Below, in pieces: positions 1 through 64,000 of a stretch of DNA of 64,000 nucleotides. The position numbers and the translations under genes are program-made. The notes below the pieces were generated by a model that did no database searches, was not told the DNA's origin, and was given only the letters and a program-made list of their open reading frames with translations. Every line of letters begins with the position of its first letter. Within the stretch, counting starts at the first letter, position 1. Origin of the DNA: Fuerstiella sp. (GTDB taxonomy: Bacteria > Planctomycetota > Planctomycetia > Planctomycetales > Planctomycetaceae); contig JAKVAZ010000007.1 of the NCBI GenBank assembly GCA_022447225.1, positions 298,475 to 362,474 on the forward strand, read 5' to 3'.

Positions 1-2
1 AG

Positions 3-644
3 TCTGCCATCGCCAACTACGAGCTTGCTGCGCGGATGCAGCTGGCGGTACCGGACCTGATGGACATCAGCAAGGAATCGAAGGAGACTCAGGATCGGTA
101 TGGCCTGTTTGCAGAATTCAGCAACACCAGGATATTTGGGCGTCAGTGTCTGCTTGCAAGACGTCTGGTGGAACGAGGCGTTCGCTTCATTCAGGTGACC
201 TGTCCGGGCGGTAACGGTGATCGCTGGGATCAGCACACCAACCTGCGTGAAGGTCATTCCAAAAATGCATTGTCCGTTGACCAGCCGATTGCCGGACTTC
301 TGCAGGATCTGAAGAATCGCGGATTGTTTGAACAGACTCTTATCGTCTGGACCGGGGAATTCGGGAGAACTCCGTTTGCCCAGGGTAACAATGGGCGTGA
401 CCACAATCCATTCGGTTTTTCATGCTGGCTGGCGGGAGGTGGTATACGTGGTGGAACAGTCTACGGTGCCACGGATGAGTATGGTTATCGCGCTGTGGAG
501 AACCGCGTGGAAATCCATGATCTTCATGCCACGATGCTGTACCTGTGTGGAATTGATCACGAGAGACTTACGTTTCGGTTTAGCGGACGCGATATGCGGC
601 TGACGGATGTCCATGGTCGCGTGGTCCATGACATTCTGGCGTAA
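3..644 (+). CDS. DUF1501 domain-containing protein, C-terminal part
   Basis: The reading frame is open from the left edge, so the N-terminus and any Tat signal lie outside the window; 213 codons are visible. The tail is typical of DUF1501 proteins, a sulfatase/alkaline-phosphatase-like family greatly expanded in planctomycetes and usually exported by Tat. Visible signatures are [29 protein letters not shown] (the conserved EFGRTP...GRDH block that supplies metal-site residues in the alkaline phosphatase fold) and a late [20 protein letters not shown] stretch. In other planctomycetes such genes normally follow a DUF1549/DUF1553 cytochrome-like gene; that neighbour would be upstream, out of view. 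The substrate is unknown. No in-frame break is visible. Confidence 0.9.
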
Positions 645-667
645 ATCGTATAGTCAGGGCTGCGGAT

Positions 668-1429
668 TCAGTCACAGACCAATTCCACGAAACGACGAAG
701 CAGTTCGGCAGAATCAGGTGTCTCCCGGCACTGATCAGCGAACTCTTCCAATGTCAGGCCGACAATGTTTTCCAAGTACTGTGGATAGTTTTGTAGGCGT
801 TCGATCAACGTGTGACGTGTCAGCTCCGGGTGAAATTGTGTCCCGTAGACGGGTTTGCCCCGAAATGTCATCGCCTGATTCGTAACCCGATCGGACGATG
901 CCAGACAGACCGCATCTTTCGGAAGGCACTCGACGATGTCCTGGTGTCCGGACTGGACTCTGATTGCTGACGGGGCGATTCCAAAAACCGGATCCCTCTG
1001 TCCTTCCGGGGTTATGGTCACCTGAATTGTACCGACTTCAGCGCGGGTCAGGTCTGTCACAACTTTTCCGCCCAGAGCCTGGGCTATTGCCTGAAAACCC
1101 CAGCAGGAAGCGAAGGTGGGTTTACTGATCTCGTGCAGCAGAGCCATGTTTTCTGCTGCAGCAGGCCACCAGGGACCACCCTGGGCGACTGAATAGTTGC
1201 CGCTTCCGCCGATCAGAACGAGGTCCGTGTGACTCAGCCACGTTTTACTGAAGGTGCGGCCTGCGGTCAGGTCAAAAACTTCAATCTGACGTTGGTTACA
1301 TTGAAGTGTCGACCGAAAACACTCTGTTTCCTGAGCCTTCACAGGATCATCTGCATCGCGGATTTGAATCAGTAAAATATTTAGTAAGGGAGAAATCGAG
1401 GTGTTCAATCCAGTGATGTCCGGATGCAA
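668..1429 (-). CDS. Class I glutamine amidotransferase-like protein
   Basis: A 253-residue stand-alone GATase1-fold protein. The nucleophile elbow reads SCWGFQ (Cys within FASCWGFQAIAQALGG), and the His-Glu pair of the triad is in GTQFHPEL, so the catalytic residues look intact. Such proteins release ammonia from glutamine or act as gamma-glutamyl hydrolases; there is no synthetase domain and no adjacent partner, so the acceptor is unknown. No ATG is available: the frame opens with TTG at 1429, with AGGA only two bases upstream, so the exact start is uncertain. The gene converges with the DUF1501 gene, 23 bases apart. Confidence 0.8.
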   Translation of the reverse strand: MHPDITGLNTSISPLLNILLIQIRDADDPVKAQETECFRSTLQCNQRQIEVFDLTAGRTFSKTWLSHTDLVLIGGSGNYSVAQGGPWWPAAAENMALLHEISKPTFASCWGFQAIAQALGGKVVTDLTRAEVGTIQVTITPEGQRDPVFGIAPSAIRVQSGHQDIVECLPKDAVCLASSDRVTNQAMTFRGKPVYGTQFHPELTRHTLIERLQNYPQYLENIVGLTLEEFADQCRETPDSAELLRRFVELVCD

Positions 1430-1518
1430 TTTCCTGGAAGGACGTTAGGGTGTCGGTGGTACTTCAGACAGTTGTGGCCGACAATCAAAGCAGTGCATAA
1501 GGCCGTGCCATGGCAGGA

Positions 1519-2622
1519 TCAGGGGAGCTTGGTAACCCTTCGCCCATGGTTGAGGGGAATAATGACACGTCCGTCTTTAGTTCCAACGGGTACCAGCATC
1601 CGCTTTGTCTGCTCACGATCAGTTCCGCCATAACGAGTGACCTGCAAAACAACGTTTCCCGTTACCAGTCGACCTCCAATCTGACGGAGAACAACTTCAT
1701 AGTCACCTTTGAGAGCTTTCTGACAGCGATACTGTTCTGTTTTCCGATCGTTATCGATGCCTGACTGTTTCGTGAGCAGGCCCCCATTTCCGGTGATCTG
1801 TGTTTTGCGATCGCAGGTCACGTTATCAGGTTCGACGACAGCCAGATCGATGTCGGCATTGCCGGCCCACCGTGCGGTGATGATCAGATCCCATGTCAAT
1901 GATTCCGTGAGTTCATTCGCTATTCGACTGCTGAATGCCCGTTGACCTGATTTTTGTGCTGCGGCACGCAGATCCCTGATGACCAGCTCTGCTTCCTGGT
2001 GGAGTTGATCGGCATCACTGGTCCAGACGTGTCTAAGAATACCCGTTCGGGACCATAGAATATGTTTTTTGTCTCCGGAACGGTCAGCAATACTTTTTGC
2101 CATTTGCCATGTTTCAGGCTGCCACGGGTTCTGTCGTGTTGCTTCTGCACACAGTTCCATTGCCTGGTCCCAGAATTTCAGCCGCGATGACAGCGAAGCA
2201 GCAATCAGTATCTGGGTAAGATCGCCTCCCGCAAAGTCGACCTGGGACGCCAATGCTCGTTCAATGTCCTCCTGTGGCCGATCCGCAAGGCGCATTTCCA
2301 GCGGAAGGATTGAATACATCCAGGGCTGTGCCTGGTTGTTTCTAATTGCCGCCTGCATTCCTTCGACGGCAAGATCGAAGTCACCTGTATCGCTCAGACT
2401 CTCGACGATCGCTCTCATCACCAGCGAAGAAGTCTGTACGTCAGTGAGCACCTGATTCCATTTTTCGACCGGTGTTCCCTTCGCAGCCCTGACCTGCCGA
2501 ATCAACTCTTTCGCGCGAAAGTCCGCCGCAGACTCCCGATTGAGGGACTTCTGCGGCGGTATTCGTTGTTGCCGAAATGCAACCGGTCTCAGAAAAGACG
2601 GAGTTGGTTTTAGCGTCGTTGT
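1519..2622 (-). CDS. C-terminal part of the frameshifted VWA protein (TPR-like plus beta-sandwich region)
   Basis: This frame continues the VWA gene after a -1 shift at the A9 run (2622-2630). It encodes about 367 residues without a good start of its own (no Shine-Dalgarno at the only upstream Met). The first two thirds are helical and repeat-like (for example QPWMYSILPLEMRLADRP and PWQPETWQMAKSIADRSGD). The end resembles a YfaP/DUF2135-type beta-sandwich (WAGNADIDLAVVEPDNVTC, then GGLL and YEVVLRQIGG). From memory, full-length planctomycete VWA proteins of this type carry this segment in one polypeptide after a Gly-Met-rich linker, which is why I treat both pieces as one gene. Function unknown; probably extracytoplasmic because the N-terminal part has a signal peptide. 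Confidence 0.7.
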   Translation of the reverse strand, partial: TTTLKPTPSFLRPVAFRQQRIPPQKSLNRESAADFRAKELIRQVRAAKGTPVEKWNQVLTDVQTSSLVMRAIVESLSDTGDFDLAVEGMQAAIRNNQAQPWMYSILPLEMRLADRPQEDIERALASQVDFAGGDLTQILIAASLSSRLKFWDQAMELCAEATRQNPWQPETWQMAKSIADRSGDKKHILWSRTGILRHVWTSDADQLHQEAELVIRDLRAAAQKSGQRAFSSRIANELTESLTWDLIITARWAGNADIDLAVVEPDNVTCDRKTQITGNGGLLTKQSGIDNDRKTEQYRCQKALKGDYEVVLRQIGGRLVTGNVVLQVTRYGGTDREQTKRMLVPVGTKDGRVIIPLNHGRRVTKLP

Positions 2623-5093
2623 TTTTTTTTGAGACTGCTGGCAGTGATTCCGTCCGGATCGGTCTTGAGGAGCATCTCCCATTCGGGAGGCACACTAAAC
2701 ATGCCGCCGCCCATACCGCCGCCCATCATACCACCGCCCATGCCACCGCCCATCATGCCGCCGCCCATCGGAGGAATCGGTGGAATCACAAGATCACCGA
2801 CCTGATAGACACGGGTCACCTGAGAGTTTTCTGAGTTGGCCTCTTCGACCGTGGTTATCGTCATGACATCGTCCTGAATCACATAAGTCAGTGCCGGATC
2901 ATCGGTCTTTCCAAAAATCAGTTTGAGTGCAGTCCGAAGAGGAATGCCTTCCAAATTGATGTCTGAAACAGTTACGTCGTCCAGGGATGAAATGTCGACG
3001 AGTTCCAGGGATACGGTGTCTGGCCAGATTGTCATACGGAAGTCAGAACCGGAACCGCCGCCAACCGCGCCCCATGTGGTTGTATAATGGTCCGCCAGAA
3101 ACTCAAGGACTTCTCCGAGCGATGTCTCACCTCGGTAGTCCAGACGGGGGATCGGTTCCTTGAGCATGCGATTAAGCCAGTTCTCCACTTTACTTTCCGA
3201 GTGCAGTGACACTGCTTCGTAACGCGGTACTCGTGTCAGGGTCAATGCACGCCAAACATCGGTGGGTGGATACTGAACCGGGGGTTCGTCCGGGAACGGA
3301 ACATGTGACAATTCGACCTGGTAGAGTGTCTCCAAAAATCGGTCGGCTCGAAGTTCCCGCAGGCGACGAGCTTTATCAAGCTGGCCGGCAGCTTCTGCGA
3401 CCATCAGCGCCTGAGTGGCCGGTCCGTTGCCGGGTTTTTTCTCAATTGCCACTCGAGCGGCCGCTTCTCCGTCTTCGAACGCGTCAATATCACCATGTCT
3501 TCCCCGTTCCAGTGATCCCCGAACCTGGTCGAGAATGGTCTGGAGTTCTGTTTCCAGGACAGCCTGTTGAGTGACCAGATGCTCCTGTGCTTCATTGGTT
3601 GCCTGTCGTACTGCGTTTTCCTGCTGTTTACGAGCAACCTGGTCTCTGCGGTTCTGAACACCGGCAATCGCCTTGATAACTCGGCGTTCCAGTTCGTCTC
3701 GTGATTCAGGCGCCACATCGTGGGCGGATCTGATTGTTTCCAGCAGATCTTTCAACAGGGATTCCGCATATTCCGGACGCTGTGCAGCGTATTCATTGGC
3801 GTCGCTGATCGTCGTAGCGACTGCCTGTTGCAGCTTTTGTGTGCGGACGCGAACCATGGTTTCCAATTCATTGAGTGATCGGTTCTGATCCCCGCCTGCG
3901 GTAAAGCCATCATCTGCAGAATCCTGTTTAGCAAACGGAACACTCGCCCTGAGAGAGGTCAGGATTGTGTTGACCTCTAAATTGTTGGGATCCAGCTCAG
4001 CTGCCCGACGTACAATGTTTTCCGACTGCTGTGTGCGTTTGAGCCGCTGAAGTCGTGACGCTACATCTGCAGACGTACTGATCAGCTTCTGGAAATCAGC
4101 TTCCGCCTGGTCCAGCATTTTCCTGGATGCCACAGGAGTGACAATCCCGTTTGTATTTTTCGTCAGTTCATAAAGATGGCGAATCTCAGCACCACCTGTT
4201 TTATTGACAACATTATTCCACTGCACAGTGCGTCCGTTCACGAGCACTGCTTCAACCGTAGTGACCTGACTCGATTTTCTGAGTCCGAAGGCCATGGTAT
4301 GGCGATCGGACCTCAACCATAGTTTCCCGTTCACACTGACCACTGGTGAACCATCAGCGGAAAGCTTCTGAATTTGTAATCCGGGAGACCGCAGTGACGT
4401 TGCGATGCTGGCAGCAAATTCGGGCTGAGTTGAGAGGAAATTTACGATACCGCCGGTGAGGTTGGCGACGGTAGCCGGCAGGTCCGGATTTGTTTTTGGT
4501 CCCAGAATGACCGAATGTACAGTCACCTGAGCTTCCGTCAGTTGTTTGGTAAGTTCTGCGATTTCGTCTGCTTGGACGGTATGGAGGGCAGAAATCCCGT
4601 CTCCGATCCATAGTAATGAAGTTGCAGTCCCGTCGGCCTGACGAATTATGCCTTCAAGGGCAGATTTCAGATTTGTGGCTCCGAGCGGTGTTCGTAGTTC
4701 GAGTCGTCTGACTGCTTGGGCGAAGTCTGATGAAACGGGAGTTGAGAAGCCGCTGGTGAGTGACTGACAGGTCGTATCCATTGCCATCAGCTGAATCCGG
4801 TCTGTCTGCGGAAGTTGTTCCGCGACATTCCTGACCAGTGTCAGTCCTGCTTCCCGAACGTAACCTACCTGACTGGCGGACGTGTCAATCAGCAGGATAT
4901 GTCGGTTAATCTGTTCTTTAGCGGGTCTGCTATCTCTTAATGCTAATACCTGCCATGAATCCTCATGGACAGAATATTGTTTCACCAGTGCCGTAGGTTC
5001 GGCATTCTCTGCCTCGGCCGGCTGGCAAAATGAAGTCAAACCTGTTGTGAGTAACAGTCCTGTCAAACAGGCCGAGAATTGCAACTGCCGCAT
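2610..5093 (-). CDS. Exported VWA-domain protein, N-terminal part (frameshifted at A9)
   Basis: The chosen start at 5093 gives 827 residues and follows GAAGGGGA; it begins directly with a signal peptide (MRQLQFSACLTGLLLTTG...AEA), while the longer frame from 5168 would bury it. A von Willebrand A domain follows: MIDAS DTSAS, a later Thr in TPLGATNL and Asp in WIGDGIS are all present, so metal binding is plausible. Then come a long charged helical region (roughly residues 320-600), a beta-rich segment resembling secretin/TonB short N-terminal folds (TTTWGAVGGGSGSDFRMTIW...), and a Gly-Met linker made of repeated GGGM units. Translation stops 12 bases after CTC-AAA-AAA-AAA, and the next frame carries the rest of the protein. 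It may act as a surface scaffold; no enzymatic role is visible. Confidence 0.85.
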   Translation of the reverse strand: MRQLQFSACLTGLLLTTGLTSFCQPAEAENAEPTALVKQYSVHEDSWQVLALRDSRPAKEQINRHILLIDTSASQVGYVREAGLTLVRNVAEQLPQTDRIQLMAMDTTCQSLTSGFSTPVSSDFAQAVRRLELRTPLGATNLKSALEGIIRQADGTATSLLWIGDGISALHTVQADEIAELTKQLTEAQVTVHSVILGPKTNPDLPATVANLTGGIVNFLSTQPEFAASIATSLRSPGLQIQKLSADGSPVVSVNGKLWLRSDRHTMAFGLRKSSQVTTVEAVLVNGRTVQWNNVVNKTGGAEIRHLYELTKNTNGIVTPVASRKMLDQAEADFQKLISTSADVASRLQRLKRTQQSENIVRRAAELDPNNLEVNTILTSLRASVPFAKQDSADDGFTAGGDQNRSLNELETMVRVRTQKLQQAVATTISDANEYAAQRPEYAESLLKDLLETIRSAHDVAPESRDELERRVIKAIAGVQNRRDQVARKQQENAVRQATNEAQEHLVTQQAVLETELQTILDQVRGSLERGRHGDIDAFEDGEAAARVAIEKKPGNGPATQALMVAEAAGQLDKARRLRELRADRFLETLYQVELSHVPFPDEPPVQYPPTDVWRALTLTRVPRYEAVSLHSESKVENWLNRMLKEPIPRLDYRGETSLGEVLEFLADHYTTTWGAVGGGSGSDFRMTIWPDTVSLELVDISSLDDVTVSDINLEGIPLRTALKLIFGKTDDPALTYVIQDDVMTITTVEEANSENSQVTRVYQVGDLVIPPIPPMGGGMMGGGMGGGMMGGGMGGGMFSVPPEWEMLLKTDPDGITASSLKKKQRR
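2622..2630 (-). other. A9 run with slippery heptamer at frameshift point
   Basis: On the coding strand the sequence is CTC AAA AAA AAA CAA CGA CGC TAA. A_AAA_AAA fits the X_XXY_YYZ slippery pattern. Either a -1 ribosomal slip or one extra A in the transcript or genome moves translation from the VWA frame into the open downstream frame. A genuine mutation or a one-base homopolymer error in the assembly would look identical. Confidence 0.75.
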
Positions 5094-5557
5094 TGAAACG
5101 TCCCCTTCACTCAGATCGAGAAAGGCAGGGATCGGTGGTACGGACCGTGGTCGGTCCGGAATCATCAAACATTCTATAGTCCTAGTCGGACACGTTAGAA
5201 AGGAATTCCCTGCAAAATCGTGCGTTCCTTGCCCGAATTAAACGACCGGCCTGCTGATGGCGTCGAAGTCCTTTCCCTCGTCAAAGTCACCCGTTTCGGT
5301 GTGTCAGCATGTTTTGCCTAAACGGAGTCTTCATCACTATTCCAAATTTCTCGCAAAACCTGCTGACAGCCGCGTGTGTTGAGACGTTGACTCTGCTTTG
5401 TGTTCCATGAGTTTGACGATTGGGTCAAGTTAACAGACCTGACGACTCGATCCCTTGTTTACGGAGAATGGAGTCTCACGGCAACAGATTCGCGGTCGCG
5501 GATCTCAAATATCGGCAGAGCTGAAGGGACTGTTGCTCCTCGGGGGGGAGAACACAG
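5094..5557. other. Divergent intergenic region
   Basis: 464 bases between the divergent VWA and metalloprotease genes; it should hold promoters for both. I see no coding frame with codon-like content and no clear -35/-10 pair. The right end contains a G-rich Shine-Dalgarno at 5542-5549 for the downstream gene. Confidence 0.5.
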
Positions 5558-7057
5558 GTGGCAGGCCGACGAGCAGTGAGTCGCGGAGATGTAACGTTTC
5601 CGGACATGAAGTGGCAGTCACCCGTATTTGTCGTACTGACCGGTGTCTTGACCGGTTTTGCCGTGTTTAGTGACTATGCTTCTTTCTTTCCGGAGTCGGA
5701 TCTGCCCCCCCCGGCACACGTACTTCATTTACGTAATCTGTTAGACGAATATCAGGACGACAATTCAAAACTGCGGATTTCGGTACTGCTCACTCCTGGT
5801 GATCGGCTTATCATCAGCAGTCTGGATCAGAAGACCCGGCTTCATGAGGTCGTCGTCAGTCGGCAGACACCGGAATATCAGACCCGTGACGACATCGTAG
5901 GCCCGTTTGGTTCCGGTGTTGATTTTGCACGCGTTCCATCGTCCAGGCGAGACTTGGTCCGTCCATGCGATCAGGACTCGGGAATCGGGACTTGTTCAGG
6001 AACGCGGATAATGTGTGTGGCCGACCGGCTTCCAGCTGTTCAGCGTGCACAGGTGTTTGAAGTACCCCGGTCTGAACGTCGGTTTCTGCTGCCGAGATTT
6101 ACTGTGAAGTCCTCGACGTCTTCAGACTACTCAGAACGTATTGTGGTCTGTCAGGAAACCGCAGCGACCGATACGGTTCGTCTGTACACGGCAGAACTGA
6201 CATTGCCTGCCCGGATTTCAACCCGCCTTCTTGGAATGTTTGAGGAGACCGTGATTCCGGCTGTAATGGAACAGGTCGGAACACTTGCTGACGTTGACCG
6301 GGATAATCACCTGAGTGTGGTTGTCTGTGAGCTGTCAGATGGTTTGATTCACACGGAAAATCCTCTCTGGGGCTGTGTACGTGCCGCTGATTTCCTTTCA
6401 ACCGGTCCTTTCTGCGGCGACATCATTTATCTGGACCGAAGGCTGCTGCATTCAGATGCATTGCCGGCGGTAATTATGCATGAACTGACCCATGCCGCAG
6501 TATTTTCTGCGGAACACAGGCTGCAGTGCGAAGGACACCAGGTTCAGCGGCTTTCCGGCTGGTTAAATGAAGCAATTGCACATTCCTGCGAGTATCGGGT
6601 TTATCCGACAAGTCCGAATCTCGCAGACCGAATCTCAGGTTATGTCTGCCAGTCCGGTTTCTGGCCTCTGATCTTTCCGCCTTCATCAGTCAGTGCTGTC
6701 TCGAGTCGGGGGCCAATGCGAGCGGCCGGACTGTTCTATGTAGAATTTATCAGGCAGACGGAGACTCTTCCGGAATTTATCGAACGAGAACTGCTGATGG
6801 CGGGATCGCGTCCAAAGCAGAAGGCAGACGCGTTTGCCGAATTGTTCCGACAGTGGACGGTGTGGATGTCAGAGCGTCAGCAATATGGGGAAATTCCGCT
6901 TAATATTGGCGAGTTGCCGAGGGAAGAGCGGGCGAATGAATTTGTTGTTCGGGGGACGGCGGCCACGTGGTGGGAGGCCAGACATGCTGGTGAATTTATG
7001 ATACAGGCGGGTCGTGATTCCGCGCTTCAAGTCACAGTGATCAACCCGCAAAATTAA
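5558..7057 (+). CDS. Membrane-anchored gluzincin-like zinc metalloprotease
   Basis: 499 residues from a GTG start with GGGGGGGAG eight bases upstream; an ATG at 5606 is a weaker alternative. Either start leaves an N-terminal hydrophobic segment (SPVFVVLTGVLTGFAVF), so a signal anchor or signal peptide is expected. The C-terminal half has HELTH (about residue 307) followed by WLNEAIAHSCEY, the arrangement HExxH...NE that supplies the three zinc ligands and catalytic Glu in gluzincins (clan MA). The first 200 residues match nothing I recognise. The substrate is unknown. It is a single gene, convergent with the lipoprotein gene 36 bases on. Confidence 0.75.
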   Translation: MAGRRAVSRGDVTFPDMKWQSPVFVVLTGVLTGFAVFSDYASFFPESDLPPPAHVLHLRNLLDEYQDDNSKLRISVLLTPGDRLIISSLDQKTRLHEVVVSRQTPEYQTRDDIVGPFGSGVDFARVPSSRRDLVRPCDQDSGIGTCSGTRIMCVADRLPAVQRAQVFEVPRSERRFLLPRFTVKSSTSSDYSERIVVCQETAATDTVRLYTAELTLPARISTRLLGMFEETVIPAVMEQVGTLADVDRDNHLSVVVCELSDGLIHTENPLWGCVRAADFLSTGPFCGDIIYLDRRLLHSDALPAVIMHELTHAAVFSAEHRLQCEGHQVQRLSGWLNEAIAHSCEYRVYPTSPNLADRISGYVCQSGFWPLIFPPSSVSAVSSRGPMRAAGLFYVEFIRQTETLPEFIERELLMAGSRPKQKADAFAELFRQWTVWMSERQQYGEIPLNIGELPREERANEFVVRGTAATWWEARHAGEFMIQAGRDSALQVTVINPQN

Positions 7058-7069
7058 CATCGTTCCAGC

Positions 7070-7079
7070 AAAAAAAAAA
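7070..7079 (-). terminator. T10 tract after lipoprotein gene
   Basis: Ten consecutive T on the minus strand, about 14 bases past the stop of the 7094-7579 gene, preceded by a short weak palindrome (ACCGGTACCGT). The stem is poor, so this is only a possible intrinsic terminator between two convergent genes. Confidence 0.3.
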
Positions 7080-7093
7080 CGGTACCGGTCTGA

Positions 7094-7579
7094 TCAGTCG
7101 GAGATGCTGCCTGCGCGGTTTTGCAGTTCTGTCCGCCGTCGAAATACATCCTTTAAACGCTCTCTGGAATAAAGACGCACAATATTGCCTTTGTATCTTA
7201 TGCGTCCGTTGTCATCGACCTCGAGGTGCTGTGCGATATTCGGCAGAGCCAGTCCCGCGTAGAGTGCGGCAAATGTCTCGGGGTCAACACCTCGTCCCTC
7301 TTCCAGTTCCTGCAGCGAATCGATTCCACCCACTGACAGTGCAAAATAATTTTCGCCTTCTGTCACTGACCGGTGTGTTCGCTCGGCTGCCAGCATATCA
7401 CTCAGAGAGTCCATGATGATTTTCGACTGTTTGTAAGTGAGCAGTGCCTCACCCGACAGTGGTTCTTTATCCTGCCTGGCAGCCTGAACGCGATCCGGTC
7501 CGAGTTCATGAGAACTCCCTACGAGACAACCGGCAGCAAATACCATCGCCGCAAAGACAACTAGACTCAGTTTTTGCAT
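7094..7579 (-). CDS. Putative lipoprotein, unknown function
   Basis: 161 residues. The N-terminus is a lipoprotein signal (MQKLSLVVFAAMVFAAGC) with lipobox FAAGC, so the mature protein should be lipidated at Cys18. The body is acidic and helical without known motifs; near the end is a short basic stretch (RYKGNIVRLYSRERLKDVFRRR). I do not recognise a family. It converges with the metalloprotease gene and has no co-directional neighbour close by. Confidence 0.65.
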   Translation of the reverse strand: MQKLSLVVFAAMVFAAGCLVGSSHELGPDRVQAARQDKEPLSGEALLTYKQSKIIMDSLSDMLAAERTHRSVTEGENYFALSVGGIDSLQELEEGRGVDPETFAALYAGLALPNIAQHLEVDDNGRIRYKGNIVRLYSRERLKDVFRRRTELQNRAGSISD

Positions 7580-7847
7580 CCCGCACCATCCGATTATCTA
7601 CAGTGAGGCCAAAGTTAAACTGTAAAGACGTTGAATGTCATTGAACCTGACTCCCACCCGGTGGTTAATCACCCGAGAACCTGTGTCAGCTTTGATTTTA
7701 GTCTCTCAGTCTGGCAACTGTTGAACTTCGTCGCAATATCCGGTTTGTCAGAATGCGGAGACGATTGAAGGTTCAGGTCGGTGGACGAATCGACCGTCGA
7801 GTGATCGGTTGATTTGACAGCGGAACAAACTAAGCCGATTACGTGAC

Positions 7848-8075
7848 TTACGCGGCACGCCGACTTTCCTCGTTTGATGAGTTTGATGAGTTTGGATGAT
7901 CTAAGTCTTGGGGGTGAATCCGATGAATCCTGCGGTCCTGTAGTATTGTCATGGGCTTTTTCCCGGCCGCACCGAACTGAAAGCTGAGTCCGGCGATGAT
8001 GCCGCACACCCCCAGAGCCACCAGACACCCGGCGACAGCAAGTTGGTTGTCTGTGACGATTGATTGTAAATCCAT
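7848..8075 (-). CDS. Small single-pass membrane protein (75 aa), unknown function
   Basis: An ATG at 8075 is preceded by GGGAGGAAATC, one of the best Shine-Dalgarno sequences in the window, which decides this start over the longer frame from 8117. Residues 11-32 form one hydrophobic helix (AVAGCLVALGVCGIIAGLSF), followed by a charged tail rich in His, Arg, Asn and Ser (IHRIHPQDLDHPNSSNSSN). No family recognised. It stands alone between long non-coding stretches. Confidence 0.55.
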   Translation of the reverse strand: MDLQSIVTDNQLAVAGCLVALGVCGIIAGLSFQFGAAGKKPMTILQDRRIHRIHPQDLDHPNSSNSSNEESRRAA

Positions 8076-9029
8076 GATTTCCTCCCGAGGGCTGAGACTT
8101 AGCTGAAGTGAGGTCACGTCCCGCCGGACCGGGATTCTGAGCAGAAATGGGAGTATTGCTTCCCACTTTGAAATTGAATTTATGTGGAGTCAGAGCAAGC
8201 GTGCTTTCAGAGGGGCTGAAACAGCGTGTCAGACTTCGGAGGCGAGTTGTTCGTGCGTAGTGACAACCTTCGGACAGGTGCGGGTTCTCGCTGCAGCATT
8301 TCCGGCAGGCTCTGCCGAAACATTTCCTGTGGAGGGAGAACAGTACCAATTTTCCATTCCGTACAACTGGGAAAGAGATTCCCGCGAAGGATGTTGCACC
8401 GGTGTTGTGGCGCCGGAATGTAAAACTCTTCCGACCAGGTAATGACTGTCCGCCAAGGCAGTTCCACCGACTGAATCATTTATCCGGAATAGAAGACTTC
8501 GAATTGTTTTATCCGGAGTTCGAAACAGAAGTTGTCTTCCTGTATGGACTGTGTCACTCCGGTTTGTCCGTCTGACGGCGTCAATCGGGACAGTTCGTAC
8601 TGATGGTGCTGCAGATGGAGACTCAGGTAAAAAGATACAGGTCGTTACTCCGCACAGTTTTTGAAACAGAATGTACTTCGGGTACAAAAATATCATCAGA
8701 CCGGCAGGGGGATGATGAACCGGACGGCTGCGCCGGATGTTGAACCGGACACATTGGTGTGTGTCCGGGGTGTTATCCGCAAAGTGTTTAATACTAAATA
8801 TACAGTATATCAGTCCATCAGGTACGGAAGCCGCGGACAGATTAGGTTGCGGTCCTGGCACGAACGTGCGAACGGCTTATCGTCTGTGCAACCACCTGGG
8901 TGAGGAGCTTGATGCTGTCTTTCATTCCATTTTCCGGAATTTCCGGCTCAACGTTTTGACCGGCTGCACCTGGTCGACAGTTGCCAGGGCGCCTGGGTTC
9001 GACAACGTCATCATAATTCGGAGACGGCT
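8076..9029. other. Long non-coding stretch
   Basis: About 950 bases without a supportable gene. Several open frames cross it on both strands (the longest 210 codons, 8229-8861 minus) but their translations are rich in Ser, Arg, Cys and Pro, with no domain and no ribosome-binding site. I found no tRNA-like fold and no repeat. It may contain an untranslated RNA or a fully decayed gene, but nothing in the sequence shows this. Confidence 0.4.
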
Positions 9030-9800
9030 TCAGCAGTTCGACGACGGCGGGGCCGATAGACTTGTCAAACAGGCGGCTGCAGCAGTAGCCACATTGAGAG
9101 ATGAAACGGGTCCGTCACCGGGCAGTGAACAAAGCTGATCGCATTTTTCCCGGGTCAGTCGCCTCAGCCCATCAGCTTCATTTCCCAAAATCAGCATCCA
9201 GTGACGGTCTCGACGCAGATTTCGGATGCTGGTCGTTGATCGTTCGCACGTTCCCAGTACCCAGATGCCTGCGTCCTGCACTGTTTTGATTGCCTGCGCC
9301 AGATTGGACACCTGCGTATACGGAACATGTTCCACTCCGCCGGCCGATACATCGCACACCGTTTCAGTGACCGAAGCGCTTTTGTCACGCGTCATCACAA
9401 TTCCGCAGACTCCGAAGAATCCGGCCAGGCGAAAAAGGGCGCCAAGATTCTGTGGATCCTGGACTGTGTCGAGTGCCAGCCAGAGTTTGACGGGTTGTTC
9501 CGATCGGGGAAGTAGCCCCGACAATGGAACCGGGGAAGGTGGTTCAACGAGAGCTGAGTTTCCGCCGGTTCGCTGCGTGTGCTGACTGCTTCGACGCTGA
9601 CGAGATGCCGTGTTGTGACTCGTCACCGAAATTCCGTGTTCGGCTGCCTGTTTAGCTACATGTTTCCATGTTGTTCCATGGCGTCCACTGCGAATTTGGA
9701 TTGATTTGACTGCGGCAGGTCGCTGTTGCAGTGCAGCGAGGATCGAATGAGGATTCTTCAGCCGATACATGGATAAAAAGTCTGCAGACAGGGAGATCAC
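9030..9800 (-). CDS. rlmB: SpoU/TrmH-family RNA 2'-O-ribose methyltransferase, RlmB-like
   Basis: 256 residues from GTG 9800; an ATG at 9770 (MYRLKNPHSILAAL) is equally possible because neither has a clear Shine-Dalgarno. The three SPOUT motifs are present: DTVQDPQNLGALFRLA with the catalytic Asn/Arg region, LGNEADGLRRL, and the knot-forming SSLNVATAAAACL. A short N-terminal L30e-like substrate-binding domain precedes a Ser/Arg-rich linker. RlmB methylates the ribose of G2251 in 23S rRNA using SAM; TrmH-type paralogues act on other RNA sites, so the exact position is inferred. Confidence 0.85.
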   Translation of the reverse strand: MISLSADFLSMYRLKNPHSILAALQQRPAAVKSIQIRSGRHGTTWKHVAKQAAEHGISVTSHNTASRQRRSSQHTQRTGGNSALVEPPSPVPLSGLLPRSEQPVKLWLALDTVQDPQNLGALFRLAGFFGVCGIVMTRDKSASVTETVCDVSAGGVEHVPYTQVSNLAQAIKTVQDAGIWVLGTCERSTTSIRNLRRDRHWMLILGNEADGLRRLTREKCDQLCSLPGDGPVSSLNVATAAAACLTSLSAPPSSNC

Positions 9801-9931
9801 AACTGTGAAGTGAGCGAAACGGCCGCAGTCCTGATGAGATTCTGTCAGGCGGATCCTGACCAGGCAGCCAGCGACTGAGATAGCGCTACGGCTACGATGA
9901 AGGAAACATACAATCAGGCTGTGAAGAGATA

Positions 9932-10474
9932 CTAGAGCAGTTCGAACAGGGTTTGAGTTCTCAGGATGGCGGCGTTCTCCGGAAATGTATGAAAGGCATG
10001 GATCACCAGGCCCTCAGTGAGGACATCGCACTTCAGTTGACTGATGCAGTCGGGACTGTGACTGGTCGTACCAGGAATCGTGATCGCCAACGTCGCACTT
10101 TTTGCGTCCGATTCCATTTCCCGATGCAGCTGCAGATATATGTCAACAGGAACGTGCTCCAGTTGGTAGCTGCAGTGGTATCGGACCCCGGACAGGTCAA
10201 TCATGTGCGTCCTGTAGCCAATGAGTCGACGATGGATTACTTTTAGACGTTCGGGCAGACTGTGTTGCCTGGTCGTAACCACTTCTGTCAGGGTCTTGTC
10301 ACTGGTTCGAAACACAAGCATATGTCCGCTCATGCCCAGACGGACTGTAGCCCGGTGCCCGCCGACAGAAAACGAGCAGGTCCGCACTGACTCAAACAGT
10401 TCCGGATGAAGCGGCCGTTCATAGGTACGCAGTACCATATCGGTGACGTCAGGACGCGTGAGCTGAACAGGCAT
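9932..10474 (-). CDS. DUF2617-like protein
   Basis: 180 residues, all beta-rich, with HPELFESVRTCSF near the start and conserved-looking ERLKVIHRRLIGYRT in the middle. It resembles the DUF2617 family of actinobacteria and planctomycetes, whose function is unknown; the match is from memory. No signal peptide, membrane segment or catalytic motif. Its neighbours are 130 bases (rlmB) and 500 bases (regulator) away, all on the minus strand, so no operon partner is evident. Confidence 0.55.
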   Translation of the reverse strand: MPVQLTRPDVTDMVLRTYERPLHPELFESVRTCSFSVGGHRATVRLGMSGHMLVFRTSDKTLTEVVTTRQHSLPERLKVIHRRLIGYRTHMIDLSGVRYHCSYQLEHVPVDIYLQLHREMESDAKSATLAITIPGTTSHSPDCISQLKCDVLTEGLVIHAFHTFPENAAILRTQTLFELL

Positions 10475-10972
10475 GAAATGTCTCTCGCTGCTCTCAATGA
10501 TGCGATGTCACATCTGCGGATGGGAACCGGTGCGATCACTTCCTCTGACAGAGGATCACTCTGTTCATATTTGCTCCAGTAGCGTTCCGATTGCAACTCT
10601 GAAGGAATAAGTGTTTTTTAGAGATCTATCATTCGTTTGAATCGTCAGGGTTTTATGTTGCAGAATCCCATTTAACTGCTAGCCGCGTTAATCCTGATCC
10701 TTCCGGATTCGACCCGGTGGGCTTGATTCTTTGAGTCAGTTTCAATTCGACAATTCTGTATTGAGCCATACCGAAACACATTTGTAAAAGAAATGCACTG
10801 ATGTTTGTGATCTCTCACCAACTTTGCAGTCTTATATTTGCTCATTTTTGATCAACGGCTGCGTTTACTCATCCTTGATGGCGTCGAGGTTAAAAAGAGT
10901 TGGATTGCAGGGGGCAACGTTCATCAGCGACAGGTTAGATATCACTGCTGCCACACCCAATGATTTATATGT
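10475..10972. other. Intergenic region
   Basis: About 500 bases without a convincing gene. The 3' half is A/T-richer than its surroundings. No tRNA, clear terminator or operator seen. Confidence 0.4.
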
Positions 10973-12346
10973 TTAACTCGGGTTTTTATCTTGGCCGATT
11001 CCGATTGCTTTGAGACGTCGATAGAAGCTGGGGCGTGTCAGTCCAAGTCGGCGAGCGGCTTCGGCCTTGTTGCCGCCGCACGATGCCAGGGTGGTTTCCA
11101 TGATTCTTCGTTCTGCAGTACGCAGCAGTTCATCGAGTGACTGAAAGGGTTTTGCGCTGTCAGGTGCCACACGCTGAGCTTCCATTCCCGCTCGAAATGC
11201 GAAGGACAGATCTTCAACTCCAATGACGTTCCCGGTACAGCTGCGACAGGCGTCATGAATCACCTGTTGTAATTCTCGGACGTTTCCCGGCCACTGATAT
11301 TCCAGTATTTTTTCGGCAACCTTTCGTGACAGTTCAACTGGGACGGTTTGATGCTGTCGTCGGTTGTTTTGAATGAACGCATGTGCCAGTAGCAGGACAT
11401 CCCGTCCTCGACGGTGCAGTGGCGGCAAAAAGATTTCAATCGGAGCAATCAACTGATGAAATTCATCCAGCATCCATCCTTCTGCGACGACGCGTTCCAG
11501 TGGAACACTGCTTGTTGCAGCTATCCGAACGGAAGGAAAGACGGATCTTTGTTTCAGCAGCCACTGCTGAACTTCTCTGGGTACTCGTTCAACGTCTACC
11601 AAAACCAGCAGCCCCGGATACTCATGGCTGCCTGTTTGTTCTGCAGAGAAACTCTGAATCTGACGCAATGCGTTATAAATTGCGTCAGTTGACAGCAGGC
11701 TGCAGCAGACAGGAACGAATGAGGAATCGCCAGCGGGGCCACCTGTGTGAACACACTGAGCAAGATGACGTCTTCCGGTTCCGGGATTGCCGGTAACCGT
11801 GAAATGGCAGTCAGAATTCTTCAGCAGACCGGCCAGTTGTCGCGCACGGACCATTGAGTGGTCAGCACCGATAAAGGAGTTCCAGCCGTAGCGATTTCTG
11901 AAGTCGGCTCGCAATGCCGCAACTTCGGCATGGAGCTGCTGACCGGGTGAATGCTCAAAGATATGTTCAGATCCGGAGTCTCTGTTGGTTCGCAACACCA
12001 CCACTCGTTCGATCTGGCCGGATGCGCTGCTGATCGGAATCGAACAGAATTCCGAACGGACAACTCCACCGGACGCGGTTGGCAGTACGCCCCGCCACAG
12101 CTGAGTCTGTCCCTGCCAACTTGCCGTTGTCGGATTGAATGCAGCAGCCAGCAGATCGGCGGCTGTTGTTTTTTCGGCATCCGGACTGTCGCATGAGAGC
12201 CCTTCAATTTGTGAGGCAGGCCAGCCTGTCCATGACGCCATACCCGGGCTGAAGAACCTCACTCGCCGTTTCGCATCAATGATGCACACACAGCTGTCCG
12301 TATCGACCAGCAGGTGATCCAGCAGATTCCTGCGCCGTGAACTCAC
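10973..12346 (-). CDS. NtrC-type transcriptional regulator with PAS domain, lacking GAFTGA
   Basis: 457 residues in three parts: an N-terminal PAS domain (about 12-130, SCVCIIDAKRRVRFFSPGM), a central AAA+ domain (about 150-390) and a C-terminal Fis-type helix-turn-helix (GGNKAEAARRLGLTRPSFYRRL). The AAA+ part is degenerate: Walker A is GNPGTGRRHLA with Arg in place of the usual Lys, Walker B is LLVLVDVERV rather than LFLDEI, and the GAFTGA loop that contacts sigma-54 is missing. The arginine-finger region (PLHRRGRDVLLL) and QWPGNVRELQQV remain. It is therefore probably a DNA-binding regulator that does not activate sigma-54. GTG start; its first bases overlap the stop of the upstream transporter (GTGA), implying co-translation. 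Confidence 0.85.
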   Translation of the reverse strand: MSSRRRNLLDHLLVDTDSCVCIIDAKRRVRFFSPGMASWTGWPASQIEGLSCDSPDAEKTTAADLLAAAFNPTTASWQGQTQLWRGVLPTASGGVVRSEFCSIPISSASGQIERVVVLRTNRDSGSEHIFEHSPGQQLHAEVAALRADFRNRYGWNSFIGADHSMVRARQLAGLLKNSDCHFTVTGNPGTGRRHLAQCVHTGGPAGDSSFVPVCCSLLSTDAIYNALRQIQSFSAEQTGSHEYPGLLVLVDVERVPREVQQWLLKQRSVFPSVRIAATSSVPLERVVAEGWMLDEFHQLIAPIEIFLPPLHRRGRDVLLLAHAFIQNNRRQHQTVPVELSRKVAEKILEYQWPGNVRELQQVIHDACRSCTGNVIGVEDLSFAFRAGMEAQRVAPDSAKPFQSLDELLRTAERRIMETTLASCGGNKAEAARRLGLTRPSFYRRLKAIGIGQDKNPS

Positions 12347-13734
12347 TCAACTGTTCCTCCGACGGTGCCATATGATTCTGAAAGCATCCGTTCTGCATTC
12401 CGGGTACTTACTTCATCCTCACGGCGCTGTGATACCATCAGGCTGGGAATCTTTCTCAGCAACAGGATGATCATTAAACAGATGATCCCGTTGATTGACG
12501 TGGCAAAACCTTTAGAAATCAGCGTTTCAATAGCTCCGGTGATAAGTCCGGCAATGGTTGCAGCCATACAGCCTGTCATCAGAATGATGGTTCGACTGTT
12601 ATACTTACATGAGTCAATGAAGGATTCACCGGTTAAACCACTGCAGCCGCACCAAATTGCTGCGGCTACCGCTCCCTGGCAGATCAGCAGTGGTTGTTCC
12701 CAGTGGGCCGGAATCCACGGCGCCGTTCCGTAACTCAGTGTTCCGATTATACACACAGGAACGAGGAGTACAGCATAACCCGTTGTTGGAACTACCGCCT
12801 GAAAGACGAATGTTCCCAGTAATCCGCCTGACACAGTGAGGAGCGCGATCGGCCAGGTTACTCCACAGACCAGTCCCGGCAGAACAGTGAAGGCAGTATA
12901 AACCCCTGCACAGGCGATGCAGCATCCAAGCCACACGGGTATCGGCGTCCATTCGGAGCGAAGGCCGCAGCAGTCGTCTGATTCACAGACATCGGTTGCC
13001 GCCCTGTTGTCACTTCCGTCTGCGGGACTGGTCGACGGAATCGCGCGCTGCTCAGCCAGTGTTGCGGATTTGTCAGAACAGAGTATCGAAGGGGCGTCAG
13101 CTGGATGGACCGAGTTTTCAGAAAAGGACTGTGTTCGGGGCGGACGGACGCAGAAAATGAGTACGGCGCATATTAATGCCATGATCACGTTCACACCGGC
13201 CAGAGATGTCGTGTTCAGTGATGCCGTCAGCACTGCCAAAATTCCACCCACATAAAACATAGAACTGTGGATTCTCATTCCTCGCCACAAGCGTGTTGGG
13301 GAAAGTGCTCTTCGGGTCATTTCTGCCGATGGTGTCCATTCACCAAATGATCCGAATCCAGTCAGTAGACAGCCTGTGACCAGGCCCCACGGAACGGAGC
13401 CGATGGTGACGGCGAGGATTCCGAAGGCCGTGCTCAGCAGGCCGATTCGTGTGGCTGTATGAAGTCCCGCAGCACGACTGAATTTTGAGTACAATGGAAA
13501 GCTGGCACCGGAGGCAATCAGCAGACCTGCGCTCATCAACGCCGAGTACATTGGCACAAAAGTCGGGTGAGTTTGGTTCTCGCTCAGTCGGATGAATGGC
13601 AGGAAAACTGCGTATCCACAAACCACGTGATGCAGCAGACCGCAGATCGCTGCGGGATGATTCGTGGTGAGCGAGACACCGGAACTGTCTTTTTCAGACT
13701 TCTGATCCGAATGAGTATTCTGCTGCAGTATCAA
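12343..13734 (-). CDS. MFS-like multi-pass membrane transporter
   Basis: 463 residues with about 12 hydrophobic segments in two blocks separated by a hydrophilic loop (roughly 205-260). The topology and the Gly-rich helices (LLTGFGSFGEWTP in the first half) suggest a major facilitator; no substrate-specific motif is recognised. A TTG start at 13734 has GGAG ten bases upstream, so I accept it. The stop overlaps the regulator start by 4 bases, so the two are probably one operon and the regulator may control or sense this transporter's substrate. Confidence 0.65.
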   Translation of the reverse strand: MILQQNTHSDQKSEKDSSGVSLTTNHPAAICGLLHHVVCGYAVFLPFIRLSENQTHPTFVPMYSALMSAGLLIASGASFPLYSKFSRAAGLHTATRIGLLSTAFGILAVTIGSVPWGLVTGCLLTGFGSFGEWTPSAEMTRRALSPTRLWRGMRIHSSMFYVGGILAVLTASLNTTSLAGVNVIMALICAVLIFCVRPPRTQSFSENSVHPADAPSILCSDKSATLAEQRAIPSTSPADGSDNRAATDVCESDDCCGLRSEWTPIPVWLGCCIACAGVYTAFTVLPGLVCGVTWPIALLTVSGGLLGTFVFQAVVPTTGYAVLLVPVCIIGTLSYGTAPWIPAHWEQPLLICQGAVAAAIWCGCSGLTGESFIDSCKYNSRTIILMTGCMAATIAGLITGAIETLISKGFATSINGIICLMIILLLRKIPSLMVSQRREDEVSTRNAERMLSESYGTVGGTVE

Positions 13735-13851
13735 GTGTCATCTTCTCCGTCGTGTTCCGGCCTGGTGCCCGAGTTTTTCATGCATCGTCGGATGCATTGG
13801 GTCCGACAGCAGACATTCTCGAAATGAGGCTGGATATTTCAGCAGTGCCGT

Positions 13852-15132
13852 TTAGCCGACGGGGAGTTCGTATCCTGCGCGGCGTGGTCGACTGAGAAAC
13901 GTATTTGCCTCATCGTCATTTTCGAACTGTTCCGTATCTGCATCCCAGATCAGTTTCCGTCCAAGTTCCCGTGTGATATTTACGAGATGGCAGACACTGA
14001 TCGAGCGGTGTCCAATCTCTACATCTGCATTTGGCTTTTCACGTGTCTTGATGCAGGTTAGCCAGTTTGCCAGATGTGGCCCGGCCATCCAGTCTGAGGT
14101 GTCCCATTTTTTCTGTTCGTCCGGATCCGGAGCACCCGTGACGAAGTCGGCGGGATTCGTGGCGAACCGATTACGGTTGATTTCCATTTTTGCCCGGGTT
14201 CCCACGAAGACGGCTCCTCCTTTTGGGCCACGTTTAAGCTCAAAACGTACGAGAATACCGTCTGCGTACTTCATGGAAACTCTGCCATTAGTTCCCGGTG
14301 TTTCCGGCCAGAGTTCTCGTGGACCTGTGAGACTCTTTCCCAGTGCAGACTGGATCTGATCGACTCCATGTGCTCCCCAGTTTGTCATTTCGCCACCGGA
14401 ATAGTCCCACCACTGCATCCAGCGAAACTGCAGGTGTCTGCTGAACGGACGAAGCTCAGTTGGCCCGCACCACATGTCCCAGTTATTTCCGTGCGGTACC
14501 GGCTCTTCGGGGATTTTGCCGACACCGGGATACTTTATTGGGCCGGTGTAATTGAGTGCCTGAACGAGTTTGATGTCTCCAAGGCCGCCTTTGCGAACCA
14601 GTTTACAGCAAAACCGATTCAACTCCATTGTGCGCTGTTGTGTACCCACCTGAAACACACGATTGTGACGCCGGACCGCCTTGACGACTTCCCTTCCCTC
14701 CTGAATATAGGCAGTCAGTGGTTTTTCGGCGTAGACGTCCAGCCCGGCTTGGCAGGCTCGTATACAGGCGAGTGAACGACCATGGTCCGGTGTGCCGATG
14801 ATGACCGCGTCGAGCTGTTCCCTGTCCAGCATCTCCCGATAGTCGGTGTATTTTGGGAATTCTGTCTGGACTGTTTTTTCAGCGTCGAGCATCTGCCGCA
14901 TGTAGCAGTCCGAAATTGCCACAAGTTTTCCGGGTGCGGGAAGCTGTCGCATCAGCTGGCGAGCTCTGTTTCCTGTACCAATGACACCAACGCGAATTTG
15001 CTCACTGGCAGGGGTGCCGCCGACTCGTCCATGAACTTCCGCATGGACAAACAACGGAGTTGACAGTGTCGCGCTTGTCAAAGCCGAAGACTTCAGGAAA
15101 CAACGTCGGGAATTGGGAGATGTTTGAGACAT
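13852..15132 (-). CDS. Tat-exported Gfo/Idh/MocA family oxidoreductase
   Basis: 426 residues; ATG preceded by AGGAA. The N-terminus has a twin-arginine signal (SRRCFLKSSALTSATLSTPL), so the folded, cofactor-loaded enzyme should be exported. The Rossmann fold follows with VGVIGTGNRA and the family signature AEKPLTAYIQEG (Lys of EKP is the usual catalytic residue). The C-terminal part has the NWDMWCGPTELRPF and WWDYSGGEMTNWGAHGVDQ blocks typical of the large exported planctomycete subgroup. The reaction is an NAD(P)-dependent oxidation/reduction of a sugar or cyclitol; the substrate is unknown. Stand-alone gene. Confidence 0.92.
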   Translation of the reverse strand: MSQTSPNSRRCFLKSSALTSATLSTPLFVHAEVHGRVGGTPASEQIRVGVIGTGNRARQLMRQLPAPGKLVAISDCYMRQMLDAEKTVQTEFPKYTDYREMLDREQLDAVIIGTPDHGRSLACIRACQAGLDVYAEKPLTAYIQEGREVVKAVRRHNRVFQVGTQQRTMELNRFCCKLVRKGGLGDIKLVQALNYTGPIKYPGVGKIPEEPVPHGNNWDMWCGPTELRPFSRHLQFRWMQWWDYSGGEMTNWGAHGVDQIQSALGKSLTGPRELWPETPGTNGRVSMKYADGILVRFELKRGPKGGAVFVGTRAKMEINRNRFATNPADFVTGAPDPDEQKKWDTSDWMAGPHLANWLTCIKTREKPNADVEIGHRSISVCHLVNITRELGRKLIWDADTEQFENDDEANTFLSRPRRAGYELPVG

Positions 15133-15819
15133 GATGATTCCTGTGAGTGGCCGGGCCCGGTCCTGACTGACATTCTAGTCTGAAATCGTAAGCTTCGACA
15201 TGCGGTTAACACACATGATGCTGCATTCGTCTTCAGTCAGGCTGTTACCGGTGAATAGACGCCTGCGGTTGAAATCCGGAGCAACACATCAATGTGTGAG
15301 AATTGTGTCAATCACTTGTTTATGAAGAATGCGTCGCCGAAACCCGAATACATAACATTTATACACGGCGTGATGAATGTTACTCGTTCGAGACGAACAT
15401 CAGAGAGATCAGAGCAGCCAGGAAAATGGATTTGGTTGTTGAGTTTTTCTGCGTCCGTCGGCTCTTATCGTGGCGAATGTTTCGCCTGCGGGCAATGCTT
15501 AAGACTGTTTGCGGGTTTATGCGTGTCTGCCGTGCGGACGGTGTCCGTGACAGAATCTGAATCAGGTTGTGATGCGACACTCATAAAAATCACCGGTACG
15601 AATTTATGGCTGCATACGTCGAGTGTCTTTGTGCCCGTATGTACTCCGGCCAAATCCGGAGCGGGATCCTGAAGCTGACAAGTGGAGGTGTCCCGGGTGG
15701 CATGCGGACGGCGACGTGGTTTGTTCCTTTTGTTCGACGAATGCACGGACTTGTCGACGATTGAAGATGTAGACCGCAGCCGATTCGGGCTAACGCACGG
15801 ACCCTAATCCGAGTCGTCT
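15133..15819. other. Long non-coding stretch
   Basis: About 690 bases between two minus-strand genes. Open frames such as 15292-15672 (plus) are Cys/Ser/Arg-rich, lack a ribosome-binding site and match nothing. No RNA gene or repeat seen. Confidence 0.4.
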
Positions 15820-16533
15820 TCATTCCGCCGGATACATCTGACTGATCAGCAGTCCGGCAAAGACAACAGTTGCTGTTTCAATCCGCAGGATTCCCTCAGG
15901 CCACGAGATTCGCTTTGCTCCGTAGTCAGACGCCTGCAGGATTTCTTCCGGGGTGAATCCGCCTTCCGGACCTATCAGTAACAGTGTGTCACATCGTTCC
16001 GTCAAGGTTGTATTCCCGGAGATGTCTCCAGGATGCGCTATTGAAATTGCCTGCCTCTGTGCCCCGGCGATTCTCAGGGCCATCGAAAATTCAGTGACCT
16101 CGTGAATTTTCATCAGACGATTCCGACCGGACTGTTTCATTGCTCCGATAACAGTCGTTCGCAATTTGTCCAGCTTTGACTGTCGAGGATCAACGACCGA
16201 TCTCACTGTGCGAAGCGGTACAAATTCGTCAACTCCCAGTTCTGTCAGTTTTTCGACCATCGACTTCAGTCGATCGCCTCTCGGTGGTGCAGCAGCGACG
16301 ACGAGGCGTGAGCGGTTTAGTGTTACCGGTCGACGCAAATCCTGTAAAGTCAGGCTTACCCTGTTACACGATATGTCGGCAACGGATGCAGAGGCCGATG
16401 CGCCGGTACCGTCAAACAGTTCGACCTGATCGCCAACAGACAGTCGCAGGACACGCCGGACGTGATGAGATTCCGATTCGTCGAGTTCTGCCGTCTGTCC
16501 GCCGATGTTCATGCAGTAGAATCTGGCGGGCAT
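15820..16533 (-). CDS. rsmE: 16S rRNA (uracil-1498-N3)-methyltransferase RsmE
   Basis: 237 residues from the ATG at 16533, with AAAGGA ten bases upstream. The N-terminal PUA-like domain (ARFYCMNIGG...HHVRRVLRLSVGDQVELFDG) is followed by a SPOUT knot: VEKLTELGVDEFVPLRT, LLLIGPEGGFTPEEI and WPEGILRIETATV are the family's conserved blocks and form the SAM pocket. It methylates N3 of U1498 in the decoding centre of 16S rRNA. The length is normal. It lies 43 bases downstream of the RND adaptor gene. Confidence 0.93.
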   Translation of the reverse strand: MPARFYCMNIGGQTAELDESESHHVRRVLRLSVGDQVELFDGTGASASASVADISCNRVSLTLQDLRRPVTLNRSRLVVAAAPPRGDRLKSMVEKLTELGVDEFVPLRTVRSVVDPRQSKLDKLRTTVIGAMKQSGRNRLMKIHEVTEFSMALRIAGAQRQAISIAHPGDISGNTTLTERCDTLLLIGPEGGFTPEEILQASDYGAKRISWPEGILRIETATVVFAGLLISQMYPAE

Positions 16534-16575
16534 CAAGCTGCATTCCTTTCGCTGTCGTCAGCAGCGGTTGATCCG

Positions 16576-18021
16576 TTATTCGAGAATCGCATCACTAACC
16601 GGTGCGTCGTGCGATGCCTCAAGAGACCTCTCCTGAGGCATCGTCGATAGTAGTTCGACTACAGAATTCTGCAGCGTCTGGAGTTCTCCGGTCAGGTCCG
16701 TGGTTGTCTGGACCTCGATATTCTGTCCGTTTTCCAGGAGAGTCAGATTTGTGGTTGCAATCTGTTCTGAGCCATTCAGACCTGTAGAGACCACAACCAG
16801 AGACTTCAAACGCCGTCCCTGTGTGATTTTCTGTCGCCGAACCTTGTGGTCCGAACCGACAACGAAAACGTGGTCATTAAGGATCGCGGTTCTGGGAATA
16901 ATAATACCCTCGTGTTCATCGCCGGTGATACGTGCCTGAACAAATGTACCCGGCAACAGAGCGTTATTCCGGTCGTCGTTGACGACGTTGACAAAAACGA
17001 GGATTGTCCTTGTTCCCGGATCGGCTTCCGGGGCCACACGACCAATCGTGCCCGTCCATTCCGCGGCAGCAGATTCACTTGTGGCGACATGCACGGTCGG
17101 CTGCTTACCCGCATTCACAGAGGCAGCAATCTGTCTCCAGTCCTCCAGGCCAATGGCCACCGGGATGTCAATGTTGTCCGGACTGGTGAGCCGAAACAGG
17201 GGTTCGCCCGCGCGGATGTACTGTCCGCGTTCAGTCATCACTTCGCTTAGCACACCATCAAAGGGAGGAAGAACGCGCGTTCGTTCCAAATTGTCTTCGG
17301 CCTGTTGAAACTCCGCCTGAGCCGAGGACAGACGTTCTTTAGCAGCTGCAATTTGAAGTGGGAACAGACTCACCTGATTGGACAGCTGGATGATGGTGTC
17401 TTTCTGACGGTTGAGATCCACCAGTGCTCTGTTCATTTCAGATTCAGCCCCGGCATTCAGGTCAACTGCCCGGCGAAACCGATCGTACTCCTGTTGGAAT
17501 GTGAACACATCAGTCTGTGACTTCTCCAGCAGACGTCTGCTGTTAACCTGCTGTTGTCGCAGCTGTTCGAGCTCGCGTGTGGTTTCACTGATCCGGTTTC
17601 TCAACTGTCGAGCTCGATTCACGTAGTCGCGATCGTCTATGTGAACCAACACGTGACCCTCAACGAATTGAGTTGGTTCGTCTGCGGAGATCAGTGTGTG
17701 TTTTGCGGTGACGTGCTGACCGACTTCCAGTTTTGGATGGACGTCAACGATCTGACCGCTGACCTGAGCAGCTACCACCGCCTCAAGGTCGGCAGCAGCT
17801 GTTCCATACGCGGTGATAATTTCGCGAAATTTCACCGGGATGACCGTAAACGTATCAATATTGAGTGGAGACACCACCACTTCTTTAGACTGGACACCTG
17901 GCTTCTGTGCGCTCAGGGTCACATAACCGATTCGGGACGTCAGCAGAATCACCAGAATCGCAATCTGAGAGATTACCGTACGTCGCAGCAGTGTCCGATA
18001 TTTATTGTCAGCCTCCTTCAT
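16576..18021 (-). CDS. RND/HlyD-type efflux periplasmic adaptor protein
   Basis: 481 residues, N-terminally anchored by one TM helix (VISQIAILVILLTSRIGYVTL). The order is lipoyl/barrel-sandwich half (VVAAQVSGQIVDVHPKLEVGQHV), a coiled-coil hairpin (about 140-250), the second lipoyl half (RTRVLPPFDGVLSEVMTERGQYIRAGEPLF) and a beta-barrel (GTFVQARI). Such adaptors join an inner-membrane pump to an outer-membrane channel; no pump gene lies in this window, so the partner is elsewhere. It starts five bases after the stop of the small double-TM gene, indicating translational coupling. Confidence 0.88.
   Translation of the reverse strand: MKEADNKYRTLLRRTVISQIAILVILLTSRIGYVTLSAQKPGVQSKEVVVSPLNIDTFTVIPVKFREIITAYGTAAADLEAVVAAQVSGQIVDVHPKLEVGQHVTAKHTLISADEPTQFVEGHVLVHIDDRDYVNRARQLRNRISETTRELEQLRQQQVNSRRLLEKSQTDVFTFQQEYDRFRRAVDLNAGAESEMNRALVDLNRQKDTIIQLSNQVSLFPLQIAAAKERLSSAQAEFQQAEDNLERTRVLPPFDGVLSEVMTERGQYIRAGEPLFRLTSPDNIDIPVAIGLEDWRQIAASVNAGKQPTVHVATSESAAAEWTGTIGRVAPEADPGTRTILVFVNVVNDDRNNALLPGTFVQARITGDEHEGIIIPRTAILNDHVFVVGSDHKVRRQKITQGRRLKSLVVVSTGLNGSEQIATTNLTLLENGQNIEVQTTTDLTGELQTLQNSVVELLSTMPQERSLEASHDAPVSDAILE
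16612..16643. repeat. 10-bp inverted repeat inside the 3' end of the adaptor gene
   Basis: CGATGCCTCA and TGAGGCATCG are perfect complements 12 bases apart, about 35 bases before the adaptor stop codon. As RNA they form a stable hairpin within the coding sequence. There is no U-tract, so it could slow 3' decay or separate rsmE expression rather than terminate. Confidence 0.55.
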
Positions 18022-18026
18022 ACGGA

Positions 18027-18191
18027 CTATCGCTCTCGCAGGTGAGTACCAGCTGCAAAGAGAATGATACCTGCCAGCAGACAGGCAGGCATGACCACCA
18101 GCGGGATACCAAACTGCAGCTGAAATAATACAAGCGCCGGAAGGGCCGACAGTACCACAAGCTGCAGAAAGAATCCAATTTGGTTTTTCAC
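18027..18191 (-). CDS. Double-TM microprotein (54 aa) coupled to the RND adaptor
   Basis: A GTG-started 55-codon frame directly upstream of the adaptor gene. The translation begins VKNQIGFFLQLVVLSALP and ends in THLRER. It consists of two hydrophobic helices (IGFFLQLVVLSALPALVLF and PLVVMPACLLAGIILFAA) joined by a short Gln/Gly turn. The stop at 18027 is five bases before the adaptor ATG. The even hydrophobic pattern and coupling argue that it is real although no strong Shine-Dalgarno is visible. It may be an accessory membrane subunit of the efflux complex; this is inference. Confidence 0.6.
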   Translation of the reverse strand: MKNQIGFFLQLVVLSALPALVLFQLQFGIPLVVMPACLLAGIILFAAGTHLRER

Positions 18192-18296
18192 TGAAGCAGG
18201 CCTTTACACCAGAGACAGGTGTTTTGTGGTGGTTTGTCTGAACGCGTCTGCTACGTCCGAATCAAGTGTCTGAGGTACGCAGTGTGTCTCGGCAGG

Positions 18297-19052
18297 CTAG
18301 CCCTTGGTTTTTATTCTGTATTCACGAGGTTCCAGCTCAACGGTCTCACCATCCTTGATTTCAACTGACAAACTTCTTTCCAGATAGCCCTGAAGTTCAT
18401 GCCAAACACGAAATTTGTGAGTTCCGACCGGCAGATCTTTGATTTCGAAGCTGCCATCCTTCTTTGTGATTGCGGCATAAGGGTGATCCAGGACCAGCCA
18501 TCTGGCTTCCATCCACGGATGAAAATCACATTTGACTGTTGAGGGAAGTGGTTCTGCCTTTGGCAGTGGATAAGGAGTGCCCTTTCCTTTGGAGGTGAGT
18601 GGAGCAATCACCTGGTTCTGACCACGGTTTCGGATTGGAGTCAAATTTGTGTTATGGCTGACAGAGTCACTGTTGAGAACCTCCACAGTCTGACCTGCAC
18701 GTACCAGCAGCGTATGCGGTGTGAACATGCAGTTCTTTTGATCAAAGGTGACACTCGCAGGGAAGTTCATTTGATCAGGATGAATGTTTTTGGGAGCTTT
18801 TCTCAGGTACACGAACACATGAGAAATACCTCTACTGTCCTGATCGATGACCAACTCATCGTCATACACATCTTCGCTGGCACACACATTTCCGTTTTTG
18901 ATACTGGCTCCCTTCGGGTGCAGCAGTTTCGGCGCAGGAATATCGCCTTTCCACAGTATCTTTCCGGATACGGATCCCCACCCGTCCGCAGCCATTGCAG
19001 GCACGACAGTAATCAGTGACAGAAACGTGATGTGAAAGACCGTTCGCAACAT
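18297..19052 (-). CDS. Exported cupredoxin-like/carboxypeptidase-regulatory domain protein
   Basis: 251 residues from the ATG at 19052, chosen because AGGA precedes it and a signal peptide (MLRTVFHITFLSLITVVPAMA) starts there. The middle part (VTFDQKNCMFTPHTLLVRAG, then VEVLNSDSVSHNTNL) resembles the cupredoxin-like proteins near methylamine-utilisation and cytochrome genes; His in SHNTNL and Cys-x-x-His in CDFHPWMEA could bind copper. The end is a beta-sandwich typical of carboxypeptidase-regulatory domains (DGSFEIKDLPVGTHKFRVWH). Such proteins are frequent in planctomycetes; no function has been assigned that I know of. Monocistronic. Confidence 0.75.
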   Translation of the reverse strand: MLRTVFHITFLSLITVVPAMAADGWGSVSGKILWKGDIPAPKLLHPKGASIKNGNVCASEDVYDDELVIDQDSRGISHVFVYLRKAPKNIHPDQMNFPASVTFDQKNCMFTPHTLLVRAGQTVEVLNSDSVSHNTNLTPIRNRGQNQVIAPLTSKGKGTPYPLPKAEPLPSTVKCDFHPWMEARWLVLDHPYAAITKKDGSFEIKDLPVGTHKFRVWHELQGYLERSLSVEIKDGETVELEPREYRIKTKG

Positions 19053-19546
19053 AACTAAATCCTGAAAAGGCTGGCACACAGGCTCACGGGTCCGAATATC
19101 CAACGGTGATACGGTGGAATGGCTGAGCAAGAGGGGACCGAGCATTACTGCACTCGACCACACAATTATACGAAGGGACCTCGTGGAAAGTCGAATACGG
19201 TGCCGGATTTCCCAGGCTCGTTGTACCGGTTCCTGGCCCTCAGAATCGCTGTCATGAGTGAATCCGGTCCAGACGAATCCGACTCTTTGTTTTTTTCGGT
19301 ACCTTTCGAATCCTCAATGAACTGGATTTTGGGTTCAGTGGTTTGTTCGAACGTGGAGCCGGCAGGTGTGAAGCCAGGAAATTCCGTCCATTCAATCCTG
19401 CCGGCAGTACGACAAGATTTTTGCATGTCTCTTCGAGGGGCGGTGGCAATGATCAGGACATTTTAACGGGCCGGTCATGCGAGCCCTTGACGTTGTCCCG
19501 AACTCAGACCGACATCCGGAACCGATCATTTTAACCCAGGTCGGTG
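19053..19546. other. Intergenic region with no confident gene
   Basis: About 490 bases between the cupredoxin-like gene and the broken glycosyltransferase. A minus-strand frame 19166-19426 (86 codons) is rich in Glu, Lys, Asp and Ser in its middle, but it has no ribosome-binding site or recognisable domain, so I do not call it. Confidence 0.4.
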
Positions 19547-20879
19547 TTAAGCCGGGGCTGTGCCTTTTGAGTCCGTGGGTAACCTGGCTGACTGTCCTCC
19601 AAAAGCCAGCACGATTCCCAGCACCATGATCGGCTCGAGAATCATTCGGTAGCGGGAATTCTCAATTTCCACTTATCCTGTCCGCAAACAGAAATAGCAG
19701 AACGTGGCCGTCACGACGATTCCCATCCAGCGCCGTTTTCCGCCGGTCAGCAGCCTGACGGCAGCCAACAGCGCGATGAACGAAAAAAGGTTGATTCCAC
19801 CAGAGTGAATGACTGGGCATATGACGGGCGAGAAATGATCCAAGGTCAGCGAGAACGGGAATGCTCCAAGTTTTTGCCCAAGATAGTCCTTATCAGAGCC
19901 TCCTCCAAACGGAGGAGATCCGGCAACACACCGCCAGAAATAGACCATTTGTTTGAAAGCCTTCCGGAAGAATGTTTCCGGATCGGTTCGAATTGCATCA
20001 ATGCTGACCCGAGACATCAAGTTCTCGGTTTCGTCGAACGAAAGTCCGGACGCCATTAACTGGCCATGAACCTTATAGGCGTGTCGGTCGTTGAGTACCC
20101 CGGGTGGAACGTCTAACAGCTGTTCCATTTTACGTGCGGAATCGGGTTCGGGCCATGCGAGGTTCCCTCCCGAGCCGTCTCGAAACGTCACGGCCCATTT
20201 ATTAGCCGCGGGAGGTTTGGTCAGGAACAGTTCGTCATACAGAATCCTGTTGCGGACAATGCCGGGAATCAGTGTCACTCCGAAACACAGCAGTAGGATT
20301 AGTCCATGTTGCAGCGACCGTCGCAAATCCAAGCAGGAATCCTGCTAAACCTGCGACCCGCTTTGTGGGTCGCAATTCGTACAGAAGAAGTATCGCCAGT
20401 CCGGTTGTCAACGGCAGGGCAAACAGTGACTCTGTCAGAACGGCGTTGGCATACCAGACTCTTTCTGTCAATGGAAACAGCAGCAGGTAACACAAGACGA
20501 AAGAATCGTGTCGTCCGGTCAGGCAGACAGCCAGAAGACACGTCAGCAGTGTCGTGATAAATACCAAACAGTGTTGGCCCAGGATCGAGACCAGTAGTGC
20601 ATTGTTACTGCATTTAAACTGCCCGAGCGAGAGAAAATACGGATAGACGGGAGTTCGGTAAGGTGTATTGACTGTCTCCTGAAAATAGTCGGCTCTGGAA
20701 ACGAGGGTGCCGGTGTTCCGGTAGCCGGCTGCGTCCATCAGCACAGGAGATGGTCCGATCGAAAAGAAAATCAGATGCCACAGAAAATCGATCAACAGAA
20801 CGACTGCCACAATCGTGAACAGTTTTGTATGTCGACGTTTTAGCGGGGGATCGACATCCAGGGGACATTTTATGATCAA
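19547..20879 (-). pseudogene. ArnT-like membrane glycosyltransferase, broken by a frameshift and a nonsense codon
   Basis: The N-terminal piece (20235-20879) has multiple TM helices and PYRTPVYPYFLSLGQF, the luminal motif region of GT39/GT83 dolichyl/undecaprenyl-sugar transferases. Frame is lost around 20290-20330: the protein resumes in the +1 frame with GLILLLCFGVTLIPGIVRNR. A second lesion is an in-frame TAA at 19673-19675, after which the same frame continues VEIENSRYRMILEPIMVLG, clearly the usual C-terminal end of such enzymes, to a stop at 19547. Two independent lesions make a true pseudogene more likely than a read error. It would have attached a lipid-carried sugar to a surface polymer. 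Confidence 0.75.
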
Positions 20880-20958
20880 AAGGCACTCTGTCTTTTCACA
20901 TTCAGTTGGTTTCTGTGCAGTCCGCAGGCGGAACTGGCTGCCCGGTTACCGGCGGACT

Positions 20959-21912
20959 TCATTTGACTGAACGGCAGGTGCCTTTCTTTCCTGCGAGATC
21001 GATAAATTCGTTGTAGTCCCGAATGTAATCATCAGGATCGTAGGGATGTGATGCAAAGACGGCAACGACTGAGTGAGGTTGATGTCTGTACTGTGTTGTC
21101 CACAGGTTTGCAGGGATGTACAGACCAAGACCGGGCGTATCCAGCAGTACCTCTTCCCGTGTGCGACCGTCGTCCACGACAACGGCCACCGAACCTTCCA
21201 CACAGACCAGGAGTTGCTGACAAATTCGGTGTGCGTGCTCTCCCCGGACATACTGGCTTGGTACGTCATGAACAAAGAACATCCTTTGCGGCATAAACGG
21301 CAGTTCCGAAAATTCTGCCACCGCCAGGTTGCCTCGGGCGTCGCTGTGACTCGGCAGTGCGATCAGAAAAGCCTCACCCAGAACTGGTTTACGGAGTCCT
21401 GGCTGCAGAGATTTCTCTTCTGAAGTCAAACGGGCACTCGGTGAGTGCATTCCGACATAACCGGTGATCCGGGCCGGATTGCCCACTAAAATCGCTCCGG
21501 GGGGGACGTCGTGCGTCACGACCGCTCCGGCACCGATCATTGCTCGCTTGCCAATCCGCAGTCCTGGCAGAATGGTTGCGTTTGCTCCGATGGATGCACC
21601 ATCTTCAATGATGGTCTGAACGACCGAATCCTGCCACTGACCGCTGCGGGGAAATTTGTCATTCGTGAACGTAGCGTTGGGGCCGATGAACACGTCGTTG
21701 CCAACGCGCATTCCGTCCCAAAGCTGCACGCCGCATTTGACTGTCGTGCGGTCGCCGATAACGACATCGTTTTCCACAAAGACGTGGTCGCAAATGTTGC
21801 AGTTGTCCCCGACACAGGCTCCCGGTAGTAAATGGGCGAACGCCCACACACGGGTACCTTCGCCGACTTGACTACTTTCACAGATGCCCTGGGGATGAAC
21901 AAAAATAGCCAT
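20959..21912 (-). CDS. Bifunctional sugar N-acetyltransferase / 3,4-ketoisomerase (FdtD-like)
   Basis: 317 residues from the ATG at 21912, which has GGAG ten bases upstream. Residues 1-170 are a left-handed beta-helix of hexapeptide repeats (IGPNATFTNDKFPR, ATILPGLRIGKRAMIGAGAVV), as in WbpD/FdtC acetyltransferases. Residues 185-310 are a WxcM/FdtA cupin (MFFVHDVPSQYVRGEHAHR, LYIPANLWTTQY). This fusion order is known from FdtD, which isomerises dTDP-4-keto-6-deoxyglucose to the 3-keto sugar and N-acetylates the 3-amino product. With the neighbouring DegT aminotransferase it would make dTDP-Fuc3NAc or dTDP-Qui3NAc. Both halves look intact. Confidence 0.88.
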   Translation of the reverse strand: MAIFVHPQGICESSQVGEGTRVWAFAHLLPGACVGDNCNICDHVFVENDVVIGDRTTVKCGVQLWDGMRVGNDVFIGPNATFTNDKFPRSGQWQDSVVQTIIEDGASIGANATILPGLRIGKRAMIGAGAVVTHDVPPGAILVGNPARITGYVGMHSPSARLTSEEKSLQPGLRKPVLGEAFLIALPSHSDARGNLAVAEFSELPFMPQRMFFVHDVPSQYVRGEHAHRICQQLLVCVEGSVAVVVDDGRTREEVLLDTPGLGLYIPANLWTTQYRHQPHSVVAVFASHPYDPDDYIRDYNEFIDLAGKKGTCRSVK

Positions 21913-22000
21913 GATCTTATTCTCCACCGTAGAGTTCCGGAAAATCTAGCTGACGGAGAACAATTGTCAGCGGACGATGTTTGGAATTTTCGTAGGTTCG

Positions 22001-22502
22001 TCAAATGTAGCTTCCCACGACGCTCAGGACGAGCAGATTTGCAGAACTTGAAAACAGGACGACGAGCATCAGCGGAGTGTAGCCCTGGATATCGATGAGA
22101 TTCAGGTACCAGCTCAGGAAGACGATCAGACTCAAAGACAGACTGCCTGTTACTCCGGCGATTCCCACCAGGCCCAGCAGGGCAATCGGTAACGCAGTGA
22201 AGGCAAAGATTGAATTGAGCATGTAATTGAGTTTCTTACGAAACGTCCAAACGCTCTGCCCACCTGCCCGTTTCTGCCGCACGTATGGAATTGACACTCG
22301 TCGGAAACCCAGCCAGATCAACTGCCCAGCCAGTGATGTGTGCGATTCTTCCATCTTCACCAAGGCATCGCGGACTTTGTCGTTACAGGCGAAAATACCG
22401 CCTCCATCGGTTTCCCCAGCCGGTTAGCCAGTGTTTCCAGGGCTGCAATCAGGGATCAATTGTCTCTTCGTTTCGATAGACGGGAATCACGATCGAGAAC
22501 AT
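22001..22502 (-). pseudogene. Family 2 glycosyltransferase remnant with internal deletion
   Basis: The ATG at 22502 overlaps the upstream aminotransferase stop (TGATG) and begins MFSIVIPVYRNEETIDP, the standard GT2 start, then hits a stop. The +1 frame continues LIAALETLANRLGKP. About 25 bases on, a third frame opens in DGGGIFACNDKV and runs to 22001 through WLGFRRVSIPYVRQKRAGG, WTFRKKLNYMLNSIFAF and two TM helices, which match the C-terminus of GtrB/DPM1-like transferases. The catalytic middle (DxD region, roughly 150 residues) is missing. The gene is non-functional and would have used the sugar made by its neighbours or loaded it on undecaprenyl phosphate. Confidence 0.82.
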
Positions 22503-23611
22503 CAGTCAAGGTTTCCGAGAATATGACAAACGTGATCGACCTGGTTTTCATTCAGGCCGGGAAAACAGGGGAGCGAAACGATCTCACCCTGGGCCGCAAG
22601 CGACTCGGTCAGGATATCGGAGCGACATCCGGCTTCGGCTACCGCCGGTTGCTGCACGTCCAGCAAAGGATAATGTACGTCGCTGGCAATCCCTGCCTCA
22701 CAAAGTGTTGCGCGAAATGTTTTTCGCCGGGGATGGCGGATGACACACAGATGGCAGGCGTTACTGTGACTGGCCGATGAGACAAAATTTACAGCCGTAT
22801 TGCTGCAGGCGGCGGTGTAGCGGGCGACAATCTCCCGGCGTCTCCGGTTCCACGCGTCCAGGCACGGCAGACGAACACTCAGCACGGCCGCCTGAACTTC
22901 ATCCATCCGGCTGTTACGTCCTCGGGGTCGCCGGGCCTCATATTTTTTTGACCAGCCGTACTGAGCCAGTTCCCGAACTACCTGTGCCAGTGCAGAATCG
23001 TCTGTTACAACGGCGCCGGCATCACCGAAGGCTCCCAGATTTTTTGTCGGGTAGAAGCTGAATGTAGCCAGGTGGCCGAGGCTTCCGACTCGCCGGCCTG
23101 TGCTGTCCTGTGCACCGTGTGCCTGGGCTCCATCTTCAATCAGATGCACCGGTTGGCTTCCGATTACCCTGCGCAGGGGCGTCATATCCATCACCTGGCC
23201 GAACAGATGTGTCACGACCACCGCCCGCGTCCGATCAGACAGCATACGGGCAACAGAGTCTGCGGAGATCAGCAGCGATGCTGCGTCGACGTCAGCAAAG
23301 ACGGGTGTTGCCCCAACCTGGATGGCTGCAGCTGCGGCGTACATCCCGGCGTTGGCGGCCATCACGACTTCGTCTCCCGCCTCGCATCCGACAGCACGCA
23401 ACGCCAGTTCGAGAGCATCGGTACCGTTTCCAACACCCACGGCATGCCCGACTCCGCAAAAATCGGCAAACGAGGATTCAAAGTTGCGGGTTTCATCACC
23501 CGACAGGTACCATCCACTTTGAAGCACGCGGGCGACGGCCGAGTCGTGCTCAACACGGAGGTTCTCATACTGGGGACGACAGTCGAACAATGGGACACTG
23601 AGGCGATTCAT
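22502..23611 (-). CDS. DegT/DnrJ/EryC1/StrS sugar aminotransferase (FdtB-like)
   Basis: 369 residues from the ATG at 23611 (VPLFDCRPQY is the usual family beginning; the frame opens further up without support). PLP-fold hallmarks: VGNGTDALELAL (phosphate-binding region), LIEDGAQAHGA (Asp contacting the pyridine N), and SFYPTKNLGAFGDAGAV with the PLP-linking Lys. It transfers an amino group from glutamate to a 3-keto or 4-keto nucleotide-linked sugar; next to the ketoisomerase/acetyltransferase fusion, C3 amination of a dTDP-6-deoxyhexose is most likely. Its stop overlaps the start of the broken GT2 gene. Confidence 0.9.
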   Translation of the reverse strand: MNRLSVPLFDCRPQYENLRVEHDSAVARVLQSGWYLSGDETRNFESSFADFCGVGHAVGVGNGTDALELALRAVGCEAGDEVVMAANAGMYAAAAAIQVGATPVFADVDAASLLISADSVARMLSDRTRAVVVTHLFGQVMDMTPLRRVIGSQPVHLIEDGAQAHGAQDSTGRRVGSLGHLATFSFYPTKNLGAFGDAGAVVTDDSALAQVVRELAQYGWSKKYEARRPRGRNSRMDEVQAAVLSVRLPCLDAWNRRRREIVARYTAACSNTAVNFVSSASHSNACHLCVIRHPRRKTFRATLCEAGIASDVHYPLLDVQQPAVAEAGCRSDILTESLAAQGEIVSLPCFPGLNENQVDHVCHILGNLD

Positions 23612-24582
23612 GGAGAGTAGTATCGGATGAACTGAGTAACTGTTTACATACATCCGTCGCAATCGAGACTCAGCAGTAGAGAGCGAAGACGTCCCATGTA
23701 TTGGGTTATCATGAATGGTGATTCAACTCACCGCCGGACAGGTTCAAGATTCACCGCAAATGATGCTTGAGTCAACCCTTTATCTGCGGGCCGGACAGAC
23801 GGCTCAACTCATGAGACCAGTTACACGGTTGATGTCGAATGGCCGACAGGTGTTGGCCGGGATTTGATTTTTGATTGACCTGGCTTCCTTCCCGAAAATA
23901 ACTGAAGCATACCAAGCTCGCTATATCGGTCATTGTTCAAACAGAACTCAAGGCGGAATTCGGATGACACCGGTTCATGGATTTTTTATAGAAACATTAC
24001 AGGTCGTTGTTTTCGAACAGGGTTCGATACACAAGTCCTTTGGGACTGTCTGCGGACGATAGTCAAAGGTTGACTTTCAAAGTCGTCATCTTACCGACGG
24101 TACTCCGGTAGCGACAGACATACTGTGGTGTCGAGTCATTTGATGGCATCGAGACATTTCATCCGTTTTGGATCTGACATTCGAATCAGAGTCTTGGCCG
24201 CTGAGCAGGGATGCCATGTGAACTGCATACAGGCCGACTTGAACAAATTGTTATCAGCAGTTGCCTATTGGAATCGGAAACAACTTCGATTGACAGAAAA
24301 ATCTGTGGACATGAAGTTACTAACCCGCGATACCCGGCTACCGTTTTGACGCTCACGGCGACGGGGAACGCCGGAATCGCATAAAAAACGACGGGGTTTC
24401 ACTCAGGCCTGTGAAACGGGTGCCCGCGGCTAAGAGACAATTAACAGACTCATCAATCTGATCTGATTCATACAGCGTCAGGAAACACGGGACTGTCATC
24501 CGCAGCGATCCGAGTTTGTGAACCTTACGGCAGAACATTACCACTGTATGGACTTCAGCCCGTGTTCAACAACTTTCAGCTG
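23612..24582. other. Long non-coding stretch beside the sugar locus
   Basis: About 970 bases with no supportable gene; short frames at 23871, 24125 (plus) and 24353 (minus) have no domain or ribosome-binding site. A terminator-like hairpin lies at 24396-24417. The stretch separates the decaying polysaccharide genes from the ATPase operon. Confidence 0.4.
24379..24417 (-). terminator. Possible intrinsic terminator for the YhaN-like operon
   Basis: On the minus strand GTTTCAC and GTGAAAC flank an 8-base loop, followed eight to nine bases later by a run of six T. It lies 166 bases beyond the ATPase stop codon, in the correct orientation. The gap between stem and T-run weakens the call. Confidence 0.4.
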
Positions 24583-27500
24583 TCAGCCAGGGATTTCCTG
24601 AGTTTCGCCGGAGTCTTCGTCTGTTACCGACACCGTTCGATCACCGGGCGTTCGGGAGCCAGTCAGTGGAGACTCAGGCTCGTCCAGTCGCGTGTTCACT
24701 GCTGTTTCAACGTCGAGAAATGCAGCCGTTTCATCTTCCGGGCGATTCACATCCGTGCCGTTTCGATGTCCGGGCAGCCACAACGTTTCCACATTCCGTC
24801 TGCGGAAACGTTCCGCCAGGTGCTGATGGCAGGTGAAGAACAGTATCTGCTGTCCGCTGCGCCCCAGTTCAAGCAAACAGTCGAGTGCCGCTTCGGAGCG
24901 TTCTTCATCGAAATTGACAAACAGGTCGTCCATCACCATCGGAAGTTCGATGCCTCGTTCCGCAAATTCCCGAGCCAGTGCAAAACGGAGGGCAAGGAAC
25001 AGCTGTTCGCGTGTTCCGCCACTGAGTTGTTCCACACGAAATGTACGATTGTATTCATCGTCGATGCACAGAAACCCTTCACCAAGCGGTGCCCAGATCC
25101 GGTGATAGCGTCCGGATGTCATACGATGCAGATAGGATGAGGCCATCCGTAATGTTCCGGAGATGTTTTTCTTTTCGAATCGTTCCCGCATCTTTCGAAC
25201 AGCATCCTGTTCATGCTGTAGAGCATGCCATTCCTCAGCTGCCCTGTGGATATCCCATGCCAGTTGTGCTCGCCTGAAATGCTGCTGCTGAGACCCCCGT
25301 GATGTTTCGAGAAGTTGAATTTGTTCTTTCAGGCTGCCAACCGTTTCGTGTGCCGAATTGAGATCGTTCTCAACATCTTCCAGTTCGAGTTCGAGCAGCT
25401 TTATAGACTGCCGTCCGCTCTGAGGATCGAAGCGGCTCAGGTCCTCTTCGACAACTGCAAGTTCAGGTTCTGCAAAGACAATTTCGTTCAGTTCTTCCGT
25501 TGTGACTTTCAGCTGTACCTTAAATTCTTCACGCTTCTGAACCAAATCCGCCTGTTGCATCAGTTCTTCCCGACTCGTTACACCACAGCGTGTGAGTACA
25601 GCTTCGCGACGGAGTTTGGCAGCTTCAATCTGATGCTGTGTCAATGTGGTATCATGGGAGCGGGCTTCGATTTCTTTGCTCAGACGATTACGTTCCACTC
25701 GATCGCGTTCGTGTGTCGTCAACTGCTGCTGCCACGCGGTCAGCACTTCCAGGGGGCGGCCGAAATCCAGCTGATCATCATTTGCAACCTGCTGTCCCAG
25801 CTGTCTGACCCGGGTTGCCATGCCATCAAACATTCGGCGAAGGCCCTCAGCTTCGGGTGCTGAATTTCGCCATTGAGTGTGAAGTTCACGGATTTCCTGA
25901 ATACGCTGCCACCAGTCAAACGCTTCCTGAACCCGGACAGTTTCTTCCATTCCCAGTGAAGTTAACAGTCGACACCATTCCTGACGCTGGTCATTCAGTG
26001 ACTGTCCTGCGGTACGGTACCGCTCCCGAAGCTGCGTAAGTCGACGACGACGCCTGGTGGCGCGTTCCTGTCGACGCGACAGACGTTCAAGTTCCGTAAT
26101 ATGCCGTGAGCACTCACCAATACATTCCACGAGATGAGCAGTCGACGACTGTCCCGAATCCATTTTCATCAGGTGTTGGCCGGTAATTCCCTGTGACTGG
26201 ATTTTCTGAATACGTTCGTGAACATCCTTCAGTTGTACTTCAGCCCGGCCGGCTTCATCATTAAGGTCGTCAAGCCGGACCCCGGTCTTTCGGTCAAAAT
26301 AATTGCGCATTCCGTTACGAATGCACCACCACATCATGCCGGCGAATGCGAACGCGGAAGCCGCCAGAGAACCCCCGACAGCTTCCGGTCCTGACACGCC
26401 CAGGCTCCAGATGATCACACCAAAGAAAAAGAGCGCCAGCGAGACTGCTGTGATTCCTGTAACGGCTCGATCAACCCATGGGGGAACCGTGTCTTCCGTA
26501 TCCACACGACTCATAACTTTTCGGACAGTCTGAATCTTAAGTGCCAGCTGTTCCCTTTGAAGTCGCAGACGACCAAGATTTTCGAGTTCAGTCAGTCGAC
26601 GCCGCTCGAGTTCCATTGACTCCGGAATCGATTCGATCTGCATCGCTTCGAGATCGCTGTTCAGCTCCATCAGCTCCTGCTGGCTGCGACGGGAAAGACC
26701 TCGACACGATTTCCTCAGTTTGGTGTGACGCTGAGTTGCATTCTGATACTTTCGGGCAGTCTGAAGCAGCTGATCATGGGAAGACGACGAAGCATCAACC
26801 GAGTTCAGACGCTCAAGATTCCATGTGTCTCCCATTTCTTTCAACTGATGGTCAAGTTCTCTTTTGAGATCTCTCGATCGGTCCTGAGCTTCATTAATCT
26901 GCTGATCAATCTGCCGCAGCCAGGGAGCCTGTTCAACCAGACTTTGAATTGCGTATCGATTCTTTTCGAAAGGTAGATCGATTTTGATCCGATCCGACTG
27001 CTGTTGCAGCTGTTCTGTATGATCCGTCAGTTTCTGCCAGTCAGCGGTATGTTGGCCGATATCCCGTTCGCAGCCGGAAAGCTGCACCAGAGAATCCTGA
27101 GGAGAATGTTGAATGACCGGCAGATCATTCAGCATTTCGTTCAACTCCCGTTTGCGTCTCCAGGGAGTAAAACAGCTGCTGATGAACCTTAAACCTCGCA
27201 ATTCCGTCTCAATCTCAGACTGTCGAGTCTGAAGCTGTCCGATCTTTTGAAGCAGTTCCGAACGTTGGCGGGTGAGCTGATCGTGTTTTTCACGGGAGTC
27301 GTCGTCACGTTGTGCCTCAGCAATCAGCTGACTGTAGTTGGTGAACAGTTCCGGCAGTCGTCCCTGCTTGCCGTCGTCGGCAAGCAGGGCTGTCTGGCGC
27401 TGGCGCACATTTCCTGTTGCTCTGAGTAACTGGCGACCGTGAGGTCCCAGTGACAGGCCGTATATGTACTCCGCAACCTGATCACTGCCGAGTGTGGAAA

Positions 27501-27909
27501 GTTGCTGTAGTTCGCGAACGCCCAGTGCAAAAACGTCATTGAATACATTCTCGCGTGTATGACTTCGCAGCATGTCCAGCGATTCTTCGCGTGACATATC
27601 GTCCGGACCACCGGTAATTCTGAATCGGCCCCGGCTGGACACGGCCGCCTTGCGGCTGACTCGCCAGATTCGACCATTGTGCTCGCAACGCAGTGAACCC
27701 TTCCATGGAACTTCTGATTCTTCACGATGCCAGACGGGTTCTTCCTCGAGTGGATCAAAGCCGTACAACACTGAACGCACGAACTGCATCAACGTCGTCT
27801 TGCCGGCTTCGTTTGGTCCGTAGATGACATTCAATCCAGTCATATCCAGACGCAGTAACAGACTGCGCCAGATCCGGAATCGATCGATGTCAATCTCTGA
27901 AATTCTCAT
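24583..27909 (-). CDS. YhaN-like SMC/RecF-type ATPase with central membrane hairpin
   Basis: 1108 residues. Residues 1-60 open with MRISEIDIDRFRIW and Walker A GPNEAGKTT, as in YhaN/RecF/SbcC. Two very long coiled coils follow, interrupted near residues 480-530 by two hydrophobic helices (VTGITAVSLALFFFGVIIW and SLAASAFAFAGMMWW), so the middle is probably membrane-embedded. The C-terminus carries the ABC signature LSGGTREQLFLALRFAL and Walker B LPMVMDDLFVNFD. In Bacillus YhaN pairs with the nuclease YhaO; here the upstream partner gene is 30 bases away. It probably acts on DNA or at the membrane; the substrate is unknown. AGGATGAACGG precedes the ATG. Confidence 0.85.
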   Translation of the reverse strand: MRISEIDIDRFRIWRSLLLRLDMTGLNVIYGPNEAGKTTLMQFVRSVLYGFDPLEEEPVWHREESEVPWKGSLRCEHNGRIWRVSRKAAVSSRGRFRITGGPDDMSREESLDMLRSHTRENVFNDVFALGVRELQQLSTLGSDQVAEYIYGLSLGPHGRQLLRATGNVRQRQTALLADDGKQGRLPELFTNYSQLIAEAQRDDDSREKHDQLTRQRSELLQKIGQLQTRQSEIETELRGLRFISSCFTPWRRKRELNEMLNDLPVIQHSPQDSLVQLSGCERDIGQHTADWQKLTDHTEQLQQQSDRIKIDLPFEKNRYAIQSLVEQAPWLRQIDQQINEAQDRSRDLKRELDHQLKEMGDTWNLERLNSVDASSSSHDQLLQTARKYQNATQRHTKLRKSCRGLSRRSQQELMELNSDLEAMQIESIPESMELERRRLTELENLGRLRLQREQLALKIQTVRKVMSRVDTEDTVPPWVDRAVTGITAVSLALFFFGVIIWSLGVSGPEAVGGSLAASAFAFAGMMWWCIRNGMRNYFDRKTGVRLDDLNDEAGRAEVQLKDVHERIQKIQSQGITGQHLMKMDSGQSSTAHLVECIGECSRHITELERLSRRQERATRRRRRLTQLRERYRTAGQSLNDQRQEWCRLLTSLGMEETVRVQEAFDWWQRIQEIRELHTQWRNSAPEAEGLRRMFDGMATRVRQLGQQVANDDQLDFGRPLEVLTAWQQQLTTHERDRVERNRLSKEIEARSHDTTLTQHQIEAAKLRREAVLTRCGVTSREELMQQADLVQKREEFKVQLKVTTEELNEIVFAEPELAVVEEDLSRFDPQSGRQSIKLLELELEDVENDLNSAHETVGSLKEQIQLLETSRGSQQQHFRRAQLAWDIHRAAEEWHALQHEQDAVRKMRERFEKKNISGTLRMASSYLHRMTSGRYHRIWAPLGEGFLCIDDEYNRTFRVEQLSGGTREQLFLALRFALAREFAERGIELPMVMDDLFVNFDEERSEAALDCLLELGRSGQQILFFTCHQHLAERFRRRNVETLWLPGHRNGTDVNRPEDETAAFLDVETAVNTRLDEPESPLTGSRTPGDRTVSVTDEDSGETQEIPG

Positions 27910-27939
27910 CCGTTCATCCTGCCATCTTGGCGAGGTGTA

Positions 27940-29526
27940 TCAGGAGTTCGTTTCGTTCAGTTCGTCTGTGTTACTGTGAGCGTTATCCATGGTGAGAACT
28001 GTCGGGGCTGAGACAGATTCTGTCGACGATGAGTCGGCTTCAGCCACCCGACTGTTATCTTCAGATTCCTGGTCTGCGACCGGCGATTCTGTTTCAACGG
28101 TGTCGGGGCTAAGCCGTTCAGGTGGCAGCAACTCTTCGAGATCGGACACAAACCAGTCGGCACCGTCGTTGCGCAGTTGAGCCAATACTCGCTGCGGATC
28201 GATGCCGTCGGCGAGTGTTTTCAATCGTCGGGACCATCCTTCAGTCAAATCCGCCTTGCCCGGAAAAGAAATCAGAGTGTCTCGCAGTAATTCAGCATTC
28301 GCAGGGACCAAATCGGCATATTGTTGAGCGAGATGTTCAGGTTTCTCAAGATCCCAGGCATCCGGCACCATTCGGACCTGATGCAGAAGTCGCAATGATC
28401 GACCTGCCACGCTGAGTTTGTCCAGTTCCACTGCTACAGCGAGTTCGAGGTCATCTTCCATGAAGTTCTGCAACACCGGCAGAGGGCCGGTCAAAGTCCA
28501 GCACACGGACCAGATACGGTCCGACGGACAGCATGATGTTTCTGTCAGCTTATCCCTCATCTGTTCCAGTAACCGGTTCAGTTCAGTACCTGGTTCCACC
28601 TGCAGTGTGATGTTTTTCCAGTCAACAGCGCTGGTGTTGATTTCCTGAGTACTCACCTGGCCGGACGCATCAACCGTAACAAGACTGCAGAGCCCGCTGT
28701 CTGCCTCCAGCTGATTGCGAGGCTGTGTGATTCCCGGACAGTGCACAGGAACCGTTTCCAGCTGCATCTCTGTTCTCGCAAGTTCTCCCGTAAGAGCCAG
28801 GTAGTTTAACTTTCCTTCCTGCATCAGTTTGCGGATGTAATTGCGAAAACCGACTTCGTATTCGGAGTCATCCCCGTCAGATGTACGAAACGAATCCGCG
28901 GCATTTTCATCCGAAGGCGGCTCAATTGTATTGTTTTCCAGGCGAATCATGCTGTCTTCGGCGGCAGCAGAAAGACTGGTTAATCGTTTTGATTCGTCAT
29001 ACCTGGATCGGCTGACAGTGCCGATTCGGAACGGTTCGATTCCGTCCGGACTCGAATGGATCACCCGAATACCGAATGCGTCGGTTTCCCCATACCACAT
29101 CGACGCACTCACTGTTGTGATCTTTTTGTCTCCACGCTGAAGATCGATCGGTTCCGGGCTGGAAGTGAAGCAGAGAGAAACATTAGCCGGCAGGTCAGGG
29201 ATGGAGCGCCAGGCATCTGGTGGATCGGTGTCGCCTGGAATGACGAACACCGGAATTGCTTCTTTCTGCAACTCACGGAATCCCTTTAAAAGCGCCAGGC
29301 GTGCCCGCAAACTTCGGTCTGCTTCAACGAACACATTGCCGGACAGCAACAGATAGTCCACCTGGTGTTCAATACAATTCTGTGTCACACAGTCGAATGC
29401 CAGTAGAGTGGCATCTTCCAGCTGGTGACGCAGGTCATCCGTGAGCTGTTCTGACAGGTACACACTCACTGGTACGTCCAGACGGATGTTTGCTGCGTGA
29501 ATGAAACGCTGAGGTTGATACGGCAT
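27940..29526 (-). CDS. YhaO/SbcD-like calcineurin-fold protein with lost metal ligands
   Basis: 528 residues. The N-terminal 150 residues follow the SbcD/YhaO nuclease fold (RFIHAANIRLD, VDYLLLSGNVF, IPVFVIPGDTDP), but the three metal motifs are altered: DxH is AANIRLD, GD is GN, and GNHD is GDTD; I see no GHxH. It is thus probably not a phosphoesterase and may act as a structural partner of the downstream ATPase. The C-terminal part is acidic and low-complexity (Ser, Glu, Asp, Thr). Operon with the ATPase, 30 bases apart. I believe this altered form recurs in planctomycetes, but I cannot verify it here. Confidence 0.75.
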   Translation of the reverse strand: MPYQPQRFIHAANIRLDVPVSVYLSEQLTDDLRHQLEDATLLAFDCVTQNCIEHQVDYLLLSGNVFVEADRSLRARLALLKGFRELQKEAIPVFVIPGDTDPPDAWRSIPDLPANVSLCFTSSPEPIDLQRGDKKITTVSASMWYGETDAFGIRVIHSSPDGIEPFRIGTVSRSRYDESKRLTSLSAAAEDSMIRLENNTIEPPSDENAADSFRTSDGDDSEYEVGFRNYIRKLMQEGKLNYLALTGELARTEMQLETVPVHCPGITQPRNQLEADSGLCSLVTVDASGQVSTQEINTSAVDWKNITLQVEPGTELNRLLEQMRDKLTETSCCPSDRIWSVCWTLTGPLPVLQNFMEDDLELAVAVELDKLSVAGRSLRLLHQVRMVPDAWDLEKPEHLAQQYADLVPANAELLRDTLISFPGKADLTEGWSRRLKTLADGIDPQRVLAQLRNDGADWFVSDLEELLPPERLSPDTVETESPVADQESEDNSRVAEADSSSTESVSAPTVLTMDNAHSNTDELNETNS

Positions 29527-29883
29527 TTCAGACTCCTTTCTCAGTAACCGGGCGATGCGCTGACAGCGACCGGTTTGACATCAGATATCTCTCAGACTGA
29601 GACCCGATTTCATAGGACAAACAGTGCGTTTTGTTCGTGGAGTCCTGCAGCAGATGGTGGTGTCAGTCTGCGAAATTTAATGAAACCGGGAATATGGGGA
29701 AAGACCGTCGCCTGAAAGTTCGGCGATTTTTGCCAGCGCCGAATCTGTATGCCACAGCCCGTCGTCAATTTGCTGGCAGCAATGTTTCCATTGACGGGCG
29801 GCAAATCAAGCCGTAATAAACTTGGTATTCTGCTGTTCCGGATCGAGAGTTCTGTCACGATTGCAAAAGAAGCCGACAGTGAT
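29527..29883. other. Divergent intergenic region
   Basis: About 360 bases between the YhaO-like gene and the kinase. The kinase frame is open through the last 135 bases, but that part (MPQPVVNLLAAMFPL...) has no conserved content, so I leave it out. Presumed promoters for both genes lie here; none is clear. Confidence 0.4.
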
Positions 29884-31638
29884 ATGGCTGATAAAACTGG
29901 TGTGGATGAGCAACTGGTAAGCATTCTGGAATGCCTTTTGGATCAGTCAATGGCAGAGGATCGAAGCCAACAGGTCGTCCAGGCGATCGCAGAACACCCG
30001 GAGCTGGAGCAGCAGATCAGAGAGCTGGCGGCCACTGCGATGATCGTGGACGAGATGGCAGCGTTTCAATCCGGCGATTTTACTGAAGTTGCGATTGCTG
30101 CTGTTTCCGCTGATGATTTTCAACCGGGTGTGCCGCGCAGCAGCCCCGGTTTAAGAATCGGAAAATATGAACTGCTCGAAGAGATTGGGCGAGGCGGAAT
30201 GGGTGTGGTCTATCGTGCGCATCAGACGGATCTGAACCGTGATGTTGCGCTGAAGATGATTCCAAACGCAGAATTTGTCGCTGTGGATAATCTTGCCCGT
30301 CTGCGTCGCGAAGCTCTGGCTGCCGGGCACCTCAGTCATCCCAATGTTGTGCCCGTGTATGATGTCGGGGAACAGGATGGCTATCCATGGTTTTGTATGA
30401 AATTTATTGACGGCGAGACGCTCAGTGATCGCCTTCAGAGAGGGGCGATGGGAACCCAGGAAGCTGTCCGTTTAATTTTGCCGATTGTCGATGCGATCCG
30501 GACGGCACATGCCGAAGGAATTCTTCACCGGGATTTGAAGCCATCCAACATTCTGATTGCTGATGACGGTACTCCCTTCGTGACGGATTTTGGACTGTCA
30601 AAACGCACACAATTTTCGGCGCAGTCACAGTCTCATCTGAGTGGTAAACGGGATGCCAGTATTACAACCACCGGAGCCATTCTTGGGACGCCGGCCTGGA
30701 TGTCGCCGGAACAGGCGGAAGGACAGACTGCAGTAATCGGTTACGCCAGTGATATCTACAGTTTGGGTGCTGTTCTCTACGCGATGCTCACCGGTCGTCC
30801 GCCGTTTCAGGCGGCGACACCACTGGAAACCTTGTTGATGGTCATTGAACAGGAACCTCCGTCTGTCCGAATCACTAATCCATCGATTGATTCTGACCTT
30901 GAGATGATTGTCACAAAATGTCTGCAGAAACCAGCGGACCTGCGTTATTTAACCGCAGATGCACTCGCCCAGGATCTGCGTGCCTGGCTCAATAATGAGC
31001 CGGTCAGTGCCCGCAGCTGGACACTCAACAGTGTACTGATGCGTCTGTTTCGTGAGTCGCATCATGTTTCCGTGCTGCAGAACTGGGGTGTACTGTGGAT
31101 GTGGCACAGTCTTGTCCTGCTGGTGTTGTGTGTCAGCACGAACGTCATTCAACTGACGGGTATCCAGATACGCTGGCCATATCCCGGACTTTGGATCGTT
31201 GGCCTGGGGATCTGGGCAGTAATCTTTTGGACTTTGCGCCGCCGATCCGGACCCGTGACTGCTGTCGAACGTCAAATTGCACATGTTTGGGGCGGCAGCA
31301 TGATTTGTTCGTCGCTGTTATTTGCACTTGAATGGATCATGCATCGTCCTGTACTTGAATTTTCGCCCGTGCTTGGAGCAATTGCCGGGATGGTGTTTCT
31401 TGTCAAAGCGGCAATGCTGTCAGGCACATTTTATGTGTCGGCAATGGTTCTATTTGCAACGTCGCCGCTGATGGCCGCGTTGCAGCAGAGTGACCTGCCA
31501 AATTTGAGTATTTCATTATTTGGTGTGGTTTCAGCCGGAACCTTCTTTTTTCCAGGTCTCAAGTACTACCGTCAGACCACCAGAGGCGAATCAGACAAGT
31601 TGGAGTGGCCAGAGCGACCGCAGCAGGGACGTGGATAG
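29884..31638 (+). CDS. Ser/Thr protein kinase with multi-pass membrane C-terminus
   Basis: 584 residues from the ATG at 29884 (29749 is the longer alternative). After about 90 helical residues comes a Hanks-type kinase: GRGGMGVVYRAH (glycine loop), VALKMI (ATP Lys), HRDLKPSNIL (catalytic loop), DFGLSK and GTPAWMSPEQA (activation/APE region), all intact, so it should be active. The last 220 residues contain about six hydrophobic helices (LVLLVLCVSTNVIQL, PGLWIVGLGIWAVIFW, LGAIAGMVFLVKAAML and others) instead of sensor repeats. The kinase domain faces the cytoplasm. Substrates unknown. Its last 80 bases overlap the convergent glycosyltransferase gene. Confidence 0.92.
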   Translation: MADKTGVDEQLVSILECLLDQSMAEDRSQQVVQAIAEHPELEQQIRELAATAMIVDEMAAFQSGDFTEVAIAAVSADDFQPGVPRSSPGLRIGKYELLEEIGRGGMGVVYRAHQTDLNRDVALKMIPNAEFVAVDNLARLRREALAAGHLSHPNVVPVYDVGEQDGYPWFCMKFIDGETLSDRLQRGAMGTQEAVRLILPIVDAIRTAHAEGILHRDLKPSNILIADDGTPFVTDFGLSKRTQFSAQSQSHLSGKRDASITTTGAILGTPAWMSPEQAEGQTAVIGYASDIYSLGAVLYAMLTGRPPFQAATPLETLLMVIEQEPPSVRITNPSIDSDLEMIVTKCLQKPADLRYLTADALAQDLRAWLNNEPVSARSWTLNSVLMRLFRESHHVSVLQNWGVLWMWHSLVLLVLCVSTNVIQLTGIQIRWPYPGLWIVGLGIWAVIFWTLRRRSGPVTAVERQIAHVWGGSMICSSLLFALEWIMHRPVLEFSPVLGAIAGMVFLVKAAMLSGTFYVSAMVLFATSPLMAALQQSDLPNLSISLFGVVSAGTFFFPGLKYYRQTTRGESDKLEWPERPQQGRG

Positions 31639-32902
31639 CAAACATCAATGGTACGACAAAACGCCCGTCGACCGACCAGGTGCATCCAATTGCGAAACAA
31701 CTGACGGCGTGCAGCGCCAGAAACACATGGGTCTCCTTACGGCGAATTGTCAGTATGAGTCCTCCGAGCGCACTGCTTCCGATGAGCCACCCTGTCAGTG
31801 ATCGTGGCCGATACTCCTGCAGAATTTTGATCGCAGCCAGCCAGATTGAGGTGCCGGGATGATTTCGGATCCATTCGAATGCGGCAGTCTTTCCCAACCG
31901 AGCACGAACCACATCGCGTTCGAGTCGACTCATTGAGTTCAGGTCGATTGACTTTGTCAGCTGACGAGAAGATTCTATTTGCCATACACCGCCTGTCCGG
32001 ACCGCACGATCACTGAATCCGGCAGGAAGTTGTGTCATTCCCTGTGTACCCAACGGCATCATGGCGCCAAGAACACGGACATTTCGCCACCCCCATGGAA
32101 GGATGACAAGAACAGCGCAAAACAGAAACACCAGCGTCATAGAGAACGCTTTCCGCCAGCAGTGAATTCCGGACAGCGTCGAAGAAACATGATCATTGCG
32201 GTAAATCAACGCCGCCACAATCAGTGCAATTCCCGGCATCCACAGTACAAATACGGTTCGGTTCAGAACCATCACTCCGACGACGATTCCCAACAGCACC
32301 ACATTTCGCAGACGCGTTGTGTGGCTGAGCTGAATGAGCAGCAGGGTTGCGATTGTCGTCAGGAATGTGGCACTCGCCTCTGTCAGAACAGCGCGACCGT
32401 ACAATCGGGTTCGTGTGTCCACCACGAGAAACATACAGAACGCAATGACTGCTGCTGTGTGTCGTTCAGTCCCGGTTAAATACCAGATCAGCAGACCACA
32501 AGTTGCTGCGCTGGCAATAACGTTCATTACGCGGATTGACCAGAACTGTCGTCCGAATACTGTATTCAAGCCCGCAAGTGCAACGGGAAACAGCGGTGGT
32601 CGGTGTGCAACGGGTTCCGGTTGCCGGCTGTCATGCCCGCCGGTATTTTCAGAATCGGATTGACCGGTCTGCTCATACGGACCGTGAAAGATCGGATCAC
32701 TGCCACCTTCCGCGAATCCCTCGCCATGCGCCAGGTTCCAGCCAATACTGTCGTATGAAAGCTCATCGCCGGATGTTGACGGAGGTGTGTTAAGTCCGTA
32801 TTTGACGGAGTAATGTCCCAGCAGTACCAGTGTGCTGACTACAAATGCAGTGAAACCGCAGAATCGGGGACAATCAAGACTGCGTCGAAGCAGTGTTCTC
32901 AT
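31559..32902 (-). CDS. ArnT-like membrane glycosyltransferase (GT39/GT83 type)
   Basis: 447 residues; ATG preceded by GAGAGTGG. Up to ten TM helices; the first luminal loop has GDELSYDSIGWNLAHGEGF and RPPLFPVALAGL, the pattern of polyprenyl-phosphate-sugar transferases that move a mannose, aminoarabinose or similar unit from a lipid carrier to a periplasmic acceptor. The acceptor is unknown. Unlike the broken relative at 19.5-20.9 kb, this copy is open throughout. It overlaps the kinase gene tail to tail by 80 bases. Confidence 0.8.
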   Translation of the reverse strand: MRTLLRRSLDCPRFCGFTAFVVSTLVLLGHYSVKYGLNTPPSTSGDELSYDSIGWNLAHGEGFAEGGSDPIFHGPYEQTGQSDSENTGGHDSRQPEPVAHRPPLFPVALAGLNTVFGRQFWSIRVMNVIASAATCGLLIWYLTGTERHTAAVIAFCMFLVVDTRTRLYGRAVLTEASATFLTTIATLLLIQLSHTTRLRNVVLLGIVVGVMVLNRTVFVLWMPGIALIVAALIYRNDHVSSTLSGIHCWRKAFSMTLVFLFCAVLVILPWGWRNVRVLGAMMPLGTQGMTQLPAGFSDRAVRTGGVWQIESSRQLTKSIDLNSMSRLERDVVRARLGKTAAFEWIRNHPGTSIWLAAIKILQEYRPRSLTGWLIGSSALGGLILTIRRKETHVFLALHAVSCFAIGCTWSVDGRFVVPLMFAIHVPAAVALATPTCLIRLWWSDGST

Positions 32903-33626
32903 TCCACTCTCACTTGGATTCAGTGGTGTTTCCAGGAATCACGAACCAGACGGATTCCCAAGTCGGTGTGTCCCTGCAGCTCCAGGCCGGGGACAGACTA
33001 CTTCGGACCGGATATTTCCGGACTGTGCCTGCCGCTGGACAGGTGTGCATGAAGTTGCGGAACTGAGTCGATGTTTTCCGTCGGTGTTCAACATGATGTT
33101 TTTCTGTCAGCCGGGCACCAGGTGCCAGCTTCACCTGTCCCCGAACCGCTGACCAGGATTCTGATCAGTTACATGTGCTTTAAGAGTGTCCTGAACAGGA
33201 CGGCTGACAGGCACCAGACTATAAGTATCAATTAGCGTGCCGATTTATCCGGCATGTTAACTGTCACTGAATATCATTTCATGATCTCTTTCCGCAGAAT
33301 TATTTCTGTTGGTTGTCTCCGGTGGGGGGATCCATAATGTTTGTGTCGAATTCCGAAATTGTTCGAACAACGTCACCACTTCCAGGGGCAGTCAAATCAT
33401 CAGGCGTTCTTGATAAAACCGCCTGTCTCAATCTGTAAATTACAAATGCCGTTGGCGTGCGAAAAATACATGGGTTTTTCTGAGTTCGTTGATGTTTTTG
33501 CAATTCAGGTTCCCGGATCATCCCGATGTCGGCAACCGTTTATAATGAAGAATACAGGGGACCAGTCAAACTAAACACGATTGTGTGATCCGCATTCCGG
33601 CAGACGTGCCACTTCAGTGAATTCAA
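32903..33626. other. Divergent intergenic region, about 720 bases
   Basis: Lies between the glycosyltransferase and sigma-factor genes. A 73-codon minus-strand frame (33300-33521) ends PPTGDNQQK but has no domain or ribosome-binding site; I do not call it. The right part should contain the sigma operon promoter; no clear -35/-10 pair seen. Confidence 0.4.
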
Positions 33627-34148
33627 ATGACCTTAACTCCTCAGGCTGTATATCTTGAGAACGAAAGCTGGCTTCGCACCGTTGTGCGCAGTCGTGTCCG
33701 TGAATCTGACGCAGTAGAAGACATTATGCAGAACATTGCTCTGGCGCTGGTTCGTCAGAGAGAAGTACTGCGTGAAATTGGTCAGCTGGGTGCATGGCTG
33801 TATCAGATAGCTGTACGGCAGGTGATGATGTATCGGCGGACAGCCGGCCGCCGTCGAAATTTTGAGAATCGGCTGGCGCAAAAGACACGACCGGTCGATG
33901 CCTTTTCCAGTCAGCTGGATCCGGTTGCCAGCGTGCTGGCTGCGGAGCGTCAGGAAACCGTCCGTTCTGCCGTTCAGCAACTTGACGAACTGGATCGACA
34001 GGTGCTCATGTTGAAATACGTTGAGGGATGGACTTACCGTCAGCTGGCCGAAATGCTTGGTGTGTCGGAAGACACAATTGAATATCGACTGCTTAAAGCC
34101 CGCAAACGTCTCAAAGCTTTGCTGCAACACCAGGGTGGCGCATCATGA
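33627..34148 (+). CDS. ECF-type RNA polymerase sigma factor
   Basis: 173 residues. Region 2 (SDAVEDIMQNIALALVRQR, then LGAWLYQIAVRQVMMYRR) and region 4 (LDRQVLMLKYVEGWTYRQLAEMLG, then VSEDTIEYRLLKARKRL) are both present, with no region 3, as in group 4 sigma factors. It directs RNA polymerase to a small set of promoters. Its last codons overlap the next gene by ATGA, so the two are translated together, the usual layout of a sigma/anti-sigma pair. Confidence 0.92.
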   Translation: MTLTPQAVYLENESWLRTVVRSRVRESDAVEDIMQNIALALVRQREVLREIGQLGAWLYQIAVRQVMMYRRTAGRRRNFENRLAQKTRPVDAFSSQLDPVASVLAAERQETVRSAVQQLDELDRQVLMLKYVEGWTYRQLAEMLGVSEDTIEYRLLKARKRLKALLQHQGGAS

Positions 34149-34615
34149 ACGTAACCGAACGACTGGAACTGTTAATGCAGCGTGCAGCAGACGGAGAGCT
34201 GTCAGCTGACCAAAGACGCGAATTGCTGGAGCTCATGGAGTACCAGCCTGATGGCTGGAAGCGGCTTGCCTGTACATTTCTCGAAGAACAGCTGGTTGGT
34301 CACTCGGTCCGTCAGACGCCGCTGGTCGGTCCACTGATTGAAGAATCGGTTGTACATCCGGTGCAGCGTCCAGGCGGATTTTGGTATCATCATCCTGCTC
34401 TGACCACCGCTGTCACAATTTGTCTGGCATTTGTGCTTGGAGTCAGCGTGCCGTGGGGTCGGGATGTGAACCGTCTTCAGTCAGCATCTCCGGTGCTGGG
34501 TACGGATACGGTCGGGATTGATTCTTCGCCGTCATACAGTGACCTGACGAATGATGCTGAGTTCTTACGGCAACTGGCGGACGAGCTTGTTCGCCGTCGG
34601 AAAGCAGGCGAGTGA
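34145..34615 (+). CDS. Single-pass membrane anti-sigma-like protein
   Basis: 156 residues. The cytoplasmic N-terminus (LMQRAADGELSADQRRELLELM, then QPDGWKRLACTFLEEQ) resembles a sigma-binding helical domain common beside planctomycete ECF sigma factors; it lacks the zinc-binding HxxxCxxC motif. One TM helix (TTAVTICLAFVLGVSVPW, about residues 83-102) is followed by a short periplasmic tail ending in a basic helix. The role as regulator of the overlapping sigma factor is inferred from context and fold; direct signal sensing is unknown. Confidence 0.7.
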   Translation: MNVTERLELLMQRAADGELSADQRRELLELMEYQPDGWKRLACTFLEEQLVGHSVRQTPLVGPLIEESVVHPVQRPGGFWYHHPALTTAVTICLAFVLGVSVPWGRDVNRLQSASPVLGTDTVGIDSSPSYSDLTNDAEFLRQLADELVRRRKAGE

Positions 34616-34762
34616 CCTCTGCTGTCAGTGACCGTTTCCGGTAATGCCAAAACTGTGATTACTGCGACGTTTCACAGACGCGGAGTGACCTGGCTCTGTC
34701 GGCGTCACTATTGTGCATTGCTCTTTCTGGGAGCAGTAAAGACCATGACAGTAATGGTTTGG

Positions 34763-36118
34763 CTACGCAGCGTGACTATTCTGATCGACCGGTGGCGGTT
34801 CTGCATACAGATGCTCTCTGGTACAGGGCATGCCGCTCAGTCCTTTTGTCTGATGCTTTGTGGCAACAGTCTGATAAATCCTTGCTCCGCCGTCACCCAA
34901 TGCAAAGGCGCAACCAGCAAGATACAGCACCCACAGTCGGTATTTTTCAGGACCGACTTCCCGAATCGCTGCGTCTCGATTTGCCTCCAGCCGACGGCAC
35001 CAGTGACGACAGGTGAGCGAATAGTGGTCGCGCCATCCTTCAACATCATGCACATCAAATCCGCCTGCTTCTGTTGCCTGAATCATATGGCCAAGGTGAT
35101 CGAGTTCGCCTCCGGGGAAGATATACTTTGCCAGCAGCCGACGTTCCGGTGACATGCGACGAAATGCTTTGTCTGTCATCTTGCCTGGTCGGGTGATTCC
35201 GTGATTCAGGAACATTCCACGGTCCGGCAGAAGCGAATTTACCTTCCGCATATAGCCGGCCATATTGTCAATGCCTACATGTTCCACCATGCCAATGCTG
35301 GCAATCTTGTCAAACTGTCCCTCGATGTCTGCGTAGTCTTTTAATTCTACGGTGACACGATCGGAAAGGCCTTCTGTCTGAATCCGCTGCTGAGCTAGAG
35401 CAAGTTGATGCCCGGACAGGGTGACTCCGTATGCCTGAACGCCATAGTGTTTCGCGGCATGACAAATCAGGGCTCCCCAACCACAGCCGATATCAAGGAA
35501 ACGGTCGCCGCTTTGCAGCCGAAGTTTTCGACAAATCATATCCAGTTTGTTGACCTGTGCCTGCTCAAGTGATTCATTCCAGTTTCGAAAATAGGCACAG
35601 CTGTAGACCAGTTGACTGTCCAGAAACAAACCGTAAAACCGGTTACTAACGTCATAGTGAAACTGGATGAAGTTTTTGTTGTCACGCTGTTGACGGCTGC
35701 GGCCCGTTTCATCTCCATTGAAAGAATGATCAGAAGTTGCCCGCGTTCCTTTTTCAAACAGGAATGCCGATGCAAACCGTGCGAGCAAAGCCAGCGGGAG
35801 TCTTTGAGTCTTCCGGCGGCTGTTGCGCACTCTTGCTTTTTCGATAAACTCGACGAGGCCTGCACCCGAATAATCGATTCCTCCTCGAGCGAAAACTCGA
35901 AGAAGGGTTTCGGCTGTGGGTCGTCGCAACAGTGTTCCGATTACGTCCGGTCCCGAAATTAGAATCTCCATTCCTGGTTCAACGTTGTCAGCCAGTGGAA
36001 TGACGGACCCATCCCAAAGACGCACGGAAATAGGTGATTTGAGCCGTCCACGCAGATATTCAAAAAGCAATCGAGCCTGTTTAAGCTGCCTCCGGGAACG
36101 TGCGTCCTTGCCAAACAT
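34763..36118 (-). CDS. cfa: Cyclopropane-fatty-acyl-phospholipid synthase
   Basis: 451 residues; ATG with AGGA upstream. The N-terminal domain (about 1-110) is followed by the SAM methyltransferase fold: YDVSNRFYGLFLD, CAYFRNWNESLEQAQ, FLDIGCGWGALICHAAKHYG (SAM-binding motif I), DYADIEGQFDKIASIGMVEH and a C-terminal HDVEGWRDHYSLTCRHW block. The enzyme adds a methylene bridge from SAM across double bonds of membrane phospholipid acyl chains. Length and motifs match CFA synthases rather than plant-type fusions. Stand-alone. Confidence 0.92.
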   Translation of the reverse strand: MFGKDARSRRQLKQARLLFEYLRGRLKSPISVRLWDGSVIPLADNVEPGMEILISGPDVIGTLLRRPTAETLLRVFARGGIDYSGAGLVEFIEKARVRNSRRKTQRLPLALLARFASAFLFEKGTRATSDHSFNGDETGRSRQQRDNKNFIQFHYDVSNRFYGLFLDSQLVYSCAYFRNWNESLEQAQVNKLDMICRKLRLQSGDRFLDIGCGWGALICHAAKHYGVQAYGVTLSGHQLALAQQRIQTEGLSDRVTVELKDYADIEGQFDKIASIGMVEHVGIDNMAGYMRKVNSLLPDRGMFLNHGITRPGKMTDKAFRRMSPERRLLAKYIFPGGELDHLGHMIQATEAGGFDVHDVEGWRDHYSLTCRHWCRRLEANRDAAIREVGPEKYRLWVLYLAGCAFALGDGGARIYQTVATKHQTKGLSGMPCTREHLYAEPPPVDQNSHAA

Positions 36119-36492
36119 ACGTCATTCCTGCGAATAGAGAACGTTTTCGTATCACTGGAGTGGTGTTTACCAGATGAAATATCAACATAGTTTACCCGGA
36201 ATAAATTCTGACGGCGACGTCAATTCGGCTGCACTGTCCTGGCAGGACAAATACAAAAACATATCCCGGTTTGTGTACTCCTCTTGTTTTGAGAAGAAAA
36301 TGCCGCTTCTGTCATTCGTATGACAACAGGACAGGAACGACCTCATATCTCCGGACGCTCAGGAAACTCACAAAATCGGTGGCGGGCGGTTGACCTGATA
36401 TCCTGGTGAAGAAACTCAGTGCATTGCTATCATCAACCGGCGAGGATGATCGTCCTGCCGACTTGGCTTCAACACACCGTTAGGGGGGTACG
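36119..36492. other. Divergent intergenic region
   Basis: 374 bases between the cfa and CE15 genes; promoters for both are expected. The G6 run just before 36493 serves as Shine-Dalgarno. No clear -35/-10 pair or operator seen. Confidence 0.4.
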
Positions 36493-37773
36493 ATGCAGAT
36501 CAAAGGCGTCTTTTGTCTTTCTCTAAGTGTGATGGCGACCCTGTTGCCTACCTGTGATGGCTCAGAAAAGGAATTCAACTATGACGAATCTCTTGTTCCG
36601 CGATACGAACTTCCGAATCCACTGATGACAGAGGACGGAAGGGTTGTGAATTCGGTCGAGATCTGGCGGTCAGTCCGACGTCCGGAAATTTTGCGGTTAT
36701 TCGAACAACACGTCTTCGGTCGGCTGCCCGGGATTAACGTGAGACTTCGTGTGCGGACACACGAATGTACCGAGGTTTTTGATCATTTGGCCATTCGCGA
36801 GCAGCAGACGGTTTATCTGACTGATGACGATACCGGTCCTTCGGTTGATGTGTTGATCTATACTCCGAAGAAGTCCGTTGGTCCGGTCCCGGCATTTATG
36901 GGGCTGAATTTTGGAGGCAACCATACGATTGATGCCGATCCCGCGATCCGACTGTCGAAGTCCTTGGAACGTAAAGACCAACGCCGGAAGACTAACGGCA
37001 ATCGGGCTTTAGAAGCGTCACGCGGTTTACGGTCCGCTCGCTGGGACATCAGGAAAATTCTTAGCGGCGGGTACGGACTGGTCACTGCGTATTACGGCGA
37101 TATTGATCCTGATTTTGACGATGGTTTTCAGAACGGTATTCATCAACTGGATCCGGAAAAGGGCCCGGTACGTGCAGGGGATGCGGGCGGTTCGATCAGC
37201 GCGTGGGCCTGGGGGCTCAGTCGGATTCTGGACACGCTGGAAACTCATCCTCTGATTGACGGCCGACGGGTTGCTGTGTTCGGACATTCTCGTCTTGGAA
37301 AAACGTCATTATGGGCAGGTGCAACTGACGAGCGTTTCCGACTCGTGATCTCGAATAATTCCGGGTGTGGTGGTGCCGCCTTGTCGCGACGGCGTTACGG
37401 TGAAACTGTGAAACGAATTAATACTGTGTTTCCGCACTGGTTTTGCAGGAAACATCGTGAGTACAACGACAAAGAAAACAGTCTGCCGGTTGATCATCAT
37501 CAGTTGCTGGCTTTGATGGCGCCGCGTGCGGTGTATGTTGCCAGTGCTCAGGATGATCGCTGGGCTGACCCTCACGGAGAAATGCTGTCCCTGTACTACG
37601 CGGGGCCGGTATTTGCCCTGTTTGGAAAGTCCGGACTGCCGTCAGCTGATCAGATAGAAATCGACAGGCCGCTGCAGGTCGATGTTGGTTATCACGAGCG
37701 TACGGGGAAACACGACGTCACATCCTATGACTGGACGCAGTACCTGAAATTCGCAGACCGGCACCTGAAGTGA
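36493..37773 (+). CDS. CE15-like glucuronoyl esterase (exported)
   Basis: 426 residues with a signal peptide (MQIKGVFCLSLSVMATLLP). The alpha/beta-hydrolase carries the CE15 signature GHSRLGKTSLWAGA (nucleophile Ser), the Glu-bearing region NNSGCGGAALSRRRYGE, and the C-terminal His in GKHDVTSYDW, so the triad looks complete. CE15 enzymes cleave the ester between 4-O-methyl-glucuronic acid of xylan and lignin; in marine planctomycetes the substrate could be another uronic-acid ester. Shine-Dalgarno GGGGGG precedes the ATG. Monocistronic, convergent with the Kelch protein. Confidence 0.88.
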   Translation: MQIKGVFCLSLSVMATLLPTCDGSEKEFNYDESLVPRYELPNPLMTEDGRVVNSVEIWRSVRRPEILRLFEQHVFGRLPGINVRLRVRTHECTEVFDHLAIREQQTVYLTDDDTGPSVDVLIYTPKKSVGPVPAFMGLNFGGNHTIDADPAIRLSKSLERKDQRRKTNGNRALEASRGLRSARWDIRKILSGGYGLVTAYYGDIDPDFDDGFQNGIHQLDPEKGPVRAGDAGGSISAWAWGLSRILDTLETHPLIDGRRVAVFGHSRLGKTSLWAGATDERFRLVISNNSGCGGAALSRRRYGETVKRINTVFPHWFCRKHREYNDKENSLPVDHHQLLALMAPRAVYVASAQDDRWADPHGEMLSLYYAGPVFALFGKSGLPSADQIEIDRPLQVDVGYHERTGKHDVTSYDWTQYLKFADRHLK

Positions 37774-37947
37774 AAATCCGAAACCGGGATGTGTCAGCCC
37801 AGGTAGGCCTGCGGGCGCGGAATTGTCCTGATTACATTGCCTGTTCAGATGCAGTTTGGAAAACGGAAATCAGCAGCTGTCGGTTCTATTGCATGTCTGA
37901 AAACCGGCCTGCCAGCAGCAATGACTGATTCCTGAAACGGAACGATC

Positions 37948-39786
37948 TCACGGACGCAGCAGGAAAACGCGATCGCTGTTGTGGTAGTCCTTCGCACGTT
38001 TTTCCTGGTAGGCGCCGCCCGCGATCAGCAGACGTCCATTCACGTCAGCAGCCGCACCCCAGGCGACAGGCAACGGAATGTCGGGGCCTCGTCGCCAACG
38101 TCCGGAAGCGGGAGAATAAATGTATGCGGAAGTTCTGCCACCTCCGCTTCCCGTTCCACCCATGACCCAAACCTCTCCGTTATGTGCCGCACAAAGTGGT
38201 GCACTTGGTGGAGAATCCGCCGGATGAACAACCTGGTCCCAGGTTTTCTGCTGAGGATCGTAAGTAAACAATCCCGGACACTTTGAACCAGAGCCTGAGG
38301 CGACATAAATATTTCCGTCAAGAACGCAGCCACTTGCCTGGGCAACCGGACCGGGTGGCGGTGGTTCAGTCTGCCATTTTGTTTGGTCGACAGAGATACT
38401 GAACATGGTTTTTGTCCCGCCACCGATTGCGTACAGACGATCATCGACAGTGAGGGCAACGACCTGGCCTCGGGGTTCATCTAGTGACGGTCCCGGTCGG
38501 ACCAAGTGGCTCTCAGGATCAAAAATCTCGACAGTACTTGTCGCCACAATCTGGTTTCCACTGATGAAAAAACCACCCAGTAGCCACACTTCGCCGCCGA
38601 GAGCAGCAATGCCTGAGTATGACTTGCCAGGTTCCAGCATCGGGGCTTCGACGGCCCATGTTCTGTCTTTAATGTCGTAGGACCAAACGTGGTCCAGATG
38701 GGTCCATTCTGAAGCCGGCCAGCCGAAATAAGTCTTTCCCCCCGCCGTGTACAGTTTGTCCTTGACCCTCGCAAAAATAATGTCGTGGTTTCCGGCAGGC
38801 AGTCGTGGCTGCTCTTCCCAGTGTCGATGCCATTTTGCCTGCAGTGAATTGCTGCGATAAAGATTTTCTCCCCGAACGATCCACAGTCGTCCACTGCGAT
38901 CATGGTGCATCGCACGAACGGGGCCCTCACCGGCGGAAGCGACGGATTGCCATTGTGGTTCTGAATCAGATTTGACTGTCAGTTCCCGAACGGTTCCGTC
39001 TGCAAATCCGACGACAATCTGACGATTTGCCACGGGGGCGATCGAAGTGATCTGTGTACCGTTCGGGGTGTTGATCGTTGTTCCACCTGCATTGACAGAT
39101 TGCGGATCGATACGAAACACTTCCCGTCCGCCGGCCAGCCAGACGGATCCCACGTCATCCGAGCACGCATCGACACGGTCACTGAATGCAGAGGATTGCG
39201 ATTCGATCAGTTGCCACTGATGAGGCCGTTCACGAGAAAGGACTGCCAGTTTCTGTGGTTGGCCATCGCGATGTGAAGCGATAGCCCACACGTTGCCGAA
39301 AGGATCGTCTGCGAAAGGAGACAGGATCCAGGCGGGATCCGGACCGGGAACTCCAGGAACAAACATCCCGTCAGGTCGTTTCATTGCCCTGCAACCGGCC
39401 CACCAGACATCCCCCCAACGCGAGGCAAACAACGCACCAGGTTGGCCGTCATGGCGGAAGGACGCGGTCCGATTTACAGGATCAGCATTGCCGTCTTCGG
39501 AAAACTGCCAGATCTGTCGATTCCGGACCAGCCAAAGATTTCCGTCCGGGGTTAGTTCCAGTCCTTCAATTTTATCTTGCTTCCACAATCCGGCACTGCC
39601 CTGGTTGACACGAACAATGACACCGTCGTTTCCGAAAACGGCCAGATAGATCTGTCCCTGACGGTCCTCACGGATTTGTGTGCGTCCCCTGGGCAGTCCT
39701 TCAAAAATTAACTCATCACCCGGCAGGGAACTTGCCGGGAGAAACAACAAGATGATCAACAGGTGGTGAGTATTCATATCCTGCAT
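37948..39786 (-). CDS. Exported propeller protein (ligand-binding propeller plus Kelch repeats)
   Basis: 612 residues from the ATG at 39786 with GGGGTGA upstream; a downstream ATG at 39777 is possible. The signal peptide (HHLLIILLFLPASSLPG) is followed by beta-propeller repeats typical of two-component-regulator propellers (GLELTPDGNLWLVRNRQIW, DDVGSVWLAGGREVF, DRSGRLWIVRG) and then Kelch repeats (IAALGGEVWLLGGFF, VDDRLYAIGGGTK, CVLDGNIYVASGSG). No kinase or DNA-binding part is attached. It probably binds a periplasmic ligand or protein. No operon partner. Confidence 0.82.
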   Translation of the reverse strand: MQDMNTHHLLIILLFLPASSLPGDELIFEGLPRGRTQIREDRQGQIYLAVFGNDGVIVRVNQGSAGLWKQDKIEGLELTPDGNLWLVRNRQIWQFSEDGNADPVNRTASFRHDGQPGALFASRWGDVWWAGCRAMKRPDGMFVPGVPGPDPAWILSPFADDPFGNVWAIASHRDGQPQKLAVLSRERPHQWQLIESQSSAFSDRVDACSDDVGSVWLAGGREVFRIDPQSVNAGGTTINTPNGTQITSIAPVANRQIVVGFADGTVRELTVKSDSEPQWQSVASAGEGPVRAMHHDRSGRLWIVRGENLYRSNSLQAKWHRHWEEQPRLPAGNHDIIFARVKDKLYTAGGKTYFGWPASEWTHLDHVWSYDIKDRTWAVEAPMLEPGKSYSGIAALGGEVWLLGGFFISGNQIVATSTVEIFDPESHLVRPGPSLDEPRGQVVALTVDDRLYAIGGGTKTMFSISVDQTKWQTEPPPPGPVAQASGCVLDGNIYVASGSGSKCPGLFTYDPQQKTWDQVVHPADSPPSAPLCAAHNGEVWVMGGTGSGGGRTSAYIYSPASGRWRRGPDIPLPVAWGAAADVNGRLLIAGGAYQEKRAKDYHNSDRVFLLRP

Positions 39787-40344
39787 GATATCCACATTCA
39801 CCCCAGGCTGGTCAAGTCACCAGGCAAATGCAAAAACGCCGGAACGCAGTGAAATGGTCCGGGAAAGATGTTTTCGTTTATTTCGCAGACTGTTTCAAAA
39901 CCTGCATTCAGGTTGGTAGAACCCTATTTTAACCACGGTTCCGGTCACCGGCCGTTTTTTCTGAATCTTACGTTCTGTCATGCCGTCAAAATATTGACTT
40001 CAAAGTGTATGCAACCCGGTGAGGAGGATCGGCTGTGTGGCATGGCAAAATGTTCTTCCTCCGGTATGTCACATACTCAGAAAGTTTTTGTCAGAACCGG
40101 CACCATAGGCCCAATGCATTCGAGCAGATATGGGCCGGCCTCTCGCGGATTTCGTGATGGAGGATTGATAATTATCAACGAATTTTCTGGTTGTGATGTG
40201 TTTGGACCGGCCCGGATCAGGCCCCTGCACAGAAATTCGCTCACGAGGAATCTGTCCGTTTGAAACACTGACTGCAGACCAAAATTGCAGTTTTGGGACC
40301 GAAGCTGTTTTGGATTTCAACGTATTCCCGACGTAGATAGACTC
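39787..40344. other. Divergent intergenic region, about 560 bases
   Basis: A 131-codon plus-strand frame (39868-40263) crosses it but lacks a ribosome-binding site and domain, with an ordinary intergenic look (Ser, Arg, Gly, Cys). I see no RNA gene or clear promoter. Confidence 0.4.
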
Positions 40345-41004
40345 ATGTCAATGGAGAGCCAGACCCCGAATACGGAAAAAGAAGAGTTGGTTAACGTCCT
40401 TACGCACGGCGGCGGGCTGTTGCTGGCTGTGGGTGGTGCAGCAGTTTTGTTCAGTTCTGTTGCAGAGCACGCCAGTGGCGCATTGCGGCTAAGTTGCCGG
40501 ATTTACGCGACTGCGCTCGTTGCTCTTTATGCTGCGTCGACTCTTTCTCATTCGTTCGGAAATCCGGACCGCCGAAACTTTTACCGCAGTCTGGATCAGG
40601 GGGTGATTTTTGTTTTTATCGCGGCAAATTTTACACCCTTTGTGATTGCACATTTGCCGCCGATCAGTTGTTGGCTGATTGTGAGCCTGTTGTGGACGCT
40701 TGCCGTTGTTGGTTTCACGTCGAAAGTTTTCTGGCGACATCGAATTGAGTCAATTTCAATAACGCACTACCTTGCGATGGCATGGATTCCGTCTCTGATC
40801 ATGCTTCCGATCCTGCAGTCACTTCCTGTGAATGCTATCCTGTGGTTTGCTGCAGGAGGGCTTTGTTATACGGTTGGTACCATCTTCCTGGCGCTGGATA
40901 CCCGTGTTCGTTATTTTCATGCTCTGTGGCACATTCTGGTCATTGCCGGAAGTAGTTGTCATTTCTACGTGGTTCTTGATTATGTGATCCCGCTGAACTC
41001 GTGA
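40345..41004 (+). CDS. Hemolysin III / PAQR family membrane protein
   Basis: 219 residues from the ATG at 40345 (40351 is as good). Seven TM helices and the family's metal-site motifs: NVLTHGGG, STLSHSFGN (SxxxH), RSLDQGVIFVFIAANFTP and YFHALWHILVIAGSSCHF (HxxxH region). In this superfamily (bacterial YqfA/TrhA, eukaryotic adiponectin receptors) these residues coordinate zinc and act as amide hydrolases or lipid-homeostasis factors; the bacterial substrate is unsettled. Stand-alone. Confidence 0.92.
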   Translation: MSMESQTPNTEKEELVNVLTHGGGLLLAVGGAAVLFSSVAEHASGALRLSCRIYATALVALYAASTLSHSFGNPDRRNFYRSLDQGVIFVFIAANFTPFVIAHLPPISCWLIVSLLWTLAVVGFTSKVFWRHRIESISITHYLAMAWIPSLIMLPILQSLPVNAILWFAAGGLCYTVGTIFLALDTRVRYFHALWHILVIAGSSCHFYVVLDYVIPLNS

Positions 41005-41229
41005 GACTGAGGAATCGCCAATCACCTGTTCGGTGACGGCATTTGTGACGAGTAATCCTGCCGCGGCTTTATGCTTCGGGACAGATCACCATCCAAGACG
41101 ATACGTTCATCGTCTCTTACTCTTATGTCTCGATCGGGTGACAGTTGACATCAGACGTCAACTTTTTCTTCCTCACTGCGGCCATCGAGTTTTGCGGACT
41201 TTTTCCCGACAGAGCCGAATGTTGTAATT

Positions 41230-41742
41230 TTAACTGAATCGTCTGAGCAGAGGCTGTATGACGGCTTCCGGTACAAAATCGGCTAGGCGGGATTCCAGAT
41301 CGTCTGTGGCCCCCATCTTGGCAATTTGCTTGATCAGCGAACTGGAAATATGATTAAAACCTTCACTGGACATCAAAAATACTGACTCAATTTCATCGTC
41401 CAGGACTCGGTTCGCCAAAGACATTGTGAATTCGGCATCGATGTCCATCAGAGTTCGGACTCCGCGCAACATCACCCTGCTGTTACAGCTGCGAACGAAT
41501 TCAACTGCCAGACACTCAAAGGTTCGCACGTGAACATTTGCCAAATGTCCCAGAGCCTTTTCACACATGGCGACTCTTTCGTCAGGACCGAACAATGCCG
41601 CTTTATCCGGATTGATTCCAATGCCAACGGTCAATCGTTCATAAATGCGCGCGGCTCGTTCAATGATATCCTGGTGTCCGAGTGTCAGTGGATCAAAGCT
41701 GCCGACGTAGACGGCATGTGATAATGGCGATGGTTTGGCCAT
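41230..41742 (-). CDS. coaD: Phosphopantetheine adenylyltransferase
   Basis: 170 residues from the ATG at 41742; the frame is open further upstream but that part has no similarity to the family. Motifs of the nucleotidyltransferase fold are clear: GSFDPLTLGHQDII (TxGH), RGVRTLMDIDAEF, and the C-terminal ISSSLIKQIAKMG. CoaD catalyses the penultimate step of coenzyme A synthesis, joining 4'-phosphopantetheine to AMP from ATP. The length is standard (about 160-170). Single gene; divergent from the heat shock genes. Confidence 0.95.
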   Translation of the reverse strand: MAKPSPLSHAVYVGSFDPLTLGHQDIIERAARIYERLTVGIGINPDKAALFGPDERVAMCEKALGHLANVHVRTFECLAVEFVRSCNSRVMLRGVRTLMDIDAEFTMSLANRVLDDEIESVFLMSSEGFNHISSSLIKQIAKMGATDDLESRLADFVPEAVIQPLLRRFS

Positions 41743-42133
41743 GAATAATTTTCTAACAGGTAAAATCCTGAATCGACACCGGAGACTAATTGGTGGCCAT
41801 TCTGATTGCCTGGCAGCATCTGGCAACCATCTCACCCCCTGGTCTGTAAAATTGGCAGCGAGCGTATCCGTCTGCCACAAAAATGTCTGGAGTGCTTGGA
41901 GCCGTAAACGATTATAAATAAATGAGTTATGTATTCTGCTGGTTGAGGATCGCCCCCGTTGCAGTACTCGTTCGGCATGAGTTGTGCAATAACCCAACAG
42001 GGAACTGCAGTACAATGACTGTGCAGGAGCCTTTGCCGTGGTGCTGATCGGCATTGCAAGCGGATGCAACAGCCAGCCAATCAGGAATCAGTTCAAAAAC
42101 TGTCGTCGTCTGAGACGATCCAGGAGCCAATGA
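41743..42133. other. Divergent intergenic region
   Basis: About 390 bases between coaD and the hsp20 pair. It holds an AT-rich stretch near 41905-41935 that could be promoter DNA. No CIRCE element (TTAGCACTC-N9-GAGTGCTAA) is present. Confidence 0.4.
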
Positions 42134-42580
42134 ATGCCTGTATTCCGGTGGGGACAAGCATGGGACGCGTTTCAGGACCTGGAACGCGAAGTTGATCAAT
42201 TGCTGCAGGGAGTCAATCTGTCTTTGCATGGAGTTCGATCAGCGCGTCGTTTTCCACTGGTCAATTTAATTGAAAAAACGGATCATTTTCTACTGACTGC
42301 CGAAGTCCCTGGTGTGGACATCAATGATCTGGAAGTGACTGCTGCCGATGGCCGTCTTACGATCAGAGGAATCCGCAGGCCTCCCGAAGAGTCACAAGAC
42401 GACAGTTTTCGTCGACAGGAACGGTTCCAGGGAAACTGGCAACGGACCATTCAGCTGCCGGATCGTATTCACGAAGACGGATTGAAGGCAGAATATTCTG
42501 CCGGAGTCCTTCGGATTACCCTGGCAAAAGCCACGTCCGGTGTGGCACGCAATATTCCGGTGACTGAGGGACCGGAATGA
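42134..42580 (+). CDS. Hsp20/alpha-crystallin small heat shock protein (first of pair)
   Basis: 148 residues. The alpha-crystallin domain runs from about residue 38 to 135: PLVNLIEKTDHFLLTAEVPGV, DLEVTAADGRLTIRG and LKAEYSAGVLRITLAK (the A-x-x-x-x-G-V-L block). The N-terminal arm has WDAFQDLEREVDQLL, as in other class A bacterial sHsps. These ATP-independent chaperones hold unfolding proteins as large oligomers. A second sHsp follows 55 bases downstream, likely in the same transcript. Confidence 0.9.
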   Translation: MPVFRWGQAWDAFQDLEREVDQLLQGVNLSLHGVRSARRFPLVNLIEKTDHFLLTAEVPGVDINDLEVTAADGRLTIRGIRRPPEESQDDSFRRQERFQGNWQRTIQLPDRIHEDGLKAEYSAGVLRITLAKATSGVARNIPVTEGPE

Positions 42581-42635
42581 TTTCCGTAACCACGTGGTCG
42601 TGAGTGTCAACACGAAAAGAGCGGGAGACGAAATC

Positions 42636-43046
42636 ATGAGTGACATCAATGATGTGAGCATTCGGCTGACCACGGGTGATTCTGCTGCATCGAATGATTT
42701 GTCTGATGGTCAGCGTCTGTTGTTCAATCCGCCGATCGATATTTACGAAACACCGGAGGGGCTTGTCCTGTATGCTGATCTTCCCGGGGTCACCAGCGAT
42801 GGACTTGACCTGCAGGTACAGGACAACAGACTGACACTTTTTGGTCGGACTCAGCGTCGTGACATCGATGACGGAACTGTTGTTCATGAAGAGTACAAGG
42901 TCGGTGATTTTCTGCGTTCGTTTATTCTGAGTGATGAAGTTGATCACGACCGCATTACCGCGCGACTGACCAACGGAGTACTGCAGGTAGAGTTGCCTCG
43001 AGCCAGTCGATCCCGACCGCGACGAATTGAGGTCACGACTGATTGA
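42636..43046 (+). CDS. Hsp20/alpha-crystallin small heat shock protein (second of pair)
   Basis: 136 residues from the ATG at 42636 with GGGAG upstream (42594 GTG rejected, no SD). Alpha-crystallin domain: PPIDIYETPEGLVLYADLPGV, LDLQVQDNRLTLFGR and ARLTNGVLQVELPR (G-V-L). The protein is more acidic than its upstream partner and lacks the first protein's aromatic N-terminal arm, so the two may form a mixed oligomer; this is inference. Ends with a basic SRSRPRRIEV tail. Confidence 0.9.
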   Translation: MSDINDVSIRLTTGDSAASNDLSDGQRLLFNPPIDIYETPEGLVLYADLPGVTSDGLDLQVQDNRLTLFGRTQRRDIDDGTVVHEEYKVGDFLRSFILSDEVDHDRITARLTNGVLQVELPRASRSRPRRIEVTTD

Positions 43047-43374
43047 GCGACGAGACTGAACTGCCCGACAGAGTACTGCGACAAAGTTTCATGTCCGCAG
43101 GCGGTCAGTGTTGGCCTGCTGTCCGCTGACATCCCGGTGACCAGTCTGTGTCGTCTGTCTGTCGTTTTGTTTTGGCCATGCTTCCGGTGCTTCACCGGAA
43201 TGAAACGTATCCGGACACAGCGTTCCGAAGAATATTATTTTCTTGTCCAGGATCGGCCCAGCGTTGTTTCAGCTCAGCATTTTCCGGGTCAGGACTTTTT
43301 ACAAGCCTGGCCGGATCATCGCAGAGCCGGAATTTCAGTTTGGCAGGGATGCCGTTTGCGAACTGGTTGGGCTG
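43047..43374. other. Convergent intergenic region
   Basis: About 330 bases between the hsp20 pair and the lipoprotein-like gene, both ending here. No strong terminator hairpin or gene seen. Confidence 0.4.
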
Positions 43375-44817
43375 TTACTGAACTGCGAACTTCAGTCTGG
43401 AATCGGCTGTGCGACTGCTGAAGTTATCGCGGATCACCAGTCGGATTTCATACTGACCACCTGGCAGGTGTGCCGGCAGCGTAAATTCGTAGCTGAGATA
43501 GTAATCAGAACGTCTTGTGGCAGATTCTTCGCTTTTTGTTTGCAGTTCCAGCTCAATGGGTTCGTCTGATGAACCTGACCATATTTCCAGCGTGCCCCCA
43601 AATGATGTGCGATAATTGCCGAGTGTTGAAGTTTTAGACTGCAGGTTTTCGACTTCGGCGTAAATCAGCAGGCGTTCCCCTGGCTCAAACGTATGAGGTG
43701 TTGGAAACGTAGCGATGGAACCGAAGCCATCAATCTTGCTGCAAAAATCGAGTCGCCGAATTGTCAGGCTCGCCAGAGGTTCGAGTTGTCGGACGGCGGC
43801 ATTGAACTGACCGATCGTCGTCGCGACATGCTCATCGTATTTGGCACTCTTGTCCGGATTTCGGAAACGCAGGATTCCTAGGACCAGTTCCTGCCAAAAC
43901 CTTTGCTCTTCCGCAGACATCAAATCAATCGCTTCTGCTGCGGCAGCCGGTTGGTCAGAAATCAAACGCAGCAGGCGCAGGTTGAGCTGGTGCCGGCGAA
44001 ACTGTTGCGGTTGTTTTGGTGTTCCGGTGTCGGTCTTTGGCCATGTCCCGAGTTTTTGTTCCTGCGCCAGGATCAGTGCACTTAATAGTTTGTCTGAGTC
44101 GATTTCCTGGTAAATATTCTCGAGAGCAGCCGACGGTTGTTGCTCCGCTGCCATGGCTGGAGGTTGTGGCGGCAGTTCAGTTCCGTTTTGGCTACCGAAC
44201 AGGTCCCATTCAAGAGGATTTGGCAGCTTTTCAAACTGTCGTCCCAGCAGATTGCGAGTGTTTCGATCAGGTCCCAGACGCCAGAAACGATCCAGGACAG
44301 ACGGTTCCTGTGCCTGCTGAGGTCTGCCTGGTTCCGGCGGAATCTGACCCGGTGATTCTGCAGAACGGGGACTTTGTGAATGGGAGCCAATATCTGAAGT
44401 GCTGCTGATTGTTGGACGACTGATTGTCGTTGCATCAACCCTCCGTTGCGTTGAGTTTTGTGACCTGGTGTACGAATCATCGGATGTGGAGTCGGACGAG
44501 TCCGAGATTTCGGAATAGGCCGGATCGTTGAAGTCAGGATTCAGCAACCGTGCGACCGGTACGGAGGGCTCTTCAGGCTCAGCCGAAAGTTCAGGTTTCG
44601 CCGGGGCCACAGGATTGGATGGCCTCGGAGGATCAGCAACGCTGTTGTGATTGATCGTTGGCTCGGATTCCGCTGTGGTGAATTCTCCTGACTGCAGGAG
44701 ATTACTAAGTGAATTGACATCCTGAAGCATGGCGCAACCGAAAAGCTGCCACGAAATTAGTGCGCAGGCCGCTAATTGCGTAATCAATGGGAGTCGTCGA
44801 TTTTCACGCCAGTCCAT
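43375..44817 (-). CDS. Planctomycete-type lipoprotein, unknown function
   Basis: 480 residues from the ATG at 44817 (GGAAG upstream); the N-terminus RRLPLITQLAACALISWQLFGC carries a lipobox LFGC, so lipidation is likely. Residues 40-170 are a low-complexity Ser/Pro/Glu linker, then a helical part (about 240-340: LLSALILAQEQKLGTWP) and a C-terminal beta-sandwich (about 360-480: FEPGERLLIYAEVENLQ, LPGGQYEIRLVIRDNFS). I recall similar hypothetical proteins in several planctomycetes but no function. No operon partner. Confidence 0.7.
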   Translation of the reverse strand: MDWRENRRLPLITQLAACALISWQLFGCAMLQDVNSLSNLLQSGEFTTAESEPTINHNSVADPPRPSNPVAPAKPELSAEPEEPSVPVARLLNPDFNDPAYSEISDSSDSTSDDSYTRSQNSTQRRVDATTISRPTISSTSDIGSHSQSPRSAESPGQIPPEPGRPQQAQEPSVLDRFWRLGPDRNTRNLLGRQFEKLPNPLEWDLFGSQNGTELPPQPPAMAAEQQPSAALENIYQEIDSDKLLSALILAQEQKLGTWPKTDTGTPKQPQQFRRHQLNLRLLRLISDQPAAAAEAIDLMSAEEQRFWQELVLGILRFRNPDKSAKYDEHVATTIGQFNAAVRQLEPLASLTIRRLDFCSKIDGFGSIATFPTPHTFEPGERLLIYAEVENLQSKTSTLGNYRTSFGGTLEIWSGSSDEPIELELQTKSEESATRRSDYYLSYEFTLPAHLPGGQYEIRLVIRDNFSSRTADSRLKFAVQ

Positions 44818-45161
44818 CAGGTTTGTGCTTCCGTGCTCAAACCACAATTCGGGATTTGGTTGCGACAATTGGCACAATGGTCATGTCGCGGAACCGCCGA
44901 AGATAATATGGTCGAACGACTTACTGCTACAAGACGGCTTTGAGTATCCGTAGGGTGTACGTCAGACTGGACAACACACATTGCTGCAGATCCTGCCAGG
45001 ACTGCCGAATTACGGTTTAATTGGTTGTCCTATTCCGAATTGACACGTTACAGCATTGTCACCGAGGAATTCGGTTCCGACTTCGAAGCAAACGACTAAT
45101 TGTCTGTTGAACGACTGCTAAGTACTTCCGGAATTGCAATTTTGACATCGGAACGGAGCTA
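44818..45161. other. Divergent intergenic region
   Basis: 344 bases between the lipoprotein and GT4 genes. A TTGACA hexamer at 45040-45045 could be a -35 box for the GT4 gene, but no good -10 sits 16-18 bases on. No gene seen. Confidence 0.4.
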
Positions 45162-46292
45162 ATGTCGCTTTCCACAAACGTTCCAACTCAATCATGTGTT
45201 TCGTCTCGACAGCGGAAGAGGATTACGTTCTGTATTACAGAACTGGATCGAGGCGGCGCGGAAAAGGCACTGGTTCGGGTTGCCACTGGACTGCACCAAC
45301 GTGGCTGGGATGTAAATGTTGTCAGTCTGCGGGATGCAGGATGTCTGGCTAGAGGGCTGAAAACTGCAGACATTTCTGTTGAGGCACTTAATTGCGGAGG
45401 GGCACTCGACATCCGTGCGGTATTTCGACTGTGTAGCGTACTCAAGACAAAACAGCCCAAAATTTTGGTCTGTTTCCTACACCAGGCAAATATCATTGGG
45501 CGGATCGCTGCCTGGCTGGCCGGCGTGCCAACTATGGTTTCCGGAATTCGAGTGGCCGACAGACGCCTTGCGGTCATTTGGGCTGACCGACTGACACGTC
45601 GACTGACACGGAAGTACGTGGCCGTGAGTCGGTCCGTGGCAGAATTGCACAGAGAAAAGTGCGGCATTGACGTGGAAGATATGGCTGTAATCTACAACGG
45701 GGTCGACATTCCTGAGTCATGCCCCGTTCGATTATCACGTCAGGATTCTGAGTTTCGTATCTTATTTGTTGGACGTTTGACTCCTCAAAAACGACCCCAT
45801 AATCTGCTAAGAGCAGTGGCCTCTTTTCCGGAACAACTGAGAAAACGTACGTTTGTTGATTTCCTTGGCGAGGGTGTGCTCAGGGGGAGTCTGGAACACG
45901 ATATCTCCATGGCTGGTCTCAGCAAAAACGTTAGACTCCATGGTCAGCAGACGAACGTGACTGAGTGGATGACAAGGGCCGACGTTCTGGCATTGCCGTC
46001 AGCCTGGGAAGGGTTGCCCAATGTCGTTCTTGAGTCGATGGCCCATGGACTGCCTGTTGTAGCCACCGCAGTTGATGGATTGGGCGAGCTTATTGAATCG
46101 GGGGAAACCGGATGGTTGGTTCCACCCAATGACGTAGCTGCTCTGGCGCATCATCTGACTCTGGTATCAGACGATTCTGAACTGCGGTCCGCAGTTGCCA
46201 GACGGGCTTTTGAAGCGGTTCAGCAGCGTTTTCACTGGGACACCACAATACTGTCGTTTGACAAATTGCTTTCCGAGCTGCTGAATAGCTGA
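45162..46292 (+). CDS. Family 4 (GT-B) glycosyltransferase
   Basis: 376 residues; ATG with GGAGCTA upstream. N-terminal Rossmann half: ITFCITELDRGGAEKALVRVA (acceptor/loop motif) and VSLRDAGCLARGLK. C-terminal donor half: ILFVGRLTPQKRPHNLLRAV, VRLHGQQTNVTEWMTRADVL and the E-x7-E motif in PSAWEGLPNVVLESMAHGLP. Retaining, UDP/GDP-sugar-using transferases of this type build lipopolysaccharide, glycans or glycolipids; the acceptor is unknown. It precedes mraZ by 355 bases and need not belong to the dcw cluster. Confidence 0.92.
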   Translation: MSLSTNVPTQSCVSSRQRKRITFCITELDRGGAEKALVRVATGLHQRGWDVNVVSLRDAGCLARGLKTADISVEALNCGGALDIRAVFRLCSVLKTKQPKILVCFLHQANIIGRIAAWLAGVPTMVSGIRVADRRLAVIWADRLTRRLTRKYVAVSRSVAELHREKCGIDVEDMAVIYNGVDIPESCPVRLSRQDSEFRILFVGRLTPQKRPHNLLRAVASFPEQLRKRTFVDFLGEGVLRGSLEHDISMAGLSKNVRLHGQQTNVTEWMTRADVLALPSAWEGLPNVVLESMAHGLPVVATAVDGLGELIESGETGWLVPPNDVAALAHHLTLVSDDSELRSAVARRAFEAVQQRFHWDTTILSFDKLLSELLNS

Positions 46293-46550
46293 CCAGATGT
46301 GGAAAATTACTGGTGATTCAGGCATCCGTTGTGAAAACCGGATTTCAGCCTGATCTCATGATCACTTCCTGACTGATGGTCTGGGTGCCCTTCATGATTC
46401 GTGAGTGGCCCGGTGGACCACAAAATTTTGGATTGCAGCAATTCCATATCTGACAACAACCTGCGTCCAAATTAGCACTCCACATCGAAAGCAAATTGAG
46501 TGCTTTCTCTTGACGGACTGAAGTCGAAACGTACAGTCCATTCCATTAAG

Positions 46551-46575
46551 TGGTAGCTTGTGGGGCATTGTGGGG
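46551..46575 (+). promoter_or_regulatory. MraZ operator: three direct repeats TGGKN at 10-bp spacing
   Basis: TGGTA, TGGGG and TGGGG start at 46551, 46561 and 46571, exactly one helical turn apart with five-base spacers (GCTTG, CATTG). MraZ proteins bind repeated TGGGN boxes with 5-bp spacers upstream of their own operon. The array lies 73 bases before the mraZ start, just downstream of a possible promoter (TTGACG 46510-46515, 16 bp, TACAGT 46532-46537) and upstream of TATAAT at 46606-46611, so autorepression of the dcw operon is likely. Confidence 0.75.
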
Positions 46576-46605
46576 ACACGATGTTTTTTACACAAGTCCT
46601 TTTTT

Positions 46606-46611
46606 TATAAT
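46606..46611 (+). promoter_or_regulatory. TATAAT -10 box upstream of mraZ
   Basis: A perfect TATAAT in a T-rich tract, 37 bases before the mraZ start. The -35 position (about 46583-46588, GTTTTT) is poor, so activity would depend on context; the MraZ boxes are just upstream. Confidence 0.45.
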
Positions 46612-46647
46612 ACTTTATGGTTATTCCCGTTCGGGAAATGTTGTCCC

Positions 46648-47124
46648 GTGGCAATTACAGGCACATTTGATCGTTCGATTGACGAGAAGCATCGTCTGGC
46701 GCTACCGAAGCAGCTTCGCGAAGCGTTTGGTGTTTCCGACGGAGGCGAATTGTTTCTCGCACCGGGTAACGAAGGATGTGTGGCTGTCTATTCAACGACG
46801 AGATTTGAGGAATTTGCTGTGCGAGTTGCGAATGCGTCACCGGGACGGGCTGACGTTCGTAAGTTTCTGCGGTTGTTTTACTCCCGAGCAGAACGAGTTG
46901 TACTCGACAAACAGTCAAGAATTCGGATTCCGGAAAGACTCCTGGAATCAGGCGGATCGGACCGGGACATGGTGATTCTGGGTGTACACGATCACGCCGA
47001 AATCTGGAATCGCGTTACATGGGGCGCATATATGAGTCAAAACCTGTCCCAGTTCGACGAGTTAACTACAGATGCGCTTGATCCCCCGGACGTGACTGGA
47101 CCCGCCAGTGACATTCAATCCTGA
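46648..47124 (+). CDS. mraZ: MraZ transcriptional repressor of the dcw cluster
   Basis: 158 residues from GTG 46648, giving AITGTFDRSIDEKHRLALPKQLREAF, the usual MraZ beginning; an ATG at 46558 would add an unrelated 30 residues and overlap the operator. Two SpoVT/AbrB-like swapped-hairpin domains: the first contains DEKHRLALPKQ, the second LDKQSRIRIPERLLE, both with the DxxxRhxhP signature. MraZ forms a ring and binds repeated TGGG boxes to repress its own operon. The boxes are visible upstream. An acidic C-terminal tail (DALDPPDVTG) follows the second domain. Confidence 0.93.
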   Translation: MAITGTFDRSIDEKHRLALPKQLREAFGVSDGGELFLAPGNEGCVAVYSTTRFEEFAVRVANASPGRADVRKFLRLFYSRAERVVLDKQSRIRIPERLLESGGSDRDMVILGVHDHAEIWNRVTWGAYMSQNLSQFDELTTDALDPPDVTGPASDIQS

Positions 47125-47263
47125 GTTTCATCGATCTCCTGAATTTTTGGTTTTCTGAACTGGAACATTACTGAGGCGCTACCGCAGGCTTTACCGGGCT
47201 TCGCGGTTTTACCGGCGGACGCACGGATGTGTTCGCCGGAGATACGGTTTCTCTGGAAACCTA

Positions 47264-47314
47264 CAGCCGTTCGCTTTGCTGACCTGCCGGGATGCGGGAA
47301 GAAGCGAACGGCTG
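47264..47314 (+). promoter_or_regulatory. 13-bp perfect hairpin in the mraZ-rsmH leader
   Basis: CAGCCGTTCGCTT (47264-47276) and AAGCGAACGGCTG (47302-47314) are perfect complements around a 25-base loop. No U-tract follows, so it is not a classic terminator; attenuation, mRNA processing or protein binding are possible. Found between two co-directional cell-wall genes. Confidence 0.65.
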
Positions 47315-47425
47315 GATGTATCTTTTTGCCGATTGGTCTTCGCGCCGGTTTAGCAGTTGCATAGGATCAAATGTCTCTTTCGGCGCATTTCTCCCGCGTC
47401 ACAACTGCTTCCGCAACCCGTCGAA

Positions 47426-47480
47426 CTCTCCTCTCCTCTCCTCTCCTCTCCTCTCCTCTCCTCTTCTCTTCTCTTCTCTC
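47426..47480 (+). repeat. CTCTC pentanucleotide microsatellite, 11 units
   Basis: Seven CTCTC units (47426-47460), three CTCTT and a final CTCTC, all pyrimidine on the plus strand. Five-base units are not divisible by three, so loss or gain of one unit changes the frame of any ORF crossing it, as in phase-variable loci. It lies 30 bases before the first ATG of rsmH. An in-frame TAG at 47483-47485 separates it from the rsmH frame, so only leader ORFs or leader RNA structure would be altered. Confidence 0.9.
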
Positions 47481-47509
47481 CTTAGTCGCTGTCGGTGTTT
47501 CAGTCTTCG

Positions 47510-48430
47510 ATGACCGGGATACCCGATACCAGCGCAGTGCCTTACGTCATGTCGTCTTCTGTACACAGACCTGTGATGATGCGCGAGGTCTTAAAGCTGC
47601 TGCAGCTAAAGCCCGGCTTGACCGTGATGGATGGCACGGTCGGTGCCGGCGGCCACAGTGCGGAAATACTGAAACAGGTTGGAGAATCCGGACAGTTGGT
47701 TGGTTTTGACCGAGATCCCATGATGCTTGGGCACGCAGCAATGCGTCTGAGCAAATCCAATGTAACGCTTCTGCGGGCACCCTATTCCGAAGCAGCCATT
47801 GAATTGAAACGAGTAGGAATCTCCCACGTTGATCGGGTTTTCCTCGATTTAGGTTTGTCCTCAGATCAATTGAGCGATCGTAATCGAGGATTTGGTTTCG
47901 ACTCGGGCGGTGATCTGGACATGCGATTCGATGTGTCCCGGGGAAAATCCGCGCAAGAGTTTCTTAGGTCATGTACCAGAGATCAGCTGATAAGGGTCAT
48001 CACAGAATTTGGGGAAGAACCGCAGGCAGAACGGATCGCTGATGCACTGCAGCAGGAGCAACACCGCGGACCAATTCGTTCTGCCGAACAGTTGGCAGAC
48101 GTTGTTCGTCGGGCGGTGCGTTCATCACAGGGCCGTCGAGACCCGGCCACTCGGGTATTTCAGGCGTTTCGTATCGCAGTCAACGAGGAGTTGTGGCATT
48201 TGGAACGAATGTTGTCCCAGGTGCTGCCGTTGGTTTTGAAGCAGGATGGCCTTGCGGTCATCATCACGTTTCACTCACTGGAAGATCGGATTGTCAAATC
48301 CGAATTCAAAGGAAACCAGGGATGGTACGTTCTAACAAAAAATCCGCTTCGTCCGACCCCGGGCGAGGTGCGCATCAATCCACGGAGTCGCTCAGCCAAA
48401 CTTCGAGCGGCAAGGTGGACCAGTCCGTAG
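47510..48430 (+). CDS. rsmH: 16S rRNA (cytosine-1402-N4)-methyltransferase RsmH (MraW)
   Basis: 306 residues from ATG 47510; GTG 47495 and ATG 47549 are alternatives and no start has a good Shine-Dalgarno. SAM-binding DGTVGAGGHSAEIL, then VFLDLGLSSDQLSDRNRGF, ATRVFQAFRIAVNEEL and FHSLEDRIVKSEFK near the C-terminus are the RsmH hallmarks. It methylates C1402 in the ribosomal P site and is the classical second gene of the dcw cluster. The length is normal. Confidence 0.95.
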   Translation: MTGIPDTSAVPYVMSSSVHRPVMMREVLKLLQLKPGLTVMDGTVGAGGHSAEILKQVGESGQLVGFDRDPMMLGHAAMRLSKSNVTLLRAPYSEAAIELKRVGISHVDRVFLDLGLSSDQLSDRNRGFGFDSGGDLDMRFDVSRGKSAQEFLRSCTRDQLIRVITEFGEEPQAERIADALQQEQHRGPIRSAEQLADVVRRAVRSSQGRRDPATRVFQAFRIAVNEELWHLERMLSQVLPLVLKQDGLAVIITFHSLEDRIVKSEFKGNQGWYVLTKNPLRPTPGEVRINPRSRSAKLRAARWTSP

Positions 48431-48474
48431 CCAGGGGAGATGACGACTGGGGATATCAGTCTGTGAGGGGCGGT

Positions 48475-50346
48475 ATGGCCATTGAAGCCAAATTAGGATT
48501 GTTCATTATCGTGATCCTGCTGGGAGCCTTTGGGTTCCTGGTCTATCGGAATGTTGATCTGCGTCAGCGCGAGTTGATAGCACTGGAAGCAGAGGGGGCT
48601 GGTGAGGAGACCCAGCTTTCGAACAATGAGCACCGTTCCTCCGGCGATTTCAACCGGGATGTAACCGATGATGCTGACCTGCCGACGGACGGACAGGGGA
48701 GTCTGTCTGACGGTATTTCCAACGAACTTTCGATGGAGATTGCCAGCCTGACAACGGAAACAGACGGGATCTCTGAAGTCACCGGTCTGGACGAACCAGC
48801 CACGTTTGAATTTCAACCGTCAACTTCAGAGTCTGTGGAGCAGATAATTGTTTCGGATCAGCACCATACGGATTTTCGTGATGATGCGGCCCGGCCTGCC
48901 ACAGATACTGATCCGTTTGAATTCCGGAATGAGACAACCAGTGGGAACCGACTCTCACAGCCCAACGAGATCGATACTGATCAGATCGGAAGTGACCACC
49001 TGGCAGAGCAGTGGACCGATGTTAGTGATTCAGCTGTTGTATCCGGGACGGGAATCGCAACCGAACACGATGTGATCGAAACTGATTTGCAGCCGGACCG
49101 ATCTGAACTGAATGATGTCACCGGAGCGAGTGGATCTGACGATTACCAGGCTGAGATTGCATTCGGTGAGGCAGACGATGAGATAACGGAATTCGCCGGT
49201 TCTCAGTTTGCCGAAACTTCAGTCCCGGTTGAGGATTCCTTTTCCGCAGAAGACACGAATGCACGGTCTGTTACGGATTCTGATCAAGCTGATTTTTATA
49301 AAGAAGATGCCCGACGCGATCAAACATCCGAGGCTGACCCTGATGGGACGCTGATCGTCCGGGATTTACGGATTGATTCTGACTTTGAAGCAAATCCCGA
49401 TTTCACAACGGTTCAGGAAATCGAAGAAGAGTCTGCTGGAGTTGCGGCGACGTTGCCGCAACTTCCTTCATTCGCTTCGAACGGCGACAGTGCCGTTGAC
49501 GATTTTTCAACAGAAGATAAATCTTCGGGATACATAACGGATTTGGACCAGGAGTCCGTTCCTGGCTTGAGTTTTGAATCCGAATTAGTGCCGTCCGAGC
49601 TTGCCGATGAAGCTGGAACTTACCAAGAACCTGCTGATTCCGATGTTGCGGATGCGTCGCCGTTTTTGGACATTTCGACTCCGACTGGTGATGCAACTTC
49701 TTCAACCAACCCGGTGGATACGTCCCCAGATGAGATCGTTCTGAAAGAATTTTCTGCCGATGAAGGATCCGGGCTGCTTCCTGTGAACTCGGAACATGCA
49801 CGCCGGAAAAGTTTGTCGACTGGGGTTTCCGGTGAAAAAGAATTCAATGTGCATGGATTCACCTACGAAAATCGGGTGATCACAGCATCAGCAGTGAATG
49901 TTCCATGCGATCTGTGTGAGGTCGCACCAGGTGACAATTACTGGAAAATTTCCCGACGCGTTTATGGTACATCAAGGTATTTTTCGGCGCTAACACTCTA
50001 CAATCACCATCGGATACGTGACCCCAGGAGATTGCGCCCCGGTATGAAGGTGCTGGTTCCGCCGGCGGAAGTTCTGGAGCAGAAATATCCGGATCTTTTT
50101 CGTGATTCACGTCCGGTTGAACGGGAACCTGGCGGTTATTTCGTGCGGCCCGATGGAACAGCTGCATACCGAATTGGCGAGCGAGATACGTTGTCAGAGA
50201 TTGCACAGAAGCATTTGGGGCGGTCATCTCGCTGGATTCAGATCTATCGACTCAATCGCACAGTATTGGCTAACCCGAACAAGCTGAAGCCTGGTACAGT
50301 CATCGTCCTTCCCGATGACGCGACGGATGTTCATATGGTGCCATAG
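48475..50346 (+). CDS. Membrane-anchored tandem-LysM protein in the dcw cluster
   Basis: 623 residues from ATG 48475 (GAGGGG upstream); ATG 48322 overlaps the rsmH end by 109 bases and is less likely. One TM helix near the start (KLGLFIIVILLGAFGFLVY), then about 450 acidic low-complexity residues (Asp, Glu, Ser, Thr), then two LysM domains near the C-terminus (VAPGDNYWKISRRVYGTSRYF and YRIGERDTLSEIAQKHLG). The layout suggests an inner-membrane protein reaching across the periplasm to bind peptidoglycan. It sits where dcw clusters usually go directly from rsmH to ftsL. Confidence 0.85.
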   Translation: MAIEAKLGLFIIVILLGAFGFLVYRNVDLRQRELIALEAEGAGEETQLSNNEHRSSGDFNRDVTDDADLPTDGQGSLSDGISNELSMEIASLTTETDGISEVTGLDEPATFEFQPSTSESVEQIIVSDQHHTDFRDDAARPATDTDPFEFRNETTSGNRLSQPNEIDTDQIGSDHLAEQWTDVSDSAVVSGTGIATEHDVIETDLQPDRSELNDVTGASGSDDYQAEIAFGEADDEITEFAGSQFAETSVPVEDSFSAEDTNARSVTDSDQADFYKEDARRDQTSEADPDGTLIVRDLRIDSDFEANPDFTTVQEIEEESAGVAATLPQLPSFASNGDSAVDDFSTEDKSSGYITDLDQESVPGLSFESELVPSELADEAGTYQEPADSDVADASPFLDISTPTGDATSSTNPVDTSPDEIVLKEFSADEGSGLLPVNSEHARRKSLSTGVSGEKEFNVHGFTYENRVITASAVNVPCDLCEVAPGDNYWKISRRVYGTSRYFSALTLYNHHRIRDPRRLRPGMKVLVPPAEVLEQKYPDLFRDSRPVEREPGGYFVRPDGTAAYRIGERDTLSEIAQKHLGRSSRWIQIYRLNRTVLANPNKLKPGTVIVLPDDATDVHMVP

Positions 50347-50374
50347 ACAGGGTTTCGCCGATAGAGATTAAATG

Positions 50375-50406
50375 AACGCCTCGCCATATGCATCCGGCGA
50401 GGCGTT
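50375..50406 (+). terminator. 11-bp hairpin downstream of the LysM gene
   Basis: AACGCCTCGCC (50375-50385) and GGCGAGGCGTT (50396-50406) form a perfect stem with a 10-base loop, followed by only TTTCTG. It may be a weak or partial terminator that lowers ftsL/ftsI expression relative to the upstream genes. Confidence 0.6.
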
Positions 50407-50451
50407 TCTGTGCGCCCTGATGTCCACGGAGTTTTAGTGATCCGTTGATCC

Positions 50452-50793
50452 ATGTTCTTTCGCTTTGCTGCAGCCCTTTTGCTAGTTGTTAGTGTTTCGA
50501 TGGCTCAGATCGGTCTCGAAAAGCAATCTCTCATGCTGCGCCGATCCGTCAGTCGCCAGTACTACCAGATGGATGAATTGCTTGAACTTCATGCACAGCT
50601 GCGTCTCGATATTCAGCAGTTGTCAGCTCCGTCCCGTTTTCCTGAACTGTCGGAAACAGATCGGTCTTCAATTCGGAGATCAGACAATACTGCTGTCCAC
50701 CCGCCGTCGGGATTCAGGACAAGCGGGCCGGTACGTCTGCCTTTGATGAGATGGCAACGACCCGTTCGGCCGGATGGAGTTGATGCCCCATGA
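50452..50793 (+). CDS. FtsL-like division protein
   Basis: 113 residues, called by position and shape rather than clear similarity. One N-terminal TM helix (FFRFAAALLLVVSVSMAQIG) is followed by a short amphipathic coiled coil (LEKQSLMLRRSVSRQYYQMDEL and LLELHAQLRLDIQQL), the FtsL/DivIC plan, then a Pro/Arg-rich tail that is longer than usual. It lies just before ftsI, the standard ftsL slot, and overlaps its start by ATGA. FtsL would join the divisome with FtsB and FtsQ, whose genes I do not see here. Confidence 0.6.
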   Translation: MFFRFAAALLLVVSVSMAQIGLEKQSLMLRRSVSRQYYQMDELLELHAQLRLDIQQLSAPSRFPELSETDRSSIRRSDNTAVHPPSGFRTSGPVRLPLMRWQRPVRPDGVDAP

Positions 50794-52598
50794 CATCCGA
50801 ATGGACCGATCCCCGGCCGTTTTGTGAACCAGTGCGTCGGGATTCGTCCCGCTGGCGTTCAGTAACTGTTACTGCTGTGCTGCTGGGTTGCTGGATGGTG
50901 CTGACCGGACGATTGATTCATCTTCAGGGGACCCAGCATGAACTGATGCACACCAGGGTAGATCGGCAAAGTACGTTCACCGAAAAGCTGGTCGCTCGTC
51001 CCGGTGAGATTGTTGACCGCAATGGTCACGTGCTGGCCATGACAGTGACCCGGAACAGTATTTTCGCTGTTCCCTCGAAGATTGAGGATCCACGATACTT
51101 TGCATGGCAGGCGGCGGAGGTCACAGGGGTTGATGCCGATGAATTGCTGGACAGGATCCGTCGACTTCAGGACAGACATTTTATCTGGATCCGGCGGCGT
51201 GTGACGGACGACATGGCAGACGCATTTCGGGCACTTGAACTGCCGGCGGACACATGGGGCTTTCGTCGAGAATACCTTCGACAATATCCACAGGGCCGTA
51301 TTGCAGCGCATGTTTTGGGCATGCGGGATATTGACAACATCGGCCATGGCGGACTTGAGCAGAGCCGGAACGAGTTGATTCGCGGGAACGATGGTTACCG
51401 TGTGATGACTCGAGACGCCCGTGGTGTGGTGATTGAGGTTGAGGCTGCCGAATCTCAAATACCAGTGCATGGTCAGTCTGTCATCTGTACCATCGATCTT
51501 CTGACTCAGCTGACGATTGAACGTCAGCTTGACGAAGTCATGCGGGAATGGGAGCCAGTCGGTGCCTGTGCTGTCGTTATGGAGCCTCAGACCGGTGAAA
51601 TTCTGGCGATGGCATCCCGACCTGCCTTGGATCCCAATAGTCCGGCAGACGTTCCTGATGATGCTTGGCGTAATCTCAGTGTTTCTGCGGTATTTGAACC
51701 CGGTTCTACGTTTAAGCCGTTTGTTGTTGGCTGGGCGATGCATCGCAAATTGCTTGATCAATCGGACACAATTCAGTGTTTTAACGGGGCTTATCGGATG
51801 GGGCGCCGGATTCTTCACGATCACCATTCGTACACAATGCTGTCTGTCGAAGATGTGCTGGTAAAATCAAGCAACATAGGAATGGCACGTGTTGCGGAAC
51901 GCATCGGTCTTCAGGAACTGTATGAGTGTACAGTCGCTTTTGGTTTTGGCCGGCGAACCGGGATTGAATTACCGGGTGAGGTTGCCGGACTCGTGCGTCC
52001 TCTATCGGAATGGGACGATTATTCACTGGGTTCCATTCCGATGGGACAGGAACTGGCAGTAACGCCTCTGCAGTTGATTGTTGCTCATGCAGCACTTGCC
52101 AACGGTGGATACCTGGTGAGGCCGCATCTGTTGCTGAAATCAGCAAATCGGATTTCAGTGTCCCCGCTTGCGTCCGTCGAAACAGTCGCTGCCAGCTCAT
52201 CCGTGGAGTCATTGGTATTGCATCGACACATTGCCGACTGGATTGTGCAAAACCCAATGAGACAGGTTGTTGAACGAGGCACCGGTCAGTCCGTTCGCAA
52301 TCCGTCGATGTCGATATTTGGAAAGACCGGGACCGCTCAGAAGGTCGACACTCAAACCGGGAGCTATTCGAATTCCCGTCATATTTGTTCGTTTGTCTGT
52401 GGTGCTCCGGCAGAGTCACCGGAAGTACTCGTTCTTGTAATGGTTGACGAACCAACGGCGGGTGAGCGCCACTACGGCGGAACTGTTGCGGCTCCACCGG
52501 CAGCAGAAATTCTCCAAAAATCTCTGCAAAGAGTCCGCCGTCTTGATCGCAGCGTGACCGTACGCCCCGAAGAAGATCTGCCAATCCGATTGCGATGA
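50790..52598 (+). CDS. ftsI: Peptidoglycan D,D-transpeptidase FtsI (PBP3-like)
   Basis: 602 residues. N-terminal TM anchor (VTVTAVLLGCWMVLTGRL), then a dimerisation/pedestal domain (VARPGEIVDRNGHVLAMTVT) and the transpeptidase domain with all three active-site motifs: STFK (in EPGSTFKPFVVGWAM), SSN (VKSSNIGMAR) and KTG (FGKTGTAQK). It cross-links septal peptidoglycan and is a beta-lactam target. Planctomycetes are reported to have peptidoglycan but no FtsZ, so its partners differ from those in E. coli. No murE/murF follow; the cluster ends here. Confidence 0.92.
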   Translation: MTSEWTDPRPFCEPVRRDSSRWRSVTVTAVLLGCWMVLTGRLIHLQGTQHELMHTRVDRQSTFTEKLVARPGEIVDRNGHVLAMTVTRNSIFAVPSKIEDPRYFAWQAAEVTGVDADELLDRIRRLQDRHFIWIRRRVTDDMADAFRALELPADTWGFRREYLRQYPQGRIAAHVLGMRDIDNIGHGGLEQSRNELIRGNDGYRVMTRDARGVVIEVEAAESQIPVHGQSVICTIDLLTQLTIERQLDEVMREWEPVGACAVVMEPQTGEILAMASRPALDPNSPADVPDDAWRNLSVSAVFEPGSTFKPFVVGWAMHRKLLDQSDTIQCFNGAYRMGRRILHDHHSYTMLSVEDVLVKSSNIGMARVAERIGLQELYECTVAFGFGRRTGIELPGEVAGLVRPLSEWDDYSLGSIPMGQELAVTPLQLIVAHAALANGGYLVRPHLLLKSANRISVSPLASVETVAASSSVESLVLHRHIADWIVQNPMRQVVERGTGQSVRNPSMSIFGKTGTAQKVDTQTGSYSNSRHICSFVCGAPAESPEVLVLVMVDEPTAGERHYGGTVAAPPAAEILQKSLQRVRRLDRSVTVRPEEDLPIRLR

Positions 52599-53105
52599 GG
52601 AGGAACGCCGGTTCCTTAAAACATTCGATTCCAGGAGCAGATTCTTATTCCGGACGGGAAAGGGATAAGAGTTTTCCGGAACAGTCAGCAATCGCGAGTG
52701 AGGGTTTGCTGAGAGCTTAGATGTTCGTTCGTGTTTCAAAGAAGTCTGATATTGAACACTCTTTGTCACGGAATTACCGGTTCGTCTGAGTCTGACTCAG
52801 GTTTATCCCGGTGTCCGGTTATCCATCCTGGCCGGGGATTCGTAATAATATGGACTGTTTGACCGGTGAGGTAATCGGACGGATAGGAAGAAAATATCAC
52901 CAAAGATACGGTGTGACTAAAGCAAATCAGCGGCAAAGGAGTGCGGGGTCGTCATGAGCATGGTTAGCTGTCTGCTGTCACGTCGTCATTGACAGTCAGA
53001 GTTGCTATATCAACAGCTTCCAATAATATCTAATCAATTCTCATGCCGTCCGAAACTGCGTTGTCATTCGGATTTCATCTGTTTTTTGTCTGAGCGAGGC
53101 CGGTT
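52599..53105. other. Intergenic region after ftsI
   Basis: About 510 bases. A small hairpin (AGGAAC 52601-52606, GTTCCT 52611-52616, loop of four) lies two bases past the ftsI stop but has no T-run; it may end the dcw transcript. Otherwise no gene or RNA seen. Confidence 0.4.
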
Positions 53106-53519
53106 TTGTCGGGTTCCATCCGCGTCCAGCATATTGATCATGTCACGATCGTCGTGAAAGATCTCAAACGCAGCCGTGAGTTCTACGTGGACCTTCTTGG
53201 AATGGAAGAAGTCGACCGACCCAATTTTTCTTTTTCCGGGGCGTGGTTCCGCGCGGGTGCGACTTTGCTGCACCTGATTGAAGAACACGCGGAAAGCGGA
53301 GTAGCGGGAACGTCAGTGGACAGGTCCCGAAACAGTCGATGTCATCATTTTGCGTTCGAAGTTGCAGATGCCCGAGCGGCGGCCGGCGTCCTTCGTGATC
53401 GGGGTGTGTCACTCCTCCAGGAGGTAAAGCTCCGTCCGGACGGAGCGGTTCAGATGTTTGTTGGCGATCCGGACGGGCATGTCGTGGAACTTTGTACATC
53501 CACAATGTCAAAATTGTGA
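53106..53519 (+). CDS. VOC-superfamily (glyoxalase-like) metalloprotein
   Basis: 137 residues from TTG 53106. Two beta-alpha-beta-beta-beta modules: HIDHVTIVVKDLKRSREFY with the first metal His, and HHFAFEVADARAAAGVLRDRG and MFVGDPDGHVVELC with the second His and the Glu. This is the compact single-chain vicinal-oxygen-chelate form (glyoxalase I, dioxygenases, antibiotic-resistance proteins). The substrate cannot be told. The double-ACT gene follows 36 bases later, so they may share a transcript. Confidence 0.8.
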   Translation: MSGSIRVQHIDHVTIVVKDLKRSREFYVDLLGMEEVDRPNFSFSGAWFRAGATLLHLIEEHAESGVAGTSVDRSRNSRCHHFAFEVADARAAAGVLRDRGVSLLQEVKLRPDGAVQMFVGDPDGHVVELCTSTMSKL

Positions 53520-53555
53520 GCCGGACTCTCAATTACGCGCAGCAGGGGGGACGTC

Positions 53556-54086
53556 ATGGCAACTGAATTTGTACTGACGATGACGGCTGCAAATCGACCT
53601 GGAATCCTGTCGGCCGTCACACGTGCGATGTCAGAAGTGGGGGGCGATCTGAGAGAACTCAGTCAGACCGTTGTTCGCGGCTACTTTACGATGATCTTTT
53701 CCGCAGAGTTTCCTGACGATCTGACTGAAGACGTTGTTCGGGCCCATATTGAAGACGCCTGTCGGCCGTTTTCAATCGACGTCGGCCTCAGGAATCCGGA
53801 GCAGGACGTCCGACGCAGTTCTTCAGTCGATCTGCCCGATGTGCACACTCTGCGTATTGGCGGAGACAACCACCGCGGTGTTCTCGGGGTGCTGTCCACA
53901 GTGATTTCGATGCACGAAGCTGACATTGTGGGGATGCGTGCAATTCAATCGGACCAGGGTGACGGATTTGAAATGGTAATGAAAGTGACTGTACCACGAC
54001 ACAGTGACATCGCCCCGCTGATGTCAGCTCTCCTCACTGCCGGACGCGATTACAACGTTACCGTTGATGAGACAGGTGACCGATAA
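53556..54086 (+). CDS. Double-ACT-domain regulatory protein (GcvR-like)
   Basis: 176 residues; ATG with GGGGGGAC upstream. Two ACT domains in tandem: FVLTMTAANRPGILSAVTRAM (about 5-80) and LRIGGDNHRGVLGVLSTVIS (about 92-170). The GcvR/YP-type double ACT binds amino acids and alters a partner enzyme or regulator; in E. coli GcvR senses glycine. Here no gcv gene is nearby, so the ligand is unknown. Convergent with the aldose epimerase gene, 8 bases apart. Confidence 0.85.
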   Translation: MATEFVLTMTAANRPGILSAVTRAMSEVGGDLRELSQTVVRGYFTMIFSAEFPDDLTEDVVRAHIEDACRPFSIDVGLRNPEQDVRRSSSVDLPDVHTLRIGGDNHRGVLGVLSTVISMHEADIVGMRAIQSDQGDGFEMVMKVTVPRHSDIAPLMSALLTAGRDYNVTVDETGDR

Positions 54087-54094
54087 ACGTTGTG

Positions 54095-55219
54095 TCACGG
54101 TACCACGCTGAATTCCAGTACAGTTGATGATCCAAACTGCTGCCCAGGCTCCAGAACGGTGTTCGGGAATTTAGGCTGGTTGACCGAATCCGGATAATGC
54201 TGAGTTTCCAGGCATAAGGCGCTCCGCAGTGCATAGGTCCGGTTTCCCTTGCCCTGCTGACCATTCAGAAAATTTCCCGAATAGAACTGCACGGCCGGTT
54301 CGGTTGTACGAATGTGCAGACGCCTTCCGGATTCGCGGTCAGTCAGAACGGCAGCCGTGTTCAGTTCTCCGGGTTCGGATGCATTGAGTACAAAGTTATG
54401 GTCGTATCCCAGTGTCGCTGTCTCGACCAGTTCTTCGATACGTTCACCAATGACGTGCGGACGGCGAAAGTCCAGCGGTGTGTCGGCTACCGATTTGATA
54501 CTTCCCGTCGGGATGAGTGTGTCATCAACCGGCGTATAACGGTCTGCGTTCAGCACAAGGACATGACCCAGGATAGATGATGAACCGGCACCGGAAAGAT
54601 TGAAATACGCGTGGTTGGTGAGATTCACCGGAGTTGATTTGTCAGTCGTTGCTGTGTAGTCGATCTTCAGATCGTTGGACCGATTAGTCACGGTATAAGT
54701 CACGGTGATATCCAGTCTGCCCGGGTAGCCTTCTTCTCCGTCAGGGCTGCTGTAGTCAAAGGTGACTCCCTGTCCGGTGTCATCTGCGAATGGCGCCGCA
54801 TTCCAGATTACCTTATCCAGACTGCGTTCGTTTCCACCATGCAGATGATTAGGGCCGTTGTTAACTGCGAGTTCATACCGACTTCCGTTCAATGTGAATT
54901 TGCCCCTGGCAATACGATTACATACTCGTCCAGTGGTACAGCCAAAGTATGCATTGGCCGACGATTCGTATCCGGCAACATCGTCAAACCCCAGAATCAC
55001 ATCCTCCGATACACCGCTGGAATCCGGAACCTGCAGTTCCACAAGCGTTGCACCCCGGGTCATGACACGGGCCACCAGTCCGCTGTCACTGCGCAGCGTA
55101 TAGAGTTCCACATTTTCACCTGCCTGTGTAGTCCCAAACGAATGGGCGACCGGCGCATCGGCTGCCTGGAGTTCAGGACTGAAAACAACCAACGACGCAC
55201 AAACAATCATTCGCATCAT
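54095..55219 (-). CDS. Exported aldose 1-epimerase (GalM-like mutarotase)
   Basis: 374 residues from the ATG at 55219 (a GTG at 55291 adds residues with no support). Signal peptide: MIVCASLVVFSPELQAADA. The galactose mutarotase fold shows CTTGRVCNRIARGKF, NHLHGGNERSL, the catalytic His in NHAYFNLSGAGSS and the catalytic Glu in LETQHYPDSVNQP. It interconverts alpha and beta anomers of hexoses; export suggests action on sugars released outside the cytoplasm. No sugar-catabolism genes adjoin. Confidence 0.88.
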   Translation of the reverse strand: MMRMIVCASLVVFSPELQAADAPVAHSFGTTQAGENVELYTLRSDSGLVARVMTRGATLVELQVPDSSGVSEDVILGFDDVAGYESSANAYFGCTTGRVCNRIARGKFTLNGSRYELAVNNGPNHLHGGNERSLDKVIWNAAPFADDTGQGVTFDYSSPDGEEGYPGRLDITVTYTVTNRSNDLKIDYTATTDKSTPVNLTNHAYFNLSGAGSSSILGHVLVLNADRYTPVDDTLIPTGSIKSVADTPLDFRRPHVIGERIEELVETATLGYDHNFVLNASEPGELNTAAVLTDRESGRRLHIRTTEPAVQFYSGNFLNGQQGKGNRTYALRSALCLETQHYPDSVNQPKFPNTVLEPGQQFGSSTVLEFSVVP

Positions 55220-55492
55220 CAATAGCACTCGCTTCAAATTCACAGGAAGAACTAACCGGATGTCAGTATCACCTGCTTTGGAGTCGATCACAAGGGGCAG
55301 TTTGACGGCTCCTTGGCATTTCGGTCAGGTCCGGAAATACCGAAAACCATTGTTCGCTGCGAGAATCGCCCGGCGGGCACTCTTTGGGTCCTCCGACACC
55401 ATTGTCTGCCGGTAAACGCCGCTGCCTGTCGGCAGAACGAATTCATCCATCCTGAAATGCAGATCATCCGGGCGACTAGCTTTCGGGGCGCT

Positions 55493-58400
55493 TCACTCAG
55501 CTGCGGTATTCGAATCCGGTCCGACAGAGTCCTGTCGTTTCCAGGTGCCCGACAAAATCTCTCTGACGACTCGCTGAATTTCACCAGCGGCATCAGGTTC
55601 ATATCCAATCCGTACGTATTCAATAATCCCCCCGGGACCAATGATCAGCGAGTGAGGAATTCCACGGACCTGATACTGCGACGCGACAGCCGAGCCTCGA
55701 TCAACTGCGACACGGACATCCAGTTGATGTTCCTTCAGAAATGCGCGAATGGTTTGGGGCGAATCTTCAATATTCACAGCCACGAACACGAGTTCGGATT
55801 CATCAAAACGTTTGGTCGTGTCAGCATAGTCCTGAAGTGAAGCAGCGCAGGGGACGCACCAGCTGGCCCAAAAGTCCAGAAAAACAACCCGGCCGGCATG
55901 ATCAGAAAGACGAAATGTCTTCCCGTTTACCTGAGGTAGTGCAAAATCCGGAGCGGCACGACCGACCAGTTTTGAGTCGGTGGAATTTCCTCCATTATTG
56001 TTCGCGATATTCCAGTCGGGTTCGACGGCATGTTTTGCACGCCACTGACTGTAAACGGCCGTATGTTTTCTTTCGTTGGGGTTGCCGAGGTGTAATCGTG
56101 AAATAGCGTTCGCCGGAACACTACAGTTTCCAAGGACGTTTGACTCACCGTGCAGCAGGCCATCGGTTACATGTGCCGGGGTCATCGACACCAGATATCC
56201 GCCGTGAAGAACCGTCTGCATCATTGAAGAATCTACCCGGGAGGGGCGTTCTTTTTTCAACGTACTGAGTGCGTTCCTGTTTTTTTCAGGATTCTGAATC
56301 CAAATCACGGCAGCAACACGTTCGCGGGGAAAGTGGAAGACCTCGAGTCTGGATTCAAATTCGACATCATCCTCGTGGACTGCAATCAGACGTCCTCGCA
56401 ATACATCACCGTTAGGTGCGATCAACGCATGTGTGGCCGGATCGTTTCGGCGGAATCTTGGAATCGTCAATGTATGCAGACGACTTTCCTCATCGATAAA
56501 TTTCTGTGCAGATACACCGCCGGTCGGTCCGGTCTGCAGATTTGACAGTGTCAGGTGGCGGACCGTTTTGGTCGGGGTCGTCGCTCCATTACGCGACCGG
56601 GCTCCGAAGAACTGACCAGTTCCGGACTGCAGCAGTTCGAACAGCACCCCCTCGTTTCCGGCACCGGCGCGATTCAGAGGGAACGTTCGCAGTAATTGAC
56701 CGTTGATCAGAACTTTCAGGTTCCCTCTGTTCGTCACCAGCTGAATTTGGGCAGAATGACCCTTTGTTGGTATACGCAATTTTTGATTCTGAATGGTTGC
56801 GAAGGGATTTTGACGATCGAATTCCTGAGTCACGGCGACAACATTTTGACCAAATATCAGGGTGCAGGCCGATGCGGTCTTTGGTTGATGAAGATGGTCC
56901 GCGAACAGATGAACTTTCATGAATGTCCACTGGTCCGGCGGCCATTGTGCATCAAAATTCAGACGATCGCCCGGAATTCCGTTTTCACTGCCGAAACTGC
57001 CGCTGATCAGCTGGACCTGACCGCCTTCCTGTTTGATCTTTCCACGGATTCTCTTCCACTGTGAATCAGCAAATCCCAAACTACTTCGCTGTTGAGTCGA
57101 TGACAGTTCGAGTGCCTGAATGTCGTTTGAAAAAAACTGCTTTGCTGACGTAAACGGTGAAGCGAGCATCACCGTATTTCCGGTGATGCTCTGCAGTCTG
57201 CAGGGAATCACGTCGTGGTTACGAAGATAGATGATGTCTGGATATTTCTGAGGATCGATCACTACGGGAGATGTTTTTGTACTTCGGGTGACGACTGCAT
57301 CGTCACCCGACCGTAACGGAATACCATCGGCTGATCCTGTTGGTTTCCAGGTAAGGGGTTGCTCTCCGTCATCGACAACCAGGTGGCCGTGCAGCAGGCG
57401 CCCACCGACAATAAGTTCATCGGGAGCGCTGACCGCAGACGCTTTTCCTCCCAGATCGATCACCTGTATTCCCTGAGGATTGGCAGAGATTGGTTGTTCA
57501 GACCATGCCGGACGGATTGTGGCCACAGTCTCTGTCATGTTAATGATATGACCGCACAGTGCTCCGCCGTCCCGCCACTTAATACGTGAAGTGTCTTTGA
57601 CTGACGCAGTGGACTCCTTCGGGATGTCTGTGGAGATTTCCAGTGACCCCGTGAGTTCAACGGGAATACCCGTTTCACCGGATTCGTTCTGCAGCCTGAT
57701 CATCCGGTCGGTAATCGACACGACCGTGCCGTGATGTACGGTTCCGTCAACCTGCTGAATGCCTGTTCTGCCGGCAGCGAGACTGCCCACAGAGTTTCCG
57801 TTCCATCGTTCAATTCTGAGGTGCTGCAGGGTGACTGTTCCACTGCCGTTACGAAGCGACAGTGTGCGAGGCATTTGTTTCGGATTCGGCGTTTCATGTG
57901 TTGCCAGGACTTCACCCTGTGGAGAACACACCAGCAGACGTTCCGATTCCATGTCCAGATAAAGCAACAGGTGAATTTGGGTGGTATCATTGTCCATCGT
58001 TTGAATTTCCAGAAATTCCAGCTGGCTGCAGACGACCAATGCATCCCCCCACGTTTCCAGTCGGATACTTGTTTCATCGTCGGGGCCAAGTGCAAGTACA
58101 AATTCCGGTCGACGAACGAAACTCAGGATGATCTCCACAGACAGCTTCTTTTCCGTACGCAGACCGAGTGTCAGGAGCGCATCGTCTGTCGACGATGTAA
58201 GAGATCCGTCTGTTTGTTCATCCCAGTTTTTTTCGATATTCGGTCCGGACCAGCCGGAACGACCGGCCGGGCCCAGGTAGATGAGTCCCTCCTGGTTCAC
58301 ACGCTGGATGCCTGCAACAAGTATTCGAGGAATGCGAACTTCACCATGTCTGGTGCTGCTGAGTGTGAGATGATCGCTGTCGAGTGACTTCAGACGTCCG

Positions 58401-58846
58401 AACAGGGTGTCTCCTGTGGTCAGCACGATTCTGAAGTTATCGATTGTTGGAGGAGCCTCATTACCGGGTTCAAAAGACACGGTTGAAAGTACAGAGCGTT
58501 CCAGACGCAGCGGAGTTGCAAATATGCTGGACTCCCAGAGAACTTCATCCGAAGTAATTCGGATCAGTTTTCCCGGCAGAGAGTCTCCGGACGCCCACTG
58601 CAGCACCGCATTATTGTCATCGCCGCGGACCACAGCAGCAAAAAAAAAGAAAACAATGACAGCAGTCGGCACCAGGATTCGTGGGCTGAACACGATGTCG
58701 TTGAACTGGATGTTTATCGATGAGCCTGAGGTAAGCAGACGAGTTTCTTCAGATAAAGTTCCGGAACGGGAATTTATCCGCGGACCGGAATTATGTGGCA
58801 ATCCGGTCCGTCTGTGATCAACTGAGATTCGGCGGCTATCGTTCAT
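55493..58846 (-). CDS. Giant exported protein with C-terminal TlpA-like thioredoxin domain
   Basis: 1117 residues. A signal anchor lies near residues 58-75 (VPTAVIVFFFFAAVV). The body is beta-rich with repeats of a segment resembling SMb/lectin-like planctomycete domains (WASGDSLPGKLIRITSDEVLW, LTTGDTLFGRLKSLDSDHLT, LIAPNGDVLRGRLIAVHEDD). The last 150 residues are a TlpA/ResA-type thioredoxin: APDFALPQVNGKTFRLSDHAG, FWASWCVPC (redox CxxC), then YQVRGIPHSLIIGPGG with the cis-Pro. It may shuttle electrons to periplasmic cysteines. Its ATG overlaps the upstream stop by 11 bases, so it is translated with the cyclase-repeat protein. Confidence 0.8.
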   Translation of the reverse strand: MNDSRRISVDHRRTGLPHNSGPRINSRSGTLSEETRLLTSGSSINIQFNDIVFSPRILVPTAVIVFFFFAAVVRGDDNNAVLQWASGDSLPGKLIRITSDEVLWESSIFATPLRLERSVLSTVSFEPGNEAPPTIDNFRIVLTTGDTLFGRLKSLDSDHLTLSSTRHGEVRIPRILVAGIQRVNQEGLIYLGPAGRSGWSGPNIEKNWDEQTDGSLTSSTDDALLTLGLRTEKKLSVEIILSFVRRPEFVLALGPDDETSIRLETWGDALVVCSQLEFLEIQTMDNDTTQIHLLLYLDMESERLLVCSPQGEVLATHETPNPKQMPRTLSLRNGSGTVTLQHLRIERWNGNSVGSLAAGRTGIQQVDGTVHHGTVVSITDRMIRLQNESGETGIPVELTGSLEISTDIPKESTASVKDTSRIKWRDGGALCGHIINMTETVATIRPAWSEQPISANPQGIQVIDLGGKASAVSAPDELIVGGRLLHGHLVVDDGEQPLTWKPTGSADGIPLRSGDDAVVTRSTKTSPVVIDPQKYPDIIYLRNHDVIPCRLQSITGNTVMLASPFTSAKQFFSNDIQALELSSTQQRSSLGFADSQWKRIRGKIKQEGGQVQLISGSFGSENGIPGDRLNFDAQWPPDQWTFMKVHLFADHLHQPKTASACTLIFGQNVVAVTQEFDRQNPFATIQNQKLRIPTKGHSAQIQLVTNRGNLKVLINGQLLRTFPLNRAGAGNEGVLFELLQSGTGQFFGARSRNGATTPTKTVRHLTLSNLQTGPTGGVSAQKFIDEESRLHTLTIPRFRRNDPATHALIAPNGDVLRGRLIAVHEDDVEFESRLEVFHFPRERVAAVIWIQNPEKNRNALSTLKKERPSRVDSSMMQTVLHGGYLVSMTPAHVTDGLLHGESNVLGNCSVPANAISRLHLGNPNERKHTAVYSQWRAKHAVEPDWNIANNNGGNSTDSKLVGRAAPDFALPQVNGKTFRLSDHAGRVVFLDFWASWCVPCAASLQDYADTTKRFDESELVFVAVNIEDSPQTIRAFLKEHQLDVRVAVDRGSAVASQYQVRGIPHSLIIGPGGIIEYVRIGYEPDAAGEIQRVVREILSGTWKRQDSVGPDSNTAAE

Positions 58847-60047
58847 AGACGGGCAACAACCGGTAGTTCAGAGCAAGTGCCAGCATTGACATTGCGGTGC
58901 CGTAAGCCTGTCCGTGGCCGCTCTGAAAACTGCCGTCTTTGTTCTGCATTGATTTCAGCCGGTGCACTGTTTTGGAATTCCAGTTCTTCCAGGCATCAAA
59001 GTCGGCCTGAAACAGCGCCTGAGCCATATAGTAGCGAAAGTAAAACGGGTAGCCGGCTTCATTGTGTTCGATGTTGTTTATCACCTGTCTGGAAACAGCC
59101 TGGTATTCGTCCAGATCTTTGCGACGCCCGATGGACATCACCAGCGACGAGATAGCCTGCAGGTTTTTGGAACCTCCAAGCCCCCCGACACCACCGGAGT
59201 AGCCAACCCCGCCCTGCTTTGAAGTCATCTGCTGAAAATATCCCAGGGCCCTGTCGATGCATTCGTCCGAAACCGGAATACCTGCGTTTCGGGCCGCCAG
59301 AAGTCCCATCAATACGGCGCCGGACACAGACGTGTCCGAATCTGTTGATTCGGGCGTGTATCGCCAGCCCCCCCAGCGATTTTTGGACTGTGCGGTCACG
59401 GCACATCGCACGGCCAGTTCCAGTGCCTGGCCGATGGTTCGCTGTTGGGTGTCGTTCTGTCCCTGCTGCATCAGGTCTTCGTCGACTGCACCGTATGCTT
59501 CGGCAAGTCCAAGCATGGCGAATCCGTGTTGATACATGCTGCCTGGCAGATATCCGGTCGATGTCTGCTGCTGCTGAATCATATAGCGCAGCGTCCTGCG
59601 GATGTTCTCACGGTAGCGACCGAAGTTAGGATCCTCCCCACTGGCCAGAAAAACCATCACGGCCATGCCACAAATCCCGGTATCACCGGCCCCGTGCCCG
59701 GATTGACTGCCAGGCCAGTTTCCCTGATCTGTCTGATTGTTTGTCAACCATTCCAAACCCCGAATGTAGACGGTCTCAACGTCGCTGGAAACCTGCGTGC
59801 CAAAACGGATTTGCGGATCCTGAGCTCGCACCAATTCTGCAGAACTGACGTGGCACAGTACAGCGGCCGTAGTCAGCAGCCAGGTCAGAGGTGTGGACGT
59901 CCGGGAAGATAAGCCTGTCGGACGGACACAGTGGGTTTCTGAGTGTTTGAGACCAGGCCGGGAATCAGCAGGAGCGTATGGCACGGGCGCAACAACGATG
60001 TTCAACCGTTCAGGGGCAGATGAATCGAATGAACCGTGCAGCGGCAT
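58836..60047 (-). CDS. Exported prenyltransferase/squalene-oxidase-repeat protein
   Basis: 403 residues; signal-like helix near 55-75 (LTWLLTTAAVLCHVSSAELV). The rest is an (alpha/alpha) barrel of QW-type repeats: LEWLTNNQTDQGNWPG, AVRCAVTAQSKNRWGGWRYTP, LGYFQQMTSKQGGVGYSGG and LKSMQNKDGSFQSGHG. Such barrels occur in squalene cyclases and complement-like proteins; the catalytic DxDD motif of cyclases is absent, so protein binding is more likely than cyclisation. Lies between the giant membrane protein gene (28 bases upstream of this start) and the TlpA protein gene (11-base overlap). Confidence 0.85.
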   Translation of the reverse strand: MPLHGSFDSSAPERLNIVVAPVPYAPADSRPGLKHSETHCVRPTGLSSRTSTPLTWLLTTAAVLCHVSSAELVRAQDPQIRFGTQVSSDVETVYIRGLEWLTNNQTDQGNWPGSQSGHGAGDTGICGMAVMVFLASGEDPNFGRYRENIRRTLRYMIQQQQTSTGYLPGSMYQHGFAMLGLAEAYGAVDEDLMQQGQNDTQQRTIGQALELAVRCAVTAQSKNRWGGWRYTPESTDSDTSVSGAVLMGLLAARNAGIPVSDECIDRALGYFQQMTSKQGGVGYSGGVGGLGGSKNLQAISSLVMSIGRRKDLDEYQAVSRQVINNIEHNEAGYPFYFRYYMAQALFQADFDAWKNWNSKTVHRLKSMQNKDGSFQSGHGQAYGTAMSMLALALNYRLLPVYER

Positions 60048-60075
60048 TGTTAATACTTACCGGAGATGTTTGAAT

Positions 60076-63000
60076 TCAGTTGCTGTGTTCGACGGCACTA
60101 AAGAAATGCTCAAGGCCTTCGCGATATTCGGCCGGTAATTGATCATCGGTGGTACCCGTTGCCTGAGTGACGTCCCGTGATACGATGTGGGCATTGGGAT
60201 CTGTTCCAGGTCCGTGCAGGGCCAGTGCTACGGCTTGGGTGTCACCACCACCACCTCCTCCCGGAGATGAACCCCCGCCTCCGCCACCCATAGAGCTGCT
60301 GCGTTTTGACTGCAGCAGTATTTCAATTGCCTCCGTTTGCGCAGCAACCGTGGCAGAATCGGTGATTGGTCGAGAGAGTAAACCGGATGCGTCCCGCATC
60401 GCTGTTGCTGCCAGGTTAATCATGTTCAGTTCCTTACTGAATCTGCGATTTCCATTCGGAATGGCGCGAATATCGTTCATTACTGCGAGTGTTCTCTCGT
60501 ACAGACCGCTTTGTATTTCAAAGAGTTGCGCGGCTGATTCACCGTACTGATGCCGATCGACAGCTGTTTTCGCAGTTTCAGCAGCCCGTGTTTCATCCCG
60601 CAGGTCAATTTCGCGCTCAAGGATTCTCATGATCTCCAGCACAGTGGATGGCGGAAGACTGTCTCCCTCTCCTTTGCCTGTCCTGCATGCTCCGGACTCT
60701 GATGCCGACACAAGTTCTTCTGACCATCGATCAAGTGTGTCAGCCCAGTATTCCAGTCTGGAAATTGAATCACCGCTGAGGTTGATGCGGATGCGATTTC
60801 CAAGCAAATCCAGTTTTTGAACAATTTCAATCTCAGTCATTTCGTTGGCGATACGTTGGAATTTTTCTTCTTTACTGCGGCTGTAATAGGCTTCGAGGTC
60901 TGATTTGATCAGCCGGATCGAATGGCTTTCCGTTGCTTCTCGTTTCGCGATTCGTTCCGAGTTTTTACGTTCCTGATCTGTAAGCCTGGCACTGTTGATA
61001 CCAAAGCCTTTGAACAGGGTCCGGTTTAGATCGCCTGCCATTTCCAGTTGGCGTCTTGAGGCAGACTTCAGTCGTTTTACAAAAGTACTGTTATCCAGAT
61101 CATCCATGATCTGCTGCAGATCATCCCGGGTTTCCTCAAAATCTGCCAAAAGGTCAGCTTGTTCTGCGACCGCCTGATCGACCTGAGGACTGGTTTTCGG
61201 GGCTTGCCGTTTTGGAGAGTTGTTGGGGCCTCCCTGCAGTGTGGTTGACGGTAGGCCAAATACAGGTGGTTCTGACGGAGAATCTTTGAGGTCCTGCCTG
61301 GTTATGTCAGTCGGATTGTCAGGATTGAATCCGGATTCCTGGTCTACAAGGGCCGGTACTACGGGTGATGTTTTTTTCTTTAAACTTTGGGGTTCGGCTG
61401 TCCCTTTTGGAGTCGAATAGTCATTGCCCGCCATGAGTCCGGATGGTGACGTTTTAGGTGGCGTTGAACGATGTTCGGGAGTTTGAGGCTGTTTCGACTG
61501 AATCGCGCCGGAGAGCAGATCTGCCACTGACGGCATTCTGTTTTCGGCGATGTCCTGCATTTGTACTAAAGCCTGGGCGAATGTTTCCAGATGCCCTGAC
61601 AGCATTTGCGGATTTCGCATCGCCTGTTCAATCAGACGACCACCCTGATCGGTGACCTGAGTAAGACGCCGAGCATTGGCCTGTTCCGACGACGCCTGCT
61701 GCCGGATACGATGTTGGTTTTTTTGTGTCTGCAGTTCAGCAGCTTTCATACGTCGTAATTCGCGGTTCATATCGTGCAGACGCATTTCCTGTTCGTAAAC
61801 GTCGTCCGCCCGACTGGTCCATCGTCGCAGCTGTTCGCTCATCCACACGGCGTGGTCTTCAGGGGAAAGGACATGCAGAAGGATAGCCGGCGAATACACA
61901 CGTCCTCGTTCCGGCTTGTAATCTTCGACCCAGGCACACAATTTCAGTGACTGAGGTCGTACCTGGTCCGATTTCGCACAGAACGTGGCCTGTGTGCTCA
62001 TCGAACGTTCCTCGGGGCCGCCTGCCTGAACCACCTTGTCTGCTCTATCCGGAGTTGGATTAACCAGTGGATGAGGAATTCCGGTCCATTCTATTCCCAT
62101 TAATTTCAGGCCAAAATCGTCAGTGGCGTTCAAGGAAAACGTAATCACGTCGGTTGAAAGTACAACGTGAAGGGGATCGTTCTGCACACAGGACACCTGA
62201 GGTTCACGATCATCGACAGCTCGAACGTTCAGCGGAAACGGTTCGCGGGAAGATAATCCGAGATGATCTGTCCATTCGAAACGGAGCGTGGACGATTCGT
62301 TCACGATGAGTTCGGTCGTACGAACGGTGGATCCGTTCACCGAGGCTGATCCGGAAGATACGGCAGCATCTTGCAGGTTTCGAGACACCTCAACTTCAAA
62401 AGCAACGCTGGATCCTTTCACCACAGATACAGAGCCGCTGCGGACATCTTTGGTCTGTTTTGTGTGATATTGCAGGTATTCAGGCAGAGTGACACTGGAG
62501 GTGATCATCGTCAGTTCGGGACGCGTTACGGGTTGTACGGCCACTGATTCGCGGACGTCTCCGATCCGAATTCTGAGCCCCTCGTCGGTCGTCAGTGGCG
62601 GCAGAAAAAAATCATAGGCCCGTTCTCTTTGAGCCGCCTGAACATCCGGCTGTCCGCTCAGCACGACTTTACCGAATTCGGGCGCCCACTGGGTTTCTTC
62701 CGTGAGTCGAGCTGTCAACTGAAACTCTTCTGCGTGGGGAACCACAATATGGTCCGGCAGTTTTTCTATCTGTGTGAATGTGAACCGATCGATATCACGC
62801 CACGGCATTAGCCAGCGTTCGGCTGCATTCCATACTGCATCGGGAGTAACAGCGACCGCTAGCAGAAGCAGAGATGTCGGGCCGGCAGCCGCAATTGCCC
62901 ACTGTCGACTTCGATGTGTCGGAACGGCATCGCCAAAGTCTTGGTCGCGTACTGCAATATCGACCTGTTCAACTGCAGCAGTCGCCAGACTGTAACTTTC

Positions 63001-63363
63001 ATCAGGATCTCTCGTCCCCTGGGCGAGTTCGACAACACCCAGCAGTTGGTCTCCCAGGTTCGGATATCGGTGAGTCAGTAATCGCGCGACCTGCCGCATA
63101 GTGCGAGTTCCCCACACCCAGCGGTGACATTTCAGCGGAAAGAACAGTCCAATTCCAAGGCATCCTGCCAGGAGGATGATGGCTCGCACGACAGGTGCTG
63201 TATCGACAAATCGATCGGTCCCGAGCACCACGACCCAGGAAAGCAACAGTCCGAAGAGACCGGAGAGAATCCCTTCTGCGACTTTAATCTTTCGGACCTG
63301 TGCCTGGAATTCGGCGAGTTTCGCCTGTGTTGTTTCGGGTAAACGGACTTCCTGCGAGGACAT
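60076..63363 (-). CDS. Giant membrane protein (DUF4175-like) of the MoxR neighbourhood
   Basis: 1095 residues from the ATG at 63363 (a longer frame from 63399 is not needed). Two TM hairpins near the N-terminus (ILSGLFGLLLSWVVVLGTD, IILLAGCLGIGLFFPL), then a third segment (AAAGPTSLLLLAVAVTP), followed by a long extracytoplasmic part with beta-sandwich (about 230-480) and coiled-coil regions (about 500-1000), ending in two Gly runs (GGGGGGSS...GGGGGG). Similar proteins stand in planctomycete clusters with MoxR, DUF58 and squalene-repeat genes; the function is unknown. Here the MoxR gene is divergent, 350 bases upstream. Confidence 0.78.
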   Translation of the reverse strand: MSSQEVRLPETTQAKLAEFQAQVRKIKVAEGILSGLFGLLLSWVVVLGTDRFVDTAPVVRAIILLAGCLGIGLFFPLKCHRWVWGTRTMRQVARLLTHRYPNLGDQLLGVVELAQGTRDPDESYSLATAAVEQVDIAVRDQDFGDAVPTHRSRQWAIAAAGPTSLLLLAVAVTPDAVWNAAERWLMPWRDIDRFTFTQIEKLPDHIVVPHAEEFQLTARLTEETQWAPEFGKVVLSGQPDVQAAQRERAYDFFLPPLTTDEGLRIRIGDVRESVAVQPVTRPELTMITSSVTLPEYLQYHTKQTKDVRSGSVSVVKGSSVAFEVEVSRNLQDAAVSSGSASVNGSTVRTTELIVNESSTLRFEWTDHLGLSSREPFPLNVRAVDDREPQVSCVQNDPLHVVLSTDVITFSLNATDDFGLKLMGIEWTGIPHPLVNPTPDRADKVVQAGGPEERSMSTQATFCAKSDQVRPQSLKLCAWVEDYKPERGRVYSPAILLHVLSPEDHAVWMSEQLRRWTSRADDVYEQEMRLHDMNRELRRMKAAELQTQKNQHRIRQQASSEQANARRLTQVTDQGGRLIEQAMRNPQMLSGHLETFAQALVQMQDIAENRMPSVADLLSGAIQSKQPQTPEHRSTPPKTSPSGLMAGNDYSTPKGTAEPQSLKKKTSPVVPALVDQESGFNPDNPTDITRQDLKDSPSEPPVFGLPSTTLQGGPNNSPKRQAPKTSPQVDQAVAEQADLLADFEETRDDLQQIMDDLDNSTFVKRLKSASRRQLEMAGDLNRTLFKGFGINSARLTDQERKNSERIAKREATESHSIRLIKSDLEAYYSRSKEEKFQRIANEMTEIEIVQKLDLLGNRIRINLSGDSISRLEYWADTLDRWSEELVSASESGACRTGKGEGDSLPPSTVLEIMRILEREIDLRDETRAAETAKTAVDRHQYGESAAQLFEIQSGLYERTLAVMNDIRAIPNGNRRFSKELNMINLAATAMRDASGLLSRPITDSATVAAQTEAIEILLQSKRSSSMGGGGGGSSPGGGGGGDTQAVALALHGPGTDPNAHIVSRDVTQATGTTDDQLPAEYREGLEHFFSAVEHSN

Positions 63364-63711
63364 TCCGTGGATTCCGGATAAAAACTGGACAGGTACCAAC
63401 GGTGTGCAAACGCCGCAGAGTATATGCCTGGAACTCTTACCAGGGCAGGTTCGTTTTCAGCCTTTAGAGCTTATCTGTCAAATTACTGATTCGATGAACA
63501 CGTTCACTTGTTTCGCTCATCATAATTTATGATGAGATACCTTACTGAATTTTGGACGATTGTCTCTTGGAATTGGTCCGGTCTGGTTCAGCAGGAATGC
63601 GAACTTGATGGTCCGGGCCGCAGACAAAGACCCCGCCAGCTTAGATGCAGTGACTCCCCAGTCGTTCGCAGCAGAAATTATTTCTCCTTTTTATGAAGAC
63701 TGCTGAATTCT
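63364..63711. other. Divergent intergenic region
   Basis: About 350 bases between the giant membrane protein and moxR genes. Promoters for both are expected. Stretches near 63480-63540 are AT-rich. No gene seen. Confidence 0.4.
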
Positions 63712-64000
63712 ATGTCCACAACAGAAGCTCACGGCGACCTGCACTCGAACGATGTTAATGCAATCGATGAACTTCGTGAAATCTGGCAACGATTGCGCCG
63801 TGAACTGGGCAAAGTGATTGTGGGTCAGGATGACGTTGTGGAACAACTGGCGGTCTGTCTTTTTGCCCGCGGGCACGCGTTGCTGATGGGGGTGCCAGGA
63901 CTGGCCAAGACGCTGCTGGTGAGTCGTTTGGCTGAAACGATGTCGTTGAACTTCAGTCGTATTCAGTTCACACCGGATCTGATGCCAATGGATATCACCG
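63712..64000 (+). CDS. MoxR-family AAA+ ATPase, N-terminal part
   Basis: Begins at ATG 63712 and runs off the window end; 96 codons are visible. After a variable N-terminus come [21 protein letters not shown] (the typical MoxR opening) and Walker [17 protein letters not shown]. MoxR ATPases act as chaperones that insert cofactors or assemble VWA-protein complexes, usually beside DUF58 and VWA genes that would lie downstream. Linked by context to the divergent membrane-protein operon. Confidence 0.9.

Follow-up and report, generated by a model that had tools for sequence, protein, structure and literature searches.

Do the two reading frames that meet at a run of nine adenines (A9) in a Fuerstiella sp. 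contig represent a broken gene, two separate genes, or a single gene whose halves are joined by slippage? The question arose from a reading of the sequence alone, which described a VWA gene split at the run by a -1 shift and weighed slippage against mutation and assembly error. In the window (i.e., the whole 64,000-nucleotide stretch that was analyzed), the split and the -1 shift proved real, the run appearing as T9 at positions 2622 to 2630 with the gene on the minus strand. Comparison with relatives favored slippage: two families retain A9 out of frame, and the frame beyond it is under constraint. From these comparisons, we consider it likely that the two frames (ORF1 and ORF2) form one gene with programmed slippage at A9, most likely by RNA polymerase; slippage and an associated termination step are inferred. 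The literature searched contained no previous description of this gene or of planctomycete slippage. The features of the junction are as follows.

2610..5093, minus strand: ORF1, exported VWA protein, short form (827 aa), with its ATG at 5093
2680..2682, minus strand: ATG in the ORF2 frame, inside ORF1, 49 nt upstream of the run
2622..2630, minus strand: A9 slippery run (T9 on the plus strand), read AAA AAA AAA in the ORF1 frame
2610..2612, minus strand: ORF1 stop (TAA), 9 nt past the A9 run
1519..2622, minus strand: ORF2 in the -1 frame, 367 codons past the run plus the stop at 1519-1521

The junction in the window

Rereading the sequence confirmed that the 827-aa ORF1 stops shortly past CTC-AAA-AAA-AAA, its 3' end on the minus strand being CTC AAA AAA AAA CAA CGA CGC TAA. 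From the N to the C terminus, ORF1 comprises a signal peptide (judged by eye), a VWA domain (Pfam VWA_3 match, 7e-14), a helical middle, a Gly/Met-rich tail, and a KKKQRR end. The -1 frame was open for 367 codons beyond the run, as claimed, and ended at 1519-1521. It would supply the C-terminal part of a long form, i.e., a linker, TPR-like helices, and an eight-stranded beta domain; its predicted structure (pLDDT, 89.9) has TPR-like helices arranged in a row and, behind them, eight beta strands. The statement that this frame has no start of its own was inaccurate, since the ATG at 2680-2682 would give a formal 387-aa ORF. Two relatives from the same genus, L003 and L004, do not have that ATG; it lacks conservation and probably does not serve as a start. 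The trans-frame peptide sequence predicted across the junction in this organism is KKKTTTLKPTPSFLRPVAFR.

An out-of-frame run conserved in two families

Of 170 genomes from the GTDB family of the window (Planctomycetaceae) that were searched, 158 contained ORF2. The junction set was built from 120 fetched regions and 30 loci from an earlier search, which yielded 145 readable junctions; these represent 52 genera and include closed isolate genomes. One genome (G113) was left out of the count, its VWA part being missing and its ORF2 having its own signal peptide. The run and ORF2 were out of frame in every one of the 145 junctions. The run was A9 in 138, A8 in 5, and A10 in 2, and A9 was present in at least one species of 51 of the 52 genera, with the phase of the run relative to the ORF1 frame varying among loci. 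In 144 loci, no more than 30 nt separated the end of the run from the ORF1 stop. The shift to ORF2 was -1 in 140 junctions and +1 in 5 (three genera), the latter found in all three species of genus g4, in one species of g26, and in g62. Genus g26 was mixed, the two sister species having a -1 relation. A further +1 candidate from the script score, L069, was rejected, as it was -1 by hand with an upstream frame error in that metagenome-assembled genome (MAG). Members of the family include Gimesia, Thalassoglobus, Schlesneria, Fuerstiella, Planctomicrobium, and Planctopirus limnophila.

The same arrangement was observed in a second family (Isosphaera pallida and relatives), where A9 with a -1 relation occurred in 30 of 30 cases (29 of 29 junctions read plus Isosphaera pallida ATCC 43644 [G042]) and the ORF1 stop came a few codons past the run. 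Elsewhere in the class (Pirellulales, Gemmataceae-like families, and others), a single fused ORF of ~1200-2000 aa without the run was the usual state. The sequence-only reading had named relatives that lack the homopolymer and keep a single frame as a case that would refute slippage; such relatives exist, but only outside the two slippage clades. When the ORF2 domain was placed in a tree, the two slippage families each came out as a single clade, separated by fused families, which implies either two origins or an old state that was lost in some lines.

The run is kept by selection, since seven closed relatives have only 2 to 8 exact A9 runs per 5-8 Mb and AAA makes up 43% of the other Lys codons in these genes. 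No other coding-strand A9 run was found in 390 kb of the same loci. In G009, one of the two A9 runs in the genome is this junction; the second (L252) was considered as another split gene and rejected, the ORFs there being antisense-like.

These counts also bear on phase variation, in which replication slippage would alter the run length in the DNA and thereby toggle the full-length protein. One genome, G164 (L103), fits that picture, with A10 and an open full-length frame of 1351 aa; it was the sole in-frame full-length member among the matches listed, the others being ~350-660 aa. Phase variation should, however, produce a broad mix of run lengths rather than nine adenines in 138/145 and 30/30 junctions, and G164 is a single case among ~175 genomes, although strains within one species were not compared. 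Moreover, the A10 of L022 and L063 leaves the frames apart. We therefore regard phase variation as very improbable. In G164, slippage at A10 would shorten, not lengthen, the protein.

Many MAG contigs broke off on the upstream side of the junction, a few hundred bases short of it and inside or close to the Gly-repeat region (e.g., L061, L062, L074, L097, L108, L109, L127, and L146, among others), so that the gene is frequently cut in metagenome assemblies.

The downstream frame is coding and appears to be entered at the run

Across 122 linkers, the ORF2 frame contained no stop in 8,403 codons, compared with 252 and 414 stops in the other frames. The dN/dS values of ORF2 ranged from 0.04 to 0.18 in ten species pairs, and by this measure ORF2 is under purifying selection. 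In 16 loci, the ORF2 frame opens no more than 3 nt from the run start, mostly via an overlapping TAA, so that a shift into it must take place in the run.

Assembly error, sequencing error, or recent inactivating mutation deserved consideration because homopolymers are error-prone and the genome of the window is in 33 contigs. Such events do not account for the same out-of-frame A9 in many independent assemblies and closed genomes, which was the outcome of comparing the locus across relatives, nor for the low dN/dS values. The family-wide pattern refutes error or mutation as a general explanation, and we attach practically no weight to it.

ORF2 could instead be a gene in its own right, translated from its own start codon and preceded by an ordinary ORF1 terminator. 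The terminator-like hairpin described below, which lies between the ORF1 stop and the ORF2 body, would suit such an arrangement, and stand-alone ORF2 genes with their own signal peptide do exist (see below). Against independence, the linker lacks stops in the ORF2 frame, 101 of the 122 linkers have no ATG, and 24 have none of ATG, GTG, and TTG. A start codon of these three kinds in the ORF2 frame before the run was present in only 2 of 145 family loci. An independent ORF2 would also leave the conserved A9 without a role and, at these junctions, would have no signal peptide. This explanation is highly unlikely in our estimation.

The stand-alone genes with their own signal peptide were found in family f16 genomes (L233 and L234) and in G113 (L048/L164), i.e., the beta domain is exported alone in some lineages. 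The G113 copy retains the ORF1 tail sequence FNNKSIKDRKKK.

Polymerase or ribosome slippage

Run length, mixed shift direction, and the absence of ribosomal stimulators favor slippage by the polymerase. Mixed shift direction among orthologs is a mark of transcriptional realignment (PMC3711429); the survey of frame transitions in that study included only two planctomycete genomes. The junction shows those marks of a slippage gene that sequence can reveal: a conserved run of ~A9 lies at the junction, the downstream frame is reached solely by a shift, and the direction differs between orthologs. An mRNA population with a variable number of adenines, the remaining mark, is a prediction here. A Shine-Dalgarno-like stimulator was not enriched upstream of the run (matches of 4 or more in 12%, versus 17% in control windows). 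Likewise lacking was a stem-loop of the Escherichia coli dnaX type, which would be placed 5-9 nt past the slip site; the folding peak lay 40-80 nt past the run.

The competing explanation is programmed -1 ribosomal frameshifting on A_AAA_AAA, the E. coli dnaX mechanism, with every mRNA carrying A9. The slippery heptamer pointed out in the sequence-only reading is indeed contained within the run, and it is available in every frame phase seen; in addition, 140 of the 145 shifts have the -1 direction. However, nine adenines are kept although the heptamer needs fewer, the Shine-Dalgarno signal is not enriched, the conserved hairpin ~60 nt past the run is beyond the reach of a usual stimulator, and three lineages have a +1 relation. 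Ribosomal frameshifting accordingly seems unlikely, but it remains possible, since A_AAA_AAA is also a ribosomal slippery heptamer and no transcript, ribosome-profiling, or proteomic data are available. With no RNA data, RNA polymerase can be named as the slipping enzyme only by inference, yet we hold that inference with considerable confidence.

In most Planctomycetaceae examined, including the genome of the window, dnaX also carries an in-frame A9/A10 with nearby stops in the other frames, an arrangement shared with Thermus dnaX. These dnaX loci are L282-L311, of which L300 belongs to the genome of the window (G000:C11); some family f5 genomes have them too.

A conserved hairpin behind the first stop

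A second element lies behind the ORF1 stop.

2523..2559, minus strand: terminator-like RNA hairpin, CCGCCGCAGA-AGTCCCTCAATCGGGAGT-CTGCGGCGG, about -28 kcal/mol
2515..2522, minus strand: weakly T-rich tail after the hairpin, ACTTTCGC (3 T in 8)

In the window, the hairpin (score, 12.3) starts 50 nt past the ORF1 stop, within the ORF2 coding sequence; its T tail is poor here and stronger in many relatives. The hairpin, the +1 lineages, the in-frame A10 exception, and the A9/A10 runs that these genomes carry in dnaX all go beyond the sequence-only reading.

Folding z-scores were flat along the locus except in windows 40-80 nt past the run, with a mean of -2.7 at +60. We scored hairpins as the best ungapped inverted repeat within the first 150 nt past the run and defined strong hairpins as those with a score of at least 12. 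The mean best score was 15.6 after the run; the corresponding values were 8.4 for the windows at +300 nt and 8.1 for shuffled sequences. Scores of at least 12 were reached in 79% of loci, compared with 2% and 5.5%, respectively. By genus, strong hairpins were present in 41 of 52, versus 0 of 52 in the control, and in the second family they were present in 76%, versus 7%. The hairpin is GC rich, with a median arm of 16 nt. It starts at a median of 49 nt past the ORF1 stop (37-82 nt in the central 80%), a position that, as judged from the sequences, is outside the footprint of a terminating ribosome. The 8 nt after the hairpin contained 3.61 T, versus 1.68, and only 32% of loci had at least 5 T in 8.

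Among widely divergent sequences, 123 paired changes were compensated and 17 broke a pair; because hairpins were chosen as the best per window, this count is biased toward paired changes. In one genus, 93% of cells were paired, and covariation exceeded that of every shuffle.

Strong hairpins were found in only 1 of 12 fused homologs and behind only 2 of 22 dnaX runs. The in-frame A10 relative (G164) had a weak hairpin (11.0) without a T tail, and the stand-alone ORF2 of G113 scored 9.5. These are settings in which such a hairpin would be harmful or useless. The hairpin thus tracks the split and not the protein family. After the ORF2 stop, a hairpin was present in only 11%. By the ungapped score, 11 of 52 genera, including that of P. 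limnophila, lacked a strong hairpin. Given these genera and the imperfect T tract, a hairpin gate might be incomplete or have been substituted by something else, and the hairpin could terminate weakly or serve another purpose. An Rfam search of positions 2000-5300 gave one subthreshold match, to a viral microRNA family, which was clearly due to chance.

Proposed mechanism and comparison with known systems

On a transcript with nine adenines, translation would end at the ORF1 stop just past the run and release the short exported VWA protein. One extra adenine, or an equivalent net change, would place the ribosome in the -1 frame, and the resulting long form would gain the TPR-like helical region and the beta domain at its C terminus. 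The split would thus yield two versions of one exported protein that are one whole module apart. The level of slippage and the sizes of the two products are inferred.

We tentatively propose that the junction acts as a frame-sensing attenuator, although we would not rate this as the likelier state of affairs. Slippage would set the frame, ribosome coverage of the embedded terminator would decide downstream transcription, and the short and long mRNAs would match the proteins. On an unslipped message, the ribosome would be gone at the ORF1 stop, the hairpin would form, and transcription would tend to end. On a slipped message, a ribosome translating the ORF2 frame would melt the hairpin or prevent it from forming, and the polymerase would continue to produce a long mRNA and, from it, the long protein. 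Both the termination step and this coupling are inferred from the arrangement of the run, stop, and hairpin. In trp/phe leader attenuation, the position of the translating ribosome decides whether the terminator hairpin forms. The proposed logic is similar, but those systems use a leader, whereas here a structural gene and a slippage-set frame would be involved.

Several slippage systems resemble parts of this arrangement. In Citrobacter rodentium tssM1, a secretion gene, transcriptional slippage on A11 was measured at ~20% (PMC4256274). As in the planctomycete gene, the poly(A) run lies shortly before a stop, and slippage adds a C-terminal extension beside a short form; unlike it, tssM1 has A11, its description includes no terminator, and it was reported only from a few enterobacteria (PMC4256274). 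Thermus thermophilus dnaX likewise combines a sense-strand A9, transcriptional slippage, and a cellular gene with two expected protein lengths, but the unslipped message there gives the long form and not the short form (PMC5009743, PMC1088944). The dnaX runs of the planctomycetes themselves differ from the VWA junction in having no hairpin behind them. Transcriptional slippage in Shigella spa13 gives a 112-aa extension and thus also lengthens the C terminus, in a different gene and with no post-stop hairpin described in the available portion of the source (PMC5009743). In the Roseiflexus IS630 element, slippage likewise coincides with an RNA hairpin and terminator features, but there the hairpin immediately precedes the run on its 5' side and is what drives slippage (PMC5009743). 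The planctomycete hairpin, ~60 nt 3' of the run, cannot exist while the polymerase sits on the run.

If slippage is confirmed, its conservation as a programmed event in a nonmobile chromosomal gene would be unusually deep, extending family-wide in two families of planctomycetes, and the site would be one that combines slippage with a terminator-like hairpin shortly past the first stop. Annotation divides the gene in two and thereby overlooks the long form in these species. The site is carried by both P. limnophila and I. pallida and offers a natural test of transcription-translation coupling in planctomycetes.

Two other homopolymer runs were seen in the window. A T9 run at 58640-58648 (minus strand) lies early in a frame that is open for >1,050 further codons, within an apparent signal peptide; slippage there would truncate the product. 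An A10 run at 7070-7079 lies between two convergent genes.
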